Source of the DNA: Flavobacterium hydrophilum
GTDB taxonomy: Bacteria > Bacteroidota > Bacteroidia > Flavobacteriales > Flavobacteriaceae
Direction of reading: 5' to 3'
Length of the DNA: 64,000 nucleotides
Assembly (NCBI RefSeq): GCF_003202405.1
Contig: NZ_QJHL01000001.1
Coordinates: forward strand, 1,860,001 to 1,924,000
In this document: positions 1-64,000 of the stretch, one piece after another
Position numbering within the stretch: position 1 is the first letter of the stretch
How the letters are laid out: each line of letters begins with the position of its first letter
Made by a program: the position numbers and the translations under genes
Notes under the pieces: model-generated
What the model was told of the DNA's origin: nothing
Database searches by the model: none
Seen by the model: the letters and a program-made list of their open reading frames with translations, nothing else

Positions 1-166
1 CAGTTCCCCAAAGTGCCATTGCCATCACAACAGATCCATGAAAAGCATCAGATGAATGCCAGAGAAGCTGCAATTGTTTATCAGCTCCAGAAATAACTAC
101 GGTATCAAAACCGAATAGAAAACCTGCCAGTGCAGCAGTAACAGACCAAATCAATATCTTATTCAT
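1..166 (-). CDS. Sugar-porter MFS transporter, N-terminal fragment (cut by window edge)
   Basis: The first 55 codons of a minus-strand gene are visible; the rest lies outside the window. The start ATG is the complement of 164-166. The peptide begins MNKILIWSVTAALAGFLFGF and continues with DTVVISGADK, which is the first transmembrane helix and following loop typical of sugar:proton symporters of the XylE/GLUT-like sugar-porter family. By family it would import a monosaccharide across the inner membrane. It lies downstream of, and on the same strand as, the hybrid sensor at 397-3135, so that sensor may control it (inference). Substrate cannot be told from this fragment. Confidence 0.8.
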   Translation of the reverse strand, partial: MNKILIWSVTAALAGFLFGFDTVVISGADKQLQLLWHSSDAFHGSVVMAMALWGT

Positions 167-353
167 TGTACATGTATTAAAAACTTATCGCTAAGATATC
201 TGCAATAAAATCAACTTATTTTTAATGATGTTACAATTTAATTATATAAATATTGATAGTTTGACAATTAACCCGTAAAGCTTTTATTTACAGTACTTTG
301 ACTAATTTTTATTTTATTTACGAAAACCGTGTAGTTTCGATTTTGTTACATTA

Positions 354-392
354 GGTTTAAAATTGATACCTGATTTGCATCAATTTTAAACC
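354..392 (-). terminator. Perfect 14-bp inverted repeat after the hybrid sensor gene
   Basis: GGTTTAAAATTGAT (354-367) pairs with ATCAATTTTAAACC (379-392) around an 11-nt loop, a few bases past the stop codon of the minus-strand sensor gene. There is no clear U-tract, so it may be a weak terminator, an mRNA-stabilising stem, or an operator for the downstream sugar transporter. Confidence 0.45.
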
Positions 393-396
393 AACT

Positions 397-3135
397 TTAA
401 TTTGAGGATTTGTATTCCTTAGGTGATATTCCAAATTTATTCTTAAAAGCTGTAGAAAAATAGTTTGGAGAAGTAAATCCAAGAGCGTATGCAATTTCAG
501 AAATATTCATTTCATTTGACTTTAAAAGCTCTGCAGCTTTCTCCAGTTTGACATTATTAATATGATCGCTGATATTGATTCCAATGATTGCTTTTACTTT
601 TCGGTACAGCTGAACCCTTGAAACACCAAGCTTGTCTGCCAAATCTTCTACTGAAAATTTAGGGTTTTCAACATTTTTATTGATCAGGTCATTCATTTTA
701 GTAATAAACGACTGTTCGGGGTTACCAAATTTCGATTCAGGTTCTACACGGTAAATATTGTTGGTATAATAATAACGTAATTTTTCTCTGTTAAAAAGCA
801 GGCTTAAAATAGATTGTTTTAAAATCGCAAGGCTAAAAGGCTTGGTAAGATACTGATCAACTCCGCTCTGCAATCCTTTTAAAACAGATTCCTTATTACT
901 TTGAGCCGTTAATATAATAATCGGAATATGAGAAGTCCGTAAATCCTTCTTAAGATCTTTACTAATTTCGTAGCCATCTTTATCTACTAAATTAATGTCG
1001 CAGATTATAATGTCCGGTACAATTTCCATAGCTTTTTCAAAAGCATCGCTTCCATCAGAAGTATGCACTACATACTCACCTGATAATTTAGATTTTAAAA
1101 AAGCAACCAGATCTGTGTTGTCTTCAATCACTAAAAGAGTATGTTTCTCCGATTCAGAAGTTAAGACAGCCTCTTTGAATTCAGTATCTTCTTCAAGATA
1201 ATCCGTTATCAGATTTGGAATCCTGTTTAGATTTTCCGCTGCATTTATAATTTCTGATGGCTCCAGATGACTGCTTCCTTTCAATAAAGTAATTACAAAT
1301 TCGCTTCCCTGTTTCGATTTAAGTTCAATATTTCCATGATGTAAAAGCACAAACTCTTTTGACAGATGAAGCCCGATTCCGGAGCTGTTTTTGTTATTGT
1401 TCGACGCTTTAAAAAAGGGGCTAAACACATTGGACAACTCATTTTCCGGTATTCCTATTCCAGAATCCTTAAAGCTAATTTTAACCGAATTGTCCTGATT
1501 CTCTGTAATGGAAATGACTATTTTTCCGTTATCCGGAGTAAATTTAAAAGCATTAGACAGCAAATTGAAATACACTTTGTCCATCAGGCTTCTATCCATA
1601 AACAGTTCCAGGTTTTTATTTTTGCAAATAAGCTGAAAATCTATATTCCGGCGCGACGCTTCACCTTTAAAGTTGGTCATGACTTCATTTGTAAAATCGT
1701 AAACTTTAGTGTTTATAGCTCTTAAGGTAAATTTTTGCTCTTCAATTTTTCTAAAATCCAAGAGCTGATTTATTAATCGCAACAGCCTGTTCGAATTTTT
1801 ATGAATCAGTTTTACTTCATCAATAAGTACAGTTCCTTTAATCTTATCATTTTCTATCAACGACTCCACATAACTCATAATCAATGTTATGGGGGTTTTA
1901 AATTCATGTGAAAGGCCAGTAAAGAAATTCAATTTTGCTTCGTTGCTCCTATCGGCAATTTTAGCCATTTCCTGAATTTCATTATTCTGATGAATTACGG
2001 TCTGGTTAATTTTTTCGAGCTGCTTTTTCTTTCTTGAAATTGAAATCGTCGAATAAATACTGTAAATAGTCAGACTCAGAATAATTACTAAGAAAAAACT
2101 CAACAGTCTTACCAGATTATTTTGCGAAGCATATTCTTTTTCCTGAACATTTATAGCACCTTGCTGGGATTCAATAACAGCTTGCTGCTGATCTACTTTA
2201 TCCATCTGATTTTCGATGATCTCGGCATTATTCCTGTCGATTACAATTGTATTGAGAATATTATTTTTGGCAAAAGGTTCTTTATTGTAAATTTTCAAAG
2301 CCAGTTTCAATGCTTCATTTCCTCCGGTGGGATACAAGATTGTACCATCTAAAATGTCATTTTTTACCAACTCAATACCACCGCTAACCGTATTAAGCCC
2401 GTCAACTCCCAAAAATTTAATCTTTTTTTCTAAACCTAATGTTTTAGCAGTTTCCCATGCGCTTAAAGCCATGCGATCGTTGTGGGAAAAAATATATTCG
2501 ATATCCTTATTTTGTCCCAAAATTGATTTTAGAGAAGCCTTAACAGATTCACCTTCCCAGTTGCCATGAATAGTGTTTTCGATTTTGAAACGTTTATTTT
2601 CGTTGACTACCTGAACAAATCCCAAACTGCGTTCGTAAGCCGGTGATGAACCGCTTGCTCCTGTAATTTCAACAATTTTACCAGATCCTTTACTATGTGA
2701 AATGATATACCTGGCGGCAATTCTTCCGATTTCAATATTATCAGCCCCAAGATAAGCCGTATAATTTTCTCCTTCAATTTTTCGGTCTACCACAAGAACC
2801 GGAATTCCTGCTTTTATTGATTTTTCTACAACAGCAGTCAGGGGTTTTGACTGAATAGGTGAAACGATAATAACATCTACTCTATTGGATATAAATTTTT
2901 CAATATCTTCTATCTGCTTTTGAATGTTGTTATTGGCATCACTAATATACAAATCGACTTCAGGGCGTAATGAAGCTTCAATTTTTATCGAACTGTTCAT
3001 TTGTTTTCGCCAGTCGTCTGTAGTCATGGCCTGAGAAAATCCGACTTTTATTTTATTTCCCTGTTTTTGTGTGCAGGAAACTAAACTTAATGATGCTAAA
3101 AAAAACATCAAAGTATATTTTACAAATTGATACAT
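397..3135 (-). CDS. Hybrid two-component system with periplasmic sugar-binding (LacI/RbsB-type) sensor domain
   Basis: This 912-residue one-protein signalling system joins a sensor, kinase, receiver and DNA-binding domain. The N-terminus has a signal with lipobox-like LVSC (Cys21), then a type I periplasmic binding-protein domain (about 27-320) as in ribose/galactose binding proteins. A transmembrane helix follows at about 343-367. The HisKA motif GLSHEFKTP has His410, the HATPase has GIGLHLSKEF, the receiver has DIIICDINL with Asp713, and an AraC-type HTH ends the protein. Bacteroides homologues of this layout sense simple sugars such as fructose rather than polysaccharide fragments (established for that group). 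Its own ligand is unknown. The partial sugar transporter next door is the likely target (inference). Confidence 0.93.
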   Translation of the reverse strand: MYQFVKYTLMFFLASLSLVSCTQKQGNKIKVGFSQAMTTDDWRKQMNSSIKIEASLRPEVDLYISDANNNIQKQIEDIEKFISNRVDVIIVSPIQSKPLTAVVEKSIKAGIPVLVVDRKIEGENYTAYLGADNIEIGRIAARYIISHSKGSGKIVEITGASGSSPAYERSLGFVQVVNENKRFKIENTIHGNWEGESVKASLKSILGQNKDIEYIFSHNDRMALSAWETAKTLGLEKKIKFLGVDGLNTVSGGIELVKNDILDGTILYPTGGNEALKLALKIYNKEPFAKNNILNTIVIDRNNAEIIENQMDKVDQQQAVIESQQGAINVQEKEYASQNNLVRLLSFFLVIILSLTIYSIYSTISISRKKKQLEKINQTVIHQNNEIQEMAKIADRSNEAKLNFFTGLSHEFKTPITLIMSYVESLIENDKIKGTVLIDEVKLIHKNSNRLLRLINQLLDFRKIEEQKFTLRAINTKVYDFTNEVMTNFKGEASRRNIDFQLICKNKNLELFMDRSLMDKVYFNLLSNAFKFTPDNGKIVISITENQDNSVKISFKDSGIGIPENELSNVFSPFFKASNNNKNSSGIGLHLSKEFVLLHHGNIELKSKQGSEFVITLLKGSSHLEPSEIINAAENLNRIPNLITDYLEEDTEFKEAVLTSESEKHTLLVIEDNTDLVAFLKSKLSGEYVVHTSDGSDAFEKAMEIVPDIIICDINLVDKDGYEISKDLKKDLRTSHIPIIILTAQSNKESVLKGLQSGVDQYLTKPFSLAILKQSILSLLFNREKLRYYYTNNIYRVEPESKFGNPEQSFITKMNDLINKNVENPKFSVEDLADKLGVSRVQLYRKVKAIIGINISDHINNVKLEKAAELLKSNEMNISEIAYALGFTSPNYFSTAFKNKFGISPKEYKSSN

Positions 3136-3465
3136 GAAATTATGAGTTTATGTAATGAAACGAATTTAGAAACTATCTTTTAGAACAAAAACCTGTCAAA
3201 ATAATTAGGAAGGATTATTTTTCTGTGACAAGCATTAAGATATATAAATAAAAGGTAAAATTAAGCTTTTATTCCGTCCATACAAATTAGAATCGACAAT
3301 TCATTATTAGCAGGATTTTTTAGCAAACTTTATCTTGAATGAATTGTTGCGATTATTATATCTGACTATATTTTTTATTACTTTAAATAATATGTAAAAT
3401 TATAATTGTATTTTTTACACTAATGTTTAAAAAATGATTATATTCGGCAAATAGATTAATAACAA
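3136..3465. promoter_or_regulatory. Divergent intergenic region between hybrid sensor and GntR/LacI regulator
   Basis: These 330 bases separate two divergent regulator genes and must hold both promoters. The sequence is very AT-rich. Around 3391-3421 there is an imperfect inverted repeat (ATGTAAAATT and its partner TTTTTTACAC), which could be an operator for the regulator at 3466. I see no full TAnnTTTG box in the right place for either gene, and no RNA gene or small ORF that I would defend. Confidence 0.4.
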
Positions 3466-4521
3466 ATGAAAGCAGAAAGAGAGAATGCCACAATTAATTT
3501 AGAAATAAATTCAAGTATCCCTAAATATATCCAGATCGCAAACAGTATTGCAGATGATATTTTTGAAGGGAAATTTGTTATTGGTGAACGTCTTCCCTCG
3601 ATAAGGACTATAAGCAACAAAAACGCTGTGTCACGTGATACAGCCGAAAAGGCATTTAAGGAATTACGGGATCGCAGTTTAATTTATTCGGTTACGGGAC
3701 TTGGCAATTTTGTAGAATCTAAAGATCTTGATTCTAATATTAATGTGTTTTTTCTTATAAATAAGCCATGTACTTATAAAATGGAAATTTATAATTCATT
3801 TGTGAGTGCGTTGGGAGAAAAAGGCCAGGTTGATATGTACCTGTATTATTGTGATGAACAGCTTTTTATTAATGCTATAAAGAAAAATATAAATAATTAC
3901 AATTATTTTGTCATCATGCCTCACTTCAGAGACGTTAACCAAAGCCATATCAATCATACACCAATAACAATTAAGGCTATTAATTCTATCCCGAAAGATA
4001 AATTGGTTCTGTTAGATAATTCCCATGCTGAAATTTCAGGAAGTTTCCCTGTGATTTATCAGGATTTTAAATTAGATGTCATTAACGCCCTTAATGAAGG
4101 AGCTGGAAAATTAAAAAAATATGAAAAAATAATTTTAGTATATCCTACAAAAGCGGTTTTTCCTTACCCTGCGGGACTTTTAGAAGGATTTTTAGAATTT
4201 TGTTCCGATCATCAATTTGAATTTAGGATTATGGAACAAATACCTGCCAGTCTGGAATTTACATCAAAAGATGCCTATATTATTATCGAAGATAATGACC
4301 TCGTAAATCTGGTACAGCAAACCAAAGAAAAAAAACTTAAAATAGGAGATGATATCGGAATTATATCTTACAATGATACTCCGCTAAAAGTTTTGTTGGA
4401 TATTACGGTATTAAGCAGCGATTTTATAACAATGGGACAAAAAGCTGCAGAAGCCATACTTACCAAAACAAAAGATAATTTTAAAAATCCTTTTCTATAT
4501 ATTGAACGTAATTCATTGTAA
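3466..4521 (+). CDS. GntR-family winged-helix repressor with LacI-type ligand domain
   Basis: The 351-residue protein starts with a GntR winged helix (about 18-84; GERLPSIRTISNKNAVSRDTAEKAF is the recognition region by position) and continues as a periplasmic-binding-protein-like effector domain (about 90-345; DDIGIISYNDTPLKVLL near the end is the classical LacI-family segment). This GntR/LacI chimera layout is that of Bacillus AraR and Bacteroides FucR, both sugar-responsive repressors. It is cytoplasmic and would bind a free sugar or sugar phosphate. It is divergent from the hybrid sensor and upstream of an unknown exported protein; which of these it controls is not shown. The exact effector is unknown. 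Confidence 0.88.
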   Translation: MKAERENATINLEINSSIPKYIQIANSIADDIFEGKFVIGERLPSIRTISNKNAVSRDTAEKAFKELRDRSLIYSVTGLGNFVESKDLDSNINVFFLINKPCTYKMEIYNSFVSALGEKGQVDMYLYYCDEQLFINAIKKNINNYNYFVIMPHFRDVNQSHINHTPITIKAINSIPKDKLVLLDNSHAEISGSFPVIYQDFKLDVINALNEGAGKLKKYEKIILVYPTKAVFPYPAGLLEGFLEFCSDHQFEFRIMEQIPASLEFTSKDAYIIIEDNDLVNLVQQTKEKKLKIGDDIGIISYNDTPLKVLLDITVLSSDFITMGQKAAEAILTKTKDNFKNPFLYIERNSL

Positions 4522-4585
4522 AAACTAATGTTTTATACAACTGATAAGAATTGGCATTTAATTAAACATGGTCTAGACACGCAAT

Positions 4586-4640
4586 AGTGTTGTCAAATGT
4601 TTTCGACCGGTGATGGAAATTATACAACACTTCTGTCAAA
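4586..4640. promoter_or_regulatory. Inverted and direct repeats upstream of the unknown exported protein
   Basis: AGTGTTGT (4586-4593) is repeated in inverted form as ACAACACT (4624-4631), and each arm is followed by a TGTCAAA word (4592-4598 and 4634-4640). The block lies 60-120 bases before the start at 4704. It may be a binding site for the neighbouring GntR/LacI regulator; this is inference only. Confidence 0.3.
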
Positions 4641-4703
4641 CTATGTAAAAATCAATTGTTACTATTTAACAAATTTTGGTAAAGCTCCTAATTTGTATAA
4701 AAA

Positions 4704-5657
4704 ATGAAACGAATTTTATTTTTATATTGTGTAATTTCTCCTGTGCTTTCTTTTTCACAAGCTTTCAATTATAATTCCAAAGTTTCATTTGCTATTGAGA
4801 CATACGCTTTTCTTAAGGGACAGAACACAGCTCTTCAAAAAATTGCAGTCCAGTTTCCACAGCTTAAACCTAATGTTACTGTTGCAGAAAAAAATTTAAA
4901 AACCGTTTTCGGCAGAGCTGAGAAGAATCTTAAACAATTTTTGAAAGAAGAACTTAACCACAAACAATATAACTCATTACAGAATTACCTTGATTCTCTT
5001 TTACATCACCAATTTCCAAATCAAATTGAGAAAGAGAAATATGCTCACGACTTCCTTTTAAAAGTTCAGGAGCGATCTAATAATATTAATAATGAAATGC
5101 TGTCAAAAGGGATTTTGTCGTTTAAATATCATGACGCACCACATCAGGAAATTACCGATGGCCATGTTGATTTTTTTACTACCGAAAATCATCCTAAAGC
5201 AGAAGAAACTTCTTTGACAATCCCGATACCAAAAAGCTGGCTTGCTGAAGAAGCTGAAATGCCTCAAACAATTCAGCAATTTACCAGTTACTATGGGAAT
5301 GGCAATGAAAAAATACTGATTGTGGTATATGATTTACCTGAAGAGCTGCAAGGTATCAAGCTGACTGAAAAATCAATTGCATCCATACTGCCTCCCAATA
5401 CCAAACTTTTCCGCTCTGAAGCCGTAACAATTGATGGACTTCCTGCACTTATGATAGAAGTCGAAGAATCATTACAATATCACAAAGACTCCATGAAGGT
5501 ACGAATGCTGCAATTTATGCTTGTTCAGAATCAGAAATTGTACTGTCTGCAGGGAAGCATTGGACCGGAAGAAGCACATGAAGATCTGGAATTACAGATT
5601 GAAAAATTTGAACCGCTTTTCAGACTTATTGCTTCCAGGGCAGAGCTGGATGAGTAA
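4704..5657 (+). CDS. Exported protein of unknown function
   Basis: The 317-residue product has a clear Sec signal (MKRILFLYCVISPVLSFSQA) and then a helical, charged region (about 50-125). A more beta-rich C-terminal half (about 140-310) follows, containing the segments ETSLTIPIPKSWL and EKILIVVYDLP, reminiscent of PsbP/DUF1795-like folds but not a firm match. I do not recognise the family. No lipobox is present, so the mature protein should be periplasmic or exported. It stands alone between the GntR/LacI regulator and a strong bidirectional terminator, so it is probably its own transcription unit or the distal gene of the regulator. Confidence 0.75.
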   Translation: MKRILFLYCVISPVLSFSQAFNYNSKVSFAIETYAFLKGQNTALQKIAVQFPQLKPNVTVAEKNLKTVFGRAEKNLKQFLKEELNHKQYNSLQNYLDSLLHHQFPNQIEKEKYAHDFLLKVQERSNNINNEMLSKGILSFKYHDAPHQEITDGHVDFFTTENHPKAEETSLTIPIPKSWLAEEAEMPQTIQQFTSYYGNGNEKILIVVYDLPEELQGIKLTEKSIASILPPNTKLFRSEAVTIDGLPALMIEVEESLQYHKDSMKVRMLQFMLVQNQKLYCLQGSIGPEEAHEDLELQIEKFEPLFRLIASRAELDE

Positions 5658-5693
5658 TATATAATTTATTAGTTCCTTTTTCTTTAATTTTAA

Positions 5694-5731
5694 AGCAAAA
5701 AAAGTGTTCAATAACTGAACACCTTTTTTTT
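5694..5731. terminator. Bidirectional intrinsic terminator
   Basis: GTGTTCA (5704-5710) and TGAACAC (5716-5722) form a 7-bp stem around ATAAC, with A7 on the left and T9 on the right. The hairpin therefore has a U-tract in both directions. It serves the plus-strand gene ending at 5657 and the minus-strand PUL 1 operon ending at 5731. Confidence 0.88.
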
Positions 5732-6708
5732 TAATTTTTCAAAAATCTGAAACTATTAGAAGTTGCTTTTAACTCTTTGCCTGTAAATTCCATGTCAATT
5801 ATCGCAGCTTTTCTGGGTGAAACTTCAGTCTCACTAAAATGCGTATGCAATACATAATGCATTACATTGGCTTTATCCCAAAAAACATCTCCATGTCCAA
5901 CACCATTGAAACCTGCGTTTTTCTTACTGATTATCGGACTATTACTTGATTTTTCCCACGGACCAAAAGGACTTTGACTTGTTGCATATCCAACAGCATA
6001 ATCCGGATTTCTGAAATCATTGGTCGAGTAAATCATATAATATAAACCACCATGTTTCACTACAGTCGGACCTTCCGTTACCGGCCAATTTGTATTTTGA
6101 GTATTTTCCCATGGTAATGTTCCTGAAATACATTCCTTTAAAGTTTCTGGTTTTATACTTTGAAGGTCATCATTCAGTTCAGCAGCAAAAATGCGGTTTC
6201 CATTAGTCAGCCTTACAAAATACAAGTATTTTTTTCCATCTTCATCAATAAAAATAAAAGGATCGATTTGATTTCCGGTTTCAAATACCGGCTTTTTAGA
6301 TTCGTTTTTAAAAGGCCCAAGAGGACTGTCACTGCTTGCAATGGCAATATTTTCATTAGCCGTATAAATCATGTAAAACTTGTTGTTATACTTCAAAATC
6401 TGAGGTGCCCAGAATCCTTTGTCTCCATAAGAATCGCCTTTTTTTAAAGCCAGTCCGTTCTGTGCTCCTTTCGGCTCGCTCCACTTTTGCAGATCTGAGG
6501 AAGTATATACTAAGAATCCATCACCGTTGGCTATATTTCCCGTTGTGGTTCCATATAAATAATAAGTCCCATCGTTATAAAAAATAGTCGGATCGGCTAC
6601 AAAAATATTTTTTGGTACTGTTATAACAGGGGCTTTTGTCTCATCCTTATCCTGAGAACAGCAAACGAAGATGCAAAACAAACTCAATGATACAAATACA
6701 TTTTTCAT
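5731..6708 (-). CDS. GH43 arabinanase/arabinosidase-type lipoprotein (last gene of PUL 1)
   Basis: The 325-residue protein is a five-bladed beta-propeller glycoside hydrolase of family 43. It has an SPII-like signal ending CIFVCC (Cys16/17). The three expected acids are visible: base Asp39 in FVADPTIFYNDGTYYLYGTT, pKa modulator Asp149 in QIDPFIFID, and acid Glu212 in TEGPTVVKHGGLYYM. By family it removes or cuts alpha-1,5-linked arabinose (or beta-xylose) at the cell surface or in the periplasm. It is the most distal gene of the SusC/D operon, 61 bases after the aldose epimerase gene, and ends at a bidirectional terminator. Exo or endo action cannot be read from the sequence. Confidence 0.88.
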   Translation of the reverse strand: MKNVFVSLSLFCIFVCCSQDKDETKAPVITVPKNIFVADPTIFYNDGTYYLYGTTTGNIANGDGFLVYTSSDLQKWSEPKGAQNGLALKKGDSYGDKGFWAPQILKYNNKFYMIYTANENIAIASSDSPLGPFKNESKKPVFETGNQIDPFIFIDEDGKKYLYFVRLTNGNRIFAAELNDDLQSIKPETLKECISGTLPWENTQNTNWPVTEGPTVVKHGGLYYMIYSTNDFRNPDYAVGYATSQSPFGPWEKSSNSPIISKKNAGFNGVGHGDVFWDKANVMHYVLHTHFSETEVSPRKAAIIDMEFTGKELKATSNSFRFLKN

Positions 6709-6769
6709 TTTATAATAGGTTTTTAATTGTTATTAGAAATACCATTTTTAAATTAGTACTAATACTATA

Positions 6770-7945
6770 TTACTTGACAGAGAACTGGTAGTACGAAACA
6801 GTATGGTATTTTTCTCCCGGTTTTACTACTATTGAGGCAAATTTTGGCTGATTTGGAGCATCCGGAAAATGCTGTGTTTCTAAGGCGAAAGCTGTTCTAA
6901 AATCGTCTTTTGCACCGGATTTAAAAGTATTTTTACTCTGCATAAAGTTCCCGCTGTAAAACTGTAACCCGGGTTCCTGTGTGTAAATATCCAGAATTAT
7001 TCCGGATTTGTCAGCTGAAATGGTGGCAGCATGGTTTAGTCCCTTTTTCTTAGTACCATTCAATACATAATTATGATCGTATCCTTTTCCAAATTTTAAC
7101 TGCTCCTCTTTTGTTTCAATTCGCTCACCAATAGTATGTTTAGACGTAAAATCAAAAGGAGTATTTTTTACCGGTTTTAATTCTCCGGATGGAATTAACC
7201 CTTCGTCAACAGGCGTAAACTGATCGGCATAAATTTGTAATTCATGATTCAGGATTGAACCGCTTCCTTCTCCGTTCAGGTTAAAAAATGCATGATTCGT
7301 CAAATTGACAATTGTGGTTTTATCAGTCGTTGCTTCATATTCCATCTTAATAGCTGAGTCATCTGTAATGGTATAGGTCACTTTTATAGCTAAATTTCCT
7401 GGAAAACCTTGTTCTCCGTCTCGAGAAATATAACTAAAAACCAATGTGTTTTCATTCGTTTTTTTTACATCCCAAACTACATCCTGAAAACCTTTTACAC
7501 CGCCGTGCAAAGCATTTTTGCCATTGTTTATCGGAATTTGGTATTCTTTTCCTTCCAAAGTAAATTTTCCTTTTGCAATTCGGTTACCCACTCTTCCGAT
7601 TGTGGCTCCGAAATAAGGTTCAGTAGCGGTTTTAAAACCTTTAGCACTGTTCATTCCGACTACAACATCAGTTTGTTTTCCGTTTTTATCGGAAACCCAA
7701 AGTCCGATTAATCTTCCTCCATAATTGGTAAATGCGGCTTTTATACCTTTATTCTCCATCCAGTATAATTGGACTTTTTTACCATCAATTATTGTATCAA
7801 AATTTTTAGCTTCTAAAACCGTTTGGATAGAATCTGTTAGAATTTCAGAAGTATCTTTTACAGAGGCATTTTCTTTCTTGTTTTCTTTACAATTAAATTG
7901 AAAAAGTGCCAGCATTGCTACTGCAGCGATTCGAATGTTTCTCAT
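6770..7945 (-). CDS. galM: Aldose 1-epimerase (mutarotase), lipoprotein
   Basis: The 391-residue protein interconverts alpha and beta anomers of free aldoses such as arabinose, xylose or galactose. It has a lipobox-like FQFNC near residue 19 followed by a linker. The fold markers are IGRVGNRIAKGKF, the substrate His in GKNALHGG, the catalytic His region LTNHAFFNLNG, and the catalytic Glu in ALETQHFPDAPNQPKF near the C-terminus. In a PUL it speeds use of sugars released by the surrounding arabinosidases in the periplasm. It sits 22 bases after the preceding GH43 gene, so the two are surely cotranscribed. Confidence 0.92.
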   Translation of the reverse strand: MRNIRIAAVAMLALFQFNCKENKKENASVKDTSEILTDSIQTVLEAKNFDTIIDGKKVQLYWMENKGIKAAFTNYGGRLIGLWVSDKNGKQTDVVVGMNSAKGFKTATEPYFGATIGRVGNRIAKGKFTLEGKEYQIPINNGKNALHGGVKGFQDVVWDVKKTNENTLVFSYISRDGEQGFPGNLAIKVTYTITDDSAIKMEYEATTDKTTIVNLTNHAFFNLNGEGSGSILNHELQIYADQFTPVDEGLIPSGELKPVKNTPFDFTSKHTIGERIETKEEQLKFGKGYDHNYVLNGTKKKGLNHAATISADKSGIILDIYTQEPGLQFYSGNFMQSKNTFKSGAKDDFRTAFALETQHFPDAPNQPKFASIVVKPGEKYHTVSYYQFSVK

Positions 7946-7967
7946 TTATATATTTTTAAGATGATTT

Positions 7968-9008
7968 TTATTTGGATGGAACAGCCAAAATACTTTCTTC
8001 ACTAACAGGCTCGCCAAAAATAGGAAAACCGTTAGCATCCCAGTTGATTTTCTGCATTCGCGGAGATCTTTTATTACCGCAGCCTTCACCCGGATTCGAA
8101 TTGGCATGATATAAAATCCAGTCTTCTTTTCCGTCAGGGGATTTAAAAAAAGAATTATGTCCTGGAGCATACACTTTATTTTTATCTGATTGCTTAAATA
8201 TCGGCTCATCTGATTTTTTCCACGCCGAAGCATCCAGTAAATTATCCGTTCCCCTAAAAGTCAGCAATCCTAAAGCGTAATAATCTGTCCAACAGCCGCT
8301 GGCAGAAAACACGATAAAAATTTTATTTCCGTTAGCCAAAAATTGCGGGCCTTCATTTACGTTTACCTGAGGCGGGTTATTAGGGTCATTTAGCTTTCCG
8401 TGTGTTTCCCAGTCGTAATTTGGTGAAGATATCAAAACCCTGTCCCCTTCTATTTCAAGCGGATTTTTCATTTTTGCAATGTAAATATTCTGCTGCCCGT
8501 TGGTATCGCCTTCCCAGCCAGCCCAAATCATATACAGCTGATTTTTATGCTTAAAAACATTTCCGTCAATTGCCCATTTATCTGTTTTTGCTGCTATTTT
8601 ACCTTTAAATTCCCATTTTCCTTTAAACGGATCTGAAGATTTATTTTCTAAAACATACATTCTGTGTGTATTATTATCACCGTTGTCTGCAGCAAAATAG
8701 GCATACCACTTGCCGTCGATTATATGAAATTCCGGAGCCCAGATATCAGCTGAATAATCAGTTCCTTTTGGTGCCTGCCATATCACTTTGCTTTCTGCAT
8801 TTTTAAGATTAGCTAAATTTTTAGTTTTCCATAAAACAAGTCTGTTCTGTAATGTATTTGTATAGTAATAATACCCGTTATAATATGTACTATATGGATC
8901 AGCACCGGAAGGCAGAATCGGATTAGAGAAGGTTTCGGCAGATTTTGACTGAGCATTGGCTATCAATCCTAGAAAAAGGAAAATGAATACTATTATTTTA
9001 TCTTTCAT
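7968..9008 (-). CDS. GH43 alpha-L-arabinofuranosidase-type enzyme
   Basis: The 346-residue exported protein has a Sec signal (MKDKIIVFIFLFLGLIANAQ) and no lipobox. It is a family 43 beta-propeller: base Asp37 in PSGADPYSTYYNGYYYYTN, second acid Asp148 in KWAIDGNVFKHKNQLYMIWAG, and general acid Glu219 in VNEGPQFLANGNKIF. The WAPEFHIIDGKWYAYFAA segment resembles GH43 exo-arabinofuranosidases, but the subfamily is not certain. It should trim alpha-arabinosyl residues from oligosaccharides in the periplasm. Its neighbours are the epimerase 22 bases downstream and the GH93-like gene 122 bases upstream. Confidence 0.88.
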   Translation of the reverse strand: MKDKIIVFIFLFLGLIANAQSKSAETFSNPILPSGADPYSTYYNGYYYYTNTLQNRLVLWKTKNLANLKNAESKVIWQAPKGTDYSADIWAPEFHIIDGKWYAYFAADNGDNNTHRMYVLENKSSDPFKGKWEFKGKIAAKTDKWAIDGNVFKHKNQLYMIWAGWEGDTNGQQNIYIAKMKNPLEIEGDRVLISSPNYDWETHGKLNDPNNPPQVNVNEGPQFLANGNKIFIVFSASGCWTDYYALGLLTFRGTDNLLDASAWKKSDEPIFKQSDKNKVYAPGHNSFFKSPDGKEDWILYHANSNPGEGCGNKRSPRMQKINWDANGFPIFGEPVSEESILAVPSK

Positions 9009-9130
9009 TAGTGCGCATTTATGATTTTAAACAAATAATTACCAGGCCATTTCCACATAGCCTGGCAATTAAAACTAAACTTAACTAACCAATTAATCAT
9101 GTGAATTTTATTTCACATTTTTTTATTCTC

Positions 9131-10879
9131 TTAATTATTCAATTTTAAAGTCGACCATGTGTAAGGCTGACCGTTTATATTGTTAGAGATGTTTTCTGTA
9201 TAATTTGCGAATCCCCTTTCACGCAATTCTATATTATAACCTATTCTGGCTTGTTTGGCTGGCATTCCACCCAATAACGTCCAGGGAATTTTAGTCTCTA
9301 CCTGATAACCATTAGCTGTTTTAGCAACATTGATTACAACTCCCTGCGGATTTTGCAATTTTTTCCATTTACTGTTTTCACCTTCAGACATCGAAAAAAG
9401 TGCCGTTTGTCCTAATTCCAGTTTAAAAATAGATTTTCCGGGAGCAATCAGGTTTTTGTTTTTTGGATCTAAATACAAATTAAAACCGTCACTTTCTGAT
9501 ATCGCATTTACATTTGTAATCTGGCTGTCTTTTACTTTTGCAAGAACATACAAAAACGAGGCATCATAGCTAAAATTGGCTTGTAACTGAGTCGCTCCTG
9601 TCTGACCAATAAAAACCGGAAGTTTTTTTTGCCATATTACTTCATTGGTTTGCCCGTCAATAGTTACGGTTTCATTTTCGGCATTAATTTCGGGCACAAC
9701 ATGTCCCTTTATCATCCATACCTGAGAGGCATTTCCAAACTGATTTGTGGTAGTTAAGGCCACAACCGTATCATCATCTAAAACAGTAATGCTGTTCCAT
9801 AATGCTGATTTTCCACTTGAAATTAAAAACGGAACTGATTTTCTGTTGAAATTTCTTGCCTGATTATTACCAATAACGATTTTCATTTCAGCATTATTAA
9901 TATCATTTGTCGCTCTGTTTTCTGTTCCCTGATACGACATTAAAACTTCACCTGTACTCAATTGTACCAAATAAGGAGCGCCGGCATAAACTGCATTGTT
10001 TAATTCTTCTGTCAATGCATAGTTTCTGTTGCTGCTGCTTCCATCAACAATTTGTTTCCAGTTTTCGGCAATTGTATTTCGAATGATATAAGGCTTAAAC
10101 TGATTATTAACGCCATTGTCTTCTATTGAAAACACAATTTCATTCTGGTTTTTAAGCAATAAAGGTGATGGCATACCGTCTCTCTTCCCAGATCTGAAAC
10201 TCACAATTTCAGGAGCCGCAGACCATGTAGCACCGTTATCTGAAGAACGGAGCAGCGAGATATTTTGCTCGTCAGAATTTCTGTAAACATTTTCATTTGA
10301 AAAAAACAATTGAATTTCTCCACCTGGAAGCTGCAATGCTGAGGGTTCCCAACAGCCATTTCCAAAATCAGAATCCGCTTCGTATACTTTTTTATTATCA
10401 CTCCAGGTTAATCCCCCGTCAACACTTTTAACTGTATTAATAGAAAACTTTTCACCACTGCCTGCGATTGGTCTTGGATTGTAACAAATCAAAATAGAAT
10501 TATCCTGTAACAGCACAATATCCGGAGTAGTCATATTTACGGCAGCGGTTCCTGAAACTGCCTTTACCGCATCACTCCATGTTTTTCCCAAATCATTACT
10601 GATTTTTACTAAAATAGCTCCTCCGGATTCATAAGTACAGATTAATTTTTTGTCGTTTAACTGAATCAGTCTTCCGTAACCGTTATAATCAGAATTGTTT
10701 TTATCTGAAATTTGAGTCATGGATGCGTAATCCCAGGCTATCCTGATTCCTTCAGTTGCTGGTTTTGATGCAATCTGCTCCTCAACAGGTTCCTGATTAT
10801 TCGTGTCATTTCCATCGCTGCTACAGGAAAATAACGGAATGCACAAAAGCAACAGTAATACGTTATTTATATTTTTCAT
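9131..10879 (-). CDS. Sialidase-fold glycosidase (GH93-like exo-arabinanase?) with C-terminal CBM9/DOMON-like domain
   Basis: The 582-residue lipoprotein (lipobox LFSC, Cys19) has a six-bladed propeller (about 40-390) with three Asp boxes: SNDLGKTW (94-101), SVDGGLTW (152-159) and SSDNGATW (212-219). A candidate acidic pair includes Glu178 in CWEPSALQLPGGEIQ. In an arabinan context this fold suggests family GH93 exo-1,5-arabinanase, which releases arabinobiose; a true sialidase is less likely because no sialic-acid genes are near. The last ~190 residues look like a CBM9/DOMON-type sugar-binding domain (IDGQTNEVIWQK, LYVLAKVKD). The start codon overlaps the stop of the upstream gene by 4 bases (10876-10879), a sign of translational coupling. 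Confidence 0.78.
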   Translation of the reverse strand: MKNINNVLLLLLCIPLFSCSSDGNDTNNQEPVEEQIASKPATEGIRIAWDYASMTQISDKNNSDYNGYGRLIQLNDKKLICTYESGGAILVKISNDLGKTWSDAVKAVSGTAAVNMTTPDIVLLQDNSILICYNPRPIAGSGEKFSINTVKSVDGGLTWSDNKKVYEADSDFGNGCWEPSALQLPGGEIQLFFSNENVYRNSDEQNISLLRSSDNGATWSAAPEIVSFRSGKRDGMPSPLLLKNQNEIVFSIEDNGVNNQFKPYIIRNTIAENWKQIVDGSSSNRNYALTEELNNAVYAGAPYLVQLSTGEVLMSYQGTENRATNDINNAEMKIVIGNNQARNFNRKSVPFLISSGKSALWNSITVLDDDTVVALTTTNQFGNASQVWMIKGHVVPEINAENETVTIDGQTNEVIWQKKLPVFIGQTGATQLQANFSYDASFLYVLAKVKDSQITNVNAISESDGFNLYLDPKNKNLIAPGKSIFKLELGQTALFSMSEGENSKWKKLQNPQGVVINVAKTANGYQVETKIPWTLLGGMPAKQARIGYNIELRERGFANYTENISNNINGQPYTWSTLKLNN

Positions 10880-11928
10880 TTGTTTTTTTGATTTGATTCT
10901 GTTTTGGTCAGGCCAAATTTTTTCACCAGACTATCATATTCTTTTCCCGAGATTGAAATCATGCAGCCATGACGTACTTTTTCCGGAAAACTGTATTTGT
11001 CCCAGTCAGCAAAAAAAGTATATCCTGAAGCCTGATACCAGGGTCCGTTTAGATTATCTGCGATTGATAAACCGTAAGAAACTCCGGGATATTGTTCGTA
11101 ATACATGTACCAAATTTTGTCATCCGGAGAAGGAATCAGCATAGGAGCTTCTCGAAAATTGGGACTTATCGATTGTTGGGGCAAAGAATAAGGACCTAAA
11201 AGTGATTTAGATTTTGCAATTCGGATGGTTTTTCCGGTTGTCCAGTACAAAGTTGGATAGGTTTCATCCTTGATTACGGCGTAGTAGGAATCGCCGATTT
11301 TACGGATAAAAACATCAATAGTTCCCATATCCCAATCAAATAAACGTTTGGGTGTTCCTTCGAAAGTTTTTAAATCTTTGGATAAAACATACAATGTTCT
11401 CTGGCTTGCCCAATAACGTTCCGGATCTTCCTTTGTTCCGTCAAGATGTGGCGTATGCCAGGTCATAATAAATTTGCCGGAATCGTTATCATAATACAAT
11501 TTTGGAGCACCAATTCGCTGTAACGCATTTGAATAATCCGGTGTACTTTTTAAGTCAGGCGTATAGTCCGAATGTCTTTTCCATTTTATTAAATCCTCCG
11601 AAACCCAAATATTGATACTTTTTGCATCATCTCCTGTATTACCGGCTATGTAATATTTTCCGTCGGGGCCTTTGCAGATATCAGGGTGTCCTTTATATTC
11701 TTCAAATACTCTTTTTCCGTTGTTTAAATTATCCCAATGAAGCCCGTCAAGGCTTACAGAATAATACAATCTTCCGTAATCATTATGAGTCATATGAGCA
11801 AAAAGATACGCCTCGTTTTTAGGTTTTTCGCTGCCCTTAACTTGCCCGGGCGGATCCGGCTGCTGTGCATTTACTGAAAATCCAGCCAGAATTGTCATCA
11901 GAAAAAATAATTGTTTTACTTTTTTCAT
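10876..11928 (-). CDS. GH43-like five-bladed propeller glycosidase
   Basis: The 350-residue exported protein (Sec signal MKKVKQLFFLMTILAGFSVNAQ) is a beta-propeller with GH43-like repeats. The likely catalytic set is Asp83 in GHPDICKGPDGKYYIAG, Asp205 in GTIDVFIRKIGDSYYAV and Glu260 in FREAPMLIPSPDDKIWYMYYE. The N-terminal HMTHNDYGRLYYSVSLDG motif marks a sub-group of GH43-like enzymes that I cannot place precisely. It probably attacks an arabinose or galactose decoration. It is translationally coupled to the GH93-like gene through a 4-base overlap, which argues that the two enzymes act together. Confidence 0.78.
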   Translation of the reverse strand: MKKVKQLFFLMTILAGFSVNAQQPDPPGQVKGSEKPKNEAYLFAHMTHNDYGRLYYSVSLDGLHWDNLNNGKRVFEEYKGHPDICKGPDGKYYIAGNTGDDAKSINIWVSEDLIKWKRHSDYTPDLKSTPDYSNALQRIGAPKLYYDNDSGKFIMTWHTPHLDGTKEDPERYWASQRTLYVLSKDLKTFEGTPKRLFDWDMGTIDVFIRKIGDSYYAVIKDETYPTLYWTTGKTIRIAKSKSLLGPYSLPQQSISPNFREAPMLIPSPDDKIWYMYYEQYPGVSYGLSIADNLNGPWYQASGYTFFADWDKYSFPEKVRHGCMISISGKEYDSLVKKFGLTKTESNQKNK

Positions 11929-11940
11929 AAGCTTTTTTAA

Positions 11941-12025
11941 TGTGACAATTAGTCAATTTGATAATGAGATAATTTTTAAGGTATGTTAATTGACTAATTT
12001 TCTAATTATCAAATTGACACATTAT
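11941..12025. repeat. Nested inverted-repeat spacer element in PUL 1
   Basis: The spacer between the GH5-like and GH43-like genes has a perfect 14-bp inverted repeat, GTCAATTTGATAAT (11952-11965) with ATTATCAAATTGAC (12005-12018). A second inverted pair lies inside and beside it, AATTAGTCAATT with AATTGACTAATT. The right end (12003-12025) matches 21 of 23 bases with 57246-57268 in the arginine operon, so this belongs to a dispersed family. Confidence 0.75.
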
Positions 12026-12033
12026 CTAATTCT

Positions 12034-13206
12034 CTAATTCTTCTTATTCACTTCTGAAGTCATTTTTGTAATCAAATCCGTTTCTGCTTTTATGTATGGT
12101 GTTCCGTCGTTTTGAAACACTTCGTGAAACCATAATTTTGGAGCTGCATCATATGTTTTGGTCCAGCTGTCCCAGGCATATTTTGTTTGTGATTTTCCAT
12201 CGACAAATCCCCAGTTAATCATTCCAACATTGTACTTTTTAGCAATTGGGAGAAAACCTTCAAAAGTGCTTCCGTTTGGTCTTGCCATATATTCTGTACA
12301 AATCATTGGTTTACCGTAACGCTGCAATTGTTTGATTACTTTTTCGAAATCCTCCGGTTTATTGTAATTATGGAAAGAAACAAAATCTGACTGCTCCAAC
12401 TGCATTTTATGCATTGGGAGCATTTTAGCTTCGTCGCTCCAGTCGCCTAACCAGACTCCCGAAGTCAAAGGCTGTGAAGGATTGCTTTCTCTTGCCCACA
12501 CAAATACATCTTTTAAGAGCGCTAAAACCAATTCGGGTTTGTTTTTAATTTCAACTTTCTCGTAAGATGGTCCTGTCATATTATCTGGTTCATTCCAAAG
12601 GTCCCATCCTAAAATTCTTTTGTCATCCCTGAATTTTGAAATTGTTCCTTTTACATATTTTTCTAAGCGTGGATATTGTGTAGAATCCTGCAAAACCTTT
12701 TGTCCCGGACTTTGCACCCAGCCAGAATTGTGTTTATGAGGCTGCGGGGCACGCTGTTTTCCTAATGCAGGAAACGGATCCCAGCAGGAATCAAACAAAA
12801 CGAATAATGTTTTGATATGATGTTTGTCTGCAATTTCCAAAAAAGTATTCATCCGTTTATAAAGCCCTTCTGCATCCTGCTTATGCAATAAATCATGCAG
12901 GTATACACGCATTACATTCATTCCGATTCCTTCTGCCCAGCCTAGTTCCTGATCGATTCTTTTAGGATCAAAAGTGTCTTCCTGCCACATTTCCAACTGA
13001 TTTATGGCAGTGCTTGGATAATAATTGGCACCCACCAGCCATGGCTGTTCTGCGTACCATTTAGTAGCCTGCTCCTTGCTCCAGATTTCTCTTTTTTCAG
13101 TTACAGCTGTTTCTTTATTCTGTTCACTTGTGCTTTTATTGTCTTTACAACTAAGCAATACAGATCCTGCTAACAGGATTGTTAGGTACAATTTTACTTT
13201 TCTCAT
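12034..13206 (-). CDS. Clan GH-A (GH5-like) glycoside hydrolase, lipoprotein
   Basis: The 390-residue lipoprotein (lipobox LLSC, Cys20) is a TIM-barrel retaining glycosidase. The acid/base is Glu206 in GWDLWNEPDN and the nucleophile is Glu305 in KPMICTEYMARP, the spacing and context of clan GH-A. It resembles proteins often labelled cellulase-family or 1,4-beta-xylanase in Bacteroidota, but substrate cannot be fixed; an arabinan or galactan-linked target is suggested by its neighbours. It is the first enzyme gene after SusC/SusD, separated by 83 bases that contain a stem-loop. A surface or periplasmic location follows from the lipobox. Confidence 0.82.
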   Translation of the reverse strand: MRKVKLYLTILLAGSVLLSCKDNKSTSEQNKETAVTEKREIWSKEQATKWYAEQPWLVGANYYPSTAINQLEMWQEDTFDPKRIDQELGWAEGIGMNVMRVYLHDLLHKQDAEGLYKRMNTFLEIADKHHIKTLFVLFDSCWDPFPALGKQRAPQPHKHNSGWVQSPGQKVLQDSTQYPRLEKYVKGTISKFRDDKRILGWDLWNEPDNMTGPSYEKVEIKNKPELVLALLKDVFVWARESNPSQPLTSGVWLGDWSDEAKMLPMHKMQLEQSDFVSFHNYNKPEDFEKVIKQLQRYGKPMICTEYMARPNGSTFEGFLPIAKKYNVGMINWGFVDGKSQTKYAWDSWTKTYDAAPKLWFHEVFQNDGTPYIKAETDLITKMTSEVNKKN

Positions 13207-13247
13207 TATAAATTTTGTTATTTTTTGAACAATCGTTCTTTATGATA

Positions 13248-13279
13248 AGGGAATCCGATTTGAGTGATCTGATTCCCCT
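13248..13279 (-). other. Stem-loop after susD, possible intra-operon processing or attenuation site
   Basis: AGGGAATC (13248-13255) pairs with GATTCCCCT (13271-13279), one unpaired C aside, just after the SusD stop on the minus strand. There is no U-tract. Stem-loops here are common between susCD and enzyme genes and can lower downstream expression (inference). Confidence 0.5.
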
Positions 13280-13289
13280 AAAAATTAGT

Positions 13290-14813
13290 TTAATATTCCG
13301 GGTGCTGATTTAAATTTGGATTGTTCTCATCTTCAACTTGTGGGATAGGTAATCTGTGGTGTTTACCTACTACGAAATTATTAAAGTCAGGGTCACGCAA
13401 TGCGATTTTATCAACAGAAGCCTGTGAATTTAAATCTCCCCAACGTTTTAAATCTTCCCAGCGAACACTTTCGCCTGCTAATTCCAGAGCTCTTTCCATT
13501 TTTAAGCGCTCTAAAAATTTATCATGATCATTTCCAATCTCAGGATGCGCAACAGCCAATGTGTTTAGATTTACACGTGCTCTCACCATGTCAACATACT
13601 GATAAGCATCGGCAGTATTTCCGGTTTCGTTTAAAACTTCTGCGTAACGTAACAGGATATCAGCATATCGAATTAATCGGTAGTTTACCTGGCTGTAATA
13701 ATCTTCATTATTTCGGTAATAATCCCTGCTTCCTTTTCTGAACCAGGCTTCATTGCCCCACTCCCAGTTTTTACCATATGTTTTATCTCCGAAATCAGCT
13801 AATAATTCAGGATAATATAATGTCCATCTTAAACGAATATCAAGAGTACCGGCTTTATTTGGTTCCTGTTTAAAAGCATTTACTAACCATAAACGAGCCT
13901 GTCCGTCTGACCACCCAATACTTCTTGGAGCAAAAAACTGTGCACGGTTGCTGGAAACAGCAGCACTTTGGCTTTCGTCAGTACCTCCCAGCCTGTTATC
14001 TCCAAACTGAATTTCAAATACAGATTCACTGTTATTTTCGCTGACATCAGTAAAATTGTCTCTGTAATTGGAAACTAAACTATATCTGGCACCTGGTCCT
14101 GTAATTAAATATTCCAGAGCTGTTTTTGCTTCAGCCCATTTACGCTGCTGCATGTAAACTTTTGCTAAAAAGGCTTTTGCAGCACCTTTGTCAGGTCTTC
14201 CTGTTTGGTCTGCCCCCCATGAAGGTGGTAAATCGGCGAAAGCCTCGTTTAAATCTTTTTCTACCTGAGCCCAGACTTCAGTTACATTTTTCTGTGCCGG
14301 TAAATCTGATGGCGTAGAAGGTGTTAAAACGATTGGAATATCTTCCCACAAAACGGCAGCATAATAATAGTGTAAGGCTCTTAAAAACTTAGCCTGAGCC
14401 AGAATTTTCTTTTTATCATCTTCGTTCTGAAAAGCAATATTTGGAACATTAGCCAATACCTGATTACATCTAAAAATGGCTTTGTAGGTATCTCTCCATG
14501 TTACAACCTGTCCTTCCCAAAAATTATAATTGACATAATTGAATCTTGTCCAATCCGCTAATTCTGTCCACGGACTTACGCTATATCCTTCATCAGAAGT
14601 TAAATCCAGACGAAAATAAATCCATCTTGCCCATAATCCATCTTTATAAAACATGGCATAAATTGCGTTTACTCCTGCCTGAGCATCACTTTCTGTTTTC
14701 CAAAATTGCTCTGTTGTCAGTGCGTTTGGGTTAGTTTGTGCAAGCTCATCATCACATGAAGATGCAAATAGGATACTTATCAAACCGATTGTTATTATAA
14801 TTATCTTTTTCAT
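13290..14813 (-). CDS. SusD-family outer-membrane glycan-binding lipoprotein (PUL 1)
   Basis: The 507-residue lipoprotein (MKKIIIITIGLISILFASSC, Cys20) is the surface lid of a SusCD import complex. Family features are NPNALTTEQFWKTESDAQAGVNAIYAMF at the start, the TPR-like middle (KAFLAKVYMQQRKWAEAKTAL, with the conserved ALHYYYAAVLW segment), and the C-terminal LMxERALELAGESVRWEDLKRWG region, followed by HRLPIPQVEDENNPNLNQHPEY. It lies 17 bases after its SusC partner and is surely cotranscribed. By context it binds arabino-oligosaccharides; the sequence does not show ligand specificity. Confidence 0.95.
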   Translation of the reverse strand: MKKIIIITIGLISILFASSCDDELAQTNPNALTTEQFWKTESDAQAGVNAIYAMFYKDGLWARWIYFRLDLTSDEGYSVSPWTELADWTRFNYVNYNFWEGQVVTWRDTYKAIFRCNQVLANVPNIAFQNEDDKKKILAQAKFLRALHYYYAAVLWEDIPIVLTPSTPSDLPAQKNVTEVWAQVEKDLNEAFADLPPSWGADQTGRPDKGAAKAFLAKVYMQQRKWAEAKTALEYLITGPGARYSLVSNYRDNFTDVSENNSESVFEIQFGDNRLGGTDESQSAAVSSNRAQFFAPRSIGWSDGQARLWLVNAFKQEPNKAGTLDIRLRWTLYYPELLADFGDKTYGKNWEWGNEAWFRKGSRDYYRNNEDYYSQVNYRLIRYADILLRYAEVLNETGNTADAYQYVDMVRARVNLNTLAVAHPEIGNDHDKFLERLKMERALELAGESVRWEDLKRWGDLNSQASVDKIALRDPDFNNFVVGKHHRLPIPQVEDENNPNLNQHPEY

Positions 14814-14830
14814 TATGCTATTTTTTAAAA

Positions 14831-17800
14831 TTAAAAACCAAACTCGACACCAAATGAATATGTTTTCAGATTTGGAAAAGCTCCCACATCAACACCTCTT
14901 TCAAAAATATTACCATTGCTAAACTCAGGATCCAGTCCTTTGTATTTGGTTATTGTAAGTATATTTTGTGCTGATAAACTTAATCTTGCTCTTGAAATTC
15001 CTGCTTTTTTCAAAACATTCTCCGGAACATTAAATCCAAATCCTATGTACTTAAGTCTGATAAAATCACCGCTTTCCAGAAATCTGTCAGTATCTCCTCT
15101 GGAGTTTAAAGTAGAACCTTTTGTGATTCTTGGAAAATCAGTATTTGGATTTTCAGGAGTCCATGGCTGAATTCCGGTTCTGTAATTACTATTATCATCA
15201 AAACGGTCTACCACGCTTCTAAATCCGTTATAAACTGTAGCTCCGTGAGAACCAATCCAGTTCATTGAGAAGTCAAAACTTTTATAGGAAGCACCGGCAT
15301 TCAACCCCATTTCAAATTCAGGCCACGGACTTGCTACGATATCCTTATCTTCGTTTGTAATTTGACCATCATCATTAACGTCTTTAAATCTAATATCACC
15401 CGGTTGGGCATTTGGCATAATAACCTGTCCCTGAGAGTTTTTATAATTCTGGATTTCCTCCTGAGTCTGAAATAACCCATCAGTCTTTAAAACGTACCAC
15501 ATTCCTACTGCACCTCCGTCTCGTGTGATAGTATTTCCCTGAAAATGTGTATTTTGTCCGTTACCTAATGCAACCAGTTTGTTGTTTAATTTTGTAAAAT
15601 TTAAAGAAGCATTAAATGAAAAATCATTAATTTTTTTACTGTATGCCAACTCTAATTCAAAACCTTTGTTTTCTACTGTAGCCGCATTAGAAATTGGATT
15701 TCCACCGTCGCTGCCTGTAGTCATTAAAATTGGAAATCCATATAATACATCCTCTGTACGAGCTATGAAATAATCAGCTGTAAAACGAAGATCATTATTA
15801 AGAATTCCTAAATCCATACCGATATTCGTTTGTTTTAGTTTTTCCCAACGCAATTGAGAATTAGCCAATCTTACCTGTGTTGCTGATGGATACATAATTT
15901 GGCCATTTCCTAATATAATAGCACCATTTGTATTAATGAAACCCTGATATTCATAGTTTCGAATAGCACCACTGCCTAATTCACCATAACTGGCTCTTAA
16001 TTTTAAATCTTTTATAAAATCAGCTTTAAAAAAAGGCTCATTACTTACTCTCCATCCTAATGATACTGATGGGAAATTCCCCCATTTATTTCCATCACTA
16101 AATTTTGAAGATCCATCGCGTCTAAAAACAGCATTAAAAAGATAACGATCTGCATAATTATATTCCAGCCTTCCTAAATAAGATGTTAAAGCAGCTTCTT
16201 CTCTAAAGCCCGCTACTTCCGGTGAATCACCTAAATCCAAAACATCAAAATACTGACCTGTACTTGGATTAACCAAAAGGTTTCTCTTCGTTCCGCTGAT
16301 CTGGTTATAATTGTCTTTTTGAAAAGTCTGTCCTACCAATGCAGTAATATTGTGTTTGCCGAATTGTTTTTTGAAAGTCAGCGTATTTTCATAAAGCATT
16401 GTTTCAGATCTTCCTTTATTTTGGTTGATGAAAGATTTTTCAACAGGCTGATTTAAAGACCAGTTCCCAATTTTTCTGATAAAATTATAGCTATCAAAGC
16501 TGGTTTCATATCCAAAATTGAAACGGTATTTCAGCCATGAAGTAAATTTTAGCTCTGACCACACATTTCCTCTTATTCTGAAATTCTCATTTGTCGTATT
16601 TGCAAATTCAGCAATTGCTAATGGATTTGTTCCAAAAGTATCTGCAACACCTTGTTTACCGTATCCATATCCTCCCGGATTGGCAGCATCGTAAACCGGA
16701 ATTGTTGGTGTCAATCTGTAAACATCAATAATTGGGTTTCCTGACATTTCATCTGTTTTGGCATTACTTAATGCAATGTTTTCTCCAATACTGAAAATTC
16801 CTTTTGAACCACTTGAATTTACCCTGAATGAAATTCTGTCAAAATCAGTTCCAACAACGGTTCCTTCATTTCCAAAATAATTTCCTGAGATGAAAAAGGT
16901 AGAATTATCTCCGCCACCTGAAAAACTGGCATTATAATCCTTGATCATTCCTGTACTGAAAACCTCATTTTGCCAATCTGTATTTACTGACATATTAAGA
17001 TTTTGTCTAGGAAGACCAGCATTGTCGTATGCCATATTATTATATTTTGCGAACTCTTCAGTTCCCATCAAATCGTATTTTGGCATTACAGTAAAACTTG
17101 TTTTTGCCGAAACTTCAACCTGAAGCGGTCCTTTTTTTCCTTTTTTGGTTGTAATAATAATAACTCCGTTTGCAGCTCTTGATCCATAAATAGCAGCTGC
17201 CGAAGCATCCTTTAAAACCTGAATACTTTCGATATCGTTAGGGTTAAAATCTCTGTTGGCCGTTGTTATCAAACCATCGATTACGTACAGCGGATTGGTA
17301 CCCTGAAGATTCTTCAGACCACGAATCTCGATATTGGCTTCCTGTCCTGGTCTTCCTCCCCCACGAACTTTAACACCGGTAACCAGTCCCTGCAGCCCTT
17401 CGGCAACTGTGGTCACTTGTCTCTTTTGGATTTCATCTGCTTTCACTACTGAAATCGCTCCCGTTAAGTCCTTTTTCGACTGCGAGCCATATCCCACAAC
17501 TACAACTTCGTTTAATGAAAGTACATCGGGGGTCAGGGAAACATTTATTGAAGTCTGATTGTTTACCGGAACTTCTTTTGATTTATAGCCCTGCGAACTG
17601 AACACCAGGATGTCTGTTCCTTTTGCTGTAATGGAATAACTTCCGTCAAAATCGGTAACGGCTCCAGTAGACGTATTTTTAATTAATACATTAGCAAATG
17701 GTATGGCTTCTCCTCCTGCAGAAGATACTCTCCCTTTAATAGCAATCTGCTGCGCATAGGTTTGTTGTAGTAATAAACTAAAGAAAAACAAGAGGTAATA

Positions 17801-17836
17801 TCTCTGGTTTAAAATTTGAGTGAACTTTGTTTTCAT
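14831..17836 (-). CDS. SusC-family TonB-dependent transporter (PUL 1)
   Basis: The 1001-residue outer-membrane barrel imports oligosaccharides with energy from TonB. After the signal peptide (ending TYAQQ) comes a carboxypeptidase-regulatory-like domain (about 31-105; GRVSSAGGEAIPFANVLIKN). A SusC-type TonB-box/plug entry LNEVVVVGYGSQSKKDLTGA follows, then the plug with IYGSRAANGVIIITTKKGKKG. The barrel ends with YSFGVEFGF, an aromatic terminal residue as expected for outer-membrane proteins. It is the first gene of the PUL 1 operon and divergent from the hybrid sensor at 18223, the usual arrangement for a sensor-controlled susC. Confidence 0.96.
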   Translation of the reverse strand: MKTKFTQILNQRYYLLFFFSLLLQQTYAQQIAIKGRVSSAGGEAIPFANVLIKNTSTGAVTDFDGSYSITAKGTDILVFSSQGYKSKEVPVNNQTSINVSLTPDVLSLNEVVVVGYGSQSKKDLTGAISVVKADEIQKRQVTTVAEGLQGLVTGVKVRGGGRPGQEANIEIRGLKNLQGTNPLYVIDGLITTANRDFNPNDIESIQVLKDASAAAIYGSRAANGVIIITTKKGKKGPLQVEVSAKTSFTVMPKYDLMGTEEFAKYNNMAYDNAGLPRQNLNMSVNTDWQNEVFSTGMIKDYNASFSGGGDNSTFFISGNYFGNEGTVVGTDFDRISFRVNSSGSKGIFSIGENIALSNAKTDEMSGNPIIDVYRLTPTIPVYDAANPGGYGYGKQGVADTFGTNPLAIAEFANTTNENFRIRGNVWSELKFTSWLKYRFNFGYETSFDSYNFIRKIGNWSLNQPVEKSFINQNKGRSETMLYENTLTFKKQFGKHNITALVGQTFQKDNYNQISGTKRNLLVNPSTGQYFDVLDLGDSPEVAGFREEAALTSYLGRLEYNYADRYLFNAVFRRDGSSKFSDGNKWGNFPSVSLGWRVSNEPFFKADFIKDLKLRASYGELGSGAIRNYEYQGFINTNGAIILGNGQIMYPSATQVRLANSQLRWEKLKQTNIGMDLGILNNDLRFTADYFIARTEDVLYGFPILMTTGSDGGNPISNAATVENKGFELELAYSKKINDFSFNASLNFTKLNNKLVALGNGQNTHFQGNTITRDGGAVGMWYVLKTDGLFQTQEEIQNYKNSQGQVIMPNAQPGDIRFKDVNDDGQITNEDKDIVASPWPEFEMGLNAGASYKSFDFSMNWIGSHGATVYNGFRSVVDRFDDNSNYRTGIQPWTPENPNTDFPRITKGSTLNSRGDTDRFLESGDFIRLKYIGFGFNVPENVLKKAGISRARLSLSAQNILTITKYKGLDPEFSNGNIFERGVDVGAFPNLKTYSFGVEFGF

Positions 17837-18222
17837 TGATTTTTCATTTTAGATAGTTTTCTTTTGGTCGGTTTTTAAATTTGGGTACTTAAAAGTTAAT
17901 CATCCCTGATTCGAGCAAAAAAATAATCAGTGTTGCTCTTAAATAATAATTTGTTCATTTGTTTTAAAATTATAATATATGTATTTTTTCAAACAATTAT
18001 TTATTGATACATTATTTTTTAAGCTTAAAAATTATCAATATGATTTATTTGAAAATTCAAAGTAGATGATTTTTATTCAAAATAAAATGCTTCATTTGTG
18101 TCAATATTTAAATCAAATGATTCAAATCGTACTGAAAATCAACCAATTTGATTCGTTTGCAACATTTTGTAGAAGATTGACCTGATTTGTAAAACCAACC
18201 TTTGCCATAAAAAAAACCAACA
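17837..18222. promoter_or_regulatory. Divergent control region of PUL 1 (susC and hybrid sensor)
   Basis: These 386 bases hold the promoters of susC (minus) and the hybrid sensor (plus). A hairpin can form near susC from GAGCAA and TTGCTC (complement of about 17913-17938). CATTTG (18093-18098) and CAAATG (18114-18119) form an inverted pair similar to one before the susC of PUL 2 (30465-30480), a candidate sensor-binding site. No exact TAnnTTTG box was found. No RNA gene or ORF is seen. Confidence 0.5.
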
Positions 18223-21200
18223 ATGCGTAAATTCTTTCTTTTTTTATTTTTATTTCTTTTGTCTGTAAATTTTATTCAATCGCAGGAATATTATTTTAAG
18301 CATTTTCAGGTGGAAGAAGGTTTATCTAATAATACTGTTATTACCTCGATGCAGGATGAAGACGGTTTTATGTGGTTTGGAACAAAAGACGGCTTAAACA
18401 GATTTGATGGTTATCGTTTTAAAACATATCGAAGCAATGGTGATCCGTTTCATAGTTTAGGAAGCAATTATATTCAGTCCCTGCACGAATACAATAAAAC
18501 AATCTGGGTAGGAACAGATAAAGGTCTGTATCAATATGACAAGAAAAATGATCAGTTTGCCATTTTAAATGAAGCAATAAACGATCGTATTAACGATATA
18601 AATCATGATAAAAAAGGAAACATTTGGTTTATATCTGGTAATATCTTATACAAATATGCACAGGATAAAAAACAGACAATTACTTTTAATCCAAATAAAT
18701 ATTTTGCTGCAACATCCATTACAAAAGATACAAAAGGGGAAATATGGGCTTCATCATTAAACAAATTGTATCATTATTCTGAAGAAAGCCTTTCATTTGA
18801 AAATATCGTTTTAAATCCGCCTTCCAACAAAGCAAACTTCAGAATTACCATTATCTACGCTTTGGATCAAACCAATATTGCAATAGGAACACAGGATCAT
18901 GGCGTATTGATTTATGACAGGCAGCATAAAACTTTAAATGAATTAAAATTCAGCATCAAAGAACCTGTTTTTGTTCGTCAGTTCAAAAAACGGGGAAATG
19001 AAGAACTTTGGATTGCCAGTGAATCCGGTGTCTACGTTTACAATCTCAGAAACCACACATGTTTGAATCTTCGAAAAAATTATAACGATCCGTATGCTAT
19101 TTCAGACAATGCTGCATATTCGATTACGATTGACAAGGAAAACGGAATCTGGGTTGGAACTTATTTCGGAGGAATTAACTATCATCAAAAGCAATACACA
19201 CAATTCAAAAAATATTTTCCTCAAAAAAATCAAAATTCTATTAGCGGAAGCGCTGTCAGAGAAATTCACAAAGATGATTTTGGCGATATATGGATTGGTA
19301 CCGAAGATGCTGGTCTAAACAGACTCAATCCAAAAACACAGAAATTTACTTCTTACCTGCCAAACGGAAGTAAAAGCGGAGTTTCTTTTTATAACATTCA
19401 TGCATTATTGCCCCGAAAGGATAAAATCTGGGCAGGAACTTTTGAACACGGTCTTGATGTTTTAGATCGAAAATCAGGCGCTGTCATCAAACATTACAGT
19501 GCAAATGATCCTTTGACCGGATTACGCAGCAATTTTATTTTTTCATTTTATGAAACGAGAAAGAAACAGCTTTTTGTAATTACAGCTTCGGGAATTTACA
19601 TTTATAATGAACAAAAAGATACGTTTGATATTCAGAAAATGTTTCCGGAAACCTCGCATTATACGACTTTTAAAGAAGATCGTTACGGAAATTATTGGGC
19701 CGGAAGTTACCGTGATGGTCTGTTTTTCTACAATCTAAAAACCGGAAAAAAAGAGGTTTTTATATATGATTACAAGAATCCGAAAGGAATCAGCAATAAT
19801 TCCATTAATTCGATTTTTGAAGACAGTCATCAAAATTTATGGTTTGCCACTGAAAACGGACTGAATTTATTTGATAAAAAGACAAGAACTTTTAAAAAAT
19901 TCACAACTAAAAACGGACTTCCGAGTAATGTCATTTATTCGATTTTAGAAGATGATACCAAAAATTTATGGCTGACTACTTCAAAAGGTCTGGTGAAATT
20001 TAATCCGAATGATAAAAGCGTTAAAATTTTTACCACTGCCAATGGTTTACTGAGTGACCAGTTCAATTACAGTTCTGCTTTTAAGGACACTAACGGCGAT
20101 ATGTACTTTGGGAATCTGAATGGAATGATTAGCTTTAATCCCAAGAATTTTACCAAAAATAAATACACACCATCTATTTTTATTACCAATCTTCAAATTA
20201 ATAATAAAGACATTGATGTCAATACGGCTGATTCTCCACTTGAACAATCCATTTCACATATAGAGGAATTAGAACTCACAAATAATCAGTCATCGTTTAA
20301 TCTTGAATTTGCTTCGTTAAATTACACAGCTTCAGAACTTACCGAATATTGGTTCAAGCTTGAAAATGTAAATCAGGATTGGGTTTATCTGGAACGCAAC
20401 AATAAAGTTTTTTTTACCGAACTGGCTCCGGGTGATTATGTTTTTAAAGTAAAATCACTTAACAGTTTTGGCGTATGGAGTAAGGAAGCAAAACTGAAAA
20501 TTACAATATTGCCACCATTTTATGCCAGCTCTTATGCCTACTTTTTTTATTTTCTGGTCGTTTGCGGTTCTTTTTATTATATCATTCGGTACTCACAAAA
20601 TCTGACACAGGTAAAAAACAACCGAAAAATAAAACATCTGAACGACGAAAAGGAAAAAGAGCTTTATCAGGCTAAAATTGACTTTTTTACAAATGTTGCA
20701 CATGAAATCAGAACGCCTCTAACGCTGATAAAAGGCCCATTGGAAAAATTATTAACTATAGAACACCATTCTCCCGAAGTACCGCAAAATCTATCTATAA
20801 TGAAGAAAAACACTTCAAGGCTTTTGAAGTTGGTGAATGAATTACTGGATTTTAGAAAATCTGAAATTGGCGGACTGAAACTTACTTTTGTAGAAACCAA
20901 TATTTCAGCCATGGTTCGGAATTTACATTTGCGTTTCAGCCAGTTAATCGACGAAAGAGGAATTAATTTTGAACTGGAGCTGGGAGAAAAAGACATTTTT
21001 GCTTTTGTAGACAAAGAAGCATTCAAAAAAATCCTAAGCAATTTAATCAGTAATGCTATAAAATATTCTAATAACACAGTCGTAATAAAGCTATTCAGAG
21101 ATGATAAAAAATTGAACCTGATGATTAAAAATGATGGTAATTTGATTCCGTTTCAATTAAAAGATAAGATTTTCGAGCCTTTTTTCAGAGTTGACAATAT

Positions 21201-22173
21201 GGATTCTACTTCCGGAACCGGAATTGGACTTTCTCTGGCAAATTCACTGGCGCAACTGCATAACGGAAGTTTACAATTAGTTTCTGATGCAAAACTGAAT
21301 ATTTTTGAACTTACTGTACCGCTCCATCAGGAACAGGAATTTATGTTTTATACAGATAATGAAAAAGAAAAAACGGAAAAGGAAACAGCAGTTATTTCAA
21401 CTGACCCTAAACAGGAAAAATCCCAAATATTAATTGTTGAAGATAATGAAGATCTTTTAAGCTTTATTGGATCAGAACTAAGCTCATCTTACACCATTTT
21501 AAAAGCACAAAATGGTGAAGAAGCCTTAAAAATAATCCATAATGAAAATATTCAGTTAGTCATCAGCGATGTGCAAATGCCTGTTATGGATGGGATTTCG
21601 TTGTGCAAAAACATAAAAGCCAATTTAGAAACCAGTCATATTCCGGTTATTTTATTAACGGCAAAAAACTCTCTTAAATCTCAGATTGATGGTCTGGAAG
21701 TTGGTGCCGATGCCTATATTGCCAAACCTTTTTCGATGGATTATCTGAAGGTTCAGACCAATAATTTAATTGAAAACAGAAAGCAGATTATGAATTATTA
21801 TGCCAGTTCACCGCTTTCTCACATTAAAAGTATTGCACACAATAAAACAGATGAAAAGTTCCTTAAAAAGCTTGATGAAGAAATACTTAAAAATATAACT
21901 GATCCTGATTTAAGTGTAGAATCTTTAGCAGAAATTATGAATATGAGCCGTTCTACTTTGTATCGAAAAATAAAAGATATTTCAAATTTAAGTCCGAATG
22001 AGCTAATCAATATTGTACGCTTAAAAAGAGCAGCAGAATTGCTTTTGAATGAAAATTATAAGATATATGAAATTGCTGAAATGGTAGGTTATAAATCACA
22101 AACCAATTTTGGAAGGAATTTTCAAAGGCATTTTTCAATGTCACCGTCAGATTATATTACAATGAATAAATAA
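18223..22173 (+). CDS. Hybrid two-component system (reg_prop/Y_Y_Y sensor) controlling PUL 1
   Basis: The 1316-residue protein has a signal peptide, two seven-bladed periplasmic propellers built of repeated WxGT/LWxAT units (about 25-690), and a Y_Y_Y domain (about 700-765). A transmembrane helix lies near 770-790. The HisKA has FFTNVAHEIRTPLTLIKG (His827), the HATPase has GTGIGLSLANSLA, the receiver has VISDVQMPVMDG (Asp1116), and an AraC HTH ends the protein (about 1215-1316). By established family behaviour it binds an oligosaccharide in the periplasm and activates the adjacent susC operon. Its divergence from the arabinan-type operon makes arabino-oligosaccharides the likely signal (inference). 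Confidence 0.95.
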   Translation: MRKFFLFLFLFLLSVNFIQSQEYYFKHFQVEEGLSNNTVITSMQDEDGFMWFGTKDGLNRFDGYRFKTYRSNGDPFHSLGSNYIQSLHEYNKTIWVGTDKGLYQYDKKNDQFAILNEAINDRINDINHDKKGNIWFISGNILYKYAQDKKQTITFNPNKYFAATSITKDTKGEIWASSLNKLYHYSEESLSFENIVLNPPSNKANFRITIIYALDQTNIAIGTQDHGVLIYDRQHKTLNELKFSIKEPVFVRQFKKRGNEELWIASESGVYVYNLRNHTCLNLRKNYNDPYAISDNAAYSITIDKENGIWVGTYFGGINYHQKQYTQFKKYFPQKNQNSISGSAVREIHKDDFGDIWIGTEDAGLNRLNPKTQKFTSYLPNGSKSGVSFYNIHALLPRKDKIWAGTFEHGLDVLDRKSGAVIKHYSANDPLTGLRSNFIFSFYETRKKQLFVITASGIYIYNEQKDTFDIQKMFPETSHYTTFKEDRYGNYWAGSYRDGLFFYNLKTGKKEVFIYDYKNPKGISNNSINSIFEDSHQNLWFATENGLNLFDKKTRTFKKFTTKNGLPSNVIYSILEDDTKNLWLTTSKGLVKFNPNDKSVKIFTTANGLLSDQFNYSSAFKDTNGDMYFGNLNGMISFNPKNFTKNKYTPSIFITNLQINNKDIDVNTADSPLEQSISHIEELELTNNQSSFNLEFASLNYTASELTEYWFKLENVNQDWVYLERNNKVFFTELAPGDYVFKVKSLNSFGVWSKEAKLKITILPPFYASSYAYFFYFLVVCGSFYYIIRYSQNLTQVKNNRKIKHLNDEKEKELYQAKIDFFTNVAHEIRTPLTLIKGPLEKLLTIEHHSPEVPQNLSIMKKNTSRLLKLVNELLDFRKSEIGGLKLTFVETNISAMVRNLHLRFSQLIDERGINFELELGEKDIFAFVDKEAFKKILSNLISNAIKYSNNTVVIKLFRDDKKLNLMIKNDGNLIPFQLKDKIFEPFFRVDNMDSTSGTGIGLSLANSLAQLHNGSLQLVSDAKLNIFELTVPLHQEQEFMFYTDNEKEKTEKETAVISTDPKQEKSQILIVEDNEDLLSFIGSELSSSYTILKAQNGEEALKIIHNENIQLVISDVQMPVMDGISLCKNIKANLETSHIPVILLTAKNSLKSQIDGLEVGADAYIAKPFSMDYLKVQTNNLIENRKQIMNYYASSPLSHIKSIAHNKTDEKFLKKLDEEILKNITDPDLSVESLAEIMNMSRSTLYRKIKDISNLSPNELINIVRLKRAAELLLNENYKIYEIAEMVGYKSQTNFGRNFQRHFSMSPSDYITMNK

Positions 22174-22203
22174 TATAATGCATTTGGTAAAATTAAAAAG
22201 AAA

Positions 22204-22274
22204 TGTCAAGCTGAGCGGAGTCGAAGCCTTTTTCAGTTAAAAAGTCTTCGGCGAAGTTTATCCTAAACGAAGAC
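22204..22274. repeat. Intergenic repeat-like element (CTGAGCGGAGTCGAAGCC)
   Basis: Between two convergent genes lies CTGAGCGGAGTCGAAGCC (22211-22228) preceded by TGTCAAG. It is followed by an inverted pair GTCTTCG (22244-22250) and CGAAGAC (22268-22274). The first word is, from memory, part of an intergenic repeat found in many copies in diverse bacteria. It is more GC-rich than its surroundings. It may also act as the terminator zone for both genes. Confidence 0.55.
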
Positions 22275-22279
22275 GAATA

Positions 22280-23248
22280 CTAAGCAGTTCCTTTACAAGA
22301 TTCAAAAAACTCATAGGCTCTTTTCTCTACGTATGAATAGGTCGAATTACGCACCGGAAAAGCACAATGTCCTCCATATTTTGGGGTTTCCAGATATACG
22401 TATGCACTTTCTTGCGCTATGGCTCTGGGATAGCATCTCTCACCTAAAAAAGGATCATCAAGTGAATTAATAATTAAAACCGGAGTGGTAATGTTTTTAA
22501 GGGAAAATTCCGGAGAAACACGTTCGTAATAATCATCCCGGCTGGCAAACCCATGAAGAGGTGCAGTAAAATACTGGTCAACTTCATCAAAAGAAGAAAT
22601 TTTATCAATCTGATCACGGTTTATAAAATCAGGAAATTGTGCCGCTTTGTATTTGAGTTTTCTTTTAATATCAATTGTAAAATTCTTTAAATAAACCCTG
22701 TTAAAACCTTGTTTAAGAACAGCTGCACTTGTTGCAATATGAGTTGGCACTGAAATAGAGACTGCCGCCTTTATACGTTCATCAATTTCTGACCATCCTA
22801 AATAATTCAGAAGCTGAACACCTCCCATCGAATATCCGATTAAGTAAACATCTTCGAATCCTTTTTGCATAACAAATTTCACCACTTCATCAAGATCATC
22901 AACTGCACCGTGATGATAAAGTCTGGGAAGACGGTTCATTTCTCCTCCGCAGGTACGATTGTTCCATGCGAAAACTGAAAAATCTTTTTGCTGAAAATAA
23001 GCTGAACAGCTATTATTGTATGTCCTGCGTGAATCACCTTCCAGGCCATGGCATAAAATAACTGCTTTTTTAGAATTATTGATAATAAAATCGACATTGA
23101 TAAAATCTCCGTCACTTAACTCAAGTTTTTCTCTTGTATATTTTGGAATTTCAAACTTTTTAAACATAGCAGCATAAATAGTAGAAATATGCCTGTTGCG
23201 ATGCATAATAGAAGGTAAATCATACTTTGATTGTTCAATTATAGGCAT
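22280..23248 (-). CDS. Alpha/beta hydrolase of the YheT/ABHD family
   Basis: The 322-residue cytoplasmic protein has the oxyanion motif LCHGLEGDSRRTY (about 66-78) and the nucleophile Ser140 in LIGYSMGGVQ. The acid is Asp in INSLDDPFLGERCYP, and the His is in YGGHCAFPV near the C-terminus: a complete catalytic triad. The HGLEG and ERCYP motifs are those of the YheT/ABHD1-3 hydrolase group, whose substrates (probably esters or lipids) are poorly known. It has its own -7 box at 23276-23283 and is not part of either PUL, so its location between them looks incidental. Confidence 0.9.
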   Translation of the reverse strand: MPIIEQSKYDLPSIMHRNRHISTIYAAMFKKFEIPKYTREKLELSDGDFINVDFIINNSKKAVILCHGLEGDSRRTYNNSCSAYFQQKDFSVFAWNNRTCGGEMNRLPRLYHHGAVDDLDEVVKFVMQKGFEDVYLIGYSMGGVQLLNYLGWSEIDERIKAAVSISVPTHIATSAAVLKQGFNRVYLKNFTIDIKRKLKYKAAQFPDFINRDQIDKISSFDEVDQYFTAPLHGFASRDDYYERVSPEFSLKNITTPVLIINSLDDPFLGERCYPRAIAQESAYVYLETPKYGGHCAFPVRNSTYSYVEKRAYEFFESCKGTA

Positions 23249-23629
23249 AATAAAAAGTTTTTAAGGTCCTTACTACAAATCTAAGAAATCAATTAATATC
23301 TTGTTTAATACTTTCTTTTTATTTAAGCCACTTTATCCTTTCTAATTTTTCTTAACAGCAAAATGAAAAGATTGTCATTGCTTACTCACAAATACATAAA
23401 TCTCTTTGTTCAAAGCTATTGAAAGAATGCAAATACATCATTTGTCTTACATAATGCTTCAAATCTTTTATTGTCCTCACTACTGTAAACCTACATTTAC
23501 AATCTTAAAATTCTGTTGATTTGATTCACATTTACCTATAAAATTATAGTATTCAAAATAGATCATAACTAAAAAAGAGAATGTTTCATATATACAGGAT
23601 TTAAAAAACTTTAGATAACTAAAACCATA
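23249..23629. other. Intergenic region between divergent yheT-like and GH3 genes
   Basis: The 381 bases contain the -7 box of the minus-strand hydrolase at their left end and must hold the promoter of the plus-strand GH3 gene. I see no exact TAnnTTTG box before the GH3 gene, no RNA gene and no convincing small ORF. Confidence 0.4.
23276..23283 (-). promoter_or_regulatory. Bacteroidetes -7 box for the YheT-like hydrolase
   Basis: On the minus strand the sequence reads TAGATTTG, an exact TAnnTTTG match, ending 27 bases before the start codon at 23248. A clear TTG -33 element is not seen. Confidence 0.6.
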
Positions 23630-25912
23630 ATGATGAAAAAAATTAAAAACTATACCTTTTTGCTACTACTTGTTTTAGGAAACGGATATGCTCAAACAAA
23701 AAAACATATGGATACCAACAAATCTACAGAAGACCGAATTTCACTTTTGATGAAACAAATGACTTTAGAAGAAAAAGTGGGTCAAATGAATCAATACAAC
23801 GGTTCATGGGATGTTACGGGACCAAAACCGGAATCAGGTTCTAATGAAGAAAAATACAATAATATAAAGAAAGGATGGGTAGGCTCTATGTTAAGTATAA
23901 GAGGCGTCAAAGAAGTAAGAGCCGTACAAAAAATAGCCGTTGAAGAAACCCGTCTCGGTATTCCGTTAATCTTTGGTTTTGATGTCATTCATGGTTATAA
24001 AACTCTGAGCCCTATCCCATTGGCAGAAGCTGCAAGCTGGGATTTAGAAGCCATTAAAAATTCGGCTCGGGTTGCTGCTCTTGAAGCTTCGGCATCCGGG
24101 TTAAACTGGACTTTTGCTCCAAATGTTGATATCTCAAATGATGCAAGATGGGGACGAGTAATGGAAGGTGCCGGTGAAGATCCATATTTGGGAAGCAAAA
24201 TTGGAGCTGCAAGAGTCATTGGTTTTCAGGGAGAAAAATTAGGCTCAAATACTTCAATCGCAGCTTGTGCCAAACATTTTGCTGCCTATGGTTTTGTAGA
24301 AGCAGGCCGTGATTACAATAGTGTCGATATGAGTAATTCTAAATTATACAATAGCGTTTTGCCTCCTTTTAAAGCCACAGTTGATGCAGGAATCTGGACT
24401 TTTATGAATTCATTTAATACGTTAAACGGTATTCCCGCAACCGGAAACAGTTTTTTGCAGAGAGATATTTTAAAAGGAGCCTGGGGATTTAAAGGATTTG
24501 TAGTTTCTGACTGGGCATCTATAGCAGAAATGATTACACATGGTTACGCGGCAGATGGTGCTGATGCAGCTAAAAAAGCAGCTATTGCAGGTTCAGACAT
24601 GGATATGGAATCAAGTATTTATGTGAAAGAATTAGTTCAGTTAGTAAAAAAAGGAACGGTTAAAGAAAGTGTGATTGATGATGCTGTACGCAGGATTCTT
24701 AGGGTAAAATTTGAATTAGGGCTGTTTGATAACCCCTATAAATATTGTGATGAAAACCGTGAAAAATCAGATATTGGCAGTAAGGCAAATCATGATAACG
24801 TTCTGGACATGGCAAAAAAATCAATCGTTTTGCTGAAAAATGATAAAAACCTTCTGCCTCTAAAAAAAACAGGAGCTAAAATTGCTTTAATTGGTGCTTT
24901 GGCAAATGATAAAAACAGTCCGATGGGAAGCTGGAGAATTGCAGCTGATGACAATACAGCAATTTCAGTTCTTGAAGGGATGCAGCAATACAAAAACAAC
25001 TCATTGGTTTATGAAAAAGGAACAGATGTCGCTACCAATAAACAGACATTTATAGAAGAAGTAAAAATTAACACCACTGATTTTTCCGGATTTGAAGCAG
25101 CAAAAAAAACCGCTAAGGATGCTGATGTAGTAGTGATGGTTTTGGGTGAAATTGGTTTTCAAAGCGGCGAAGGACGCAGTAGAACCGATTTAGGTTTACC
25201 AGGGAATCAACAGCAATTACTGGAGGAAGTTTATAAAGTAAATCCTAATGTTGTTTTGGTTTTAAATAATGGCCGACCGTTAGCATTACCGTGGGCTGCA
25301 GAAAATATTCCGGCTATTGTGGAAGCCTGGCAGTTAGGAACTCAGTCCGGAAATGCAATTGCTCAGGTTTTGTACGGAGATTATAATCCAAGTGGAAAAT
25401 TGCCAATGTCTTTTCCAAGAAATGTAGGCCAATGCCCTATTTATTATAATTTGTACAATACAGGAAGACCAACCGATAAAGATCAAAATGTTTTTTGGTC
25501 ACATTATTCTGATGTTGAAAAAACACCTTTATATCCTTTTGGTTTCGGATTAAGCTATACTTCTTTTGCGTATAAAAATCTAAAAATGGCAAAATCAACG
25601 TATAGAAAAGGAGAAAAAATAGAACTTTCAGTTGATGTGACCAATACTGGTAATTTTGATGGTAAAGAAATCGTTCAATTGTATATAAATGATGTTGCGG
25701 CAAGTATCACAAGACCAGTCAAAGAACTGAAAGGTTTTGAACTTATTTCATTAAAAAAGGGAGAAACTAAAACAGTTGCATTTACATTAACTGATGCAGA
25801 ACTTGGATTTTATGACAACAACGGTGCCTATTTGGTAGAACCGGGCTTGTTTAATGTCATGATTGGCTGGAATTCTAATGAAGGACTTTCTGGAAAGTTT
25901 GAATTAAAATAA
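23630..25912 (+). CDS. GH3 beta-glucosidase/beta-xylosidase (BglX-like)
   Basis: The 760-residue exported enzyme (signal MMKKIKNYTFLLLLVLGNGYAQ) removes terminal beta-glucose or beta-xylose from oligosaccharides in the periplasm. The order is the GH3 N-terminal TIM barrel (about 30-370) with AKHFAAYG and nucleophile Asp294 in GFVVSDWASI, the alpha/beta sandwich with the acid/base region GEIGFQSGEGRSRTDL, then a C-terminal fibronectin III-like domain (YRKGEKIELSVDVTNTGNFDGKEIVQLYIND). ATG at 23630 is followed by a second ATG one codon later; either could be used. It lies ahead of the PUL 2 sensor, with its own terminator, and would finish off products of the GH10 and GH16 enzymes. Confidence 0.93.
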   Translation: MMKKIKNYTFLLLLVLGNGYAQTKKHMDTNKSTEDRISLLMKQMTLEEKVGQMNQYNGSWDVTGPKPESGSNEEKYNNIKKGWVGSMLSIRGVKEVRAVQKIAVEETRLGIPLIFGFDVIHGYKTLSPIPLAEAASWDLEAIKNSARVAALEASASGLNWTFAPNVDISNDARWGRVMEGAGEDPYLGSKIGAARVIGFQGEKLGSNTSIAACAKHFAAYGFVEAGRDYNSVDMSNSKLYNSVLPPFKATVDAGIWTFMNSFNTLNGIPATGNSFLQRDILKGAWGFKGFVVSDWASIAEMITHGYAADGADAAKKAAIAGSDMDMESSIYVKELVQLVKKGTVKESVIDDAVRRILRVKFELGLFDNPYKYCDENREKSDIGSKANHDNVLDMAKKSIVLLKNDKNLLPLKKTGAKIALIGALANDKNSPMGSWRIAADDNTAISVLEGMQQYKNNSLVYEKGTDVATNKQTFIEEVKINTTDFSGFEAAKKTAKDADVVVMVLGEIGFQSGEGRSRTDLGLPGNQQQLLEEVYKVNPNVVLVLNNGRPLALPWAAENIPAIVEAWQLGTQSGNAIAQVLYGDYNPSGKLPMSFPRNVGQCPIYYNLYNTGRPTDKDQNVFWSHYSDVEKTPLYPFGFGLSYTSFAYKNLKMAKSTYRKGEKIELSVDVTNTGNFDGKEIVQLYINDVAASITRPVKELKGFELISLKKGETKTVAFTLTDAELGFYDNNGAYLVEPGLFNVMIGWNSNEGLSGKFELK

Positions 25913-25981
25913 TTCCGGAATTCCTATAAATAAAAAATAAATAATTTAGAATAATTTGTTTCTATTTTAACTATCTTATAG

Positions 25982-26024
25982 CCTGAGTACGATTCATTCT
26001 AGTGAAATTCGTACTCAGGTTTTT
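25982..26024 (+). terminator. Strong intrinsic terminator after the GH3 gene
   Basis: CCTGAGTACGA (25982-25992) pairs with TCGTACTCAGG (26009-26019), an 11-bp perfect stem that continues inside the loop with TTCA/TGAA, followed by T5. It separates the GH3 transcript from the sensor gene. Confidence 0.9.
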
Positions 26025-26034
26025 AGTAATATGA

Positions 26035-26042
26035 TAAATTTG
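26035..26042 (+). promoter_or_regulatory. Bacteroidetes -7 box for the PUL 2 hybrid sensor
   Basis: TAAATTTG is an exact TAnnTTTG match 34 bases before the ATG at 26077 and just after the GH3 terminator, so the sensor has its own promoter. No good TTG -33 element is visible. Confidence 0.55.
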
Positions 26043-26076
26043 TATAGAATAAGTAAACCTGCAATATTGAATCTAA

Positions 26077-29000
26077 ATGAAAACTATTAAATATATTCTT
26101 TTATGCTACTTTGTGTTTGCAAACTATTTGTTTTCTCAGGGTAAATTTGACAGTTACCAGTTTAGAAGCATTCAGGAAACAACTTCAAAAAGAGCAATTT
26201 CTTCTATTATTCAGGATAAAAATGGATTCATTTGGATAGGTACAAGTGGTGCAGGCGTGTATAGATATGATGGTGTAAATTATTTTGGCTATAAATCCAA
26301 TAAAAAATCGGGTTCAGTAAACAGTAACTTTATCTATACCACTTTTATTGACTCAGATAATAACTTATGGGTGGGTACTGATGACGGTTTGTGCCTGTAC
26401 AATAGAGATTTAGATAATTTTACTAAAATCAATATTGAGGATGTAATTACAAAAGGTTATGATGAGCCCATTACTATAAAAACTATTATTCAGGATAACA
26501 ACGGCAATTTAATTCTGGGGACTTATGGCTTTGGATTGTTTAAACTAAATATAAAGACTTTAAAAGCTTCATTAGTTCAGTCAAAAGCTTTAAAACCAAC
26601 TTTGCTAATAAAATGTTCTGTAAAAAATAAACAGGGAATTATTTATCTGGGAACCAGCTATGGCCTTTTGGAAATAGATTTAAACGGAAAAGTCAAACAG
26701 GTTTATAAAGACAAATTCAAAAGAGAACCTGTATTAGATGACGTAGAAAATCTTGTTATAGATAAATTTGGATATTTATGGCTGGGAACAACAGAAAACG
26801 GGCTGATAAAAATCAAACCTGAAACAGATAATTATCAATTCGAACATTATTTTATTACCAAAAACAAAATTCTTTCCATTGTAGAAAGCAGTCTGGGTTA
26901 TATAGTTTGCGGAACAGAAAACGACGGATTATTTGTTGTAAATTATAAAGGACAAGTACTGCAAAAATATCTGCACAGCAAATACAATAATTTCAGTTTA
27001 AAATCTAATTCTGTCTGGTCATTATACGAAGATAAAGAAAAGAGACTCTGGTTAGGCTATTTTAACAAGGGACTTGGAGTATTTGATAAACCTGATAATA
27101 AATTTAATTCGCTTGAATCTCTCGTAAATAATGATAATTCACTACAAACCAGCTATGTCACCTCTGTTATAAAAGATAAAAAAGGTAATCTGCTCATAAG
27201 CAATGAAGGCGGTGGATTAGATATTTATAATCTTAGTAATAAAAGTTATATACACGTTAATAAAAACAATCAAAGTTACTATTCAGGCTTGGATGCTGTT
27301 GATATTCAGACCATATTTATAGACAGTAAACAAAACATCTGGATAGGAAGCTGGGATCGTGGAATCTACTTTTTAAAAAATGGAACGACGCGATTTATAA
27401 ACTACAATACTGCTAATACAGCCGGGCTGAAATCAAATAGGATTTTTAGTTTCTCAGAAGATTCAAAAGGGCGAATCTGGATTGGAAGTTTTATAAAAGG
27501 ATTGCATTATTTTGACAATAACAGTAACTCCTTTGTTCATTGTGACTTCACACCATTTACTGAAAACGCTCTGGATAATGCATTTATCCGAAAAGTTTTT
27601 GTGGACTCCGATGATATTTTGTGGGTAGGAACGATCTTAGGTATATACCAGGTAAATATAAAATCGGACTCAGGATTTAAAGTAACAAACATGCGGGACG
27701 CCATGTTCAGTCACATACCTAAGCATAAAAGTATTCAGACTATCTTATCAATTTATGAATCTAATGACAAGACAATATGGATAGGAACAGATAGTGAGGG
27801 GTTATTTAGTTACAATAAAAAAAACAGGAAATTTTCAAATTATAATGACTTTCCGGGTTTTACAGAGAAATCTGTTCGTGCTATAATTTCTGACAATAGC
27901 GGCTCTTTATGGGTAAGCGGCGGATCCGGATTAACAAAACTTGATTTTAAAAATAAAAAGAGTACCAATTTCAATAAAGATGACGGTCTTATTGATAACG
28001 ATTTCAATAATAACGCTGTTTTTAAGGACGGAAATGGGGACTTGTATTTTGGCAGTTACGAAGGAGTAAATTATTTTAATCCTAATGAGATCAAAAAAAC
28101 AGAAAAAGCACCGAGTTTGTATTTCAGTGATTTTAAGTTATTCAATCAATCGGCAAAACCAAATGAAGATTTCTCGCCATTACACAAAGTAATTTCCCAA
28201 ACCAAAGAAATAACTCTTAATTATACACAATCTGTTTTTACGATTGAATATGTGGGGATTAACTATAATTATTCTAAAAAAAACCAATACGCTTATTATC
28301 TGGAAGGTTTCGAAAAAGACTGGAATTATGTTGGAAACAACAGAACAGCAACCTACACAAACCTGGCGCCGGGCAATTATGTTTTTAAAGTAAAATCGGC
28401 AAATGCAGATGGCTCCTGGAGTACGGATCAATTAGAACTAAAAATAAAAATTTTGCCACCCTGGTGGAAAACCATTTGGGCTTATTTAATATATGCATCT
28501 ATTTTAGTTTTCTTAATTCTATATCTCAATAAAATTTATCAAAATCGTTTTAAAGCTAAACAGGCCATCATTTTAGAAAGAGAAAAAACAATTCAGTTAG
28601 AGAAATTAAACAATCAGAAATTACAATTTTTCACTAATATTTCGCACGAATTCAGAACACCATTAACACTGATTATCAATCCTCTGGAGGATATTTTGAG
28701 AAGCAGGAATATATCTCGTGAAATACATCATAAATTAAAAATCGTACATAAAAGTTCGGACAGGCTTTCACGGCTAATCAATGAACTCATGGATTTTAAT
28801 AAATTAGAGTTTAATAAAATTTCTCTTCAGGCTAAAAAAATTGAAGTGATAGCATTTATAAATGAGATTATTGGCTATTTTAATGAGGAAGCTACTGCAC
28901 GAAACATAATTATTGATTTTGAACCGTCAATTGATGAGCTGGAAGATTGGTTAGATCCGAAAATGCTGGAAAAAATAATATTCAATATTATTTCAAATGC

Positions 29001-30225
29001 TTTCAAATTTACTCCGGATAATGGTTTTATTACTATTTCTGTTGATCAGTCAGATAATATATTGCTGATTAATGGAGAAAAAACACCATCATTTTCAATA
29101 ACAATTGCAGATACCGGCTCAGGAATTCACAAAGATGATTTAAACAGAATTTTTGACAGATTTTATCAGGTCAATAACCTGAATAAAGATTACTATGGCA
29201 CCACAGGAATCGGATTAGAAGTTGTAAAAGAATTTGTTGAACTCCACAAAGGAAAAATTGATGTGGAAAGTGAGCTGGGAAAAGGTACAAAATTCACTGT
29301 AACGTTTCCTTTAGGCAAATCTTTTTATAAGGAAAATGAAATAGTCGATGAAGTTTTTGAAATAGATAAAATCAAAAATAAATTCTTATTCGAATCTAAT
29401 AAAAATCAAAATGATGATGACGATGAAGATGAGATTACCACCGAAACAACCAAAGAGCCTGCTAAACCCTATACTGTTTTGATTGTCGAGGATAATCTTG
29501 AATTACGGAATTATTTAAAACACGAATTAAGCAAATTATATAAGGTCATTACAGCCGAAAATGGTAAAAAAGGCTACGAACTTGCCGTTCAAAAATTACC
29601 GGATATCATCATTACAGATGTTATTATGCCTGTAATGGATGGTCTGCAAATGTGTAAAAATATAAAAGGAGATATAAAAACGAGTCACATTCCTTTATTA
29701 ATGCTCTCTGCAAAAGCAATGGTGAACGACAGACTTGAAGGGATCGATTCCGGTGCTGATATTTATTTGAGTAAACCATTCGAATTGGATATTTTAAAAT
29801 CCAGTCTGGCGCAGCTTATCACGAGCAGACAGATCATGTTTAAGAAATTTTATACCGGAATCACAAAAGACGGAAAAGAAAAAACGACTACGTTGGATAA
29901 CGATTTCATCCAAAAAATTCTTCATTTAATTCATGAAAATATCAGTGAATCTGAATTGAGCGTGGAATTATTATCTTCGAAGGTTTTCCTGAGCAGAAGT
30001 CAATTGTACCGAAAAATAAAAACGTTAACAGGTGTATCGGTAAATGAATTTATTAGAAATGTACGATTAGAAAAAGCAAAACAATTGCTCGAACAAGGAA
30101 ATAATGAGGTTAATATTAATGAAATTAGTTATAAAGTTGGTTTCCCCTCACCTTCCTATTTTGCCAAATGTTATAAAATTAAATACGGCTACCTTCCTAC
30201 TCAGGAAAAAGGAACCAAAGAATAA
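26077..30225 (+). CDS. Hybrid two-component system (reg_prop/Y_Y_Y sensor) controlling PUL 2
   Basis: The 1382-residue protein has the same plan as the PUL 1 sensor: signal peptide (ending LFSQG), double periplasmic propeller (about 25-720; many IWIGT/LWVGT blades), Y_Y_Y domain with YYLEGFEKDWNYVGN, and a transmembrane helix near 805-825. The HisKA has FFTNISHEFRTPLTLI (His857), the HATPase has GTTGIGLEVVKEF, the receiver has IIITDVIMPVMDG (Asp1181), and an AraC HTH ends it. An unusual acidic linker (NQNDDDDEDEITTE) joins kinase and receiver. It lies directly upstream of the susC of PUL 2, separated by a terminator, and should activate it on binding xylan- or glucan-derived oligosaccharides (inference). 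Confidence 0.95.
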   Translation: MKTIKYILLCYFVFANYLFSQGKFDSYQFRSIQETTSKRAISSIIQDKNGFIWIGTSGAGVYRYDGVNYFGYKSNKKSGSVNSNFIYTTFIDSDNNLWVGTDDGLCLYNRDLDNFTKINIEDVITKGYDEPITIKTIIQDNNGNLILGTYGFGLFKLNIKTLKASLVQSKALKPTLLIKCSVKNKQGIIYLGTSYGLLEIDLNGKVKQVYKDKFKREPVLDDVENLVIDKFGYLWLGTTENGLIKIKPETDNYQFEHYFITKNKILSIVESSLGYIVCGTENDGLFVVNYKGQVLQKYLHSKYNNFSLKSNSVWSLYEDKEKRLWLGYFNKGLGVFDKPDNKFNSLESLVNNDNSLQTSYVTSVIKDKKGNLLISNEGGGLDIYNLSNKSYIHVNKNNQSYYSGLDAVDIQTIFIDSKQNIWIGSWDRGIYFLKNGTTRFINYNTANTAGLKSNRIFSFSEDSKGRIWIGSFIKGLHYFDNNSNSFVHCDFTPFTENALDNAFIRKVFVDSDDILWVGTILGIYQVNIKSDSGFKVTNMRDAMFSHIPKHKSIQTILSIYESNDKTIWIGTDSEGLFSYNKKNRKFSNYNDFPGFTEKSVRAIISDNSGSLWVSGGSGLTKLDFKNKKSTNFNKDDGLIDNDFNNNAVFKDGNGDLYFGSYEGVNYFNPNEIKKTEKAPSLYFSDFKLFNQSAKPNEDFSPLHKVISQTKEITLNYTQSVFTIEYVGINYNYSKKNQYAYYLEGFEKDWNYVGNNRTATYTNLAPGNYVFKVKSANADGSWSTDQLELKIKILPPWWKTIWAYLIYASILVFLILYLNKIYQNRFKAKQAIILEREKTIQLEKLNNQKLQFFTNISHEFRTPLTLIINPLEDILRSRNISREIHHKLKIVHKSSDRLSRLINELMDFNKLEFNKISLQAKKIEVIAFINEIIGYFNEEATARNIIIDFEPSIDELEDWLDPKMLEKIIFNIISNAFKFTPDNGFITISVDQSDNILLINGEKTPSFSITIADTGSGIHKDDLNRIFDRFYQVNNLNKDYYGTTGIGLEVVKEFVELHKGKIDVESELGKGTKFTVTFPLGKSFYKENEIVDEVFEIDKIKNKFLFESNKNQNDDDDEDEITTETTKEPAKPYTVLIVEDNLELRNYLKHELSKLYKVITAENGKKGYELAVQKLPDIIITDVIMPVMDGLQMCKNIKGDIKTSHIPLLMLSAKAMVNDRLEGIDSGADIYLSKPFELDILKSSLAQLITSRQIMFKKFYTGITKDGKEKTTTLDNDFIQKILHLIHENISESELSVELLSSKVFLSRSQLYRKIKTLTGVSVNEFIRNVRLEKAKQLLEQGNNEVNINEISYKVGFPSPSYFAKCYKIKYGYLPTQEKGTKE

Positions 30226-30260
30226 AAAACAGCTTATTACAGTGTAAAATAATTTTAAAA

Positions 30261-30290
30261 AAGCTTCGATGTAAATCGAAGCTTTTTTTG
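30261..30290 (+). terminator. Intrinsic terminator after the PUL 2 sensor
   Basis: AAGCTTCGAT (30261-30270) pairs with ATCGAAGCTT (30275-30284) around a GTAA loop, followed by a T7 run. This ends the sensor transcript before the susC promoter region. Confidence 0.92.
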
Positions 30291-30666
30291 TCAGAATATT
30301 TGCTTGAAAATCATTTTTAAAGTTTTGATAAATTTTACATTTTTAATAGAATTAATACAATTATTTCTTTTTAAAATATTTTTAAGCTTGCTTTTTTAGC
30401 AATACTTCAGTAATTTTTTTGATTGTTTAATTCACTTTTTAGTGAGAATCGCATATCAAAAGTTCATTTTGCATCAAATGCTGCATGATTTGCTTCATCT
30501 GTTTCACATTAGAATCCCTCCAGATTTTACTTTCGTTAAGAAATATTTATGAAATCGTTTTCTTTTTTCAAACTCAAATAATGAGTCTGTAAAAGACAAT
30601 ATTTCAAATATTTCTAAACCAGAATTTAACTAATTATTTAATCCAAACTCAAAACAACCAAATTGT
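30291..30666 (+). promoter_or_regulatory. Control region of the PUL 2 susC operon
   Basis: This 376-base AT-rich region carries the susC promoter. At 30465-30480 CATTTTG and CAAATG form an inverted pair around CAT, followed by TGCATGATTTGCTTCATC; the words ATCAAATG and CTTCAT also occur upstream of the PUL 1 susC. This is the best candidate for the hybrid-sensor binding site. No exact TAnnTTTG box and no ORF are seen. Confidence 0.5.
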
Positions 30667-33600
30667 ATGCAGAAGAGAACATTAAAAAAACTATTGTATT
30701 TAATAGTATTTATGTGGGGGAATTTTTTCTTTGCCCAAACAACTGTTAAAGGTAAAGTAACTTCCGGGGGATTCAGCCTGCCCGGCGTTAGTGTAATAGT
30801 ACAAGGAACAAAAAACGGAACTGTCACTGATTTTGACGGCAGTTTTACGTTAAACAATGTAGAAACAAAAGCAATATTGCTTTTTAGTTATGTAGGTTAT
30901 AAAAATATCTCAATGCCGGCAAATACCCAATCGGTGATGCAGGTAGTGATGGTAAATGACCTGGAAAAATTAAATGAAGTAGTCGTTATAGGTTACGGAA
31001 CTTCAAAAAGAAAGGATATTAATGGAGCAGTCTCCTCTATTAAAGCTTCTGAAATTCAGGACAAACCTTTTACTTCGATCGATCAGGCGCTTGTTGGTAA
31101 AGCTGCAGGGGTTAACGTTACTCAAAATTCAGGTACGCCTGGAGGAGGAATTTCTGTTCAGATTCGTGGAATTACTTCTATAAACGGAAATGAGCCTCTT
31201 TATGTTATTGACGGAACTCCGGTTTTTGCAGATAAAAACAATGATTCTTTTTCGTTTAGCGCATTAGGAGGAGGAAATGGACAAACGAAAAACTCAGCTT
31301 TGTCTAATTTGAATATTTCTGACATCGAAAGTATTGATATTTTAAAAGATGCTTCGGCAACGGCAATCTATGGTGCAAATGGTGCAAACGGTGTTGTTTT
31401 GATTACCACTAAAAAAGGGAAAAAAGGAAAATCAACATTTGCATACGAGACCTATATAGGTGTTCAGGAAGTAAAAAATTCTGTTGACGTTTTAAATTTA
31501 CCGGAGTATGCCAAATATCAGACAAAGATTTATTCCTTAAATGGTGAGCCAATCCCCTATCAATATCAAAAGCCTGACTTATTAGGTAAAGGAACAAATT
31601 GGCAAAAAGAACTTTTTAGAACAGCTCAGGTTTATAATCATCAGTTATCATTTTCGGGTGAAAAAGAAGGAACAAGATATTACACTTCTTTAAATTACTT
31701 TAATCAGGAAGGAGTGGTTATCAATTCTGATTTCAACAGATTATCACTGCGTTTAAATGTAGATTCTAACGTTAAATCGTGGTTGAAAATTGGAAACAAT
31801 ATGTCTGTAAGCCACTCTTCACAACAAGTAGTAAGAAACGATGACAGAGGTGGTTTGGTTATGAACACCTTAAGACAATCTCCGGAATTGCCGGTTAGAG
31901 CTGCAGATGGTTCTTACTCAGGGCCAACTACTGGTTTAGGTTCTTCGGCAAATGAAGCGACAAATCCAATTGCCCTGGCTGAATACAATAATGCTACAAC
32001 AGAAAGATTTAAAATTAATGGTAATTTATTTGCCGATTTTACTTTACTCAAAGGATTAGTTTTCAGATCTGAATTAGGCTACGACCTTAATTTTGCAAAA
32101 AGCAGTGTTTTTGTCCCAAAATATACTTTAGGAACTGTAAATGAGCTTCTAAACAAATCATTCAAACAACAGGATCAAAGTTATTATTGGAATATCAAAA
32201 ATTATCTGACTTATAATAAAACGATCAACCAAAATCACAACTTTACTCTTTTATTAGGTCAGGAAGCACAGGAAAGCCGTTATGAATATTTGAGCGGTTA
32301 CAGAACAGGTGAATTTTTGAATAAAGATTTTACCAACTTGAACATTGGTGATATTGATACAGCTGTGAACGGAAATGGTTCCGGAAGATGGTCTATGGCG
32401 TCTTATATTTCGAGATTAAACTATAGTTTTTCAGACAGATACTCTTTTTCAGCTTCTTTGAGAGCAGATGCATCGTCAAACTTTGGACCTAATAACAAAT
32501 GGGGTTATTTCCCTTCATTTTCAGGAGGTTGGACTGTTAGTAACGAAAAGTTTTTTGAGCCTTTATCAAATACGGTAAATTACTTAAAATTCAGAGCAGG
32601 TTATGGTGCCGTAGGGAATCAAAACATTCCGGCAAACAGATACGAAACCATTTTATCTTTACTTTCTTCACCATTTGGAGGTGTCTCACCAACAATTGAT
32701 AATTTAGGAAATCCGGATATCAAATGGGAATCTCTTAAGTCATTTAATGCCGGTTTCGAATTAGGATTGGTTAATAATCGTGTAAAAGTAGATTTTGATT
32801 ATTACATCAAAAATTCTTCAGATTTTCTTACCAAACAAATCAATGACGAATCTAATCAGAGTGCACTCAACTATTACTTAAATACGGGTGAAATTGTAAC
32901 AAAAGGTGTCGAATTTACATTGAATACCAAAAACATTATTACAGATAATTTTTCCTGGGACAGTACCATTATTTTATCAAAATATAACAATGAGCTGACC
33001 AAATTTCAAGGCGCAGGAAAAGCTTTGTTAGGAAAAGTACAATTTGACCTTTATAACGTTACCAGAACGACTGAAGGACAGCCTGTAGGACAATTTTACG
33101 GATATGTTACTGATGGTTTATTTAAAAATGCTGCCGATTTAGCAGCAGGACCAACTCAGGAAACCGGAACCGGAATTGGAGATATACGTTTTAAAGATCT
33201 TAATGATGATGGAAAAATTGACGCTAAAGACCAAACAGCAATTGGAAGCGCAATTCCTGATTTTACCTATGCCTTTACGAATAATTTCAAATATAAAAAC
33301 TTTAGTTTATCAGTTGCTATAACAGGAAGTCAGGGTAATGAAATCTACAACTTCACACGTCATTATACAGATGGTATTTATCCGGGATTTGGCGATAGAT
33401 TTGGAAATGTAGGTGCTCAGGTTTCAAATGCATTTGAAGCTGGAGTAAATGAAAATACAAATGTACCAAGAATTACCCTTAATGATCCAAATGGAAACGG
33501 CAGGATTTCTAACCGATTTGTTGAAGATGGTTCTTACCTAAGAATTCAAAATGTTTCCTTAAGCTATGATTTACCAAGTAAAATTTTCAAGGAGTCTATT

Positions 33601-33774
33601 ATTTCTAAAATCAGATTGTACGCCAATGTTCAAAATTTATACACGTTTACAAAATATTCCGGATTTGATCCTGCACTGGGAAATTTAGATCAGAATATTA
33701 CGCTAAGTGGTATTGATTTAGGAAGATATCCTGTACCAAGAACAATTTCTGCAGGGATGAATTTAGAATTCTAA
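30667..33774 (+). CDS. SusC-family TonB-dependent transporter (PUL 2)
   Basis: The 1035-residue outer-membrane barrel has a signal peptide (ending NFFFAQ) and a carboxypeptidase-regulatory-like domain (KGKVTSGGFSLPGVSVIVQG). The plug has LNEVVVIGYGTSKRKDINGA and IYGANGANGVVLITTKKGKKG; the terminal strand is TISAGMNLEF. It imports oligosaccharides from the surface enzymes using TonB energy. It starts the operon susC-susD-SGBP-GH10-GH16 downstream of its sensor. The plug contains the segment DKNNDSFSFSALGGGNGQ, a moderate insertion compared with the PUL 1 paralogue. Confidence 0.96.
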   Translation: MQKRTLKKLLYLIVFMWGNFFFAQTTVKGKVTSGGFSLPGVSVIVQGTKNGTVTDFDGSFTLNNVETKAILLFSYVGYKNISMPANTQSVMQVVMVNDLEKLNEVVVIGYGTSKRKDINGAVSSIKASEIQDKPFTSIDQALVGKAAGVNVTQNSGTPGGGISVQIRGITSINGNEPLYVIDGTPVFADKNNDSFSFSALGGGNGQTKNSALSNLNISDIESIDILKDASATAIYGANGANGVVLITTKKGKKGKSTFAYETYIGVQEVKNSVDVLNLPEYAKYQTKIYSLNGEPIPYQYQKPDLLGKGTNWQKELFRTAQVYNHQLSFSGEKEGTRYYTSLNYFNQEGVVINSDFNRLSLRLNVDSNVKSWLKIGNNMSVSHSSQQVVRNDDRGGLVMNTLRQSPELPVRAADGSYSGPTTGLGSSANEATNPIALAEYNNATTERFKINGNLFADFTLLKGLVFRSELGYDLNFAKSSVFVPKYTLGTVNELLNKSFKQQDQSYYWNIKNYLTYNKTINQNHNFTLLLGQEAQESRYEYLSGYRTGEFLNKDFTNLNIGDIDTAVNGNGSGRWSMASYISRLNYSFSDRYSFSASLRADASSNFGPNNKWGYFPSFSGGWTVSNEKFFEPLSNTVNYLKFRAGYGAVGNQNIPANRYETILSLLSSPFGGVSPTIDNLGNPDIKWESLKSFNAGFELGLVNNRVKVDFDYYIKNSSDFLTKQINDESNQSALNYYLNTGEIVTKGVEFTLNTKNIITDNFSWDSTIILSKYNNELTKFQGAGKALLGKVQFDLYNVTRTTEGQPVGQFYGYVTDGLFKNAADLAAGPTQETGTGIGDIRFKDLNDDGKIDAKDQTAIGSAIPDFTYAFTNNFKYKNFSLSVAITGSQGNEIYNFTRHYTDGIYPGFGDRFGNVGAQVSNAFEAGVNENTNVPRITLNDPNGNGRISNRFVEDGSYLRIQNVSLSYDLPSKIFKESIISKIRLYANVQNLYTFTKYSGFDPALGNLDQNITLSGIDLGRYPVPRTISAGMNLEF

Positions 33775-33834
33775 CATTTACAATAAAACACTTTTAACTT
33801 AATGATTTATAGTCATTAGCCTAAAATAATAGTT

Positions 33835-35358
33835 ATGAAAAAACTTTTTAAACTTTTTATGATGGGAATGCTGATACCATTGCTGTCTTTATTTTCCTGT
33901 TCAGATGAATTCTTGGATGCACCATCTGAAAACCAATTAACACCAAGCGATTTACCTGAAGGTGTTACAGCCTTTGACGGAATTGCCGAGAGTTTGTACT
34001 TCAAACCGTGGTTTACTTTTAATGATAAATTCCTGATAGCTGTTGGAGATATGTACGCCGGTAACGCTTTTACATTTGATGGGGCTTACTCACAATTCTT
34101 AAATACTCAGGTAACTTCACAAAACCCAATCTTAACAGAAGGCTATGTTTCGTTATTTTCGGTTATTGATCAATCTAATAACCTGATGAGTTTAGTGGAA
34201 GACAGAAAGAGCGAATTGCCTGAAGCATCCTATAAAAATGCAATGGCAATATCAAGATTCATGAGAGCTAATGCTTATTTCTATTTAGTGAGAACTTTTG
34301 GAGCCGTTCCGATCATTGCGAAAGCAGGTTCTGCACCACAGCCAAAAAGAAATCTTGTTGCAGATGTCTATAAATTTATCAAACAGGATTTAGAATATGC
34401 TATCGAAAATTTACCAGAAACTTCAGCCAAAAAAGGATATGTGAATAAAACTGTAGCTATGGGTATCCTTGCAAAAGTACACTTAACATTAAACGAATAT
34501 GCAGAATGTGCCAGTTTAACTGAGGAAATCATGGGGAAACAATATTCCCTGATTCAGGAATACGGAAACATGTTCAGCAGCCCTGAAAACAACAATAGCA
34601 GAGAAAGTATGTTTGCCCTGCAATGGAAAGCTATTGCTACCGAATGGGGAACTCAAAATACAAATCAGGCGTATATTGTTCCAGGAAGTACAGGAATAAC
34701 AGGCGGAGGTGACGGCTGGGGAGTTTACTTGCCTTCTATCTCATTACAAGCCGGATTTGAACCAAAAGATGCCAGAAAAAAATACACCATCATGACTGAT
34801 GGGGATTTTTATCCTGAATTGTTAAAAAATTCTGGTGGTTTCACGTATAAAAAAATCCTTTCTTCTACAGGAGCAAATTTCAGGAAATACATTGTAGGTT
34901 CCGCTGCAGAAAGAAATGATGTGTTTTTTATGAGAACTTCACAAAACACTATAATTCTCAGATATTCAGATATATTGTTAATGCATGCCGAAGCTATTTT
35001 AGCAGGAGCAAGTTCTACCACTTCTGCTTCTGCCCTGACTGCCTTTAACGAAGTAAGAACAAGAGCCGGACTACCAACTAAAACAGTACTTACAAGAGAT
35101 GAATTATTTAATGAAAGAAGAATTGAGTTTGCTCTTGAAGGACAATATTTCTTCGATTTAAAACGCCGCGGTATTACTGAAGCAACAGCAATTATTTCGA
35201 ATCAGGAAGTTGGTTTTTATTCTGATGATGCCAGAACAGAATTAATTTCTAATAAAATAACTCCTGGAAGTCATTATTTTGAGTTGCCATTGCCACAGTC
35301 TGCTATTGATACTAATCCATCATTATTAGAGCCTCCGGTTCCGTTTAACTTTAACTAA
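33835..35358 (+). CDS. SusD-family outer-membrane glycan-binding lipoprotein (PUL 2)
   Basis: The 507-residue lipoprotein (signal ending LLSLFSC, Cys22) pairs with the SusC 60 bases upstream. Family marks are FLDAPSENQLTPSDL, the helical TPR middle (MAISRFMRANAYFYLVRTFGAVPII, MGILAKVHLTLNEYAECASL), and the C-terminal ERRIEFALEGQYFFDLKRRG followed by YFELPLPQSAIDTNP. It binds the target oligosaccharide at the cell surface and closes the SusC barrel. Similarity to the PUL 1 SusD is only at the family level, in line with a different glycan. Confidence 0.95.
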   Translation: MKKLFKLFMMGMLIPLLSLFSCSDEFLDAPSENQLTPSDLPEGVTAFDGIAESLYFKPWFTFNDKFLIAVGDMYAGNAFTFDGAYSQFLNTQVTSQNPILTEGYVSLFSVIDQSNNLMSLVEDRKSELPEASYKNAMAISRFMRANAYFYLVRTFGAVPIIAKAGSAPQPKRNLVADVYKFIKQDLEYAIENLPETSAKKGYVNKTVAMGILAKVHLTLNEYAECASLTEEIMGKQYSLIQEYGNMFSSPENNNSRESMFALQWKAIATEWGTQNTNQAYIVPGSTGITGGGDGWGVYLPSISLQAGFEPKDARKKYTIMTDGDFYPELLKNSGGFTYKKILSSTGANFRKYIVGSAAERNDVFFMRTSQNTIILRYSDILLMHAEAILAGASSTTSASALTAFNEVRTRAGLPTKTVLTRDELFNERRIEFALEGQYFFDLKRRGITEATAIISNQEVGFYSDDARTELISNKITPGSHYFELPLPQSAIDTNPSLLEPPVPFNFN

Positions 35359-35366
35359 CTTATATT

Positions 35367-36470
35367 ATGATTAATAAAATAAAATATAGAATTCTAATTC
35401 TTTTTGCGTTGGCATCTTTTACAGCTTGCCAAAATGATGACGCAACTACTGCAAATATAGATGCAATGGTTGCTGAACCGGGAGATTTACTTAATCAGGC
35501 TTTTCCATCGAATAAAGTAAGGGTCGAAGGCGAAGGTTTAGCAGGATTAAAAAAGATTACGCTGGACGAGAAAATTGATATCAGTTTCAATCAAAACTAC
35601 AATTCAGATAAGTCGTTTATTTTCACCATTCCATTTGATGAAAAACTAGGAAGCAGATTTGGTGTTCAGCCCATTACATTTACAACGGCATCAGGTTCAG
35701 TAACTAAAAATATCGAGATTTTACAACCTGTTCCTACAGTTACAAAAACAATTCCGGCTGTAGCAACTCCAGGATTTCCGCTGGAAATTGAAGGCACCTG
35801 GTTTTATAATATTTCCTCGGTAACTTTAGGAGGAAAAGCACTGAGTTATACTCTAAAATCATCTTCTTCAATTATTATAGCCTTACCTGCTAATGCAGTT
35901 TCAGGATCTGAACTTGCAATTACAACTCCTGGAGGTACAGCAAAAAAAATAATAGATTTTGTAACCATCGTTCTCGTATCTGACTTTGACGGTAACGGCG
36001 TAAGAAAAGATTGGTTCTCTTATGGTGATGTTGCTGCTTTTAATGCAAATACCGCTGGTGGACCAACAGGTAATTATGCAACATTTACCTGGTCTGGTTC
36101 GACTGTTAATGGTTACAATGGAAGCAGCGCCGGAGGAGGAACAAGTTTTTTAAGTGCAACTAATACTGATGCAACAAAAACGTATATAGATATTGATATA
36201 AGTGCAAATGTTGCTGGAGCACAATTTGCGATTCAGCTGAATACTATTGATGGTGCAGACTACGCTTATAATTTTAAAGTAACAGATGTCAATTGGACAA
36301 CCAAGACTATAAATTTAGCTGATTTTAAAGATAATTACGGTTATGGTTCAAACTCTGCTGCTTCGTTGAATGCTTCTAAAGTTAATGAAATCAAAATTGG
36401 CGTTATCCAAAATGATACTCCTAATCCAAGTATAATAAAATACGATAATATTAAAATACGCTACCAGTAA
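35367..36470 (+). CDS. IPT-domain surface glycan-binding lipoprotein (SusE position)
   Basis: The 367-residue lipoprotein (lipobox FTAC, Cys21) starts 8 bases after susD. It contains IPT/TIG-like beta-sandwich repeats (about 35-200; PSNKVRVEGEGLAGLKKITL and PGFPLEIEGTWFYNISSVTLGG) and a C-terminal domain beginning VLVSDFDGNGVRKDWFSYGD, rich in aromatic and glycine residues, that looks like a carbohydrate-binding beta-sandwich. In xylan and glucan PULs of Bacteroidota, proteins of this position and layout are surface glycan-binding proteins that keep the polysaccharide on the cell. It has no catalytic signature. A terminator-like hairpin follows, so GH10 and GH16 may be less expressed. Confidence 0.85.
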   Translation: MINKIKYRILILFALASFTACQNDDATTANIDAMVAEPGDLLNQAFPSNKVRVEGEGLAGLKKITLDEKIDISFNQNYNSDKSFIFTIPFDEKLGSRFGVQPITFTTASGSVTKNIEILQPVPTVTKTIPAVATPGFPLEIEGTWFYNISSVTLGGKALSYTLKSSSSIIIALPANAVSGSELAITTPGGTAKKIIDFVTIVLVSDFDGNGVRKDWFSYGDVAAFNANTAGGPTGNYATFTWSGSTVNGYNGSSAGGGTSFLSATNTDATKTYIDIDISANVAGAQFAIQLNTIDGADYAYNFKVTDVNWTTKTINLADFKDNYGYGSNSAASLNASKVNEIKIGVIQNDTPNPSIIKYDNIKIRYQ

Positions 36471-36506
36471 TTAAAGGTTTGTATTTTAATTTTTAAACTT
36501 CAAAAA

Positions 36507-36534
36507 AGGTTGTTATCCCCAAGACAACCTTTTT
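36507..36534 (+). terminator. Intrinsic terminator or attenuator between SGBP and GH10 genes
   Basis: AGGTTGT (36507-36513) pairs with ACAACCT (36524-36530) with flanking A6 and T5 runs. It lies inside an otherwise same-strand PUL and may split it into susCD-SGBP and enzyme transcripts or permit read-through. Confidence 0.75.
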
Positions 36535-36621
36535 ATTGAAGTAAATTTTAAAATAATATAAAGTAAACTATAAAACAGAATATTCACTTAGCATGAGAAT
36601 GTTCTATTAATAAAATACAGT

Positions 36622-38010
36622 ATGAAAAATAAATTTTTACTAATACTAATCAGTCTCTTTTTTTTAAGTGCCTGTTCTGGAGACGAGAACGAAACTGCTG
36701 ATACTTTAGAAACGCCAATTGCTATTGGACCAAAAGATGTAAATGATAGCGGTTTTAAAGCAAAATGGTATTACGTTTCCCACTCAAAAAGCTATCTTTT
36801 AGATGTTTCAACAAACGAAAATTTCACCACTTTTCTGCCTAATTACAATTCAAAAGAAGTTACTGATTTAAATGACGTTGTTGTTGGTTTAACAGGTGGT
36901 ACTCAGTATTATTACCGGGTAAGAGCCAAAAATGAGACACAAATTTCAGACTATTCAAACGTTATTAGTGTTGTAACTACAGGTTCCAGCAATATCCCTG
37001 AAGACCCAACTTTTTTAAAGGTAAAAGCAAACAAATTAGCCAATCCGTTTTTTGTAGGTATGGCAGTAAAGGCTTCGCAATTAACAACTGGAAGTGGCTA
37101 TGATATCATTTTGAAAAATGAATTTAGCAGTATTTCTGCCGAATATGAAATGAAAATGAATCCAATTTCTACGGCAAGTGGTGTCTACAACTGGGCTGCT
37201 GCTGATAAAATTGTGGCGTACGGAAATGCAAACGGTATCAATGTTCACGGTCATGCTTTGGTTTGGCACAATGCAGTACCACAGTGGTTAAAAGATTTTT
37301 CAGGTACTGATGCCGAATTTGCTTTAGAAGTAAAAAAATACATTACAGATGTTGTTACTCATTATGCAGGAAAAGTAAAATCCTGGGATGTTGTAAATGA
37401 AGCTGCCGATGATAATGGCGGAGCTATGAGAAATACTATTTTTCTTCAGCGAATGGGACCTAATTATATCAAAGACTGTTTTCAGTGGGCCAGAAATGCA
37501 GCAAATGCTGCAGGTGATACATCGCTATTATTGTTTTATAATGATTATGCAACTTCAACAAATATCCCAAAACAAGATAGGGTTTTTAGCATTGTAGATG
37601 ATTTAAAAGCCAGTAATTTAATTAATGGTCTTGGTTTTCAAATGCATAACACTTATTTAAGCCCAACCAAAGCTCAAATTGAAACTGATATCAACAGAGC
37701 TGTAGCAAAAGGTCTGAAAATTCATATTTCGGAATTAGATATACAAGTGAATCAATTTAATGACATCTCAACTTTTACAAATGAAAGAAGGTTAGCGCAA
37801 AAAGAAAAATACAAAGAAATAGTGAAATTATACAATGCCATTCCTGCAGCAAATAAATACGCTTTGACAGTTTGGGGAATGAAGGATAATGAATCCTGGA
37901 TTCCATATAGTACAGAACTGAATCATGTTGGAAATGACTGGCCTTTATTGTACGATGCAAACTTTACTATTAAAAGCTCACATACCGGATTCCTCGAAGG
38001 TTTAGATTAA
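36622..38010 (+). CDS. GH10 endo-1,4-beta-xylanase lipoprotein
   Basis: The 462-residue lipoprotein (lipobox LSAC, Cys18) cleaves internal beta-1,4 xylan bonds, likely at the cell surface. It has an N-terminal fibronectin III-like domain (about 30-120; VNDSGFKAKWYYVSHSKSYLL), then the GH10 TIM barrel (about 133-460) with GHALVWHNAVPQW, acid/base Glu260 in WDVVNEAADDNGG and nucleophile Glu371 in IHISELDIQV. ALTVWGMKDNESWIP is the usual C-terminal motif. All catalytic residues are present. It is the main pointer to xylan as the PUL 2 substrate. Confidence 0.95.
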   Translation: MKNKFLLILISLFFLSACSGDENETADTLETPIAIGPKDVNDSGFKAKWYYVSHSKSYLLDVSTNENFTTFLPNYNSKEVTDLNDVVVGLTGGTQYYYRVRAKNETQISDYSNVISVVTTGSSNIPEDPTFLKVKANKLANPFFVGMAVKASQLTTGSGYDIILKNEFSSISAEYEMKMNPISTASGVYNWAAADKIVAYGNANGINVHGHALVWHNAVPQWLKDFSGTDAEFALEVKKYITDVVTHYAGKVKSWDVVNEAADDNGGAMRNTIFLQRMGPNYIKDCFQWARNAANAAGDTSLLLFYNDYATSTNIPKQDRVFSIVDDLKASNLINGLGFQMHNTYLSPTKAQIETDINRAVAKGLKIHISELDIQVNQFNDISTFTNERRLAQKEKYKEIVKLYNAIPAANKYALTVWGMKDNESWIPYSTELNHVGNDWPLLYDANFTIKSSHTGFLEGLD

Positions 38011-38061
38011 ATTTTAGACAAAATACTTTACTCAATTTTACTTTAACCAAAAAACGAAATT

Positions 38062-38982
38062 ATGAAAAAACTAAGTTTGTTCTCATTAACACTAGCTTGT
38101 GTATGTGGATTTGGATTTGGGTTTGGATCCTGCTCAGATAATGCGGCTCCTGAATCAGAAACTCAATCCACAAGTGTAAGTACGGGTAAAATAGCGGCTG
38201 CACCCTGGGTAAAACAATTTGAAGATACATTTAATGTGGGCTCTAATCTATCGCAATGGACAAAAGAACAACGATCAGATTATAATTCATGGTATTGTGA
38301 CTATAATAGCTCAGTGCCCACCACTCAATGGAGAGATGGAAAGCAATGTTTAGAAATCAAGACTACAAAATTGAGCACGTACAAATATCAATCTGGTTTC
38401 ATCAGTTCTAATTATCAATACAAACCGGAAAATAATACAGAGTATATGCTTTCTGCTAATATTAAATTAATAGCGATGGACGGCGGAAATTACAAGTCAT
38501 TTACAGAAACTTACGGTGCCTGGCCAGCCTTTTGGTCAGTACAGGGGAATGGCTGGCCGACTAAAGGAGAAATCGATATTATGGAAGGGTATTCTTTTGC
38601 TCCAAATGCAAGTCGTTTTGCTTCAAATCTTTTTTATGGAACGGCTGTTGGAACAAACTTACTTGGAAATACAGCCGAAAGAAATTATCCCGGTAATTTT
38701 GATGTAAACGGAAATAACGGATGGCATTTATATGAATCCTTTTGGAAAATGAAAGACAATGTTGTAACCATAACCATAAAGATAGACAATGTAACTGTTG
38801 CAACATACACCAATAGCAGCGCGCCTAATCTTAATTTAAATAATTTCGGAGCACATTCGATTATTTTTAATGTGAATGTGGGATCAAAAGACTCCAGTTT
38901 TATAGATCCAAATAAAATAAACTTATTTTCAACTGTAATGATGTGGGTAGATGATGTAACTGTTTATAAAAGACCAATCTAA
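38062..38982 (+). CDS. GH16 endo-beta-glucanase-type lipoprotein
   Basis: The 306-residue lipoprotein (lipobox FGSC, Cys24) has a single GH16 jelly-roll domain (about 50-305). The active-site strand GEIDIMEG has nucleophile Glu170, Asp172 and acid/base Glu175, the ExDxxE spacing (with beta-bulge) of laminarinases, lichenases and agarase-type enzymes rather than the ExDxE of xyloglucan enzymes. WPAFWSVQGNGWP precedes it. It would cut beta-1,3(4)-glucan or a related galactan; substrate is open. It is the last gene of PUL 2, 51 bases after the GH10 gene. A GH16 with a GH10 in one PUL suggests a mixed cell-wall target such as cereal xylan plus mixed-linkage glucan (inference). Confidence 0.9.
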   Translation: MKKLSLFSLTLACVCGFGFGFGSCSDNAAPESETQSTSVSTGKIAAAPWVKQFEDTFNVGSNLSQWTKEQRSDYNSWYCDYNSSVPTTQWRDGKQCLEIKTTKLSTYKYQSGFISSNYQYKPENNTEYMLSANIKLIAMDGGNYKSFTETYGAWPAFWSVQGNGWPTKGEIDIMEGYSFAPNASRFASNLFYGTAVGTNLLGNTAERNYPGNFDVNGNNGWHLYESFWKMKDNVVTITIKIDNVTVATYTNSSAPNLNLNNFGAHSIIFNVNVGSKDSSFIDPNKINLFSTVMMWVDDVTVYKRPI

Positions 38983-39030
38983 AAGCACATAGCCACAGAC
39001 TTAGAGCTTTATACCCTGCTCTTCCAATAA

Positions 39031-39060
39031 AAAAGTCCTGAAAAATTTCAGGACTTTTTT
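39031..39060. terminator. Intrinsic terminator at the end of PUL 2
   Basis: AAGTCCTGAAA (39033-39043) and TTTCAGGACTT (39046-39056) form a long stem with A-run and T-run on the two sides. It can act in both directions, for PUL 2 and for the convergent SIMPL gene. Confidence 0.9.
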
Positions 39061-39113
39061 GGTATCTAAAACTCCAAAACCTAATTATTTAGGTTAGAAG
39101 TTGATGTTTATAC

Positions 39114-39806
39114 CTATTCTAAAACAAAGCTAACACTCACATTTGCAGTAATTTCAATTTCACCAATTGCAAGGGTTTCGTTTGAAGCTCCCAATGCATC
39201 TGCAGTTTCTTTCATTCTCATAGAAGCATACATTGGCTGCGGGTGGTAAATTTGTGAATTATCAGAAATAACAAAAGCTTTTCCAACTTTTTGTCCCAAT
39301 ACTGAAACATAATCTTCTGCTTTTGCTTTTGCGTCTTTCATAGCTAATTTTCTGGCTTCAGATTGCAATTGCAATTCTTTCGAAGATTCAAAAGTTACTT
39401 TATCAATACGATTAATTCCCTGCTGTACCAGACCTTCCATTAATTCATCATATTTAGATAAATCTTTCACCAAAATTTCAACAGTTTGTACTGCATTATA
39501 ACTTGTTTTCTTTTTTTCGTAATCATATTGCGGGTTCAGCGCAACTTGCTTGGTTTTAAAATCGGCTGTTGTAATATTCATCTTTTTTATGAATTTCAAA
39601 ACAGCATCCATTTTTTCGTCATTTTGTTTTTTGACGTCTTTAGCATTATTTCCTTTAGTTTCTATTGTAGCTGATATAGAAACCTGATCAGGAGCTACTT
39701 TTACTTTTCCTTCCCCATTAACACTGATAAGTGGAATTTGTTTGGTTTCCTGACCGTAAGACATAGTCATAAACATGATTGTTAAAAATAATACTACTTT
39801 TTTCAT
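39114..39806 (-). CDS. SIMPL-domain (DUF541) exported protein
   Basis: The 230-residue protein has a Sec signal (MKKVVLFLTIMFMTMSYGQ) and a single SIMPL/DUF541 domain, with VNGEGKVKVAPDQVSISATIETKG at the start and GEIEITANVSVSFVLE at the end. Family members are periplasmic and have been linked loosely to oxidative stress and outer-membrane functions; a molecular role is not established. Here it is followed by nothing on its strand and preceded by the rhomboid gene 53 bases upstream, so the two may be cotranscribed. Confidence 0.88.
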   Translation of the reverse strand: MKKVVLFLTIMFMTMSYGQETKQIPLISVNGEGKVKVAPDQVSISATIETKGNNAKDVKKQNDEKMDAVLKFIKKMNITTADFKTKQVALNPQYDYEKKKTSYNAVQTVEILVKDLSKYDELMEGLVQQGINRIDKVTFESSKELQLQSEARKLAMKDAKAKAEDYVSVLGQKVGKAFVISDNSQIYHPQPMYASMRMKETADALGASNETLAIGEIEITANVSVSFVLE

Positions 39807-39859
39807 TTTTGTTATATTTTAAGTTATTTGATATGGGCATTTCAAAAGTTATGCCAGCA

Positions 39860-40498
39860 TTACAATTTTCCTAATTTGGCCATAAGAAAAAGTATAATTA
39901 TTGGAATTGCCAATAAAACAACCATTAAGCTATGATCATAAACCAAAGAAGGATATTTTATGAGTGTAATCAAATAGCCACCTACAGCACCACCAAAATG
40001 CGCTGTATGACCAATATTATCGTTTTTGGCCCTCATTCCGTAAATAGAATACAATAAATATAAAATTCCAAATAGATAGGCCGGAATCGGAATTACAAAA
40101 AAGATTCCCAGCATCATGTCAGGCTGTAATAAAATAGCTGAATATAGAACTCCGGTTACAGCTCCTGAAGCTCCCACAGCTCTGTAACTGTAATCATTTT
40201 TATGAAAAATCATGGTAAGAAGACTTCCGAAAATCAGACTTCCAAAATAAATTAAAACAAAAGAAAAAGTACCTAACCAGTTTAAGACCACCGGGGCAAA
40301 AAACCAAAGTGTCAGCATATTAAATGCTAAGTGCATCATATCTCCATGCAAAAAACCGGAAGAAAGCATTCTGATTTGCTCTCCGGAACGAATGCTTCCC
40401 ACATGGAATTCATATTTTCTAAAAAAAGCAAGATCATTAAAACCTTTATAACTAATCAAAACATTGGCAATGATAATTCCTATCAAAATGGTATTCAT
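39860..40498 (-). CDS. Rhomboid-family intramembrane serine protease
   Basis: The 212-residue inner-membrane protein has six hydrophobic segments and the full rhomboid dyad: Ser111 in AVGASGAVTGVLY and His167 in HTAHFGGAVGGYL. The HGDMMHLAFNM motif in the second helix is also conserved. It would cleave substrate transmembrane helices; the substrate is not predictable. At 212 residues it is a minimal six-helix rhomboid without a cytoplasmic domain. The weak -7 box TATATTTA lies upstream. Confidence 0.93.
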   Translation of the reverse strand: MNTILIGIIIANVLISYKGFNDLAFFRKYEFHVGSIRSGEQIRMLSSGFLHGDMMHLAFNMLTLWFFAPVVLNWLGTFSFVLIYFGSLIFGSLLTMIFHKNDYSYRAVGASGAVTGVLYSAILLQPDMMLGIFFVIPIPAYLFGILYLLYSIYGMRAKNDNIGHTAHFGGAVGGYLITLIKYPSLVYDHSLMVVLLAIPIIILFLMAKLGKL

Positions 40499-40588
40499 AA
40501 ATAATAATTATTGTGAATTGTAAATATAATCATTCTCTTATAAAGGTTAGAGAATTACTAAAATTTAAAGCTGGCATTTTTTTTATTT

Positions 40589-40596
40589 TATCTTTG
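40589..40596 (+). promoter_or_regulatory. Bacteroidetes -7 box for the acyltransferase gene
   Basis: TATCTTTG, an exact TAnnTTTG match, ends 14 bases before the ATG at 40611, so the mRNA leader is very short (about 8 nt). Confidence 0.65.
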
Positions 40597-40610
40597 TGAA
40601 AAAAAGTTAG

Positions 40611-41480
40611 ATGCAGTTCCTTGTTTATATTTTAGCCTACCCATTACTTTGGCTTATTTCAGTACTTCCATTTAGAATATTTTACTGGTTTTCAGATTGT
40701 GTTTATCTACTTGTTTATTATGTTATTGGATACCGTAGAAAAGTTGTCCGTGCGAATCTTGCGCTTGCCTTACCTCATTTAAGCGATGCTGAACGTAAAA
40801 AAACAGAAAAGAAATTTTACCAGCATATGTGTGATATGTTTTTAGAAATGATCAAAACAATGAGTATTTCTGCTGAAGAAATGGAAAAAAGATTTCATGT
40901 AACAAATATTGATTTGATATTAGATTATGCAAAAAAAGGAAAAAGTGTAATTCTTGTAGCCTCGCATTATGCAAGTTATGAATGGCTTTTGACAATTAAT
41001 CCAAAAATTGGCTTTCAGGGTGTGGCTGTTTATAAAAAACTTGCCAATCCTTATTTTGATAGACTGATTCGAAAAATTCGTTCAAAATATAATACCGAAT
41101 TAATTCCAACAAAACAGGCAATCCCGTTAATGGCACAAAATCAACGTGAAGGAAAATTAAGTTTGTATGGATTAGCGAGTGATCAATCTCCTAAATTAGA
41201 CCGTATTTTTCATTCGAGTAAATTTATGGGAGTTGAAGTTCCTGTTCATACAGGAGCCGAAATGCTTGCAAAAAAATACGATTTAAGCGTGGTGCTTGTA
41301 AAAGTAAAAAAAGTAAAAAGAGGTTATTATGAAGCCACTTTTGTTTCTCTGGCAGATAATCCAAAAGATTTCGAAGATTTTAAAATTACAGAAATGTATT
41401 TAAATGAAGTCGAAAAACAAATTTATGAAGCACCGGAATATTATTTATGGACACATAAAAGATGGAAGCACAAACAATAA
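40611..41480 (+). CDS. Lipid A-type late acyltransferase (LpxL/HtrB family)
   Basis: The 289-residue inner-membrane protein transfers an acyl chain to a lipid A precursor or a similar lipid. It has an N-terminal hydrophobic anchor (about 1-40), the HX4E catalytic motif in ASHYASYEWLL (His and Glu), and the later conserved GLASDQSP and GAEMLAKKYDLSVV segments with the PEYYLWTHKRWKH tail typical of LpxL/LpxM. In Bacteroidota the same family includes acyltransferases of other lipids, so the donor and acceptor are not certain. It is a single-gene unit between a promoter and a bidirectional terminator. Confidence 0.9.
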   Translation: MQFLVYILAYPLLWLISVLPFRIFYWFSDCVYLLVYYVIGYRRKVVRANLALALPHLSDAERKKTEKKFYQHMCDMFLEMIKTMSISAEEMEKRFHVTNIDLILDYAKKGKSVILVASHYASYEWLLTINPKIGFQGVAVYKKLANPYFDRLIRKIRSKYNTELIPTKQAIPLMAQNQREGKLSLYGLASDQSPKLDRIFHSSKFMGVEVPVHTGAEMLAKKYDLSVVLVKVKKVKRGYYEATFVSLADNPKDFEDFKITEMYLNEVEKQIYEAPEYYLWTHKRWKHKQ

Positions 41481-41517
41481 AAAAAGCTCAAAAGGAAAAT
41501 TCTTTTTGAGCTTTTTT
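41481..41517. terminator. Bidirectional intrinsic terminator
   Basis: GCTCAAAA (41486-41493) pairs with TTTTGAGC (41504-41511), flanked by A and T runs, between the convergent acyltransferase and CvfB-like genes. Confidence 0.88.
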
Positions 41518-41533
41518 GTAAATCCGATTTATT

Positions 41534-42388
41534 TTATTCTTTTACCAGATAAATACCGTCTTCTTTAATTTCAATGAGTTTTTCTTTATACAAAGCTCCA
41601 ATTGCTTTTTTAAAGGTCTTTTTACTCATTTTCAATACTGTCTTAATATCTTCAGGATGTGAATTATCGTTTAATCTTAAAAAACCCCGGTTGGCTCTTA
41701 ATTCATCTAAAACTTTCTCTGCGTTAGGTTCAATACTCTCATAACCTTGTATTTGCAACGCAACATCTATTTTATTATCAGGACGAATATTTTTGATATA
41801 ACCTCTCATTCTGTCACCGGTTCTTATCGAATCATCATAAACTTCATCTTTATAAAGCAATCCTTTGTGCTGTTCATTAATGATAACATTAATTCCTAAT
41901 TCGGTGATGTGCGAAACTATCAGATCAACTTCTTCTCCTTTTTCTACTGTAAGCTGATCGTTCTTTAAAAACTGATTTAACTTACTTGAAGCAACCAAAC
42001 GCTTGGTTTTTTCATCCATATAAAGATAAACCAAATAACGTTTTCCTTTTTCCATAGGACGTGCCTGTTCCTTAAACGGAACAAGAATATCTTTTTCCAT
42101 ACCCCAATCCATGAAAGCACCAACCTGATTGATATAATTTACTCTTAAAAGTGAAAATTCATTCAATAATATATAAGGTTCAAGTGTAGTCGCAACTGGA
42201 CGCTGTTCATGATCTAAATAAACAAAAACGATCAGTTCTTCGCCTATTTCAAATTCATTTGGAACGTATTTATTGGGTAATAATATATCGTGAATTCCTT
42301 CCGGATCTTTTTCAGGATTTCCTAAAAATAAACCAACTTTGGTATCACGTAATATAGTAAGTGCATTGTATTTTCCTATTTCAATCAT
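41534..42388 (-). CDS. CvfB-like S1 RNA-binding protein
   Basis: I place the start at the ATG at 42388 (MIEIGKYNALTILRDTKVGLFLG), giving 284 residues, because this is the usual family N-terminus; a TTG 27 bases upstream would add nine residues. The order is S1-like OB-fold modules (about 1-210; LRVNYINQVGAFMDWGMEKDILVPF and IVSHITELGINVIINEQHKGLLYKDEVYD) and a C-terminal winged helix (about 220-284; TVLKMSKKTFKKAIGALYKEKLI). CvfB proteins bind RNA and affect virulence-factor or growth gene expression in Gram-positives; the role in Flavobacterium is not known. It follows menD with its own promoter at 42432. Confidence 0.9.
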   Translation of the reverse strand: MIEIGKYNALTILRDTKVGLFLGNPEKDPEGIHDILLPNKYVPNEFEIGEELIVFVYLDHEQRPVATTLEPYILLNEFSLLRVNYINQVGAFMDWGMEKDILVPFKEQARPMEKGKRYLVYLYMDEKTKRLVASSKLNQFLKNDQLTVEKGEEVDLIVSHITELGINVIINEQHKGLLYKDEVYDDSIRTGDRMRGYIKNIRPDNKIDVALQIQGYESIEPNAEKVLDELRANRGFLRLNDNSHPEDIKTVLKMSKKTFKKAIGALYKEKLIEIKEDGIYLVKE

Positions 42389-42431
42389 ATTTTGATGTGC
42401 TAAGCTGCCAGGCAACTAAGTTTCTAAACGA

Positions 42432-42439
42432 CAAAGGTA
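42432..42439 (-). promoter_or_regulatory. Bacteroidetes -7 box for the CvfB-like gene
   Basis: On the minus strand TACCTTTG matches TAnnTTTG and ends 43 bases before the chosen ATG at 42388. A TTG start at 42415 would lie only about 10 bases from the expected RNA start. Confidence 0.6.
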
Positions 42440-42473
42440 CGAAGTTTGAAATGGTACAGCTAAAAATATTTAT

Positions 42474-42499
42474 ATAAAAAAGCGCCTCAATGACGCTCT
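42474..42499 (-). terminator. Probable intrinsic terminator after menD
   Basis: On the minus strand GAGCG and CGCTT bracket a 9-base loop and are followed by T6, just past the menD stop. The stem is short, so confidence is moderate. Confidence 0.5.
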
Positions 42500-42505
42500 T
42501 AATTT

Positions 42506-44167
42506 TTAAATCAACTCTTTAAAATATTGTTTAAGAATAATATCGTTTTCAGCCGTTGGCGTAAATATTTCTAAAATAGTGGGAGCATCATTTATTTCAT
42601 AAAATGAAGTGATGCTTTTCTCTAATGAATCTATATCAGTTGCTGTAAAATAATTCATCTGATACATTTTTGCCAGATGCTCAGCCGTTAAATGATGTGA
42701 AGTTTCAAAATAAGTAGTAAAGACCGGTTTTTCTTCATGCCCGGGCAAAATTCTGAAAATCCCCCCTCCTCCATTATTAATCAAAATAATTTTGAAATTT
42801 TTAGGAATATAAGAATTCCACAAAGCATTACTGTCGTATAAAAAACTAATATCCCCGGTAATAAAAACCGTTTGTTTTTGGCTTCCAACTGAAGCACCAA
42901 TTGCGGTAGAGGTACTTCCATCAATTCCACTTGTTCCTCTGTTGCAAAAAACTTCGATTGAAGAATCTATGTCAATTAATTGTGCATATCGAATAGCCGA
43001 ACTATTACTTATTTGCAACTGACTGTATTTAGGCAAAGAGGCTATTACTTTTTCAAATACTTTAAAGTCTGAAAAAGGAATTTTATTCAGATACTTTTCC
43101 TTTCTAATTTTTCGCAACTGATAAACTTCATTGATTTGTTTGAAATAATCACTTTCTACAAAAACTGTTTTTGGCAATAAATCGTTGAAAAAATCATTTG
43201 GCTCCATTACAAAATGTTTTGTCAATGCATTGAATGTATCGTATGCACGTAAAGTATCAATATGCCAATGATGCTGTGGTTTATATTTTCGCAGAAATCC
43301 TTTAATTCTTTTTGAAACGACCATGCCGCCGAAAGTCACTAATATTTCCGGTTCAAACTCTTTAAAATCATTATCATCAAAAGGCGTAATTAAAGTATCA
43401 ATACTATTAATAAAATTGGGATGATGCAAATTAGACGTCGTTTCGGTCAAAACCACAATTGACGGATCATTGGCCAGATTTTCTATTGTTTTTTGATCAA
43501 TTGAATCCCCTTCATTTACTCCAACTAAAACAAGTTTTCGCTTGGCTGAGTTCCAAATTGAAACAAAATCTTGTACATTCTCAATTGACTTTGTTCCGAT
43601 AACTTCATCAGAATCTGTGATTTTTGGCTGAACAGAAAGTGTGTCTGTTGTTTCATATAAAGGCTCTTCAAAAGGTGCATTGATGTGTACAGGTCCTTTT
43701 TGAAGAATTGCAGTTTCTATGGCTTTATTTATTTTCAGGTCATTTTCTTCGGAAGCTTCTTCAGTTAAATTGGCATTGAAAAACGAATGATTTTGAAAAA
43801 CATTTTGCTGGCGAATCGTCTGTCCATCGCCAATATCAATCTTATTTTGCGGACGATCTGCGGAAATCACAATTAAGGGAATCTGGCTGTAAAATGCTTC
43901 GGCCACAGCCGGATAATAATTTAATAATGCAGAACCTGAAGTACAGATAATTGCCGTTGGTATTTTGGTTTGCTGAGCAATTCCCAACGCAAAAAACGCA
44001 GCGCAGCGCTCATCTACTATACTGTAACAGTTAAAATTAGAATTTTGGGCAAAACCAATAGTTAATGGTGCGTTTCTGGATCCCGGAGAGATTATAATAT
44101 TGTGAATTCCTTTTGCTGAACAAATTTCGATAATGTTTTGAGCAAGTGGTATTTTGGGGTAAATCAT
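42506..44167 (-). CDS. menD: 2-succinyl-5-enolpyruvyl-6-hydroxy-3-cyclohexene-1-carboxylate synthase (MenD)
   Basis: The 553-residue ThDP enzyme joins isochorismate and 2-oxoglutarate in menaquinone synthesis. It has the N-terminal pyrimidine-binding domain (IISPGSRNAPLTIGFAQN, with the active Glu-type region DERCAAFFALGIAQQ), a central domain, and a C-terminal PP-binding domain with GTSGIDGSTSTAIGASVG and the ThDP motif GDISFLYDSNALWN...INNGGGGIF. Length matches the family. Menaquinone is the usual respiratory quinone in Flavobacterium. It is the upstream neighbour of the CvfB-like gene on the same strand but the pair is split by a terminator and promoter. Confidence 0.95.
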   Translation of the reverse strand: MIYPKIPLAQNIIEICSAKGIHNIIISPGSRNAPLTIGFAQNSNFNCYSIVDERCAAFFALGIAQQTKIPTAIICTSGSALLNYYPAVAEAFYSQIPLIVISADRPQNKIDIGDGQTIRQQNVFQNHSFFNANLTEEASEENDLKINKAIETAILQKGPVHINAPFEEPLYETTDTLSVQPKITDSDEVIGTKSIENVQDFVSIWNSAKRKLVLVGVNEGDSIDQKTIENLANDPSIVVLTETTSNLHHPNFINSIDTLITPFDDNDFKEFEPEILVTFGGMVVSKRIKGFLRKYKPQHHWHIDTLRAYDTFNALTKHFVMEPNDFFNDLLPKTVFVESDYFKQINEVYQLRKIRKEKYLNKIPFSDFKVFEKVIASLPKYSQLQISNSSAIRYAQLIDIDSSIEVFCNRGTSGIDGSTSTAIGASVGSQKQTVFITGDISFLYDSNALWNSYIPKNFKIILINNGGGGIFRILPGHEEKPVFTTYFETSHHLTAEHLAKMYQMNYFTATDIDSLEKSITSFYEINDAPTILEIFTPTAENDIILKQYFKELI

Positions 44168-44224
44168 GCTAAATGGCGTATTATTTTAAAGAAAATTTAT
44201 TACTGAATTTTCTTTTTTCAAACA

Positions 44225-44232
44225 CAAAGTTA
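44225..44232 (-). promoter_or_regulatory. Bacteroidetes -7 box for menD
   Basis: On the minus strand TAACTTTG matches TAnnTTTG, 57 bases before the menD ATG. It lies 65 bases from the divergent -7 box at 44298, so the two genes have back-to-back promoters. Confidence 0.6.
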
Positions 44233-44297
44233 CAAACTTCGCTGGTCATTTAATTCATAAATAAAAAGATATTAAGACTGCTTTTGGAAAAAGACAA

Positions 44298-44305
44298 TAT
44301 CTTTG
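44298..44305 (+). promoter_or_regulatory. Bacteroidetes -7 box for the GNAT gene
   Basis: TATCTTTG matches TAnnTTTG and ends 38 bases before the ATG at 44344. Because it lies downstream of the alternative TTG start at 44284, it supports the ATG as the real start. Confidence 0.65.
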
Positions 44306-44343
44306 CAAAACGTATTTTCAAACTTCTTTATAAGTTTCACATT

Positions 44344-44841
44344 ATGAACGTAATTCTTAGACGAGCCGCTTCAGACGATTTAGAAAAAATCCTTGAAATT
44401 GTAAATCATTCTATCTTACATACAACAGCAAATTATAGCTACGAAATCCAAAATTTAGAAACTCAGAAAAAGTGGTTTGAAGAGAAAAAGGCTAAAAACC
44501 TACCTGTAATAGTAGCTGATTTGGACGGCGAAGTAGTTGGTTTTGGAACCTATGGGCAATTTCGGGAGAAAATTGGTTATCAATATACCATTGAACATTC
44601 TGTTTATGTTGTTGATAATGTGATTGGAAAAGGCATTGGCAAACAATTATTGACAGAATTGATTGGTTTGGCAAAACAGCAGGGTTATCACGTTATGATT
44701 GGCGCAATCGACGCTGATAATGCAGGAAGTATCGCCTTTCATGAAAAATTTGGTTTTGTCAACACAGGAACAATTCGGGAAGTAGGTTATAAATTTGGTC
44801 ATTGGCTTGATCTTGTCTTTATGCAATTGATTTTGAAATAA
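44344..44841 (+). CDS. GNAT acetyltransferase (phosphinothricin/methionine-sulfoximine acetyltransferase-like)
   Basis: Starting at the ATG at 44344 (MNVILRRAASDDLEKILEIVNHS) the product has 165 residues. It is a one-domain GNAT fold with the acetyl-CoA loop VIGKGIGKQLLTELIGLA (Q/RxxGxG/A type) and the conserved end motif AFHEKFGFVNTGTIREVGYKFGHWLDLVFMQ. The IREVGYKFG...WLD signature is that of the PAT/MnaT group, which N-acetylates small amino-acid analogues. It probably detoxifies or turns over an amino-acid-like compound in the cytoplasm. An upstream TTG would extend it by 20 residues but is before the -7 box. Confidence 0.9.
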   Translation: MNVILRRAASDDLEKILEIVNHSILHTTANYSYEIQNLETQKKWFEEKKAKNLPVIVADLDGEVVGFGTYGQFREKIGYQYTIEHSVYVVDNVIGKGIGKQLLTELIGLAKQQGYHVMIGAIDADNAGSIAFHEKFGFVNTGTIREVGYKFGHWLDLVFMQLILK

Positions 44842-44909
44842 TTATTTTAGAACTTCGTAATAATCAGAAGAAAAAGGATAATATAAAAATCATAACCGTT
44901 TACAAACTG

Positions 44910-44917
44910 TATCTTTG
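44910..44917 (+). promoter_or_regulatory. Bacteroidetes -7 box for the Dus gene
   Basis: TATCTTTG matches TAnnTTTG and ends 16 bases before the ATG at 44934, giving a short leader like that of the acyltransferase gene. Confidence 0.65.
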
Positions 44918-44933
44918 CGACTTTACAAATATT

Positions 44934-45881
44934 ATGGATTTTACGTTACTCTCTTCGCCTTTACAAGGATTTACAGATTTTCGCTTTAGAAATGCCCAAA
45001 ACAAACTTTTTGGAGGAATAGACACTTTTTATTCTCCCTATATTCGCTTAAATGGAAAATTGGTTATAAAAGCATCTTATGAAAGGGATTTACTTCCCGA
45101 AAACAATATTGGTTTAGACGTAATTCCGCAGGTGATAACGAATGATGCAGATGAATTTTTATTTGTGGCTAAATATGTCCGCGAATTGGGCTATAAAGAA
45201 TTAAACTGGAATTTAGGCTGCCCTTACCCAATGGTTACCAAATCCGGAATGGGTTCTGGTTTAATAAAAAATACCGACCAAATCAATCATATTCTGGACA
45301 GAGCACATTCTGAAACTGATATTATTGTATCCATGAAAATGCGTTTAGGATATGATACCACTGAAGAAATCCTTGATGTTTTGCCAATTTTAGATACTTA
45401 CCCACTTAAAAATATCGCCATTCATGCCCGTATTGGCAAACAGTTATATAAAGGCGGCGTACATCTGGATGCATTTCAGCAATGTATTGACAATACGAAA
45501 CATAAATTGTATTATAATGGAGATATTACGTCTGTAGCAAAATTTCATGAAATGCAGGAACGTTTTCCAACCATAGACCACTGGATGATTGGAAGAGGCT
45601 TAATTTCTGATCCTTTTTTACCAACAATGATAAAAAACAACACTTTTGAATATCCTAAAAACAAAATGGAACTATTCAGTACATTTCATGATACACTATA
45701 TGCCATTTACAGCGAGTCTTTATCCGGACAAACTCATATTTTACTGAAGATGTATCATTTATGGGAATATTTTGCGGAAACATTTTCAAATCCCCATAAA
45801 ATATTAAAACAGATAAAAAAGGCAAAAAGTATTCGAAATTATGAAGCTGCAGTTTCCTCTATTTTCAAAAATGAAAAATGA
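44934..45881 (+). CDS. tRNA-dihydrouridine synthase family protein
   Basis: The 315-residue flavoenzyme reduces specific uridines in tRNA with NAD(P)H. The TIM-barrel has LLSSPLQGFTDFRFRNA at the start and the catalytic Cys96 in NWNLGCPYPMVTKSGMGSGL. FMN-phosphate residues lie in the later segments IAIHARIGKQLYKG and YYNGDITS...WMIGRGLISDPFL. Which uridine is modified is not certain. The stop codon lies inside the terminator stem. It is a monocistronic gene convergent with the glutathione peroxidase gene. Confidence 0.92.
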   Translation: MDFTLLSSPLQGFTDFRFRNAQNKLFGGIDTFYSPYIRLNGKLVIKASYERDLLPENNIGLDVIPQVITNDADEFLFVAKYVRELGYKELNWNLGCPYPMVTKSGMGSGLIKNTDQINHILDRAHSETDIIVSMKMRLGYDTTEEILDVLPILDTYPLKNIAIHARIGKQLYKGGVHLDAFQQCIDNTKHKLYYNGDITSVAKFHEMQERFPTIDHWMIGRGLISDPFLPTMIKNNTFEYPKNKMELFSTFHDTLYAIYSESLSGQTHILLKMYHLWEYFAETFSNPHKILKQIKKAKSIRNYEAAVSSIFKNEK

Positions 45882-45909
45882 GATTTTCAGTTGCCTAAAA
45901 ATCTCATTT
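45876..45909. terminator. Terminator stem overlapping the Dus stop codon
   Basis: AAATGAGATTTT (45876-45887) pairs with AAAATCTCATTT (45898-45909), a 12-bp stem that includes the TGA stop at 45879-45881, between convergent genes. The T-runs are broken by C, so it may serve both strands weakly. Confidence 0.6.
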
Positions 45910-45930
45910 CAAATTATTTTTTAAATATCA

Positions 45931-46515
45931 TTATCCTTTGATCCAACTTATAATTTCAGGATCTGTAGGTAATGTTCTTGGTTTAATCACTTTTACCAAT
46001 TCACCTTTTTCATTAATTAAATATTTCTGAAAATTCCATTCTACTTCAGAATCCTGCACACCATTTTTAGATTTTTGTGTCAGGAATTTATAAATTTCAG
46101 CCATATCATCTCCTTTTACAGAAATTTTATCCATCATCGGGAAAGTTACACCGTAATTCTGCTGGCAAAAAGTCTCGATTTCTTTATTTGTACCTGGTTC
46201 CTGAGATGCAAAATTGTTTGCCGGAAATCCTACTATTACGAAACCTTTGTCTTTATACTCCTTATAAATAGCTTCAAGATCTTTATATTGAGGTGTCAAT
46301 CCACATTTTGAAGCCGTGTTTACAATCATAATTTTTTTTCCTTTAAGAGAAGAAAAATCAAAAGTATCACCTGACAAATCCTGTACTTTAAATTGATAAA
46401 TGGTTTGTTTTCCCATAACTTGTGCTGTTTTAGGTTTATTGATACTTGTTTGAGCCTGAATTTGTGCTGTTATTAAAAAAACGGCACTACAAACTAAAAA
46501 TGCTATTCTATTCAT
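45931..46515 (-). CDS. Glutathione peroxidase-family thiol peroxidase, exported
   Basis: The 194-residue protein has a Sec signal (to about residue 21, AQIQAQ) and a GPx/thioredoxin-like fold. The peroxidatic Cys71 is in NTASKCGLTPQYKDLE, with the motif GFPANNFASQEPGTN and the WNF motif in VEWNFQKYLIN completing the active site. It uses Cys, not Sec, and as in most bacterial members probably takes electrons from thioredoxin rather than glutathione. It reduces peroxides in the periplasm. It is a single gene; a decayed gene lies upstream. Confidence 0.93.
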   Translation of the reverse strand: MNRIAFLVCSAVFLITAQIQAQTSINKPKTAQVMGKQTIYQFKVQDLSGDTFDFSSLKGKKIMIVNTASKCGLTPQYKDLEAIYKEYKDKGFVIVGFPANNFASQEPGTNKEIETFCQQNYGVTFPMMDKISVKGDDMAEIYKFLTQKSKNGVQDSEVEWNFQKYLINEKGELVKVIKPRTLPTDPEIISWIKG

Positions 46516-46604
46516 CGTTTTAATTTTTTATAAAATTACTGAAATTCTAATGTAAATCAAGAACATCCATACTCATATTTTACTAATGAAAAGTTAAATA
46601 AAAA

Positions 46605-46637
46605 GTGAAGCCTAACGTTAATCAGGCGTTAGGCTTC
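46605..46637 (-). terminator. Strong terminator hairpin downstream of a decayed gene
   Basis: GAAGCCTAACG (46607-46617) pairs perfectly with CGTTAGGCTTC (46627-46637) around a 9-nt loop. The T-rich run (ACTTTTTATTT) is on the minus strand, so it terminates minus-strand transcription coming from 46.7-47.0 kb, where only a broken reading frame remains. Confidence 0.8.
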
Positions 46638-46698
46638 TACTTACAAACAAATCAAACCATGTAAAAACTTATATATCTTTATTTAAAAGTGTATTATT

Positions 46699-47013
46699 CT
46701 AAAAATCCTTAATAACCGGAAGGTCAAACAGTCCAGCCGTACTAAATAAACTGAACTGCTCTTCTTCCGTCCCCAATATCTTTATTTCTTTAATTAATGT
46801 TATCAATTTAACTTCGATATTTTTTCTAAAATAGTTGATGCTCCGGCAATGGACTGTATATAATTAAAAACACGTACATAAGTGATTCCCAAATAATGTG
46901 GTATTTAAAATTGGTAACCTTATCTAATTCATCTGCACGTGCGCAACTTTTAAATTATCAACTATTTCTTTTGGAAGTCCGAAGTCATCAACTATCAATA
47001 TTTTTGAATTTAA
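46699..47013 (-). pseudogene. Decayed protein-coding remnant of unknown family
   Basis: The minus strand carries protein-like pieces in different frames. One is LNSKILIVDDFGLPKEIV with a tail ending AHVQMN and a stop (46924-47013). A middle piece contains TYVRVFNYIQSIAGASTILE and ends at a stop at 46803. The last contains IKILGTEEEQFSLFSTAG, then LFDLPVIKDF and a stop at 46699. The pieces are in order and joined by frameshifts, as expected for a disabled gene, and a strong terminator lies 62 bases past the last stop. I do not recognise the family; the first piece is not a normal response regulator despite IVDD. Confidence 0.6.
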
Positions 47014-47305
47014 TTATCTTTTTTTTTTAAAACTTTTTTACTCATCCCAAAAATTAATTTTCAATATTTCTTTGCATTTTGCTATTAAAAACAAATTAAC
47101 TTTTATGATATAATAGCATTTACGTAAAAAGAATGTTTATGGTTTTAAAAAAGTAAAAAAAAAGTGATTTTTTTTACAGTTCCTTATTTTATAAGGTCTC
47201 ACAGACCTAAAAAAAATAAAAAAAGTAATAAAAAAATAAATTATCTTTATATCGAGGTACTAAAAAAGTAAATTAAATTTTGTTAAAACCTAAAAATCTA
47301 AATTT
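47014..47305. other. AT-rich upstream region of the sigma factor gene
   Basis: The 292 bases are extremely AT-rich with long A and T runs. TATCTTTA at 47242-47249, one mismatch from TAnnTTTG, lies 56 bases before the sigma start and is the likely -7 box. No ORF or RNA gene is seen. Confidence 0.45.
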
Positions 47306-47836
47306 ATGAGTCAGGAAGAATTATTAGTTTTAATCTACAAGAAAGATGAAAGAGCTTTTACCCACTTGTATGATATGTATTCCAAAAGTTTATTTTCGGT
47401 CATCAATGTTTTAATAAAAAACCGGGAAGAAGCCGAAGATGTTTTACAGGAAGTTTTCGTAAAAATCTGGAAAAATACCGATTCCTATAACGAAAATAAA
47501 GGCAGGTTTTACACCTGGATCCTTAATATAGCCCGAAATACTGCTATAGACAAACTCCGGTCTAAAAATTTTAATAACTCTCAAAAAAACCTTTCCTCCG
47601 ATAATTTCGTACATCTATTAGACGACAATAACAAAATCAATAATAAAATTGACATCATTGGAATTCAGGAATTTGTAAAAAAACTAAAACCAAAATGTAT
47701 CGAGATTATTGATTTGTTATTCTTTAAAGGATATACCCAGCAAGAAGCTTCAGAAGAATTGGCAATGCCACTGGGAACTATCAAAACACAAAACAGAAAC
47801 TGTATTAATGATTTACGTAATTATCTAAAAATCTAA
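47306..47836 (+). CDS. ECF-type sigma-70 family RNA polymerase sigma factor
   Basis: The 176-residue protein has region 2 (about 20-85; HLYDMYSKSLFSVINVLIKNREEAEDVLQEVFVKIWKN, then FYTWILNIARNTAIDKLR) and region 4 (about 120-172; IEIIDLLFFKGYTQQEASEELAMPLGTIKTQNRNCINDLRNYL). It is of the SigK-like ECF group that pairs with RskA-type anti-sigma factors. It directs RNA polymerase to an unknown regulon when freed from the membrane-bound partner encoded next. Its stop TAA overlaps the ATG of the anti-sigma gene by one base, so the two are coupled. Confidence 0.94.
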   Translation: MSQEELLVLIYKKDERAFTHLYDMYSKSLFSVINVLIKNREEAEDVLQEVFVKIWKNTDSYNENKGRFYTWILNIARNTAIDKLRSKNFNNSQKNLSSDNFVHLLDDNNKINNKIDIIGIQEFVKKLKPKCIEIIDLLFFKGYTQQEASEELAMPLGTIKTQNRNCINDLRNYLKI

Positions 47837-48624
47837 TGGAAGCAAAAGAATATATAGAATCAGGAATTCTGGAACTTTATGTTTATGGTTTATTGACTGA
47901 AACTGAAAATCTGGAAATAGCCGAAGTAGCAAAAAAGAATCCCGAAGTTGATAATGAAATTATTTCGATTGAAAAAGCAATAGTCGCTTTATCATCAAGT
48001 TTTTCTCCATTTCATTCGGTAGCTAATTTCGAGAAGATAAAATCACGCTTAGAATTGAAGCACGGCAAAGTTCTCGAGATGAAACCTGCATCAAACCGTA
48101 CACAATACATTGGTTGGGCTGCAGCGATATTATTACTGTTAGGTTTGGGGTATCAGACTTTAGAATTAACAAAAACAAAAGGCGCTATCACGACTGTCGG
48201 CAACGAAAAAGACAAAATCGAAAGAGAATTTGCTTATTTAGACAAACAAAATAAAGAAACGGAAAAAAGCCTGACAATCGTTAGGGATATTAAAAATACC
48301 GGGGTAACACTTGGTGGCCAGGCTGTTTCTCCAACATCATTTGCAAAAGTGTATTGGAACAAAGAAACCAAAACAACTTATATTGATGCTGCCGGTTTAC
48401 CAAAACCTCCAAAAGGGAAAGTCTATCAGGTTTGGGCACTTAAATTAAGTCCTACGCTAACTCCTACGAGTATTGGTTTATTAAGTAATTTTGAAGGAAA
48501 TAATCAAAAAATATTTGCAGTAGAACAGACGGTCTATGCAGAAGCGTTTGGAATTACATTAGAACCTGAAGGAGGAAGTTTATCTCCGACAATGGAACAA
48601 TTATACACTTTAGGAAAAGTGTAA
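47836..48624 (+). CDS. RskA-family anti-sigma factor
   Basis: The 262-residue protein has an N-terminal zinc-free anti-sigma domain (about 1-75; ESGILELYVYGLLTETENLEIAEVAKKNPEV), a transmembrane helix (about 94-110; YIGWAAAILLLLGLGYQ), a short coiled coil (DKIEREFAYLDKQNKETEKSL), and a C-terminal RskA domain (about 155-260; AKVYWNKETKTTYIDAAGLPKPPKGKVYQVWALK). It holds the sigma factor at the inner membrane and releases it on an envelope signal. It is translationally coupled to the sigma gene and followed by a terminator. Confidence 0.92.
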   Translation: MEAKEYIESGILELYVYGLLTETENLEIAEVAKKNPEVDNEIISIEKAIVALSSSFSPFHSVANFEKIKSRLELKHGKVLEMKPASNRTQYIGWAAAILLLLGLGYQTLELTKTKGAITTVGNEKDKIEREFAYLDKQNKETEKSLTIVRDIKNTGVTLGGQAVSPTSFAKVYWNKETKTTYIDAAGLPKPPKGKVYQVWALKLSPTLTPTSIGLLSNFEGNNQKIFAVEQTVYAEAFGITLEPEGGSLSPTMEQLYTLGKV

Positions 48625-48657
48625 TTCAACAAAATAAACTTTAAATCTAATCTTTCC

Positions 48658-48690
48658 ATCCCTAAATTTTATTGATTTAGGGATTTTTTT
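48658..48690 (+). terminator. Intrinsic terminator after the sigma/anti-sigma operon
   Basis: ATCCCTAAAT (48658-48667) pairs with ATTTAGGGAT (48675-48684), followed by a T run to 48690. Confidence 0.92.
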
Positions 48691-48873
48691 ATCTATCAGC
48701 TAAAGAAAATAAACAACAGTTCTTTACAGTAATTCTTCCAAAGAAATACACTACACTATTATAGTTTTAAGAAAAAAAGTCATTTAAAAATAGCCTATTC
48801 TTATAAATAGTGACATTAAGCCTATATTCACTTAAAAATCTACTCAAAATTTATAATTATTTTATAAAAATAT

Positions 48874-48902
48874 TTGTTTTAAATTTTAATAAATTAAATT
48901 TG
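48874..48902 (+). promoter_or_regulatory. Complete Bacteroidetes promoter of the pectate lyase gene
   Basis: A -33 TTG at 48874-48876 and a -7 TAAATTTG at 48895-48902 are separated by 18 bases, inside the spacing known for Bacteroidetes primary-sigma promoters. The expected RNA start is near 48909, giving a leader of about 55 nt. The rest of the 48691-48964 spacer is AT-rich with nothing else I can name. Confidence 0.75.
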
Positions 48903-48916
48903 TGCAATCGATTACA
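48903..48916 (+). promoter_or_regulatory. LacI-type operator over the transcription start of the pectate lyase gene
   Basis: TGCAATCGATTACA is a near-perfect palindrome centred on CG (6 of 7 pairs), the form of LacI-family operators. It begins right after the -7 box and covers the expected +1, the classical place for repression. No LacI-family gene other than the GntR/LacI chimera at 3466 is in the window, so the regulator is elsewhere or unidentified. Confidence 0.55.
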
Positions 48917-48964
48917 TTAACCACTTTGTAAAAAATTTTAACAAACTAAAATTAATTTTTTAAA

Positions 48965-50317
48965 ATGAAAAAAACATTCCCCCTATTCTTTTTGCTACTG
49001 AGTTTATCAAGTCTTTTTGCTCAAAATTATTATATGTCAGCTCCTGAAGGCTTTGGTGTCGCTGCAACTGGAGGTGGAACTCCTACTGTTTCTAATACTA
49101 TAACAGTTTCTACTTATACAGCTTTAAAGAATGCACTAAACTCAACTACGACTGCTAATTCAGTAATTTTGGTATCTGGTGTTATTGATTGTGTTTATAC
49201 TAGTGTACAACTTAACAACAAAACAATTATTGGATTACCTGGGGCAAAACTTAGAAATACGCAGATAACTGTTGGTGATGTTACTTTATCAAAAAATAAT
49301 TCCGGAATTCTTTATATAAAACCAAGTTCTAAAAATGTCATTATCCGAAACCTTATTTTTGAAGGCCCTGGAGCCTACGACGTTGATGGCCGAGACAATT
49401 TAACCAACGAAGGAACTGATGTATGGGTTGATCATTGTGAATTTCAAGACGGAATGGATGGTAATTTCGATAATAAAGGAGAAGCAGATAATGTAACTAT
49501 TTCATGGTGTAAGTTTACTTATTTGAAAGCTCCAATACCAAGAAATACTACCGGTTTTAGTAATGATCATCGCTTTTCAAATTTAGTTGGTTCCGCTAAA
49601 GATGATTTTAATTCCGCTGATGGACGCTACAGCATTACTTTCAAAAATTGTTATTGGGCGGAAGGCTGTAAAGAAAGAATGCCAAGAGCGAGAAATGCCG
49701 AATTACATATCTTAAACTGTTATTACAAAACTTCAATTTCTGGATCTTTAGCCATTGGTTTAGGAGGCGGAAACAATAATACTACTTGTTATGTTGAGAA
49801 TAGTAACTTTGAAACTATTGGTAGTGTTTATCAAAATTATTCAGGTGATGGTGGAACTGTAGGTGTTGCGTTTGATGGTTGTATTAATAGAGCTAATTCA
49901 GTTACCGGAATAGTTTCAAAACCGTCTTATACTTATACAGTACTTCCTGTAGCAGATGTAGCTACTTATGTTCCAAATGCAAGTTGTGGTGCAGGAGCTA
50001 CGCTTCAGGTAACTTCATCCGGTGTAATATCAGCTTGTACTAATTTAGGAGTAAATGATAATGTAGCCAACTTAGACATTCAATATTTTCCAACAGTGAT
50101 TAATAATATTTTAAATATTGAATTTTCAAGTATCGAAAATGGTAAAGCAGTTATAGAGATATTCTCTCCAAATGGTTCGAAAGTTTATACAACTTCTAAA
50201 AATGTTACTGGTAATGAAAAATTAGAAGTAAACATCGCCAATATTACAAGAGGAATTTATATTTGTAAAGTTCAAATTGAAAACAGAATTAAAACATTTA
50301 AAATTCTAAAAGGATAG
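48965..50317 (+). CDS. Pectate lyase (PL1) with type IX secretion sorting tail
   Basis: The 450-residue protein has a Sec signal (ending SSLFAQ), a right-handed parallel beta-helix of polysaccharide lyase family 1 (about 25-350) and a T9SS type A sorting domain (about 375-450; LDIQYFPTVINNILNIEFSS and ending FKILKG). The calcium-site motif is DVWVDHCEFQDGMDGNFDNKGEADNVTISWCKF and the catalytic Arg region is KERMPRARNAELHILNCYY. It cleaves polygalacturonate by beta-elimination outside the cell. Unlike the PUL enzymes, which are lipoproteins or periplasmic, it is a free or surface-attached T9SS cargo, encoded alone and not beside susCD. Confidence 0.93.
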   Translation: MKKTFPLFFLLLSLSSLFAQNYYMSAPEGFGVAATGGGTPTVSNTITVSTYTALKNALNSTTTANSVILVSGVIDCVYTSVQLNNKTIIGLPGAKLRNTQITVGDVTLSKNNSGILYIKPSSKNVIIRNLIFEGPGAYDVDGRDNLTNEGTDVWVDHCEFQDGMDGNFDNKGEADNVTISWCKFTYLKAPIPRNTTGFSNDHRFSNLVGSAKDDFNSADGRYSITFKNCYWAEGCKERMPRARNAELHILNCYYKTSISGSLAIGLGGGNNNTTCYVENSNFETIGSVYQNYSGDGGTVGVAFDGCINRANSVTGIVSKPSYTYTVLPVADVATYVPNASCGAGATLQVTSSGVISACTNLGVNDNVANLDIQYFPTVINNILNIEFSSIENGKAVIEIFSPNGSKVYTTSKNVTGNEKLEVNIANITRGIYICKVQIENRIKTFKILKG

Positions 50318-50341
50318 TTTTACAAACTAATAATACAATTA

Positions 50342-50374
50342 AAAACAGCGGTAGAGTTTACCGCTGTTTTTTTT
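50342..50374. terminator. Bidirectional intrinsic terminator
   Basis: AAAACAGCGGTA (50342-50353) pairs with TACCGCTGTTTT (50359-50370), with T8 in total on the right and an A run on the left, between the convergent pectate lyase and membrane-protein genes. Confidence 0.92.
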
Positions 50375-50396
50375 ATAATAATATATACAGAAACTA

Positions 50397-51566
50397 TTAA
50401 AAACTTCCTTCTGATCCTCCACCACTAAAACCTCCTCCACCAAATTCCATTGGAGATTCAGAAGGTTTAACTTCTGGCTTGATTCCGAATGTTGAAGCGA
50501 TTATTAAAGCTTCGGTATTCAAAAATGTATTTGAATTTGAGATTCTGTCTGGTTTAAATGTTAATCCGCTTTCTTTTGTTTTAAGTTTCCTTATAAAAAA
50601 GAATGTAACTGCAAACATGATTAGTCCGCCTAATGTTAATGCAACTTCAATTGGTAAAACCGAATGATAAAACCGGAAGCTGTAAAATGAAAAAGCTATG
50701 GCAAGAAAACTAATCCAGAGCATAATTCTGTCTTTGTTTTGTAATGAATAAACAAGATATAAAACCGGAACAATAAAAGTAAAAGCCCAAAAGAAAAATG
50801 CAAACGGAATTTCCGGACTTATCTCATAATAACCTGCTGTCAAACTTGCTGATAATTCTCTAACTATTAAATAATTACCTGATAAATAAAACAAAATTAA
50901 ACTGATACTTTTTATTAAAAGGATTCCATTGTAGTAATAAGATTCTGTTAGACCTGCAATCAATTTTCTGCATGAAAAATAAGTACTTGCAGCATAAAAC
51001 ATCATAAAAAAGGGCAAAATTGCCTGCCCTGCTTCCAAATATTCAAATATTGAATATCCAAGTGTTCCTGTAAATGCTAAATAAAAAATCAATGCCGATA
51101 CTAAATGAATGTAACGCAAAAACATTATGAATGAAATTATGGCTACAATAATGCTAACCGGAAGCACTTCATTGAAATCTGCAACAATTGCAATTGCACA
51201 ACCAAAACTTAATATAGTTCCCAAAACAAATGCATCATCTAATCCGTGATTGTGATAATCTTTTTGGGCCAAAAATTCAGATCCAAAAACGCCAATAATG
51301 CCAAAAATAAAAGGAAAAATTTCCCAGTAATGGTCAAGTCCTGAAATTCCTAAAAGCGATACAGCACTACATATTGAGGAATATAAAAATGATCCTAAAA
51401 GAAAGAAACCTATACGAACCAGAATATTTTTATGGCTATTTAGTCCCGGAAGTTCTTTTTTAATAAAGTCCAGTTGTTCTTTACTAATAAAACCAGCATT
51501 TTTTAACGAATCTGCTTCTTCAATCAAAACAGAATTTTCTAACTTAATTTTATCGAATACTATCAT
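50397..51566 (-). CDS. Polytopic membrane protein with glycine/serine-rich tail (DUF2157/DUF4401-like)
   Basis: The 389-residue protein has a cytoplasmic helical start (about 1-45; LKNAGFISKEQLDFIKKELPG) and about ten hydrophobic helices (about 48-325). The tail ends GGGGFSGGGSEGSF, like the glycine-rich ends of TPM-type proteins. The head resembles DUF2157 proteins, whose function is unknown. The start codon overlaps the stop of the upstream gene by 4 bases, so the two are coupled and probably form one complex in the inner membrane (inference). Confidence 0.8.
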   Translation of the reverse strand: MIVFDKIKLENSVLIEEADSLKNAGFISKEQLDFIKKELPGLNSHKNILVRIGFFLLGSFLYSSICSAVSLLGISGLDHYWEIFPFIFGIIGVFGSEFLAQKDYHNHGLDDAFVLGTILSFGCAIAIVADFNEVLPVSIIVAIISFIMFLRYIHLVSALIFYLAFTGTLGYSIFEYLEAGQAILPFFMMFYAASTYFSCRKLIAGLTESYYYNGILLIKSISLILFYLSGNYLIVRELSASLTAGYYEISPEIPFAFFFWAFTFIVPVLYLVYSLQNKDRIMLWISFLAIAFSFYSFRFYHSVLPIEVALTLGGLIMFAVTFFFIRKLKTKESGLTFKPDRISNSNTFLNTEALIIASTFGIKPEVKPSESPMEFGGGGFSGGGSEGSF

Positions 51567-52558
51567 TTTGCAATTTCTTTATTGAAGTTTTTAATTAATT
51601 TTATAAACAAAACGATTGAACCTATAAAATATCCAGGAATAGCTAAAACGAATAGCATCCAAATATCCTGAAAATCTATATTCTCAAAAATCCTAAATAA
51701 GAAAACATTAATTCCGATATAGGCATAAAGAATCATAAAAACATATAGAGAAATGGCCTTCTGCTCATAACTTGCTTTATAAAAATAAAAACATGAAGCT
51801 GCAAGAACTGCAGAAAAAAGTAGCCATAAGCCATCATATTCGTTTACCATATTACTAATGGAAGCAATACTAATCATGTGCAATGCAAATGTTAGATAAA
51901 TTAGATTAAAATGTGTTTTAAGAGAAATTTTTAAGCTGTAGATTGTCCATAAAATCAATAAACTACCCAGAATTATAGCAGAATAACTTAACTCCAGATG
52001 AGAATAGAAATCATTATGGAATAAATCCTGAGGCGTTACAGAAAAACCTACATAAGCAGCCAAACCCGTAATGGCAATAGTTAAGACGCTTTTGTTGTCA
52101 AAATAATATGCACAAATAAAACTGACAATTGTTGGCACTAATGTCGCTAAGCCATAATGTGTCCCAAAAGGCTTATATTGAAATTGCAAATAGCCAATAA
52201 AAATACAGGTTAGAATATTCGCAAGCAGCACCAGATATTCTAAAACAGGACTTTCAAAAGTAGTTTCTGATTTTTGGAATCCTTTTGAATTTTTAAAACA
52301 AAAGTAAAAGCAAACGATGGTAACAATTAATAACAAAGACAGAATGGCGACATGTCCAATAGTATCAATGTTTTCGTAAATCAAAATTCCAATTCCGGAT
52401 GTAAAAAGCAAAACTGATAAATACAAAAACATTTTTAATTCAGCATTAAGCGAAAAAATACCCAAACTGCGATAATTTTTTATCTGAGTTAATTGTTCTT
52501 CTGTAATAAAATCTCTCTCAAATAATTTTTGAGTATGCTCTTCTTCAAATTCTCTCAT
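51563..52558 (-). CDS. DUF2157-like polytopic membrane protein
   Basis: The 331-residue protein begins with the DUF2157-type cytoplasmic helix pair (FERDFITEEQLTQIKNYRSLGIFSLNAELKMFLYLSVLLFTSGIGILIY) and then about ten transmembrane helices with few charged loops. No catalytic motif is seen and the function is unknown. It is the first gene of a two-gene unit with the protein encoded at 50397-51566, with which it shares the head and a 4-base gene overlap, suggesting ancient duplication or a heterodimer. Confidence 0.82.
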   Translation of the reverse strand: MREFEEEHTQKLFERDFITEEQLTQIKNYRSLGIFSLNAELKMFLYLSVLLFTSGIGILIYENIDTIGHVAILSLLLIVTIVCFYFCFKNSKGFQKSETTFESPVLEYLVLLANILTCIFIGYLQFQYKPFGTHYGLATLVPTIVSFICAYYFDNKSVLTIAITGLAAYVGFSVTPQDLFHNDFYSHLELSYSAIILGSLLILWTIYSLKISLKTHFNLIYLTFALHMISIASISNMVNEYDGLWLLFSAVLAASCFYFYKASYEQKAISLYVFMILYAYIGINVFLFRIFENIDFQDIWMLFVLAIPGYFIGSIVLFIKLIKNFNKEIAK

Positions 52559-52641
52559 ATTTCAAAATAGTTTAAACTGATTCTCAAATTTATACTATTT
52601 AGGTTGAATTTTCTTAAATTCAAACAGATATAATCAAATAA

Positions 52642-52675
52642 AAAACCGATTTGTAAATTGATACAAATCGGTTTT
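52642..52675 (-). terminator. Terminator of the arginine operon
   Basis: AAAACCGATTTGTA (52642-52655) pairs with TACAAATCGGTTTT (52662-52675), a 14-bp perfect stem with a T-run on the minus strand, 20 bases past the argH stop. It ends the arginine/proline transcript. Confidence 0.95.
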
Positions 52676-52694
52676 CATAGTTTTAAAAATGAAA

Positions 52695-53975
52695 TTAAAA
52701 AGCAACTTTCATCTTATCTTTTATATTTTCTAAACACAAATTATTGATACTTCCTTCGTGCGTGTGTTTGGTTTCTTTTGGAGATTTATACGTTCCGGCT
52801 TCCAATTGTTCGGCAACGGCTTTGTAAGCATCTCTAAATGGCATTCCATCAACCACCATTTCATTTAAAGTATCAACTGTAAACAAATAATCGTATTTTT
52901 TATCTTCTAAAATATGATCTTTTACGGTAATGTCTTTTATTGAAAAGATAGCAATATCCAGACATGCTTTCAGGTTTTGAATAGCAGGAAACAAACCTTC
53001 TTTTAAAAGCTGTAAATCTCTGTGATAACCGCTTGGAAGATTGTTTGTTATTAAAGTTATTTCATACGGAAGTGCCTGAATCTTATTGCATTTTCCTCTG
53101 ATCAATTCAAAAACATCTGGATTTTTTTTGTGAGGCATGATGCTCGAGCCTGTTGTAAGATGCGCCGGAAGACCAATAAAATCAAAGTTCTGGCTCATAT
53201 ACAAACAAACATCCATGGCGAATTTTGATAAAGTTCCTGCCACACTTGTCATGGCAAAAGCTACTGTTTTTTCTGCTTTTCCACGGCTCATTTGTGCTGC
53301 AACGGCATTGTATTTTAAAGTTTCGAAACCTAATTCCTGAGTTGTAAATGTTCTGTTGATTGGGAATGAACTTCCGTAACCTGCCGCAGAGCCTAACGGA
53401 TTCTGATCAACAATTTTTAAAGCAGCATTTAGCATTGTAATATCATCGATCAGACTTTCCGCATAAGCCGAAAACCACATTCCGAATGACGATGGCATTG
53501 CGATTTGCAAATGCGTGTATCCTGGTAATAATACATTTTGATGCTTTTCTGCAGATTCCATCAACAAATCAAAAAGTGTTTTTACCTGCTCTTTTATCGC
53601 TTTTAATTCATCTTTCAAATACAAATGAACATCTACTAAAACCTGATCGTTACGGGAACGCGCTGTGTGGATTTTTTTTCCAGCATCACCTAGTTTTACC
53701 GTTAATAAATACTCAATTTTAGAATGAACATCTTCAAAACTGTCTTCGATTTCAAAATTCCCAACCACAATGTCGGCAATGATGTCATTTAGAGCATCAA
53801 CCAAAGAAGTGGTTTCTTCTGGGGTTAATAATCCTATTTGTCCCAGCATTTTGGCATGGGCGATTGATCCTAATGCATCGTATTTTGCCAAAACTAAATC
53901 CAGTTCACGGTCGTTTCCTACTGTAAATTGTTCGATTTGTTTATCGGTTGGTATTCCTTTTTCCCAAAGTTTCAT
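52695..53975 (-). CDS. argH: Argininosuccinate lyase
   Basis: The 426-residue enzyme splits argininosuccinate into arginine and fumarate, the last step of arginine synthesis, in the cytoplasm. The fumarase/aspartase-superfamily signature is GSSIMPHKKNPDVFE, with DVHSKIEYLLT and ARSRNDQVLVDVHLYLKDEL as substrate motifs and LPGYTHLQIAMPSSFG. The length is slightly shorter than the 450-460 of many homologues, as is common in Bacteroidota. It is the last gene of the operon, 228 bases after argE; that gap holds repeat elements, and the operon terminator follows. Confidence 0.96.
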   Translation of the reverse strand: MKLWEKGIPTDKQIEQFTVGNDRELDLVLAKYDALGSIAHAKMLGQIGLLTPEETTSLVDALNDIIADIVVGNFEIEDSFEDVHSKIEYLLTVKLGDAGKKIHTARSRNDQVLVDVHLYLKDELKAIKEQVKTLFDLLMESAEKHQNVLLPGYTHLQIAMPSSFGMWFSAYAESLIDDITMLNAALKIVDQNPLGSAAGYGSSFPINRTFTTQELGFETLKYNAVAAQMSRGKAEKTVAFAMTSVAGTLSKFAMDVCLYMSQNFDFIGLPAHLTTGSSIMPHKKNPDVFELIRGKCNKIQALPYEITLITNNLPSGYHRDLQLLKEGLFPAIQNLKACLDIAIFSIKDITVKDHILEDKKYDYLFTVDTLNEMVVDGMPFRDAYKAVAEQLEAGTYKSPKETKHTHEGSINNLCLENIKDKMKVAF

Positions 53976-54203
53976 AACTTAGATTTTTAGACTTTTTAGA
54001 TAATTAGATTATTAGATTTCTTAGATTTTAGACTTTTAGATTATTCTCTTTGTCGAATCTTTGAAGTTATTTTCTAACTTATTTCTAATGTCATTGTTTA
54101 TATTGATAGTATTCCTAGCCCCGATAGTAGTGGAAATCCTTTTGCTGGCTTCTTTAGACAGAAAAAGATTGTAACGGATAGCGGGAATAGCTCCTGAATA
54201 ATT
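53976..54203. repeat. argE-argH spacer with TTAGA-word block and structured repeat element
   Basis: Two blocks fill the spacer. 53990-54045 is built from repeated TTAGATTTTTAGACTTT-like words. 54110-54195 is a more GC-rich unit containing TAGCCCCGATAG and CGGATAGCGGGAATAGCTCC at its ends and an inner hairpin CTTTTGCTG (54139-54147) with CAGAAAAAG (54159-54167, one mismatch). From memory, similar units occur dispersed in Flavobacterium genomes. No ORF is credible here. Confidence 0.6.
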
Positions 54204-55274
54204 TTATAATTTAAAGAAATCGGTTAGTATTTTGATATACAAATCGACTCCTTCCTCTATTTCATTTACAAATATAAATTCGTCTGCTGAATGCGATCGT
54301 AGGGTTTCTCCTGGTCCTAATTTCAAGGACTGACAGCTTAAAACTGACTGATCAGAAAGCGTTGGAGACCCATAAGTTGTTCTTCCTAAAGCGATTCCGG
54401 CCTGAACCAGACCATGAGCTATTGGAATAGACGATGCATTTAAATGCATAGATCTTGGTTTCACTTCGGCATTTACATTGGCTGTAACTACTTCTAAAAT
54501 TTCAGAATTAGTGTAGCAGTCGTTTACACGAATATCAACCACCAAGTCACATTCTGACGGCACCACATTATGCTGTTTCCCAGCGTTGATCTGGGTTACA
54601 GTCATTTTTACAGGACCTAAAACGTCTGAGATTTTATCGAATTTATAGTTTTTAAACCATTCCATTACCGGAATTGATTTGTATAAAGCATTATCATCGT
54701 TTTGATGTGCGGCGTGGCTCGCTGTTCCCTTTACTTTTACATCTAAAACTAAAAGACCTTTCTCTGCAATTGCTAACTGCATTAATGTTGGTTCGCCCAC
54801 AATCGCACAATCCAGTTCCGGTAAATGTTTTAAAACGCTGTTTAATCCATTTTTCCCGCTGCTTTCCTCTTCTGCGGAAGCAACAATAACGATATTATGT
54901 GATAAATTTTGATTTTCGTAAAAATGTGCAAACGTCGCCAATAACGAAACCAGACATCCACCGGCATCATTACTTCCTAATCCGAAAAGCTTACCGTCTT
55001 TTTCAATTGCCTTGAAAGGATCATTTGTATAAGCCTGATTAGGTCGTACCGTATCGTGATGAGAATTTAGTAAAAGTGTTGGTTTGTTTTGATCGAAATA
55101 TTTATTGAAAGCCCACACATTATTGTTTTCTCTTTTGAAAGGAATCTCATTTTGAGTGAACCAATTTTCTATTAAAAGAGCTGTTTGATCTTCTTCACTT
55201 GAAAATGAAGGGGTTTCAATCAGGTTTCTCAATAAATCAATTGCTTCCCAGGTAAGCGTTTCTATATTTTTCAT
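54204..55274 (-). CDS. argE: M20-family N-acylornithine/acylcitrulline deacylase
   Basis: The 356-residue zinc hydrolase removes the N-acyl group in arginine synthesis. Metal-site motifs are LLNSHHDTVRPN, GLGSNDAGGCLVSLLA and the Glu pair in VASAEEESSG; later LAIAEKGLLVLDVKVKGTASHAAH is the dimerisation region. In organisms with ArgF' the substrate is N-acylcitrulline rather than N-acylornithine, so despite the argE symbol the likely job is release of citrulline before argG (established pathway logic). It follows argB with a 96-base spacer that holds a perfect palindrome. Confidence 0.92.
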   Translation of the reverse strand: MKNIETLTWEAIDLLRNLIETPSFSSEEDQTALLIENWFTQNEIPFKRENNNVWAFNKYFDQNKPTLLLNSHHDTVRPNQAYTNDPFKAIEKDGKLFGLGSNDAGGCLVSLLATFAHFYENQNLSHNIVIVASAEEESSGKNGLNSVLKHLPELDCAIVGEPTLMQLAIAEKGLLVLDVKVKGTASHAAHQNDDNALYKSIPVMEWFKNYKFDKISDVLGPVKMTVTQINAGKQHNVVPSECDLVVDIRVNDCYTNSEILEVVTANVNAEVKPRSMHLNASSIPIAHGLVQAGIALGRTTYGSPTLSDQSVLSCQSLKLGPGETLRSHSADEFIFVNEIEEGVDLYIKILTDFFKL

Positions 55275-55295
55275 TTTAATTAGGTACTGATACTA

Positions 55296-55313
55296 TCCCG
55301 ATAGCTATCGGGA
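55296..55313. repeat. Perfect 18-base palindrome between argB and argE
   Basis: TCCCGATAGCTATCGGGA (55296-55313) is fully self-complementary and more GC-rich than its surroundings. The word CCCGATAG also appears in the element at 54119-54126. It looks like a dispersed palindromic element rather than an operator specific to argE. Confidence 0.7.
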
Positions 55314-55370
55314 CTGAAATTCTAAGACTGCAAAAGTCTTGGTTTCTTTGAAACTTAGCAACTTTTTCTT

Positions 55371-56147
55371 TTATAAAGTAATCGTTGTATGCAGAACATC
55401 TGAATTTTGAAGCATTCTGTGATGCCCAATCTTAATTTTCTGCACACCTCGTGACAAACTATTGAAACAGTTATCCAATTTAGGAATCATTCCGGAATGG
55501 ATTACTTTTTCTTCTTTCAGTTTATTGTACAATGCTTCGTTAATTTCCGTAATCACAGACGAATCATCTTCTGAATCCTGCAAAACACCTTGTTTTTCAA
55601 AACAGTATGTCAGGGTTACATCATAAACTTCAGATAATGCAATTGACAATTCACTTGCAATGGTATCTGCATTTGTATTTAATAACTGACCGTTTTTGTC
55701 GTGTGTAATTGCGCAGAAAACCGGTACAACTCCGGCTTCTAATAAAGTCGCCAGCAATTTTGTATTGACTTGCTTTACATCTCCCACAAATCCGTAATCG
55801 ATAGTTGGGTGGTTTCTTTTTGTTGACTGAATTAAATTCCCATCAGCCCCAGAAAAACCAATTGCATTATTGTTTTTTGCCTGCAATTGTGCCACAACAT
55901 GTTTGTTGATCTGACCAGCGTAAATCATGACCACAACATCCAGCATTGGAGCATCTGTGATTCGGCGTCCGTCAATCATCTGAGGAACCAATCCAATGCT
56001 CTGAGCCATTTTCGTAGCCGATTTTCCACCGCCGTGAACTAAAACTTTATATCCTTCAATGTTAGAAAAATCAGTTAAAAATTGTTCTAATTCAGTTGGA
56101 TTGTCGATGATGTTTCCACCTATTTTTATTACTGTAACTTTATTCAT
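55371..56147 (-). CDS. argB: N-acylglutamate kinase
   Basis: I choose the ATG at 56147 (MNKVTVIKIGGNIIDNP), which gives 258 residues and the normal family N-terminus; an upstream TTG would add eleven residues. The amino-acid-kinase fold has KIGGNIIDN, the glycine loop VHGGGKSATKMAQSIG, the substrate Arg in GRRITDAP, and the ATP-site segment ITEINEALYNKL...SGMIPKLDNCFNSL. It phosphorylates N-acetyl- or N-succinyl-glutamate in the cytoplasm. It is short, like non-arginine-inhibited enzymes that lack the N-terminal helix; so feedback may lie elsewhere (inference). Confidence 0.94.
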   Translation of the reverse strand: MNKVTVIKIGGNIIDNPTELEQFLTDFSNIEGYKVLVHGGGKSATKMAQSIGLVPQMIDGRRITDAPMLDVVVMIYAGQINKHVVAQLQAKNNNAIGFSGADGNLIQSTKRNHPTIDYGFVGDVKQVNTKLLATLLEAGVVPVFCAITHDKNGQLLNTNADTIASELSIALSEVYDVTLTYCFEKQGVLQDSEDDSSVITEINEALYNKLKEEKVIHSGMIPKLDNCFNSLSRGVQKIKIGHHRMLQNSDVLHTTITL

Positions 56148-56235
56148 GAGGTTCAAAGATTCAAAGAGACAAAGGGGCAAAGTTTAAGCACAGAATTTAA
56201 CCTCTGAACCTTTGTAACTTTGTGCTTTTGCATCT
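56148..56235. repeat. argF'-argB spacer of CAAAG/CTTTG words
   Basis: The 93-base spacer is made of CAAAG words at its left (56154-56182) and their complements at its right (GAACCTTTG at 56206-56214, ACTTTGTGC at 56217-56225). It can fold back on itself imperfectly. No gene is seen. Confidence 0.5.
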
Positions 56236-56240
56236 AAAAT

Positions 56241-57188
56241 TTACAATTTCTTTAGAATCTTCTGCAGCACTAATTGCGCAGAATACGTTCTGTTATTTGC
56301 TTGTTCAATTACGATTGAATTTTCACTGTCAATTACTTCATCGCTTACAATTACGTTACGACGAACCGGAAGACAATGCATGAATTTTCCGTTGTTGGTT
56401 AACGCCATTTTTTCGGCAGTAACTGTCCAGTTTGGATCACTGTTCGTTACTTTTCCGTAATCATTAAAATTACTCCAGTTTTTTACGTAGACAAAGTCCG
56501 CGTTTTCAAAAGCTTTATTTTGGTCGTATTCTATTTTGCAGTCCTTTGTAATTTCCGAGCTTAGCTCATAACCTTCAGGATGTGTAATTACAAAATCCAT
56601 ATCTTTTTGCATCTGCATCATTTCTACAAATGAATTGGCAACAGCCTGTGGCAAAGCTCTTGGATGCGGAGCCCACGAAAGTACTACTTTTGGTTTGTGC
56701 TTTGTTTTGAATTCTTCCATCGTAATCGCATCTGCTAATGACTGTAATGGATGACGCACAGCACTTTCCATATTTACGATTGGAACTGTGGCATGTTTTA
56801 AAAATCCTGAAATAACAGTTTCCGCATAATCTTTTTCTTTATCCAATAAACCTGCAAAAGCTCGGATAGCAATAATATCCCCATATTGAGAAACAACTTC
56901 TGCTGCTTCTTTAATGTGTTCTGAAGCACCTGAATTCATTACGGCACCGTCTTCAAATTCCAAAGTCCAGCCTTCGCTGCCAAAGTTCATCACCATAACA
57001 TTCATTCCTAAATTCATGGCCGCCTTTTGTGTACTTAAACGAGTTCTCAGACTAGAATTGAAGAACAACATTATTAAGGTTTTATTCTTTCCCAGTTTCT
57101 TGTTCTTGAGCGGATTTTTTTTGATTTTGATCGCGCTTTTTACCCATTTTGATAATGAGTCGATATCTTTTATTGAGATGTAGTTCAT
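56241..57188 (-). CDS. argF': N-acylornithine carbamoyltransferase (ArgF' type)
   Basis: The 315-residue enzyme carbamoylates an N-acylated ornithine to N-acylcitrulline. The carbamoyl-phosphate motif is FFNSSLRTRLSTQ (about 42-54). Later motifs are MESAVRHPLQSLADAITMEE, WAPHPRALPQAVANSF and MHCLPVRRNVIVSDEV. It is very close in motif pattern to the Bacteroides fragilis N-succinylornithine enzyme, not to ordinary ornithine carbamoyltransferase. In the substrate-specificity loop the residue at the position of Bacteroides Pro90 is Ser89 (NSGASEHIKEA), so neither the succinyl (Pro) nor the acetyl (Glu in Xanthomonas) marker is present. The acyl group is therefore not settled. Confidence 0.93.
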   Translation of the reverse strand: MNYISIKDIDSLSKWVKSAIKIKKNPLKNKKLGKNKTLIMLFFNSSLRTRLSTQKAAMNLGMNVMVMNFGSEGWTLEFEDGAVMNSGASEHIKEAAEVVSQYGDIIAIRAFAGLLDKEKDYAETVISGFLKHATVPIVNMESAVRHPLQSLADAITMEEFKTKHKPKVVLSWAPHPRALPQAVANSFVEMMQMQKDMDFVITHPEGYELSSEITKDCKIEYDQNKAFENADFVYVKNWSNFNDYGKVTNSDPNWTVTAEKMALTNNGKFMHCLPVRRNVIVSDEVIDSENSIVIEQANNRTYSAQLVLQKILKKL

Positions 57189-57194
57189 TTTTTA

Positions 57195-57268
57195 ATTAAT
57201 TAGTTAATGTGATAATTCAATAATTTAGATAATTGTGACATTATCTAATTATCTGATTGACACATTAT
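57195..57268. repeat. proB-argF' spacer, same repeat family as the PUL 1 spacer
   Basis: The spacer contains TAATTATC, TGATTGACACATTAT and related words; 57246-57268 matches 12003-12025 at 21 of 23 positions. It runs into the proB stop codon. Words of GTGATAATT and GTGACATTAT alternate through it. Confidence 0.7.
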
Positions 57269-58026
57269 ATTATTTTTGTAAAAGGAATTTCGTTCTTTAG
57301 TGCTTTCAAAATAAAATTATCATTTAGTCCATTGACTATCCAGGTTTCAATATTGGCTGCTTTTGCAATTCCGGCAGCTTCAATTTTCGACTGCATTCCT
57401 CCTGTTCCGTGTGATGATTTTGAATCTCCGATTTCTTTTTCTAAAAGTTTCAAATCGCTTACCAGTTTAATAGTTTCAGGAACTTCATTATGAATTGATT
57501 CTTTGGTATAAATTCCGTTTGTATTGGTTGCAATTATCAGTATATCAACATTTAGCAGCTCTGCAGTCAAAGCGGCTAGTTTGTCATTATCTCCAAATTT
57601 AATCTCATCAGTTGCTACAGTATCATTTTCATTAATTATTGGTATATAATTGTTTTTTACTAATACATTAATCGTATTTACAATATTGTCTTTGGATTGT
57701 TGTTTCTCAAAATCAGAATAAGAGAGCAGGCATTGTGAAATATGCAGTCCTAAATCACTGAAATTTTCATGATAAATACGCATCAAATGAGGCTGACCAA
57801 TAGATGCGAGAGCCTGTTTTACAAACACATCTTTATCATTATTATCCAGCTTCACAAATTGTTTAGCTGCAGCAATCGCTCCTGAACTGACAATAATAAA
57901 TTCATATTTGTCTTGTAAAGCTGCAATCTGCATACCAATATCCTCAATTTTTCCCCGCGAAATATGATTGGTTTCTTTGGTTAAAGTATTACTTCCTATT
58001 TTTAATAAAATCCTTTTTTTTGCCAT
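57265..58026 (-). CDS. proB: Glutamate 5-kinase lacking the PUA domain
   Basis: The 253-residue amino-acid kinase makes gamma-glutamyl phosphate, the first step of proline synthesis. Motifs are RILLKIGSNTLT, IVSSGAIAAAKQF, the substrate segment IPIINENDTVATDEIKFGDNDKLAALTA and GTGGMQSKIEAAGIA. It ends where the kinase fold ends; the C-terminal RNA-like PUA domain of the usual ~367-residue ProB is absent. Compact ProB proteins are known in several phyla. It lies beside proA inside the arginine operon, so both amino acids that come from glutamate are made from one transcript. Confidence 0.94.
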   Translation of the reverse strand: MAKKRILLKIGSNTLTKETNHISRGKIEDIGMQIAALQDKYEFIIVSSGAIAAAKQFVKLDNNDKDVFVKQALASIGQPHLMRIYHENFSDLGLHISQCLLSYSDFEKQQSKDNIVNTINVLVKNNYIPIINENDTVATDEIKFGDNDKLAALTAELLNVDILIIATNTNGIYTKESIHNEVPETIKLVSDLKLLEKEIGDSKSSHGTGGMQSKIEAAGIAKAANIETWIVNGLNDNFILKALKNEIPFTKII

Positions 58027-58039
58027 GTCTTGTTTTTTA

Positions 58040-58193
58040 ACCGCAAAGGGCGCAAGGTTTTTAATGTTGTTTGTGTTTACAAAACGCTAAGTTCGCAAGC
58101 TAAATCTTTAAATAAATTCCAATAATCTGAAATCAAAAATCGTTAATCATCAATCTAAAATTCTAAGAAGTCTAACAATCTAAGAAAGTCTAA
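58040..58193. repeat. proA-proB spacer with two kinds of repeated words
   Basis: CCGCAAAGGGCGCAAGG (58041-58057) and CGCTAAGTTCGCAAGC (58085-58100) are related GC-richer words. Then TCTAA words (58150-58201; TCTAAGAAGTCTAAC type) follow, which are in reverse orientation the same type as in the argE-argH spacer. No gene is seen. Confidence 0.5.
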
Positions 58194-59390
58194 CTATCTA
58201 ATCTGCCCTTCTCCGTACACATACCATTTATTGGTCACCAGATGCTGTAAACCAATTGGTCCTCTTTGGTGCAATTTATCAGTACTGATCGCTAACTCTC
58301 CACCTAATCCAAATTGTCCACCATCCGTAAAACGGGTTGAAGCATTATGGTACACAGAAGAAGCGTCAACATTATCCATAAATTCCTGTGCCAAAGCTTC
58401 ATTTTCAGTAATGATAGAAGCCGAATGACCTCCACAATATTTATTGATTTTGGCAATTGCTTCGTAATTTGAATTTATCGTTCCGATTACAATTTTATAA
58501 TCTAAAAACTCTTCATACCAAATTAAATCATTTTCAATAGCAGGAACTCCTGTTGCTTTTGCAAAAGCCTCATCTCCTAAAACAGTAACTTTAAATTTCT
58601 CTAATTCTGTAACCAACTGTTTAGCAAACACTTCCCAATTTGGCAAATTCGTATCAATTAATACTTTATCCAAAGCATTACAAACTGATATGTTTGATGT
58701 TTTTCCGTTAATAATAATTACCATTGCCTTTTCTAAATCGGCATCTTCATTAACATAAACGAAATTATTTCCGCGACCACTTACAATTACAGGACAAGTA
58801 GCATGTTTTTTGGTAAATTCAATCAGTTTTTCACCACCTCGAGGTACAATCAAATCTACTTTTTGTGTTGGTTTTTCAAGAAATTCCTGTGTCTGAACTC
58901 TGTCATAATTCAAGTATTCAACCCAATCGGTTGAAACTCCATTGTTTTCCAATGCCTGATGCCAAAGGCTTACAATTTTCTGATTGGAAAGCAAGGATTC
59001 TTTACCGCCTTTCAAAAGAATTTTATTTCCCGATTTAAATGCAATTCCTCCCGCTTCTACAGTTACGTCCGGACGAGATTCATATATAATTAAAATAGTT
59101 CCAAAAGCAGCTGTTTTATTGCTGATTTTCATTCCGTTTTCATGAGTGAAAGTAAAACGAACCTGCCCTACCGGATCTTCCTGGCTCGCTAATTGCTGCA
59201 GGGAAAGAATCATACCATTTACTTTAGCATCATCTACCAGCAGACGCTTTTCCATTGCCAGATCTTCACCCGAATAATTGGATAAATCATGTTGGTTGAT
59301 GCTTTTAAGTGATTCTCTTTCCTGCTCTAATAAACTCGCCATTGTAGTTAAAACAGCATTCCTTTTTTCGATTGGAAGTATTGTATTCAT
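58194..59390 (-). CDS. proA: Glutamate-5-semialdehyde dehydrogenase
   Basis: The 398-residue aldehyde-dehydrogenase-fold enzyme reduces gamma-glutamyl phosphate to the semialdehyde with NADPH. It has the IYESRPDVTVEAGGIAFKSGNKILLKGGKES motif, the VDLIVPRGGEKLIEF motif, the catalytic Cys in GKTSNISVCNALDKVLID and the C-terminal SSVYHNASTRFTDGGQFGLGGELAISTDKLHQRGP. Length is typical. It is 26 bases after argD and upstream of proB. Confidence 0.96.
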   Translation of the reverse strand: MNTILPIEKRNAVLTTMASLLEQERESLKSINQHDLSNYSGEDLAMEKRLLVDDAKVNGMILSLQQLASQEDPVGQVRFTFTHENGMKISNKTAAFGTILIIYESRPDVTVEAGGIAFKSGNKILLKGGKESLLSNQKIVSLWHQALENNGVSTDWVEYLNYDRVQTQEFLEKPTQKVDLIVPRGGEKLIEFTKKHATCPVIVSGRGNNFVYVNEDADLEKAMVIIINGKTSNISVCNALDKVLIDTNLPNWEVFAKQLVTELEKFKVTVLGDEAFAKATGVPAIENDLIWYEEFLDYKIVIGTINSNYEAIAKINKYCGGHSASIITENEALAQEFMDNVDASSVYHNASTRFTDGGQFGLGGELAISTDKLHQRGPIGLQHLVTNKWYVYGEGQIR

Positions 59391-59416
59391 TGTTATAAAT
59401 ATTTAGCCAATGACAA

Positions 59417-60556
59417 TTAATTTTTAAGCTCTTGTAAACTTTCTTTTAAAGCTTTTACAAACGTATCGATATCCGCTTTTTTCACTGTTAAAGGCGGTAA
59501 AATTCTTAATAGATTTTTGTTGTTTGCACTTCCTGTAAAAATGTGTTTTTCGATAATTAATTTCTTTCTTAAAGCAGCCACATCAAAATCAAACTCTACT
59601 CCCAGTATCAAGCCTTTTCCTTTTATTTGTTTGATCCCTTCAACTTCTTTAATTTTTTCTAAGAAATATTCGTAAACGTCGTTTACATTTTTTTGTAAAT
59701 CAAGCTTTTCAATTACATCTAAAACTGCAATTGACGCTGCACAAGACAAGTGGCTTCCGCCGAAAGTAGTACCTAACAAACCGAAACTTGCTTCAAATTT
59801 TGGAGAAATCAAGATCGCTCCAACCGGGAAGCCGTTCCCCATTCCTTTTGCAACTGAAATAATATCAGCATTGATTCCGTGGTGTTGGAAAGCGAAAAAT
59901 TTACCGCTTCTTCCGTATCCTGACTGTACTTCGTCTAAAATCAAAACAACATCGTGTTTTTTACACGCTTTTTCTAAAGCCTGAAAAAACTCAGTTGTTC
60001 CCTGATCCAAACCTCCAACTCCCTGAATTCCTTCAATAATTACAGCTGTAACATCGCCTTTTGTTAATTCAGCTTCAACCAATTCTATTTTATTTAAAGG
60101 TAAGAAAGTCACTTCCTGCTGTGCATTTATTGGCGCAACAATTTTTTTGTTATCAGTAACCGCAACTGCAGCAGAAGTTCTTCCGTGAAAAGAATTATGA
60201 AATGCCACAACTCTTGATTTTCCATTATGGAAAGAAGCTAATTTCAATGCATTTTCGTTTGCTTCAGCACCAGAACTGCACAAAAACAATTCGTAATCTT
60301 CTAAGCCAGAAAGTTTTCCTAATTTCTGAGCTAATTCTACCTGTAAAGGATTCTGAATTGCATTCGAATAAAAGCCTAAATGATCTAATTGATTTTTAAG
60401 TTTTGCTACATAATCCGGCTGTGTATGTCCGATGGAAATTACACCATGTCCGCTATATAGGTCTAAATATTCTACTCCTTTGTCATCAATAATTGTACAA
60501 TCAATTGCTTTTACCGGAGTGATATCGTATAATGGGTAAACGTTGAATAAGTTCAT
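59417..60556 (-). CDS. argD: N-acylornithine aminotransferase
   Basis: The 379-residue class III PLP enzyme converts N-acylglutamate semialdehyde to N-acylornithine using glutamate. Motifs are LYSGHGVISIGHTQP, FLCSSGAEANENALKLA, FHNSFHGRTSAAVAVT, the PLP Asp in LILDEVQSGYGRSGKFFAFQ and the Schiff-base Lys in ISVAKGMGNGFPVGAIL. Acetyl or succinyl preference is not readable. It follows argC with a 134-base spacer carrying inverted repeats. Confidence 0.95.
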   Translation of the reverse strand: MNLFNVYPLYDITPVKAIDCTIIDDKGVEYLDLYSGHGVISIGHTQPDYVAKLKNQLDHLGFYSNAIQNPLQVELAQKLGKLSGLEDYELFLCSSGAEANENALKLASFHNGKSRVVAFHNSFHGRTSAAVAVTDNKKIVAPINAQQEVTFLPLNKIELVEAELTKGDVTAVIIEGIQGVGGLDQGTTEFFQALEKACKKHDVVLILDEVQSGYGRSGKFFAFQHHGINADIISVAKGMGNGFPVGAILISPKFEASFGLLGTTFGGSHLSCAASIAVLDVIEKLDLQKNVNDVYEYFLEKIKEVEGIKQIKGKGLILGVEFDFDVAALRKKLIIEKHIFTGSANNKNLLRILPPLTVKKADIDTFVKALKESLQELKN

Positions 60557-60574
60557 TTTTGTTTTGTTTATTTT

Positions 60575-60676
60575 GTTTCAGGTTTCACATTTCAAGTTAA
60601 CTTGTAACGTGAAACCTGAAATTAGTTTATGTTTCTTTATATTTTTTCAGGTTACATAAAAACGTGAAACCTGAAA
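60575..60676. repeat. argC-argD spacer: GTTTCAGGTTTCAC inverted repeats around a 12-base palindrome
   Basis: TTTCAGGTTTCAC (60576-60588) pairs perfectly with GTGAAACCTGAAA (60609-60621), and a further copy of the latter lies at 60664-60676. The loop contains the perfect palindrome CAAGTTAACTTG (60593-60604). Such a structure is more like a dispersed repeat or mRNA stability element than a terminator, as no T-run follows. Confidence 0.75.
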
Positions 60677-60690
60677 CTTGAAACTAAAAA

Positions 60691-61668
60691 TTAAAATCCG
60701 CTTGGTTTCAAATGTAAACCAGTGGTTTCTTCTAATCCGAACATTAAATTCATGTTTTGAATCGCTTGTCCTGAAGCACCTTTGGTTAAGTTATCGATAA
60801 TTGATGTTATGAGAACCCGGTTTCCTTTTTTCAATAAACTAATGATGCATTTATTCGTCTGAACCACTTGTTTCATGTTTATATTGGTTGTTGTAACAGT
60901 TACAAAAGGTTCGTTTTTATAGAACTCTTCATATTTAGCAACCAATTGTTCCAAACTATCATCGCATAATGTGTACAGCGTTGCAAAAATTCCTCTTGGA
61001 AAATCTCCTCTGTTTGGAATAAAAAGCAATTCGCTGTCAAAATCATCCTGCAGCTGAACCAGGCTTTCTGAAATTTCTCCTAAATGCTGGTGTTCAAAAG
61101 CTTTGTAATGCGAAAAATTATTGTTTCTCCAGCTAAAATGAGAAGTTTCTGAAAGACTTACTCCTGCTCCTGTACTTCCTGTTGTAGCATTGATGTGAAC
61201 ATCATTATTTAGTAAGTTATGTTTCGCTAAAGGCAATAATGCCAATTGAATTGCCGTTGCAAAACATCCCGGATTAGCTATAAAATCTGCTTTTTTAATT
61301 TCAGATTTATTTATTTCAGGTAATCCATAAACGAAATCTTTTCCTTCGAAATGTGCGTCTTTATTCAATCTGAAATCATTTCCTAAATCAATGATTTTAG
61401 TATGACCTCCAAACTGATTTTCCTTTAAAAAAGAAATTGATTTACCGTGACCCAAACATAAAAAAACAACATTTACCTCTGGATTGATTTTATCCGTAAA
61501 ATTCATTTCAATATCGCCCATCAAATCGTGGTGCGCTACTGAAAGCGGCTTTCCGGCATTCGTTGTACTATAAACAAAATCGATGTTTACATTTGGGTGA
61601 TACATTAAAATTCTGATGAGTTCTCCGGCTGTGTAGCCTGAACCACCAATAATTCCGATATTAATCAT
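60691..61668 (-). CDS. argC: N-acyl-gamma-glutamyl-phosphate reductase
   Basis: The 325-residue NADP enzyme reduces N-acylglutamyl phosphate. It has IIGGSGYTAGELIRIL at the N-terminus, the catalytic Cys135 in ANPGCFATAIQLALLPL, and the later SFSWRNNNFSHYKAFEHQHLGEI region with FIPNRGDFPRGIFATLY. Length fits the type-1 family in Bacteroidota. Its start overlaps the 3' end of argG by 8 bases (61661-61668), so translation is coupled. Confidence 0.95.
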   Translation of the reverse strand: MINIGIIGGSGYTAGELIRILMYHPNVNIDFVYSTTNAGKPLSVAHHDLMGDIEMNFTDKINPEVNVVFLCLGHGKSISFLKENQFGGHTKIIDLGNDFRLNKDAHFEGKDFVYGLPEINKSEIKKADFIANPGCFATAIQLALLPLAKHNLLNNDVHINATTGSTGAGVSLSETSHFSWRNNNFSHYKAFEHQHLGEISESLVQLQDDFDSELLFIPNRGDFPRGIFATLYTLCDDSLEQLVAKYEEFYKNEPFVTVTTTNINMKQVVQTNKCIISLLKKGNRVLITSIIDNLTKGASGQAIQNMNLMFGLEETTGLHLKPSGF

Positions 61669-62854
61669 GATCTAAATGATTTACAGATGAAAATATGTTT
61701 TGTGCATTTCCAAGAATTTTAATAAATCCTTTTGCATCGTCAGATGTCCAGGCATTATTCATTTCACCGTATTGACCAAAACCTGTGTTCATTAAATCAT
61801 TTTTAGATTCGATTCCGTCAAGTGAAAAATGATATGGTTTTAAAGAAACGGTTACAGTTCCATTTACTGTCTTTTGAGTGTCCTGAAGAAAAGTCTCGAT
61901 GTTTCTCATCACCGGATCTAAAAACTGACCTTCGTGAAATAACATTCCGTACCAGTTCCCTAACTGCTCTTTCCAGTATTGCTGCCATTTTCCAAGCGTA
62001 TGTTTCTCTAACAAATGATGTGCTTTGATGATAATTAAAGGTGCAGCAGCTTCAAAACCAACTCTTCCTTTAATTCCGATAATGGTATCACCTACGTGAA
62101 TGTCTCTACCAATTGCGTAAGCATTTGCCAGTTTTTCAAGTTTTACAATATTTTTCTCAGGAGCATCTTTTTTACCGTTTAATGCCACTAATTCTCCTTG
62201 TTCAAAATGCAAAGTCACTTTTTCTTCACCTTCTTTTTGCAATTGCGAAGGATATGCTTCACTTGGCAATGGCTGGCTTGAAGTTAAAGTTTCTTTTCCT
62301 CCAACACTCGTTCCCCAAAGTCCCTTATTAATCGAATATTGTGCTTTTTCCCAAGAGTAATGCACTCCGTTTTGAGCTAAATAATCTACTTCTTCTTGTC
62401 TTGAAAGTTTCAAATCTCTAATTGGAGTAATGATTTCGATTTCCGGAGCAATGGTTTGGAAAATTAAATCAAAACGAATCTGATCGTTTCCTGCACCTGT
62501 ACTTCCATGTGCGATAGCACTTGCTCCTACTTTTTTAGCATATTTTATAGCTTCAATTGCCTGAAAAACACGCTCTGCACTTACAGATAATGGATAGGTA
62601 TTGTTTTTTAATACGTTTCCGAAAATCAAATATTTTATAGCTTTATCATAATATTTGTCTACGATTGTCAGGTTGGCATGTTGCGCACTTCCTAATTCGT
62701 AAGCTCTTTTTTCAATAGCTGATAATTCTTCTGCATCGAATCCTCCTGTGTCTACAAGAACAGTATGAACTTCGTATCCTTTTTCATTTTTTAAATATTT
62801 CAAACAATACGAGGTATCTAATCCTCCGCTATAAGCTAATACTACTTTTTTCAT
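61661..62854 (-). CDS. argG: Argininosuccinate synthase
   Basis: The 397-residue enzyme joins citrulline and aspartate with ATP. It has the PP-loop AYSGGLDTSYCLKYL, the citrulline/aspartate motif AHGSTGAGNDQIRFDLIF, and SRQEEVDYLAQNGV...YSINKGLWGTSVGG. Its position right after the acyltransferase gene and upstream of argC is the usual Bacteroidota order. It starts 64 bases after the GNAT gene. Confidence 0.95.
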   Translation of the reverse strand: MKKVVLAYSGGLDTSYCLKYLKNEKGYEVHTVLVDTGGFDAEELSAIEKRAYELGSAQHANLTIVDKYYDKAIKYLIFGNVLKNNTYPLSVSAERVFQAIEAIKYAKKVGASAIAHGSTGAGNDQIRFDLIFQTIAPEIEIITPIRDLKLSRQEEVDYLAQNGVHYSWEKAQYSINKGLWGTSVGGKETLTSSQPLPSEAYPSQLQKEGEEKVTLHFEQGELVALNGKKDAPEKNIVKLEKLANAYAIGRDIHVGDTIIGIKGRVGFEAAAPLIIIKAHHLLEKHTLGKWQQYWKEQLGNWYGMLFHEGQFLDPVMRNIETFLQDTQKTVNGTVTVSLKPYHFSLDGIESKNDLMNTGFGQYGEMNNAWTSDDAKGFIKILGNAQNIFSSVNHLDHD

Positions 62855-62918
62855 TTTTTATAATTTAGGCTAATACTTTCGTATGTAGCAGTTTGAGATT
62901 TCTTTTTTAATTAATTGT

Positions 62919-63557
62919 TTAAGTAAATAAAACAGACAATAATTTATTTAAAAATAAAGCCTGTTTAATTTTTTTAAGTCTGCTTAAAACAGCTTCATTA
63001 AAAGGATGTCTAGGCGGATCTTTTGGTTTGTCTTTAGGATCATATAGCATACCTGTACAAAGACACATTTTATTTTCTTTACTCTGTAAAATTTGAAAAT
63101 TAGTGCATGTTTTACAGCCAGCCCAGAAGCTGGGATCAGTAGTCAATTCAGAGAAAGGAACCGGTTTATACCCCAAATCAGAATTGATTTTCATTACTGC
63201 AAGTCCGGTTGTTATACCAAATATTTTTGCTTCAGGGTATTTTTTCAAAGAATATTCAAAAACTTTTGATTTAATCTTTTTAGCCAAACCCAGATTTCTG
63301 TAATCCGGATGTACAATCAAGCCGGAATGTGCCACGAATTTTCCGTGCTGCCAACTTTCGATATAGCAAAACCCTGCAAATTTTCCGTCTGCCAGAGCAA
63401 TCATTGCGTCACCATTTGACATTTTTTTCTGAATATATTCAGGAGTCCTTTTAGCAATCCCTGTACCTCTTAACAAGGCAGATGATTCTATCGTATCGCA
63501 AATTTCCTGTGCGAATTTGAAGTGTTCTTCCTGAGTTACAACAATAGAGATCTTCAT
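62919..63557 (-). CDS. GNAT acyltransferase, candidate N-acylglutamate synthase
   Basis: The 212-residue protein is a GNAT enzyme (about 1-150; acyl-CoA loop VHPDYRNLGLAKKIKSKVFE) with a Cys-rich tail (FWAGCKTCTNFQILQSKENKMCLCTGML) that may bind a metal. It heads the arginine operon, which otherwise lacks any enzyme for the first step, acylation of glutamate. In Bacteroides an adjacent GNAT gene has, as I recall, been assigned this role from mutant fitness, with succinyl-CoA as donor. I infer the same step here. Whether acetyl or succinyl is used is open. A long leader region (63558-63881) precedes it. Confidence 0.82.
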   Translation of the reverse strand: MKISIVVTQEEHFKFAQEICDTIESSALLRGTGIAKRTPEYIQKKMSNGDAMIALADGKFAGFCYIESWQHGKFVAHSGLIVHPDYRNLGLAKKIKSKVFEYSLKKYPEAKIFGITTGLAVMKINSDLGYKPVPFSELTTDPSFWAGCKTCTNFQILQSKENKMCLCTGMLYDPKDKPKDPPRHPFNEAVLSRLKKIKQALFLNKLLSVLFT

Positions 63558-63794
63558 TTCAATAGTTGAAGTTTAGCGTTAAATATTAAAACGTATTGTT
63601 TGGTTTGAAATCCAAAAACAGAGCTAATAAAATCAGACACAATAGAAGTAATATCCTCAAAATCAAAAAATTGATTCAGAAAATTTTTAAAAAAATAAAT
63701 ACTTTTGGTATGTGTTTGCCCGATGGACAACTTAAGTGATTTCAAAATAAAAATGAATATAAAATAAATACGCGACGAAAAACTCTTTTGAATA
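63558..63794 (-). other. Untranslated stretch between the leader ORF and the first arginine gene
   Basis: These 237 bases would be mRNA leader if transcription starts near 63881. They hold an open frame of 63 codons with a TTG start (63554-63745) that overlaps the GNAT ATG by 4 bases, but without a recognisable family or a normal start. A T-rich run follows a very short stem (ATAC/GTAT) near 63692-63704, not enough for a terminator call. Confidence 0.4.
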
Positions 63795-63881
63795 CTATAT
63801 AGATAGCATCCGTACTTCGGGAGAAGTACCAGGTGAGATTGTCCGTGACAAAGAAGTTATATGTAAACTTATTTTATTCAT
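63795..63881 (-). CDS. 28-codon small ORF, candidate regulatory leader peptide of the arginine operon
   Basis: The ATG (complement of 63879-63881) lies only about 6 bases after an exact -7 box, so the message would be almost leaderless. The peptide starts MNKISLHITSLSRTISPG and ends PEVRMLSI. It is rich in Ser (six) and has two Arg, both CGG codons, which are rare in this sequence. Codons 18-24 lie in a perfect 7-bp hairpin, GTACTTC (63812-63818) with GAAGTAC (63823-63829), loop GGGA on the plus strand. Position before an amino-acid operon suggests ribosome-mediated control. It could also be a chance frame within a structured RNA. Confidence 0.5.
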   Translation of the reverse strand: MNKISLHITSLSRTISPGTSPEVRMLSI

Positions 63882-63886
63882 TGGTG

Positions 63887-63894
63887 CAAAAGTA
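63887..63894 (-). promoter_or_regulatory. Bacteroidetes -7 box of the arginine operon leader
   Basis: On the minus strand TACTTTTG matches TAnnTTTG exactly; a TTTT-rich -33 region lies about 19 bases further up without a perfect TTG. It is the only good promoter found before the arginine genes. The 100 bases to the window end (63901-64000) are AT-rich with nothing else I can name. Confidence 0.65.
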
Positions 63895-64000
63895 CACTAT
63901 TTTTTTATTTAGAAAACTAATTTTAAAAAATCTAACATTTTTTTAATGCAATGTTATTTTTTTTTAAAAATAAAAAATTCCGATAGATTTCATAAACCTA

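Follow-up and report, generated by a model that had tools for sequence, protein, structure and literature searches.

The region upstream of the arginine/proline genes of Flavobacterium hydrophilum is probably an arginine-responsive, ribosome-mediated leader composed of two open reading frames (ORFs) that controls the operon behind it, as judged from its sequence and conservation. The arginine-sensing half of this proposal is well supported by comparison among relatives; for the output step we infer Rho, coupling or refolding. In the 64,000-nucleotide stretch of DNA that was analyzed (the window), a minus-strand gene run begins at the window's end with a GNAT-family acetyltransferase gene (GNAT) as its first member. 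The leader and the genes behind it are laid out as follows:

63887–63894, minus strand: −7 box TACTTTTG of the leader promoter; fits TAnnTTTG, with a conserved spacer to the ATG
63795–63881, minus strand: ORF1, a 28-codon near-leaderless leader peptide and presumed sensor; reading frame and relatives
63812–63829, minus strand: hairpin P1, GUACUUC-UCCC-GAAGUAC, inside ORF1; covariation, e.g. ACCUC/GAGGU
63790–63811, minus strand: hairpin P2, GGAUGCUAU-CUAU-AUAGUAUUC, reaching from the last Arg codon to beyond the ORF1 stop; covariation
63746–63789, minus strand: U-rich spacer, whose UAUUCAU may tentatively pair with the ORF1 start; complementarity, without covariation
63554–63745, minus strand: ORF2, 63 codons, UUG start, no Arg; stop overlaps the GNAT start (AUGA)
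62919–63557, minus strand: GNAT-family acetyltransferase, first gene of the arginine/proline run; Pfam PF00583
52695–62854, minus strand: argG, argC, argD, proA, proB, N-acetylornithine-type carbamoyltransferase, argB, argE/dapE-like deacylase and argH; NCBIfam matches

The run from argG to argH comprises the genes presumed to be regulated by the leader, with co-transcription assumed from their orientation. A search of the genome for the C-terminal domain of ArgR (PF02863) returned no match, which makes another form of control of the arginine genes plausible; the same domain was matched in 8 of 14 control genomes, a Bacteroides among them. An Rfam Flavo-1 RNA (RF01705, 73.9 bits) lies on the plus strand at 54113–54192, just 3′ of the argE-like gene.

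A near-leaderless ORF with rare arginine codons

The −7 box TACTTTTG (63894–63887, minus strand) is followed by a 5-nt spacer and the ATG of ORF1 at 63881. A study of F. psychrophilum places a TAnnTTTG box at −12 to −5 of the transcription start site (PMC9723704); by this distance, the predicted transcript start is the single base before the ORF1 ATG, leaving a 5′ UTR of ~1 nt. Box and ATG are likewise 5 nt apart in 73 of 80 species, and in all 80 the distance lies within 4–6 nt, so that the near-leaderless start is a conserved feature; leaderless mRNAs make up only 5.5% of the mapped mRNAs in F. psychrophilum (PMC9723704). The initial annotation had described a nearly leaderless ORF behind an exact −7 box, and this description fits, both in the match of the box to TAnnTTTG and in the 5-nt spacer kept across species.

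ORF1 encodes MNKISLHITSLSRTISPGTSPEVRMLSI in 28 codons and ends with a TAG at 63797–63795. Its two Arg codons, codon 13 (63845–63843) and codon 24 (63812–63810), are both CGG, and both are CGG in 28 of 28 aligned relatives and in 80 of 80 other species; in the window, CGG accounts for 16 of the 493 Arg codons (3.2%). The two codons stand 11 apart in the clade of the window and are fewer than in typical attenuators. Most of the more divergent Flavobacterium have three CGG codons, located at the corresponding end of the peptide (TSRSERS, SRVVRS and NYRVVRL). Among the tRNA loci read, the tRNA-Arg anticodons were TCT, TCG and ACG and none was CCG, so CGG is probably decoded by one tRNA, tRNA-Arg(UCG); two weak tRNA matches (L261 and L264) were not recognized by ARAGORN. 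The genome yielded no convincing further copies of ORF1.

Two covarying hairpins at the end of ORF1

The hairpin GTACTTC-TCCC-GAAGTAC (P1; 7 bp, 63829–63812) is positioned between the two Arg codons; the minus-strand sequence confirmed the 28 codons, the two CGG Arg codons and the 7-bp hairpin in the ORF, all reported at the outset. Across 28 distinct sequences, 96.7% of the P1 and P2 cells pair, against 25–39% with the partners slid, and 15 cells are altered on both sides, against 3.2 in a shuffle test that the relatedness of the sequences inflates. Divergent species rebuild the P2 stem with different pairs. The covariation analysis that the initial annotation had proposed supported P1 and P2; beyond them only a 3-bp helix emerged, and a conserved fold of the whole leader was set aside since these three elements alone were found. 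The ORF1 start is complementary to UUUAUUCAU in the spacer to a degree above shuffled spacers; matched partners do not exceed swapped ones (P = 0.38) and do not covary, and we treat this pairing as tentative. Rfam gave no match in the leader, nor in the leaders of relatives at E up to 1.

In P2 the last Arg codon is base-paired with RNA that surrounds and follows the stop, much like the 1:2 pause hairpin of trp-type leaders, and hairpins near T runs are seen, by eye, in some divergent relatives. Both features would suit classical transcription attenuation, in which ORF1 governs an intrinsic terminator via alternative hairpins and ORF2 is dispensable. We consider this unlikely: 63500–64000 contains no terminator-like site and no canonical intrinsic terminator, no alternative helix is conserved, including one in which the P2 3′ arm pairs downstream once its 5′ arm is occupied, and the constraint on ORF2 described below would be left unexplained.

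What is conserved in ORF1

The start, frame and stop of ORF1 are retained in every relative examined. Its dN/dS is ~0.85, no better than a column-shuffled null, and its substitutions are constrained at all codon positions. The Ser-rich core SLSRTISPG, which had drawn attention initially, is not what is conserved; the two Arg codons and the two hairpins are. One species (L237, genome G340) keeps Arg at both ORF1 sites with AGG replacing both CGG codons, a switch that favors Arg decoding over nucleotide identity.

The main clade shows no variation at residues P21, E22, V23 and R24, as could be expected of a nascent-chain arrest peptide of the SpeFL/TnaC kind, in which the chain ending SPEVR would stall on arginine or a related metabolite and not on tRNA charging. 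However, the codons for P21–R24 also build P1, so that RNA pairing accounts for their invariance, and this reading is further at odds with the dN/dS of ORF1 and with the peptides of other lineages, which are unrelated and share mainly Arg codons. We judge it quite improbable. To the same degree improbable is that the conserved unit is a structured RNA, either a riboswitch or a protein-binding site, with translation of ORF1 incidental. Constraint at all codon positions and the covariation of P1 and P2 would be in keeping with such an RNA, but the structure consists of just two small hairpins without an Rfam match, the start, frame and stop of ORF1 are kept as noted above, and Arg survives the codon change in L237. 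On these alignments, the constraint in ORF1 is one on the RNA and the Arg codons, and not on the peptide as such.

A second ORF kept open up to the first gene

The ~240-base leader that the initial annotation had placed after ORF1 is mostly a second ORF (63745–63554), missed earlier, rather than plain untranslated sequence. Its UUG is conserved, 129–140 nt past the ORF1 ATG, and ORF2, with 57–63 codons, reaches the GNAT start in 26 of 29 species of the first set, the exceptions being L023, L030 and L037. In the 80 named species ORF2 is intact throughout, spanning 58–63 codons and stopping between −9 and +4 nt relative to the GNAT ATG; the junction reads UGA-A-AUG in 63 species and AUGA in 11 (74 of 80), which fits a translationally coupled leader ORF. 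The few species with a broken or changed ORF2 are the three exceptions above and L237, in which it is apparently lost. In L030 (G046), ORF2 continues in frame into GNAT without a stop, possibly a natural fusion. A purine occupies position −3 of the ORF2 UUG in 130 of 131 cases, amid a pyrimidine-rich context; as an A at −3 promotes initiation in F. johnsoniae (PMC6847099), this is what a start codon there would show. That ORF2 is ORF1 continued by a fixed frameshift was rejected, since the frame relation between the two varies between species.

We queried the openness of ORF2 using 535 parsimony substitutions placed on a GNAT-based tree of the 62 species that possess an intact 61-codon ORF2. 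Five stop-creating substitutions were inferred in the ORF2 frame, against 30.7 ± 5.1 expected if unconstrained, and the other two frames gave 22 (expected 20.8) and 40 (expected 37.1). Because ORF2 is intact in all 80 named species, choosing the 62 does not create the stop deficit, and because none of the 62 has a stop, the five inferred ones probably reflect reconstruction order. The dN/dS of ORF2 is 0.68, compared with 0.033 for GNAT by the same method, and its substitutions are spread evenly over codon positions. Arg makes up 6/1625 and 22/4895 of ORF2 residues, against 2.7% of codons in the window, a depletion that the U-rich composition may explain in part; being almost without Arg, ORF2 would be readable during starvation.

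That ORF1 and ORF2 are functional small proteins merely sharing a promoter, a reading to which the open frame of ORF2 would lend itself, is highly improbable given their dN/dS of 0.85 and 0.68 beside the GNAT value and the even spread of substitutions over codon positions. The comparisons instead indicate that ORF2 is selected for being translated and not for its product.

Linkage of the leader to GNAT

By DNA search the region was detected in other Flavobacterium genomes, and it precedes GNAT in those examined; F. johnsoniae CI04, F. pectinovorum, F. aquidurense and F. hibernum are among the species with names in this set. A 124-position covariance model matched 192 of 399 Flavobacterium genomes, once per genome among those listed, and across the order its matches were almost confined to Flavobacterium. 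This single occurrence per genome, the kept box spacing and the CGG codons shared by the 28 and the 80 relatives speak against a chance observation. Outside the genus, the ORF1 model gave one weak match (G755/L249), to an ORF without an Arg codon in the part read.

Linkage was followed in 35 sampled genomes, of which the majority had given no DNA match to the region. GNAT is lacking in 23 of them, and none of these 23 has a leader match. Where a close GNAT is encoded (at least 74% identity), the leader is present in 7 of 7 sampled genomes; where the GNAT is distant (55–58%; five sampled genomes), none matches the covariance model. In four of these five, reading by eye located a short upstream ORF whose Arg codons cluster at the end; that of L191, for example, ends in TSRSSRSRA before the stop and uses three CGG codons.

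The initial annotation had proposed a translated leader controlling the arginine operon, to be abandoned should neither peptide nor hairpin be conserved in related genomes; the ORF and the hairpin are conserved in relatives, and the broad proposal is supported, with attenuation, ribosome stalling and RNA folding as the candidate mechanisms that it named. Its link to arginine gains from the clustered CGG codons in divergent relatives and from the Arg-rich leaders that precede GNAT across the Flavobacteriaceae.

Arg-rich leaders across the Flavobacteriaceae

In other Flavobacteriaceae genera, one or two Arg-rich short ORFs precede GNAT. In L215, MKNLKNKIRCTTPGLPVRNRRRF-stop is followed by an ORF ending MMRRRFPRRP-stop, and in L219 a single ORF ends VRSFVPVRRRP-stop. 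Of 28 regions upstream of GNAT, 26 contain a short ORF whose last twelve codons include three or more CGN, against 1.3 in shuffles. The proximal leader ends RRP-stop, with the stop codon inside a GUAA loop, and its pattern CGYCCSTAAGGG...AGGTGWGTCC occurs once each in 51 of 149 genomes; the reversed-pattern control had no matches among the genomes listed. The pattern is situated shortly upstream of GNAT in each of the 50 genomes whose coordinates were compared; the fifty-first genome with the pattern is G844. A second hairpin follows the proximal-leader element, its stem varied and its loop constant, and the element has no Rfam match.

The family-wide element with the hairpin loop AGGUGWGUCC was observed upstream of GNAT in L198–L224 and L266–L275. 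With W = A, this loop is complementary, with one bulge, to GGAUCACCU, which we take to be the 3′ end of 16S rRNA. In L197, L201 and L214 the leaders end RRPLGV or RRPLRV and not RRP-stop, and the downstream hairpin differs.

Some divergent Flavobacterium are intermediate, combining a three-CGG ORF1 with a UUG-started ORF2 of ~30 codons that ends (F/I)RP-stop. The tandem scheme appears to descend from the arrangement seen across the family, in which GNAT is preceded by one Arg-rich leader peptide or by two. In the simplest history, the second leader in the window's clade would have lost its Arg tail and hairpins and been extended to the GNAT start, as suggested by the position of the ORF, by its start codon and by a loose motif in common close to where ORF2 begins.

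Proposed mechanism

Taken together, a model for the leader can be put forward. Going by the box spacing, transcription would begin at the ORF1 start codon, and ribosomes would load on the bare 5′ end. ORF1 would act as the sensor, its rare CGG codons stalling the ribosome when arginyl-tRNA is short. A ribosome paused on CGG24 would cover P1 and the 5′ arm of P2 and hold both hairpins open; with ample arginine, the ribosome would reach the stop inside P2 and depart, and the hairpins would re-form. The state of the P1/P2 segment would then set whether ORF2 is translated. Ribosomes on ORF2 would terminate at the GNAT start codon and carry on into the operon by coupling, and translation of ORF2 may in addition shield a long pyrimidine-rich RNA from Rho; the data are compatible with both of these outputs, coupling at the GNAT start and protection from Rho.

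More specifically, and only tentatively, the region may be a two-stage leader in which a near-leaderless, rare-Arg-codon ORF gates a nearly Arg-free ORF needed solely for its translation, bringing ribosomes into the first gene in starvation; it would have arisen from two Arg-rich leaders, the second of which shed its Arg tail and hairpins and grew to reach the start of the structural gene.

Relation to known leaders

The trp, his, ilv and leu attenuators share with the Flavobacterium leader a short translated leader, codons for the pathway product, a hairpin over the last control codon and the stop, and a cognate operon downstream. The Flavobacterium leader differs in that no terminator was found, the clade has two control codons, the start is near-leaderless and a second ORF runs into the first gene; with no terminator-like site in 63500–64000, it is not classed as a trp/his-type attenuator despite its attenuator-like sensor. 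SpeFL is a leader peptide in arginine/polyamine metabolism, and peptides of the SpeFL/TnaC type sense a metabolite through the nascent chain, whereas here divergent lineages share mainly Arg codons.

Among published Arg-sensing leaders, the closest that we found is RbfL of Staphylococcus aureus, a short upstream ORF that senses arginine limitation because ribosomes pause at its rare Arg codon (PMC13009471). The rare Arg codon in a short upstream ORF as arginine sensor is common to both; unlike the Flavobacterium leader, RbfL does not precede arginine genes, consists of a single ORF and belongs to a Shine–Dalgarno organism, and its pausing blocks a downstream start and lowers expression, the opposite direction. 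Within the genus, the main text of the F. psychrophilum study suggests leader-peptide attenuation upstream of amino-acid operons, naming pheA and hisG, so that, as far as that text goes, leader peptides of this kind are already known in Flavobacterium; a tandem ORF is not described in it (PMC9723704). An arginine leader in Bacteroidota was not described in the open-access literature searched.

Implications

Bacteroidota genes are generally without Shine–Dalgarno sequences, and leader-peptide control has been little studied in the phylum. A related element, absent from Rfam, precedes GNAT in other genera. In the tandem design, ORF2 is conserved as open but not in sequence, which separates the importance of translation from the importance of the product unusually cleanly. 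The leader is a testable candidate for the means by which Flavobacterium may regulate its arginine synthesis in the absence of ArgR.
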